DNA from: Desulfobacula sp.
GTDB lineage: Bacteria; Desulfobacterota; Desulfobacteria; Desulfobacterales; Desulfobacteraceae
Reading direction: 5' to 3'
Assembly (NCBI GenBank): GCA_029940245.1
Contig: JAOZRF010000044.1
Span: 1-11,905 of the forward strand
Length of the DNA stretch: 11,905 nt
Shown: positions 1-11,905 of the stretch, piece by piece
Layout of the letters: every line of letters begins with the position of its first letter
Position numbering within the stretch: position 1 is the stretch's first letter
Notes under the pieces: generated by a model
The model's input: the letters and a program-made list of their open reading frames with translations, nothing else
Databases searched by the model: none
Told to the model about the DNA's origin: nothing
Position numbers and translations under genes: made by a program

Positions 1-516
1 CAGGGAATTCTGCAAAAAACCGATAATGTCCTGGATCTGGCAATAAACGGGAAGGGATTTTTTGCTGTTCAGACAAAAGACGGTGTTGCCTATACAAAAG
101 ATGGAAGGTTTACGCTCAATGAGGACGGAACGCTGGTTACACATGCCGGAGATTCTGTCATTGGCAAACAGGGAAAAATTATCATTGCCGGGAACGACAT
201 CCAGATAAGCCAAGGTGGCGTAATAAGTGTGGATGGCAATGAGACCGATGCATTGAAGATCGTGAGCTTTGACAAACCATCTGCTCTTGTTAAGCTTAAT
301 AAGGGTCTGTATCGTGATCCTGATAATCTTGCGGGTACAAAAAAGGAAGAGGAATCACAAATTCAATCCGGATACCTTGAGCTTTCCAATGTCCAGCCTA
401 TAAGAGAAATGGTTGAAATGATCAATATACAGCGTACCTTTGAATCGTACCAGAAAGTGATGCAGACCATATCCGAACAGAACAAAATGTCAACAAACCG
501 CATTGGGAATCTGTAA
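1..516 (+). CDS. flgF: Flagellar proximal-rod protein FlgF, C-terminal part (5' end outside window)
   Basis: The reading frame is open from base 1 to the TAA at 514-516 and gives about 171 residues; the start lies left of the window. The protein has the flagellar rod/hook family signature: an internal stretch with 'NGKGFFAVQT' and 'YTKDGRFTLNEDGTLV', then the C-terminal helix 'GYLELSNVQPIREMVEMI' followed by 'QRTFESYQKVMQT'. FlgF forms part of the rod that crosses the periplasm and is exported by the flagellar type III system. I call FlgF rather than FlgG because a full FlgG follows directly, and flgF-flgG is the usual order. An ATG at 229 in the same frame is an internal codon, not a start. 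No defect is seen in the part present. Confidence 0.93.
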   Translation, partial: QGILQKTDNVLDLAINGKGFFAVQTKDGVAYTKDGRFTLNEDGTLVTHAGDSVIGKQGKIIIAGNDIQISQGGVISVDGNETDALKIVSFDKPSALVKLNKGLYRDPDNLAGTKKEEESQIQSGYLELSNVQPIREMVEMINIQRTFESYQKVMQTISEQNKMSTNRIGNL

Positions 517-583
517 TGACTAAGATTGTCAAATAGTCAAATAATCAACCACTCGATGAGGTTTGAATGGAAGGAGGATTAAT

Positions 584-1366
584 ATGATAAGGGCTTTATG
601 GACGGCTGCAACCGGCATGGAAGCGCAACAGATAAGTCAGGACGTTGTTGCGAACAACCTGGCCAATGTCAATACAGCGGGATTTAAAAAGGCAAGGGCT
701 GATTTCCAGGATCTCATGTATCAGGTATATTCGAAGTCTGGAGCAGAAACAACTGGTGGCGGGCAGCTACCCGTGGGGATAGAAATCGGCATGGGTGTAA
801 AACCTGTGGCTATTCAAAAAATGTTTAGCCAGGGTGATTATATGCGGACGGATAATGAATTTGACATGGCTATTGAGGGGAATGGTTTTTTCCAGGTTGA
901 TAATGATGGGAGTACGGTTTACACACGGGCCGGCAACTTCAAGCTTGATAGCGATGGAGCCGTGTGTAATTCCGAAGGGCTTAAATTGGTACCTGAATTG
1001 ACTATACCTAATGATACGGTTGGTTTTACGATTGACAGTGGAGGGACATGGACAGCATCCGACGCAAATGGCGACCCCCTGGCAACCGGCAGAATGGAAC
1101 TTGCCAATTTTATCAACCCTGCAGGACTTACCAGCCTTGGGAGAAATCTTTATGGCAGGACAGAATCCTCTGGTGATGCCACTGCCGGGAATCCAGGAGA
1201 AGAGGGATTAGGCACCATTTCACAACGGTTTTTAGAGATGTCAAATGTAAATGTTGTGGATGAAATGGTCAGGATGATTGTGGGCCAGAGAGCATACGAG
1301 ATAAATTCAAAAGCCATTCAAACGGCAGATGACATGCTGCAGATGGCAAACAACCTCAAGAGGTAA
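584..1366 (+). CDS. flgG: Flagellar distal-rod protein FlgG
   Basis: This is a 260-residue protein, the usual FlgG length. The N-terminus 'MIRALWTAATGMEAQQ' and the following 'VVANNLANVNTAGFKKARADF' form the conserved rod/hook N-terminal motif. The middle has 'AIEGNGFFQV' and 'YTRAGNF', and the C-terminal helix is 'FLEMSNVNVVDEMVRMI...QRAYEINSKAIQTADDMLQ'. FlgG makes the distal rod inside the P and L rings and sets rod length. The start is ATG 584 because the strong ribosome-binding site AAGGAGG (571-577) sits 6 bases upstream. A longer in-frame TTG at 563 has no such support. It lies 67 bases after flgF in the same unit; the next gene begins at or just after its stop codon. Confidence 0.97.
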   Translation: MIRALWTAATGMEAQQISQDVVANNLANVNTAGFKKARADFQDLMYQVYSKSGAETTGGGQLPVGIEIGMGVKPVAIQKMFSQGDYMRTDNEFDMAIEGNGFFQVDNDGSTVYTRAGNFKLDSDGAVCNSEGLKLVPELTIPNDTVGFTIDSGGTWTASDANGDPLATGRMELANFINPAGLTSLGRNLYGRTESSGDATAGNPGEEGLGTISQRFLEMSNVNVVDEMVRMIVGQRAYEINSKAIQTADDMLQMANNLKR

Positions 1367-1383
1367 TGAGGGAGGTATTTAAG

Positions 1384-2118
1384 GTGAAGGTGCCGGATGA
1401 AGTCTTTAAAATGATACGCTCAATTGCGGTTGTTATTTTCCTGTTTCTTTTCAGTGGTCATCTGTGCATGGTTTCTGCAGCAGTGATAAAAGGAGGGACG
1501 ATAAAGGCTGTTGTAAAGGCTTATATCGAAAAGAACATGCCCTGGCAGAAAGGCTCGGTGCGGGTGGAGTTTTTTGACAAGGTGTCGGATTTGAGTGTGC
1601 CGGGAAATAAGATTACCTGCCGGGTCATGAGTAAAAGTAATATGGATTTTATTGGTAATTCTTCTTTTACAGTCAAGTTTTATGAAAATGATATATTTTT
1701 AAAGCAAAAAACTGTTAAGACAGGATTAGAAGTATTGATGGATATTGTGATAAGTACAAAGTCTCTCTCTAGAAATATCAAGATTGACGGGGATGATGTG
1801 AAATTGGTCAAAAGGTGGTTTAACCGCACGCCCGCAAAGATCATTTCAAGCCTGGATGATGTTGTGGGTATGAAACTTCGCACCAGTGTCAAATCAAATA
1901 CCCAAATAAATAGGAATATGGTTAGGATCATACCGATGGTAAAGAGAGGGAAGCCGGTAAGAATTATTCTTAATAACGGCTTGATGAGCATCACGACCAT
2001 CGGACTGTCAGAGCAGGATGGAATGCGCGGGGATTTGATAAAGGTCAGGAATGTGTCATCTAAAAAGTTGATTTATGTCAGGGTGATGGGCAATTCTCTG
2101 GTGAAAATGGAGTTATAA
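1384..2118 (+). CDS. flgA: Flagellar P-ring assembly chaperone FlgA
   Basis: FlgA is a periplasmic chaperone that helps FlgI polymerise into the P ring around the rod. The protein is about 244 residues: an N-terminal signal peptide (hydrophobic run 'SIAVVIFLFLFSG', likely cut after 'VSA'), then a central region, then a C-terminal SAF-like/FlgA domain recognisable from 'GMKLRTSVKSNTQINRNMV', the 'VKRGKPVRIIL' strand and the terminal 'GDLIKVRNVSSKKLIYVRV' segment. Two starts are possible. ATG 1366 overlaps the flgG stop (TAATG) but has only AGAGG two bases away. GTG 1384 is 8 bases after a clear GGAGG (1371-1375), so I prefer it. The position between flgG and flgH is typical. Primary sequence is poorly conserved in this family, as usual. 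Confidence 0.85.
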   Translation: MKVPDEVFKMIRSIAVVIFLFLFSGHLCMVSAAVIKGGTIKAVVKAYIEKNMPWQKGSVRVEFFDKVSDLSVPGNKITCRVMSKSNMDFIGNSSFTVKFYENDIFLKQKTVKTGLEVLMDIVISTKSLSRNIKIDGDDVKLVKRWFNRTPAKIISSLDDVVGMKLRTSVKSNTQINRNMVRIIPMVKRGKPVRIILNNGLMSITTIGLSEQDGMRGDLIKVRNVSSKKLIYVRVMGNSLVKMEL

Positions 2119-2164
2119 CCAGTGTCAAAAAAATGCCGATTAACCATGATTACAGGAGAACAAT

Positions 2165-2914
2165 ATGCAAAATAAAACATTGTTAACCACAAGATTAATC
2201 CATTCAATCCTGGTGGGTGTCATTTTTCTGTTCGTCATTGCCGGGTGTTCTTCAAATCTTAATATGGTAAAAAGAAATGAACCTGTTCCGGTTCCAAAGC
2301 AGGAAATATCTCCGCCTCCGCCCGTGGGATCCATCTGGCCCGGCGAGAATGCGAAAAATTCACTCTTTACCGATAATAAAGCAAGACATGTCAATGATAT
2401 CATTACAATCGTCATAGATGAGTATTCCTCGGGCAATAATTCTGCGGATACAGCCACCAGTAAAAACACCTCTACGCTTGCTGAAGTATCAAGTTTTTTA
2501 GGCGTAGAAAAGTCTATCGGCAGACGTAATAAAGATCTTACAAATGGGGATATTGCGACGGGAGGGCTTTCACCCTTGATACAGGTTGGGGGTTTGTCCA
2601 AGAACAGTCTCACGGGTAAGGGCAAAACGAGTCGAGATGGTGTATTGAATGCGAAGATAACGGCAAGGGTTGTCAAAATTATGGATAATGGGAATCTTGC
2701 AATAGAGGGGAAACGACAATTGACAGTGAATGCTGAAGATCAGTATATTATTATTTCCGGTATTATCAGACCTGAGGATGTTACCTCAGATAATATCATA
2801 TCATCACAGTACATTGCCGATGCAAGGATTATTTATACGGGCAATGGTGTAGTTAATGACAAGATGAGACCGGGCTGGCTGACGCGCATTGTGGATTGGA
2901 CCTGGCCATTTTGA
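2165..2914 (+). CDS. flgH: Flagellar L-ring lipoprotein FlgH
   Basis: FlgH forms the outer-membrane L ring through which the rod turns. The 249-residue product has a lipoprotein signal peptide ending in a lipobox 'VIAGC', with the acylated Cys at residue 28. A proline-rich linker ('EISPPPPVGSIW') follows, then the family core 'LFTDNKARHVNDIITIVIDE' and the C-terminal beta-rich part ending 'GWLTRIVDWTWPF', which is the typical FlgH ending. The start ATG 2165 follows AGGAGA at suitable spacing. It sits 46 bases after flgA and 22 before flgI. The length is slightly above the common 220-235 residues but within the family range. No broken motif is seen. Confidence 0.95.
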   Translation: MQNKTLLTTRLIHSILVGVIFLFVIAGCSSNLNMVKRNEPVPVPKQEISPPPPVGSIWPGENAKNSLFTDNKARHVNDIITIVIDEYSSGNNSADTATSKNTSTLAEVSSFLGVEKSIGRRNKDLTNGDIATGGLSPLIQVGGLSKNSLTGKGKTSRDGVLNAKITARVVKIMDNGNLAIEGKRQLTVNAEDQYIIISGIIRPEDVTSDNIISSQYIADARIIYTGNGVVNDKMRPGWLTRIVDWTWPF

Positions 2915-2936
2915 TAATCGAGTAAAGGATGTTTCT

Positions 2937-4115
2937 ATGAAGACAGCAAAAATTTTTACGTTTGTTGTAATTTCTGTTGTAATTGGTTTTAGTATTACGT
3001 CTCATGCCTGCGCCGCCCGCATCAAAGATATTGCCAGTATCGGGGGGGTTAGGGATAACCAGTTGATCGGCTATGGTCTGGTTGTTGGTCTGGCTGGGAC
3101 GGGTGATAATATTAAAAACGGATTCACAAAGGAAACCCTTGCCAATATGTTGAGCAGACAGGGACTTGCGATGAAGGAAGAGTCCAGAAAAAATTTGAGT
3201 TCAGATAATGTGGCATCAGTTATGGTTACGGCTGAGTTACCTCCATTTGCCAAGACAGGGTCGAGAATAGACGTTGCGGTCTCCTCTATCGGTGATGCAA
3301 AGAGCCTGCTGGGAGGTGCTCTTCTTATGACTCCGCTTAGAGGGGCGGACGGCAGGATCTATGCTGTGGCGCAGGGTGCGGTATCTATCGGAGGTTTCTC
3401 CGCCGGCGGCAGCGGTGCAAATGTTTCTAAAAATCACCCGACTTGTGGCCGGGTTACAAATGGTGCCTTTGTCGAGAGGGAACTTGTGTACAATTTTGAA
3501 AACAGAAAATCATTTGCCATAAATCTTTATAGATCAGATTTTACGACCGCAACAGGGATGGCGGCTGCCATAAATGGTACGATGGAGGGGGTGGAAGCTA
3601 AACTTGTTGATTCATCTACTATTTCAGTGAATATAAACGAGTCTTTTAAAGGGAGTTTAGTAAAGCTTGTTTCGATTGTTGAAAATATTAATGTTACGGT
3701 TGATTCCCCTGCAGTTGTGATAATAGATGAGAAGACCGGTACGATTGTTATGGGAGAAAATGTAAGGATATCCACAGTCGCTGTGGCCCATGGAAATTTG
3801 TTCATCCAGATAAAGGATAAAAAGAGTGTATCTCAACCATCCCCATTTGCCCCTGCTCCTCCTGCCGGTAGTGCTCCGGTCGATGCAGGGGGCGGCACAA
3901 TAGTCGCTCCCGGGGGACAGACTGTTGTGACAACTGAAACAACGATTGGTGTTCAAGAAGAAAAGAATCGTCTGGTGGTTGTACCAAAGGGGGTTAGTAT
4001 TCAGGACGTAGTAAAAGCGCTTAACGCCATAGGTGTTACGCCGGGGGATCTGATAACCATATTGCAGACAATCAAATCTGCAGGGGCGCTTCAGGCAGAT
4101 TTGAAGGTAATGTAG
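2937..4115 (+). CDS. flgI: Flagellar P-ring protein FlgI
   Basis: FlgI polymerises in the periplasm into the P ring bound to peptidoglycan. The product is 392 residues: a signal peptide (1-26, ending 'HACA'), then the highly conserved FlgI opening 'RIKDIASIGGVRDNQLIGYGLVVGLAGTGD', 'NVASVMVTAELPPFAKTGSRIDVAVSSIGDAKSL' split over the next region, and 'LLMTPLRGADGRIYAVAQG'. The C-terminus 'GVSIQDVVKALNAIGVTPGDLITILQTIKSAGALQADLKVM' is canonical. ATG 2937 is chosen because AAAGGA (2924-2929) precedes it and because a signal peptide then starts the protein; an upstream in-frame TTG at 2889 overlaps flgH. Residues about 299-330 form a Pro/Ala/Gly-rich insertion that makes the protein about 25 residues longer than usual. 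Confidence 0.96.
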   Translation: MKTAKIFTFVVISVVIGFSITSHACAARIKDIASIGGVRDNQLIGYGLVVGLAGTGDNIKNGFTKETLANMLSRQGLAMKEESRKNLSSDNVASVMVTAELPPFAKTGSRIDVAVSSIGDAKSLLGGALLMTPLRGADGRIYAVAQGAVSIGGFSAGGSGANVSKNHPTCGRVTNGAFVERELVYNFENRKSFAINLYRSDFTTATGMAAAINGTMEGVEAKLVDSSTISVNINESFKGSLVKLVSIVENINVTVDSPAVVIIDEKTGTIVMGENVRISTVAVAHGNLFIQIKDKKSVSQPSPFAPAPPAGSAPVDAGGGTIVAPGGQTVVTTETTIGVQEEKNRLVVVPKGVSIQDVVKALNAIGVTPGDLITILQTIKSAGALQADLKVM

Positions 4116-4137
4116 AGTCAGGGATAGGAGGTCGGGG

Positions 4138-4452
4138 ATGGAAGGAATAAATTTAAACGGATTAACAACAGGGGTGGTCTTTAAGGATAAAGAAACGGGC
4201 CGGCCTGAGGGAGTGCAGCCGGGGTCCAGTGAAGAAAAGCTTAAAAAAGCATGTGCTGATTTTGAAGCCATCTTCATTAATTATATGATGAAGACCATGC
4301 GGAACACGATTCCTAAAAGCGGGCTTAATAATTTTCCAGGCAAGGATATTTATGCTACAATGGTTGACCAGAAGGTAGCACAAGATCTTGCAACAAAAAA
4401 GGGAGGCATAGGTCTTCAGGAAATCCTTTTACGCCGGCTTGGCGGATCTTAG
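4138..4452 (+). CDS. flgJ: Rod-binding (FlgJ N-terminal type) protein, no hydrolase domain
   Basis: The 104-residue protein matches only the FlgJ rod-binding domain: 'LKKACADFEAIFINYMMKTMRNTIPKSG' and the downstream 'IYATMVDQKVAQDLATKKGGIGLQEIL' are the two conserved halves. In enterobacteria this domain is fused to a C-terminal muramidase that opens the peptidoglycan for the rod; here the gene ends (TAG 4450-4452) straight after the rod-binding part. Single-domain FlgJ is common outside gamma- and betaproteobacteria and implies a separate wall hydrolase. There is no signal peptide, as expected for a substrate of the flagellar export apparatus. The start ATG 4138 follows AGGAGG (4126-4131). 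It is the last gene before an internal late promoter. Confidence 0.92.
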   Translation: MEGINLNGLTTGVVFKDKETGRPEGVQPGSSEEKLKKACADFEAIFINYMMKTMRNTIPKSGLNNFPGKDIYATMVDQKVAQDLATKKGGIGLQEILLRRLGGS

Positions 4453-4478
4453 GTCCAAGGATTAGTCTGGGCACTTGC

Positions 4479-4506
4479 TAAAGTTTTGTTGTAAACTTGC
4501 CGATAT
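4479..4506 (+). promoter_or_regulatory. Sigma-28 (FliA)-type promoter upstream of flgM
   Basis: TAAAGTTT at 4479-4486 and GCCGATAT at 4499-4506 match the sigma-28 -35 (TAAAGTTT) and -10 (GCCGATAA) elements at nearly every base. The gap between TAAA and GCCGATAT is 16 rather than the usual 15 bases. It lies in the 93-base gap between flgJ and flgM, the largest gap between the flagellar genes, and would start transcription about 30 bases before the flgM ATG. This places flgM, flgN, flgK, flgL, csrA and fliW in a late unit. The match is read directly; activity is inferred. Confidence 0.75.
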
Positions 4507-4545
4507 CCTTTTAAACTGAGGTGAATATAAAGAAAGGTATTATAG

Positions 4546-4854
4546 ATGAAAATTTCTGAAACTGGAAATTCCACAAACGAGCTTATTTCAATGTATAAGA
4601 TAAATGAGGGCAAAGTAGGTTCCGAGTCTGAGGAGCAGGCAGCTAACAGCGTGGTTCCAGAAGATAAAGTCAGTTTATCCTCAACGGCAAGGGATATTCA
4701 GCTGGCAGAGAAAGTTATTGAAAAACTCCCCGATATTCGAGAAGAAAAGGTTCAGGCATTGAAAGATCAGATAGCAACGGGGAAATACAATGTGAGCGGA
4801 GAAAAGATTGCCGAAAAGATGATGAGCGAATCACTTCTGGATATAGTGGTTTGA
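4546..4854 (+). CDS. flgM: Anti-sigma-28 factor FlgM
   Basis: FlgM binds sigma-28 (FliA) in the cytoplasm and blocks late flagellar transcription until the hook is complete, when it is secreted. The 102-residue protein has the family layout: a low-complexity, likely disordered N-terminal half, then the C-terminal sigma-binding part with 'DKVSLSSTARDIQLAEKVI' and 'IREEKVQALKDQIATGKYNV', followed by 'GEKIAEKMMSESLLDIV'. The start ATG 4546 has AAAGG about 8 bases upstream. It is preceded by a sigma-28-type promoter, so it would be made under the factor it inhibits, a known feedback arrangement. flgN starts 4 bases after its stop codon. Confidence 0.94.
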   Translation: MKISETGNSTNELISMYKINEGKVGSESEEQAANSVVPEDKVSLSSTARDIQLAEKVIEKLPDIREEKVQALKDQIATGKYNVSGEKIAEKMMSESLLDIVV

Positions 4855-4858
4855 TTCA

Positions 4859-5371
4859 ATGAATAACGAATTACATTCCCTTTATGATTCTCTTGTTTCA
4901 GTCCTGAGAAAAGAGATCGAAGTCTACCGGAAGCTTCACGACTCTCTCCTGTATGAAAAAGAAATCCTGGCAGGATCTTCAGTGAATGAAATATATGAAA
5001 ATAATTATAGAAAAGAAACCTGTATTCTGAAGGCGAAGATGGTGAAAGAGGTAAGGACAAAATTGTTAGAGAAGATCATCAGCGCCCTCAATCTTGACGG
5101 AAGGGATATAAGGCTTTCAACGTTGCTGCTGCATGGAGATGACAGTCAGAAAAAGGAACTGGAGGAATGCCGATTAACCCTTTGTTCCCTTTTGATGAAC
5201 GTCAATGAATTGAGTAAAAGAAACAAGGCTTTGCTTGTTTCTTCTCTTTTTTATGTGCGGAAATCCATCGATTTTCTCGGGCAGATTATTTCTCCCGGCG
5301 TAACATACCTGAGCACTGGAAAATTAAAAGAAAACCATTTGAATGGAAAAATTGTAAGCAGGGAAGGATAG
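4859..5371 (+). CDS. flgN: Flagellar export chaperone FlgN
   Basis: FlgN is the cytoplasmic chaperone that keeps the hook-junction proteins FlgK and FlgL unfolded and brings them to the export gate. The 170-residue product is strongly helical and charged, with an N-terminal 'LYDSLVSVLRKEIEVYRKLHDSLLYEKEIL' segment and a C-terminal 'NELSKRNKALLVSSLFYVRKSIDFLGQI', the pattern of the FlgN family. The start ATG 4859 lies 4 bases after the flgM stop without a clear ribosome-binding site, so it is probably translationally coupled. Its clients flgK and flgL follow directly. The family is weakly conserved, so the call rests on helical pattern plus position. Confidence 0.88.
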   Translation: MNNELHSLYDSLVSVLRKEIEVYRKLHDSLLYEKEILAGSSVNEIYENNYRKETCILKAKMVKEVRTKLLEKIISALNLDGRDIRLSTLLLHGDDSQKKELEECRLTLCSLLMNVNELSKRNKALLVSSLFYVRKSIDFLGQIISPGVTYLSTGKLKENHLNGKIVSREG

Positions 5372-5375
5372 TTAA

Positions 5376-6749
5376 ATGTCAGGTATCGATGCATTGAATA
5401 TAGCGAGAGGTGCTTTGTTGAGCCATCAAACTGCAATCAATCTCACTGGAACCAATATTGCCAATGCAAATACCTCCGGATATACGAGGCAGCGGCCGGT
5501 ATTCGGTGCTTTGAATCCAAGTGTTGAGATATCAAAGATAGAACGGGTTTATGATAAGTTTCTCGGGGCTCAGATCAATGAGCAGATGCATAATCTGGGG
5601 TATGGTGAAGCAAGAAGGGACGAACTGGACAGGATTGAAATGACCTTTAATGAAACCGACGGCGGCGGCATTAATGAGTTATTGAATAAATTCTGGAGTG
5701 CCTGGGAGGATTTGTCGGCAAATCCTTCTGGACAAGCTGAAAAGCAGGCGCTGGTTTCCGTTTCCCAGAGTCTGACTTCCATGTTTCATTCATATAGCAA
5801 TGAGCTTTTTTCCGTCCAGAATGACGTAAATACACAGATACCGTTTCTGGTGGACCAGATCAACAACTATGCCTCGGATATAGCTGATATAAACGCCGGA
5901 ATTTCGCATACTGAAATAAAAGGTGCGAGTGAGTCTGGTCTGAATAGTCTCAAAGACGAAAGAGCAAATCTTCTATCAGAGCTGGCTGGGATTGTCGATT
6001 TCCATTATATTGAGAATTCAAATGGTTCAATAAGCGTCTTTTTGTCCAATGGCATGCCGCTGGTGGAAGGCGACCAGAAATGGGAACTTGATGTCGTGAC
6101 AAAGAACCATGCATCCAATCCTTCCTTTTATGACGTTGTCTTTAAAGATGATCCCGACAAAGAAGTGATCAATAGTGTTATAACTAATGGAAGATTGGCG
6201 GGTTCACTGGAAATTCGCGATAGCACTGTAGAGGGCTATTTGAGTGACCTAAATACTCTGGCTTCGGAAATAGTAGATAAGATAAACGACCAGCATCAAC
6301 TGGGTTATGATACGAGTCAAAATCCGGGGGAAGATTTTTTTGATGCGACAAAAACAGAGGCTAAAAATATTGAAATTAGTGCCGCTATCATAGCCGATAT
6401 AAATAAAATAGCAGCCTCAGAGACGGTTAATGGCGATGGTGGCAATGCCGGCCGGATAGGAGCGATTAAGGATGAGCTTCTTATGAATGATGGTCATTCG
6501 AGCTTTAATAGTTACTATGCTTCTATTGTGGGGCAAATCGGTCAGGATGTTATAGATGCCGACAGGGATTTTGATCGCCATACAAATCTAACGAGCCAGT
6601 TGACGAACAAAAGAGAGGAGATTTCAGGGGTGTCGATTGATGAAGAGATGATGAACCTTATCAAATATCAGACCGGTTATAACGCGGCGGCCAAATTTTT
6701 CAGTGCCGCAGATGAATTGATAGCTACCCTGATGAATCTGGTGCAGTAG
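5376..6749 (+). CDS. flgK: Hook-associated protein 1 FlgK
   Basis: FlgK is the first junction protein between hook and filament. The 457-residue protein has the conserved N-terminal D0/D1 helix motif 'ALNIARGALLSHQTAINLTG', then 'NIANANTSGYTRQRPVF', and the C-terminal partner helix 'MMNLIKYQTGYNAAAKFFSAADELIATLMNLV'. The middle contains the usual helical 'WSAWEDLSANPSGQAEKQALV' segment. It is shorter than the enterobacterial protein (about 547), consistent with a reduced surface-exposed domain, which is common in this group. ATG 5376 follows GGAAGGA (5362-5368). It is 4 bases from the flgN stop and is followed by flgL after 48 bases. Confidence 0.96.
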   Translation: MSGIDALNIARGALLSHQTAINLTGTNIANANTSGYTRQRPVFGALNPSVEISKIERVYDKFLGAQINEQMHNLGYGEARRDELDRIEMTFNETDGGGINELLNKFWSAWEDLSANPSGQAEKQALVSVSQSLTSMFHSYSNELFSVQNDVNTQIPFLVDQINNYASDIADINAGISHTEIKGASESGLNSLKDERANLLSELAGIVDFHYIENSNGSISVFLSNGMPLVEGDQKWELDVVTKNHASNPSFYDVVFKDDPDKEVINSVITNGRLAGSLEIRDSTVEGYLSDLNTLASEIVDKINDQHQLGYDTSQNPGEDFFDATKTEAKNIEISAAIIADINKIAASETVNGDGGNAGRIGAIKDELLMNDGHSSFNSYYASIVGQIGQDVIDADRDFDRHTNLTSQLTNKREEISGVSIDEEMMNLIKYQTGYNAAAKFFSAADELIATLMNLVQ

Positions 6750-6797
6750 ACAAGATCAGGGGTCAGAGAACCAGCAGCCCTGAAGAGAGGTGGTCTT

Positions 6798-8000
6798 ATG
6801 GTAATGCGTGTATCGGAAAACATGAAGTTTAATACAATAACAGAGAACATGTTTAAGTCTCAGGACAGTTATAATAAACTTGCTGAAAAAATTGCTTCAC
6901 TAAAGGAAATTAACAGGCCGTCGGATGATCCTATTGGTATGAACAAAGTGCTTAACTTACGAAAATCCAGGGACTCAGTTGAACAATACACCCGGAATAT
7001 GGATGGTTGTGAATCATGGCTCACGATTACCGAATCAAAATTGTCGGCTGCGGGCGACCTTCTGGCAGATGCCAGGGTAGTGGCTATTGCCCAGTCAACA
7101 GCGACCTCGTCTGCCGAGGTGCGAAGTTCGGAAGCAGGGGCAGTGCAGCAGCTTATAGATGAAATGCTTACCCTTGCTAACTCAAAGTATGGGGGAAGGT
7201 ATCTCTTTTCAGGGACAAAAATGGACATAGATCCTTTTTCATCTTCAGAAGGGTCTGTCGCCATAGGAACGGCAGCTGCGGCTGGAGGAAATACTTTTGA
7301 CGGTAGTGTGACATCCAGTGGCACATATACAGGCAGTGTGAACAAGACTTATGTGGTAAAGATTGTTACAGGCGGAGAATTAGCTGCTGCGACATATAAA
7401 GTTTCTGATGATGGCGGGAAGACCTGGGGTGCTGAAAAAAATGATCTGGATGGCGGAACTATTACAATTGGTGACGGCATGGATTTGACCTTTACAGATA
7501 ATGGTGCGGCTGACCTGACAACTGACGACATCTTTTACGTCCAGGCTTTTGCGTCAGGCTATTACAACGGTAACTGCGAGGAAATGTCCGTTAATATTGG
7601 CGAAGGAACCTCCTTTGCTTACTCCATTTCCGGTGAAGCAGCATTTACGGACAAGGGGGATGGTAGTGTTGATGTATTCGGGGCCCTCAATGATTTGAAG
7701 ACAGCGCTGGAGAATAACGAACCGGATACCATTGCATCCTGTATAGACGATCTTAAGGCGGCATCCGATCAGATATCGAAAAATATTTCCAGATGCGGCA
7801 CCAGGATGAACAGGCTGGAGATAGCAAAGAACAACCTGACCGATCTGGGTTTTAATTTAACCAAACTGCTTTCTGATACAGAAGATGCAGATATGTCTGA
7901 AATTATAACCATGTTTGCCATGAAGGAAACCGCTTTGAAGGCATCGTATGCAACGGCATCAAAGATAGGAAATTTAACAATACTCGATTTTCTTAGATAA
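6798..8000 (+). CDS. flgL: Hook-associated protein 3 FlgL with an inserted domain
   Basis: FlgL is the second junction protein, on which the filament is built. The N-terminus '[20 protein letters not shown]' and the '[16 protein letters not shown]' motif are typical, as are '[14 protein letters not shown]' and the C-terminal flagellin-like helix '[26 protein letters not shown]'. At 400 residues it is about 100 longer than the commonest form. The extra length is a beta-rich region (about residues 177-251) beginning '[17 protein letters not shown]' and containing '[13 protein letters not shown]', a module also seen in other flagellin-family junction proteins. ATG 6798 is favoured by GAGAGG at 6784-6789; ATG 6804 is the alternative. 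csrA starts 5 bases after the stop. Confidence 0.94.
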
Positions 8001-8005
8001 ATGAA

Positions 8006-8260
8006 ATGTTGATCCTTACAAGAAAATTAGGCGAAACAATAAGAATAGGAAACAAGATCAAGATTACCATCTTAGATGCAAAGGGAAGGCAGATAAGGGT
8101 TGGGATAGATGCCCCTCCAGACATAACTGTTCACCGCGAGGAAGTTTATCAAATGATTAAGCAACAGAATATCCTGGCGGCAGGATATGATGATTCAATC
8201 GGAAAGAACCTGTCCAATGTATGGAACAGGTTGAAAAACCCTAAGGAGGAAGTTGAGTGA
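8006..8260 (+). CDS. csrA: Carbon storage regulator CsrA (C-terminally extended)
   Basis: CsrA is a small dimeric RNA-binding protein that usually represses translation by binding GGA motifs near ribosome-binding sites. The first 55 residues match the family closely: '[15 protein letters not shown]', '[18 protein letters not shown]' and 'ITVHREEVY' contain the RNA-contacting region, including R6 and R44. The product is 84 residues rather than about 61-75; the last 25 residues add a charged, possibly helical tail. The start ATG 8006 lies 5 bases after the flgL stop without a clear ribosome-binding site, so it may be coupled. It overlaps fliW by 4 bases, and FliW is the known protein antagonist of CsrA. 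Confidence 0.96.
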
Positions 8261-8739
8261 AGATTTCTACCACCCGTTTTGGAGATATAAATATTGATGA
8301 ATCCAAGGTTATCCGGATGAAGGGGGGGATGTTGGGTTTTGAACACTTGAAAAGATATGAGCTTTTAATTCAGAGTGAAAAGATTCCCTTTTGGTGGCTT
8401 CAGTCAGTTGAAGATGGTTCGGTGGCTTTTGTCGTCATCAATTCTCTTGTCGTAAAACCGGATTACGAGCCGGTAATACCTGACGCTGAAGTAAAATTAC
8501 TTGAAATCGGATCGCCTGAGGAAGCTGTTTTGTTATCTGTTGTGACGATCCGTTCTGATTCGTTCAAGGTGACGGCGAACCTGATGGCCCCTATTGTGGT
8601 CAACGCAAAAAAAATGCTGGCAAAACAGGTTGTCCTTGTTGATTCAGATTATCCAGTTCAGTATCCTATAGCAGGAAATAATGCAGTTCTCGAAGGGAAG
8701 GCAAAAGCAGAAATACTCCCTTCGGTGTTGGCCCTGTAA
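8257..8739 (+). CDS. fliW: Flagellar assembly factor FliW (CsrA antagonist)
   Basis: FliW binds either flagellin or CsrA; when flagellin is exported, freed FliW binds CsrA and lifts its repression, linking assembly to flagellin translation (worked out in Bacillus subtilis). The 160-residue product matches the family: '[32 protein letters not shown]', '[18 protein letters not shown]' and '[23 protein letters not shown]'. It starts with GTG 8257 overlapping the csrA stop (GTGA), supported by a perfect AAGGAGG at 8243-8249. The tail after about residue 140 is variable. No flagellin gene is present in the window, so its target probably lies elsewhere. Confidence 0.96.
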
Positions 8740-8814
8740 AAAAAAGGTGATCGTGACAGATTCAAGGATCATGGCTGGGGATTGATGATTATGAAAAAAA
8801 TCCAATCTGTCAAA

Positions 8815-8857
8815 AAAATGACACAGTTCTTTTTGTCTGTAATAGGCAAGTCATTTT
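8815..8857. terminator. Possible bidirectional terminator between fliW and the convergent gene
   Basis: In the 132-base gap between the convergent fliW and the minus-strand gene, AAAATGAC (8815-8822) pairs with GTCATTTT (8850-8857), with a short inner ACAG/CTGT pairing (8823-8826 with 8837-8840) and a poorly paired arm between. Runs of A/T flank it, so it could end transcripts from either side. A second 9-base inverted repeat, TGACAGATT (8754-8762) with AATCTGTCA (8804-8812), lies just upstream. Neither is a strong GC-rich hairpin; this is a weak call. Confidence 0.3.
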
Positions 8858-8871
8858 AATAGACAGCCGCT

Positions 8872-9852
8872 TTATATAAACATTTCCAGTTTCTTTTTAT
8901 CAAGTGTACCGATGGTGATCTTCAGAGGTTCCCTCTGTTTTTTTGCCAGAGTAAACCAGTTTTTGATTTCATCCGTCAAAAATTCTTCTCCTACCTCATT
9001 GATATTGACGTTTTTTCCCACGGAATTATCCATAAAGCCCGAATTGATAAATGTCCATTGATTTTTTCGTTTTGAAATAATACCTGTATGGCCCTTTGTC
9101 AGCATTGAAAATGAAAGTATGCTGCCCTCCTTGACAAGGGGCTTTATCTCATGAATGAATTTTCTGGCAATCTTTGCGGGATTGTCAATGTTTTCATATG
9201 ATTTTGAAACTACTATTTTCCCTGTTTTTTCAGTCAGGCCTTCTCCGGTCAAATACGCATTGACCGGCAGCCTGTCATGGACAGCCATTTTCATCAGACT
9301 GTTTTTGATACCCTCCTGTCCATAGTACCTGTATCCAAGGGATTTTATACCGTTGACCACAAGTTCATAACAGTCGATTTTTTTGTGGGAAGTTCCGATA
9401 TACTGTTTTACGGCATCAATGAGTCGCGTCGAAAGGATTTCATCAGGCTTATCAAGATGGTCTGGATTCTGATCCCCTGCAACCAGAGACGGTTTGAGAA
9501 CCTGCTTTTTGCCCCAGGTGATCTCACTGGTTGCAGGATCTATATAAATTGTTTCGCCGGCTTTGATTTTGATAAACGGTTTGTTTTGGTTTATTTCCGC
9601 GTGGATGATGTGCCAGCAATTCTTTTTATACTTTGGGTGTTTTACAAGCAGATGCGAGACTGTGGGCATATCCCGGGTAATGGTCCCGATTGCAACAGAT
9701 GCTGTATCTTCTGATTTTACTAAAGTTCCTGTGATATCCGGGCTTTTAACTTTTTTGTGCAGAATCTTTGAAAAAAGGCCCTTTGGGGCTGAGGGTTCTC
9801 TTTTCGGTACAGACACAGTTTTGTTGTTCAATATGATCTGATGCAGTTCCAT
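8872..9852 (-). CDS. LysM-like / NlpC-P60-like cysteine peptidase, putative cell-wall hydrolase
   Basis: The 326-residue protein has a basic, probably disordered N-terminus (1-60), a LysM-like segment at about 64-105 ('TVSHLLVKHPKYKKNCW...IKIKAGETIYIDP'), and an NlpC/P60-like domain from about 142. That domain shows 'RLIDAVKQYIG' followed by 'DCYELVVNGIKSLGY' (nucleophile candidate C161), then 'KGHTGIISKRKNQWTFINSG' (candidates H255 and N270). NlpC/P60 enzymes cleave peptide stems of peptidoglycan. No signal peptide or membrane segment is seen, which is odd for a wall enzyme; it could leave by the flagellar export route, as FlgJ does, or act in the cytoplasm. It is convergent with fliW and has its own sigma-54-type promoter. 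The start ATG at 9852 has no good ribosome-binding site. The fold call is moderate; the flagellar role is inferred. Confidence 0.7.
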   Translation of the reverse strand: MELHQIILNNKTVSVPKREPSAPKGLFSKILHKKVKSPDITGTLVKSEDTASVAIGTITRDMPTVSHLLVKHPKYKKNCWHIIHAEINQNKPFIKIKAGETIYIDPATSEITWGKKQVLKPSLVAGDQNPDHLDKPDEILSTRLIDAVKQYIGTSHKKIDCYELVVNGIKSLGYRYYGQEGIKNSLMKMAVHDRLPVNAYLTGEGLTEKTGKIVVSKSYENIDNPAKIARKFIHEIKPLVKEGSILSFSMLTKGHTGIISKRKNQWTFINSGFMDNSVGKNVNINEVGEEFLTDEIKNWFTLAKKQREPLKITIGTLDKKKLEMFI

Positions 9853-9963
9853 TGTAAATGCTTGTCTCAGGAAGTTTATTAAATTTATTTTTTTCTTTTT
9901 TACCCGTCTCGCAAATCTGTCTTATGCTGAAACGGATTCAAAGAAACTACCTGTCGAAAAGTC

Positions 9964-9979
9964 TGCAATATGTGTACCA
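9964..9979 (-). promoter_or_regulatory. Sigma-54 promoter of the NlpC/P60-like gene
   Basis: On the minus strand the sequence TGGTACacataTTGCA has GG (9978-9977), exactly ten bases, then GC (9966-9965), and matches the sigma-54 consensus TGGCAC-N5-TTGCW with one mismatch. Transcription would start near 9952, leaving a leader of about 100 bases before the ATG at 9852. Sigma-54 and its enhancer-binding proteins drive rod/hook genes in many flagellated bacteria, which fits a flagellar role for the downstream gene. The activator site was not identified. Confidence 0.7.
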
Positions 9980-9990
9980 TGGGAGAGGGA

Positions 9991-10221
9991 TTAGCTGTCA
10001 ATAAGTTCAAGATCTATCAGATCAGGGTTTTTTGAATTATAGTATATAATATTTTTCAGGTGGTAAAAGCTATCGGCATCAATCTCAGTAAAATGCAGTG
10101 CCAGCCCGCCAGGATCAACCCTGACCACTTCACCTCTCATTACACCTGAGCATCCCGCCATCATGAATATGATGACTTTTTTAAAACATCTCATGTTACG
10201 CATCATTGCGGGAAACTTCAC
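9991..10221 (-). pseudogene. PilZ-domain gene remnant (C-terminal half only)
   Basis: The open frame on the minus strand is 76 codons, but only its last 47 residues look like a protein family: 'GEVVRVDPGGLALHFTEID' followed by 'DSFYHLKNIIYYNSKNPDLI' is the characteristic end of PilZ proteins from sulfate-reducing bacteria. The N-terminal half of PilZ, which carries the RxxxR cyclic-di-GMP-binding arginines, is absent. The preceding 29 residues, from the only upstream ATG (10221), are antisense to the neighbouring ATPase remnant and resemble nothing. Homology therefore stops at about 10137. The stop at 9991-9993 lies 11 bases upstream of the sigma-54 promoter on the same strand. I read it as a truncated, non-functional copy; a genuine small protein is unlikely. 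Confidence 0.65.
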
Positions 10222-10669
10222 TAAAAATCACTATATCAGCCAGATGCTTCATTCCATATATAAAATTGATAAACAGACAAATATCGGAGAGCTATAGTCC
10301 CGGATTGCCGCCATTGATCATGAGGCTGGGAAAATGGTAACGGAAATGTGCCGCAAATACCGCCCCCGGTTGATATTCAACATGGGAGAACATCCCGATG
10401 AAATTAAACTTTCCGAACAGATCAACAAAAATTTGAAGAGTATTCTTTCTCTCGAAGTCGATTATTTCGGTTTTATCTTTAATGATCCTGCAGTTCGAGA
10501 ATCAATTTAAAAGAAAACTCCTTTTATTCCATTCAATCGAAAAAAAATGACAACCAGAAATATTGAGCATATTGCCAATCGCATCGTGAAATACTGGCAC
10601 AGCCCGATAGAGAATAGTGCCCTGCGCCTCCTGGGCCACACACAGAAGATCTATGAAAATCACATTTGA
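10138..10669 (+). pseudogene. MinD/ParA-family (FlhG-like) ATPase remnant with two in-frame stops
   Basis: One frame of the + strand reads as the C-terminal half of a MinD-type ATPase: 'TPEHPAIMNMMTFLK', then 'FTKNHYISQMLHSIYKI', 'EMCRKYRPRLIFNMGE', 'LEVDYFGFIFNDPAVRESI', 'KKTPFIPFNRKK' and 'IEHIANRIVKYWHSPIENS', ending at TGA 10667-10669. The 'TPE' turn, the 'PRLIFNM' strand, the 'GFIFNDPAVRESI' motif and the 'IANRIVKYW' helix follow the order of FlhG/FleN-like proteins that set flagellar number and place. The frame is broken by TAG (10295-10297) and TAA (10508-10510), and the P-loop half is missing: homology starts at about 10138, where the minus-strand PilZ remnant ends. The family-level call is sound; FlhG as opposed to another MinD relative is less certain. 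Confidence 0.7.
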
Positions 10670-10739
10670 AAAATATCAGGCAAAACTAATCTTAAAAATC
10701 AACATTATTCAAAGGTTTGGATAAATATATATGCATAAG

Positions 10740-10756
10740 GCGGCATGAATTTTGCT
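10740..10756 (+). promoter_or_regulatory. Sigma-54 promoter of the diguanylate cyclase gene
   Basis: GG (10742-10743), exactly ten bases, then GC (10754-10755), within GCGGCATGaattTTGCT, matches the sigma-54 consensus YTGGCACG-N4-TTGCW well, including GGCA, the following G and TTGCT. Transcription would begin near 10767 and give a leader of about 47 bases before the ATG at 10814. It is the only strong promoter-like element in the 144-base gap (10670-10813) between the ATPase remnant and the cyclase gene. Confidence 0.72.
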
Positions 10757-10813
10757 TTATCATGAATATACTAAATGTAATTAAAAAAATATCTTTGAAG
10801 GAGTAGATGCTGC

Positions 10814-11671
10814 ATGAAACATATCGGAGAACTAATCTCATCTGCGGTGGAATCGGACAGGTTGTTTGACCGGGAATTTTCTTTTTTTAATCAAATGGGT
10901 AGAATCGATAAGAATGTTGCTGAAAAGAATAGAGAGCTGATTACTGAGAATAATAACCTTCGATGTGAAATAGAGAGATTGAAAAAGATTAATTTCATTG
11001 ATGCCATGACGGGAATCTATAATAAGAAGTATCTGAAAATAAGGCTTGGGGAGGAATTTGCCAAAGCGCGAAGGTATGGTTCCCCGCTCTCTTCAATTTT
11101 TATTGATCTGGATGATTTTAAAGCTGTTAATGATACATATGGTCATATTGCCGGCGACAAGCTGCTCAAGGAGGTGGCCTCTGTTTTAAAGGGTTTGTGC
11201 CGCAGTGAAGATGTGCTGGTTCGTTTTGGGGGTGAGGAGTTTGTCATTCTTATGTCAGATACTACTGCCTCTGAAGCCCTTATATTTGCTGAAAGAATCA
11301 GAGAAAAAGTTGAAGGCCATATCTTTTTTTATGAAGATATTAAGATCTCAGTGTCTGCAAGTCTGGGTGCAAGCACTATTAATAATGGTGATATTGAATA
11401 TGTAAGTGATCCGGAAGAATTAATATGTATGGCAGATAAAGCGATGTACACGGTCAAACAGAATGGTAAAAATAATACCTGCCATTTGCCTTTTTCAAGT
11501 ACTTCATTCAACTCTATTGGGAAAAATTTGCCGGTACTGGAAAATTTTTTACCTTATTCCCAAAGTTGCCTGGGTTTTTGGCCGCCAACACAAATAATCT
11601 ATAAAGCTTTTTATTCTATATTTAACTGGAATAGTCTAAGAAGTCTGTGGGTTAAAATACTGAAGAATTAA
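10814..11671 (+). CDS. GGDEF diguanylate cyclase with coiled-coil N-terminus
   Basis: The enzyme would make cyclic di-GMP from two GTP, in the cytoplasm. The 285-residue protein begins with a short helical region and a likely coiled coil (about 30-60, 'EKNRELITENNNLRCEIERLKK'-like heptads), then the GGDEF domain (about 60-222). The domain has the opening 'DAMTGIYNKKYL', the metal/GTP motif 'FIDLDDFKAVNDTYGHIAGD', the active-site GGEEF (139-143), an inhibitory RxxD site (R130-D133, 'RSED') and the closing 'ADKAMYTVKQNGKN'. All key residues are present, so activity is expected. Residues 223-285 form an AT-rich, aromatic tail unlike any GGDEF ending, possibly read-through past a lost stop. ATG 10814 follows GAAGGAG (10797-10803). 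There are no membrane segments or recognisable sensor domain. Confidence 0.9.
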   Translation: MKHIGELISSAVESDRLFDREFSFFNQMGRIDKNVAEKNRELITENNNLRCEIERLKKINFIDAMTGIYNKKYLKIRLGEEFAKARRYGSPLSSIFIDLDDFKAVNDTYGHIAGDKLLKEVASVLKGLCRSEDVLVRFGGEEFVILMSDTTASEALIFAERIREKVEGHIFFYEDIKISVSASLGASTINNGDIEYVSDPEELICMADKAMYTVKQNGKNNTCHLPFSSTSFNSIGKNLPVLENFLPYSQSCLGFWPPTQIIYKAFYSIFNWNSLRSLWVKILKN

Positions 11672-11682
11672 AATAGACTATT
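11630..11682. repeat. Short inverted repeat spanning the end of the cyclase gene
   Basis: AATAGTCTA (11630-11638) is repeated in inverted orientation as TAGACTATT (11674-11682), 35 bases apart, bracketing the cyclase stop codon. It could be a weak hairpin, the mark of a small insertion, or chance. The second copy is followed by TTATT rather than a run of T, so it is a poor terminator. Confidence 0.25.
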
Positions 11683-11700
11683 TTATTATCAAGAAATGGG

Positions 11701-11905
11701 AATTATGATTTCAATAATGCGCTCAGTGTGATCAGCGGTTTTTCTGAAATGGCTCTTGAAGAAACAGATCCAGAAGGGGAACTGCTCGAGGATCTCAATG
11801 AAATCCATACAGCAGCACAACGTGCTGCAGACATTACCAGACAATTGCTGGCCTTTGCCCGCAAGCAGACCATCGCCCCTAAGGTGCTTGCTCTGAATGA
11901 GAGTG
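11701..11905 (+). pseudogene. Sensor histidine kinase remnant, 5'-truncated, runs off right edge
   Basis: From about 11701 the frame reads 'NYDFNNALSVISGFSEMAL', then 'LNEIHTAAQRAADITRQLLAFARKQ', the dimerisation/phospho-transfer (HisKA) helices of the hybrid-kinase type whose H-box is normally 'AHDFNN'. Here the His is Tyr (TAT at 11704-11706) and everything before the H-box is missing: TAG 11674-11676 closes the frame just upstream and no ATG lies between. Without its sensor part, start and phospho-accepting His it cannot work as a kinase. The frame stays open to the end of the window, so the ATPase domain may follow outside. It could instead be the middle of a frameshifted gene, but no upstream kinase sequence is visible in the other two frames. 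Confidence 0.7.

Follow-up and report, generated by a model that had tools for sequence, protein, structure and literature searches.

Most beta- and gammaproteobacteria open the cell wall for the flagellar rod with the glucosaminidase domain of FlgJ. The locus studied here raises the question of how the wall is opened when FlgJ has no such domain. The window, by which we mean the whole 11,905-nt stretch of Desulfobacula sp. DNA that was analyzed, is one entire contig (G000:C439) of a 3.19 Mb assembly that consists of 566 contigs and is 79.5% complete. Its plus strand carries a flagellar operon encoding FlgG, FlgA, FlgH, FlgI, FlgJ, FlgM, FlgN, FlgK, FlgL, CsrA, and FliW (FlgJ and FliW were named by Pfam, FlgI by PF02119, and the remainder by inspection of the translations). 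The product of flgJ (4138–4452, plus strand) is 104 aa long and consists of the rod-binding domain only: its sole Pfam match is Rod-binding (39.9 bits, residues 52–99), its score against TIGR02541 (FlgJ muramidase) is 56.3 bits with a cutoff of 193, and no glucosaminidase domain is fused to it. The last gene of the operon, fliW (8257–8739, plus strand), faces a convergent gene at 8872–9852 on the minus strand, which encodes a protein of 326 aa and was delimited by its ORF, its homologs, and their alignment. The preliminary description of this DNA had recognized both the short FlgJ and the convergent arrangement, and had proposed that the minus-strand gene encodes a wall hydrolase that uses the flagellar type III system for export and substitutes for the enzyme missing from FlgJ. 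Judging from the sequence analyses described below, we consider that this proposal is probably correct for the gene itself.

A database search returned 211 protein matches at E ≤ 0.001, the query included, and we examined the best 120. Among the matches listed, the few with a named source are hypothetical proteins, mostly from Desulfobacterales. The start Met is nearly invariant across the aligned homologs. Residues 134–326 (8875–9453, minus strand) form a catalytic domain with a predicted papain-like fold of the NlpC/P60/CHAP type, in which a Cys, a His, and a third polar residue occur in that order. The alignment and the model place Cys161 (codon 9370–9372) at the start of a helix, His255 (9088–9090) at the start of a strand, and Asn270 (9043–9045) at the end of the next strand, all encoded on the minus strand. 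The three residues were retained in all 29 of the aligned members that were picked out of the 120 listed, and the earlier assignment of a Cys/His protein resembling NlpC/P60 thus stands.

The protein matched no Pfam family at E ≤ 1, and because nothing scored over the cutoff it cannot be filed under PF00877 (NlpC/P60 proper); a search of NCBIfam gave only a weak match to a ribosomal protein family (13.1 bits, cutoff 85), and a sequence search for solved structures found none. One relative (P0164) matches the CHAP family PF05257 at 26.4 bits, where the cutoff is 26. The single Foldseek match with E < 0.001 is the papain-like protease 1ukf, and amidases and endopeptidases of the wall rank at the top only after realignment of the Foldseek matches; the fold class in the broad sense also contains protein peptidases. 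We regard the protein as a candidate wall hydrolase that likely acts on peptidoglycan.

Between the N-terminal tail and the catalytic domain lies a conserved middle domain (residues 50–116; 9505–9705, minus strand). A simple pattern detected one copy of it in 82 of the 120 listed homologs, two copies in 29, three in 2, and none in 7, so that it is repeated in some of the longer proteins. When modeled separately, it was predicted with a pLDDT of 85 as strand-helix-helix-strand-strand, an order of elements that would suit the beta-alpha-alpha-beta fold of LysM. The preliminary description had called this part of the protein LysM-like, and that identity was not borne out: LysM (which we take to be PF01476) gave no Pfam or NCBIfam match in the hydrolase and did not figure in the list of 17 families obtained for the 29 aligned members, and no solved LysM appeared among the structural matches of the model. 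The middle domain is perhaps a wall binder. A divergent group of Cys/His proteins, with six carriers in our genome set (G105, G175, G214, G230, G254, and G262), lacks the middle domain and keeps the enzyme, the promoter, and the N-terminal FxxxPhi motif, the last two of which are described below.

A sigma-54 promoter of the flagellar type had been proposed for the gene. The putative −24/−12 site, TGGTACACATATTGCA (9964–9979, minus strand), begins 127 nt upstream of the ATG. Taken alone, it is at chance level, as the window contains 14 sites with at most three mismatches where 13.98 are expected, and three sites scoring at least 9 of 12 where base shuffles give 1.4. An equivalent site is nevertheless conserved upstream of the family. 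A site scoring at least 9/12 was found in 37 of 56 nonredundant loci, compared with 16 of 515 control ORFs and 11 of the 256 control ORFs that have a free upstream gap (shuffled means, 1.45 and 1.35); at 8/12, the counts were 46 of 56, 44 of 515, and 21 of 256. The 56 upstream regions include those of a decayed copy (L012) and of the loci of the SLT type described below. Most of the family sites begin 50–145 nt ahead of the start codon, and a sigma-54 site also precedes the genes of the divergent group (L085–L091). A sigma-28 promoter was considered as well. Such sites showed a mild enrichment that is weaker than that of sigma-54 and is not nil: at 9/12 they occurred in 18 of 56 loci, 90 of 515 controls, and 43 of 256 controls (shuffled mean, 8.2), and at 10/12 in 5 of 56, 8 of 515, and 4 of 256 (shuffled mean, 0.7). 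Of 85 operons that depend on sigma-54 in Desulfovibrio vulgaris, 19 have been assigned to flagella (PMC4641369).

Two other features were seen in this part of the window. A short ORF just upstream of the promoter (9991–10221, minus strand) has a subthreshold match (18.5 bits, cutoff 22.5) to the C-terminal part of a PilZ domain and is possibly the remnant of a gene for a c-di-GMP-binding protein. A gene for a GGDEF diguanylate cyclase lies at 10814–11671, and a second sigma-54-like site, CGGCATGAATTTTGCT (10741–10756, plus strand, 9/12), ends about 58 nt ahead of it; a single site of this kind can arise by chance.

We scanned named genomes for the gene and obtained 56 loci, mostly from Desulfobacterota, with three from Nitrospirota and two from assemblies labeled Gammaproteobacteria. 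The flagellar genes of the window flank the homolog in only two of the 56 (L048 and L074), in a comparison that used the 13 ORFs of the window as queries and in which several contigs were short. The adjacency to flgJ and fliW is therefore not conserved and fails as evidence, and we relied on the promoter, the N-terminal motif, and co-occurrence instead. In a Desulfamplus group the gene lies beside LptF/LptG-type genes, and in the closest named genome (L037:2012–2923, minus strand) it is convergent with a gene for a CheX-response regulator, a neighbor of the chemotaxis type.

The gene co-occurs with FlgI. Among 242 genomes of the order, a profile of the hydrolase matched 29 and FlgI was found in 128; FlgI was present in 27 of the 29, the two exceptions (G129 and G134) being 74% and 84% complete. 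In the genomes of good quality, FlgI was present in 21 of 21 profile carriers, compared with 80 of 147 such genomes overall (Fisher p, 1e-6). In two of the carriers (G210 and G240), which are of the SLT type, only the middle domain matches the profile; a third carrier (G127) is cut by a contig end, has a tail like that of the SLT-type protein P0234, and is probably also of this type (the genes of G101 and G129 are cut as well). With G210, G240, and G127 removed, FlgI accompanies the Cys/His type in 24 of 26 genomes, and in 18 of 18 of good quality. Counted by genus, 18 of 18 genera with a match include a FlgI-positive genome (in g58 it is a different genome from the one with the match), compared with 67 of 131 (p, 2e-6). 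In a set of 345 genomes of the phylum nine matched, and five of the seven additional carriers have FlgI; the two that lack it (G275 and G346) are 79% and 62% complete. Fifty named genomes yielded the loci that we fetched, and 41 of them contain FlgI, including the three Nitrospirota (L069, L077, and L082) and all seven isolates (L042, L051, L054, L059, L064, L070, and L079). The nine carriers without a FlgI match are all metagenome assemblies, one of which (L048) has flgK-flgL-csrA-fliW adjoining the gene; one of the nine is 5.8 Mb in size, and completeness is not given. These statistics do not remove the effect of shared ancestry, and the 50 named genomes overlap the order and genus sets.

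In the genus of the window, 15 of the 26 genomes have FlgI; three of these 15 carry the gene, and in none of the other 11 is it intact. One congener, G006 (97% complete), has neither FlgI nor FlhB and retains only a decayed remnant of the gene, in two short pieces separated by about 1 kb (71 nt at 84.5% identity and 40 nt at 90%). The gene is thus linked to the flagellum by its promoter, by co-occurrence with FlgI, by its N-terminal motif, and by its decay in this congener. A variant FlgI, which gives weaker matches that are split around profile positions 268–293, is common in the genus and family of the window (G017, G032, G161, G003, G005, G009, and others) and perhaps marks a second flagellar type.

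The distribution also sets a limit. The profile finds the gene in 27 of the order's 128 FlgI-positive genomes, and the Cys/His type accounts for 24 of the 128; as the gene occurs in only about one-fifth of these genomes, and in 3 of 15 in the genus, it cannot be a general replacement for the FlgJ enzyme. Nor does a single-domain FlgJ distinguish the carriers. The rod-binding family PF10135 was found in 124 of the 242 genomes, and FlgJ frames longer than 300 aa occur only in G222, G159, G206, G064, G123, and G046, none of which carries the hydrolase gene. With or without the hydrolase gene, genomes of the order nearly always have short FlgJ frames, which rules out the single-domain FlgJ as a discriminating partner. 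A search for the glucosaminidase family PF01832 detected it in 2 of the 40 FlgI-positive genomes tested and did not detect it in the genome of the window (79.5% complete). To look for a hydrolase beside flgJ, we annotated 20 carrier and 20 noncarrier regions with the window proteins only, an annotation that a hydrolase in an unmatched ORF could escape.

We then considered how the protein might leave the cytoplasm. The preliminary description had noted the lack of a signal peptide, and hydropathy windows agree: the strongest 12-residue window in the first 40 residues scores 0.31, compared with 2.8–3.4 for the window's FlgA, FlgH, and FlgI over their first 60 residues. The N-terminus is predicted to be disordered and contains an FxxxPhi motif (F27-S-K-I-L31; 9760–9774, minus strand). 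FxxxPhi was found in 110 of 115 homolog tails, mostly at residues 26–35 (shuffled mean, 38.7; shuffled maximum, 52; reversed sequences, 19), and the stricter FxxPhiPhi in 93 of 115 (shuffled mean, 8.1; maximum, 16); five of the 120 proteins were excluded from this count as the start of the domain was not recognized. With one sequence per cluster of 50% identity, the counts were 35 of 37 and 28 of 37 (shuffled, 10.9 and 2.3). The motif lies at residues 20–40 in 113 of 120 family members; among control ORFs drawn from the same loci, it does so in 154 of 542. The tail around it is otherwise unconserved and disordered. At position 3, 80 of the 120 have I, L, V, M, F, or A. In the divergent Cys/His group, 47 of 58 proteins (6 of 7 clusters) have FxxxPhi, and FxxPhiPhi is no more frequent than in shuffles (3 of 7 clusters; shuffled maximum, 4). 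A start could be assigned in 75 of 90 fetched loci with the motif aiding the choice, and for this reason the motif counts were drawn from other sequence sets.

FxxxPhi resembles the early rod/hook form of the motif recognized by the FlhB gate. In Salmonella FlgD, export is driven by a hydrophobic signal at residues 2–5 and a gate-recognition motif, 36-FLTLL-40, that docks on FlhB, with an optimum spacing of about 24 residues between the two (PMC8983047). The hydrolase shares sequence features with such rod/hook substrates: it lacks an apparent Sec signal, it has small hydrophobic residues close to its N-terminus, and FxxxPhi lies downstream of them. Comparable motifs occur in the window's FlgG (FQDLM) and FlgJ (FEAIF) and in the genome's two FlgD matches (FLEMM and FLKLL), and none was found in the first 80 residues of FlgK, FlgL, or FlgM of the window. 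Two observations count against export: the motif, at about residues 26–35, is often closer to the N-terminus than the position of at least 30 quoted for Salmonella, and it is short enough to occur by chance in control ORFs. We propose FxxxPhi as a candidate export signal.

A second line of support for the proposed export comes from relatives in which the cutter is exchanged. In two loci of FlgI-positive genomes (L035 and L036, from G210 and G240), an FxxxPhi tail and the same middle domain are followed by an SLT domain (PF01464, 99.7 bits in L035) that replaces the Cys/His domain. At least 62 listed proteins (P0179–P0240) combine the middle domain, which a pattern picked up in 47 and visual inspection in the others, with SLT. 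FxxxPhi is present in 58 of 58 scored tails of this set (shuffled mean, 16.8) and FxxPhiPhi in 20. A further set (P0241–P0298) has SLT only, with no obvious signal peptide, and several of its members are named soluble lytic murein transglycosylase-like; FxxPhiPhi occurs in 50 of the 52 scored (shuffled mean, 6.0), and these proteins may be flagellar export substrates too. The SLT groups represent few independent cases, since clustering at 50% identity reduced the middle-domain-plus-SLT set to five sequences (FxxxPhi in 5 of 5; shuffled maximum, 4) and clustering at 60% reduced the SLT-only set to seven (FxxPhiPhi in 7 of 7; shuffled maximum, 4). A profile made from 28 SLT-only proteins, which detects L035 and L036, found no SLT in the 40 flgJ regions described above or in 60 flanking stretches of at most 20 kb from 33 genomes. 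What these sequences have in common is a tail joined to a cutter; they differ in the kind of cutter and in the middle domain, and the cutter is in this sense swappable. Lytic transglycosylases act on peptidoglycan, and the SLT version therefore argues that the Cys/His version does too.

Taken with the promoter and the fold, these observations are consistent with the following mechanism, in which we infer the export, the place of action, the bond cleaved, and any contact with FlgJ. Sigma-54 would direct production of the hydrolase along with that of the flagellum. The disordered N-terminus of the protein, with small hydrophobic residues at about positions 3–8 and FxxxPhi at 27–31, would serve as an export signal of the rod/hook type, by which the protein would dock at FlhB and transit the type III channel before the rod has grown long. 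Emerging in the periplasm at the rod tip, it would cut wall peptides locally with its Cys-His-Asn domain, and the rod could pass. A broader reading, which we favor by a little, is that flagellated Desulfobacterota and some Nitrospirota have an unrecognized class of wall hydrolases that are themselves type III substrates of the rod/hook kind, with interchangeable Cys/His or SLT cutters behind an N-terminal signal of a shared kind and often a shared middle domain. The growing rod would in that case deliver the enzyme that cuts the hole, and the cut would be made from within the rod.

Other explanations have to be weighed against this mechanism. The protein could be exported by the flagellum and not open the way for the rod, either leaving the cell or trimming the peptidoglycan that surrounds the mature motor (stator or ring anchoring, or the polar wall). 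The evidence from export motif, promoter, and co-occurrence applies to this equally, and an accessory function would fit the absence of the gene from most FlgI-positive relatives. We nevertheless consider it unlikely, as the motif has the early rod/hook form, which is absent from the filament-side proteins FlgK, FlgL, and FlgM of the window, and as the SLT versions bring to mind SltF and BB0259, for which a wall-opening role has been reported (PMC7277832, PMC8517470).

It is more doubtful still that the protein stays inside the cell as a Cys/His peptidase or amidase acting on a flagellar or regulatory protein. Such a role would agree with the lack of a signal peptide, with 1ukf as the sole significant Foldseek match, and with the presence of protein peptidases in the fold class, but it leaves the conserved FxxxPhi in a disordered tail unexplained, the top realigned matches are wall enzymes, and the catalytic module is exchanged for one of a peptidoglycan-acting class. 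That the gene is an ordinary one, next to the flagellar operon by chance, is very improbable: its neighbors are indeed not conserved (2 of 56 loci), and LptF/LptG-type genes lie beside it in the Desulfamplus group, but the promoter, the co-occurrence with FlgI, the motif, and the decayed copy in the congener without FlgI and FlhB are all independent of neighborhood. We retain a protein that is linked to the flagellum, controlled by sigma-54, and of NlpC/P60 fold without a Sec signal, and do not retain a conserved adjacency to flgJ and fliW, a pairing with a particular type of FlgJ, or a general replacement of the FlgJ enzyme.

The proposed rod-opening hydrolase can be compared with known systems. 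The GH73 glucosaminidase at the C-terminus of Salmonella FlgJ is likewise a wall cutter for the rod, a role that is established for FlgJ and proposed here for the hydrolase. The hydrolase differs in being separate from the rod-binding domain, in having a peptidase-type Cys/His/Asn site rather than that of a glycosidase, and in its additional middle domain and its own sigma-54 site. Its predicted fold is like that of the NlpC/P60 and DUF1460 amidases and endopeptidases (4h4j, 2im9, and 3h41), with Cys where a helix begins and with His and a third polar residue on the strands that come next; unlike them, it has no Pfam match, no apparent secretion signal, and an N-terminal motif of the export type. 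The 94 residues between its Cys and His are a longer spacing than is usual for NlpC/P60. FlgJ is itself a flagellar export substrate, and its enzyme is missing in many bacteria (PMC8517470). SltF of Rhodobacter sphaeroides also acts beside a FlgJ without an enzyme domain, but it is a lytic transglycosylase encoded in the flgG operon and carries a signal sequence for Sec export (PMC7277832), whereas the hydrolase has no apparent signal sequence and has FxxxPhi. BB0259 (LTase-Bb) of Borrelia burgdorferi is, as proposed for the hydrolase, a separate wall enzyme that works with a single-domain FlgJ; it differs in having an SLT domain and a signal peptide with a lipobox, and is Sec dependent in the authors' model (PMC8517470). 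In the mutant lacking it, the flagellar structure is stuck under the wall (PMC8517470).

Both of these stand-alone replacements thus carry signals of the Sec type (PMC7277832, PMC8517470), and SltF, which could spread through the periplasm, needs local control (PMC7277832). An enzyme sent through the flagellum would, if the proposal is true, have this targeting problem solved by its delivery. A literature search that covered chiefly the openings of abstracts returned no report of a flagellum-exported hydrolase of the peptidase type, and as far as that search shows, a peptide-cleaving enzyme in the rod-opening role would be new. The exchange with a lytic transglycosylase opens the idea to direct tests in sulfate reducers that are in culture. 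Desulfospira joergensenii and Desulfatibacillum alkenivorans are among the cultured carriers. In the roughly four-fifths of FlgI-positive genomes without the gene, the task must fall to other enzymes, perhaps the SLT versions. Where the gene is present, the proposed hydrolase would, if the proposal is true, explain how the wall is opened for the flagellum despite a FlgJ without a cutting domain.
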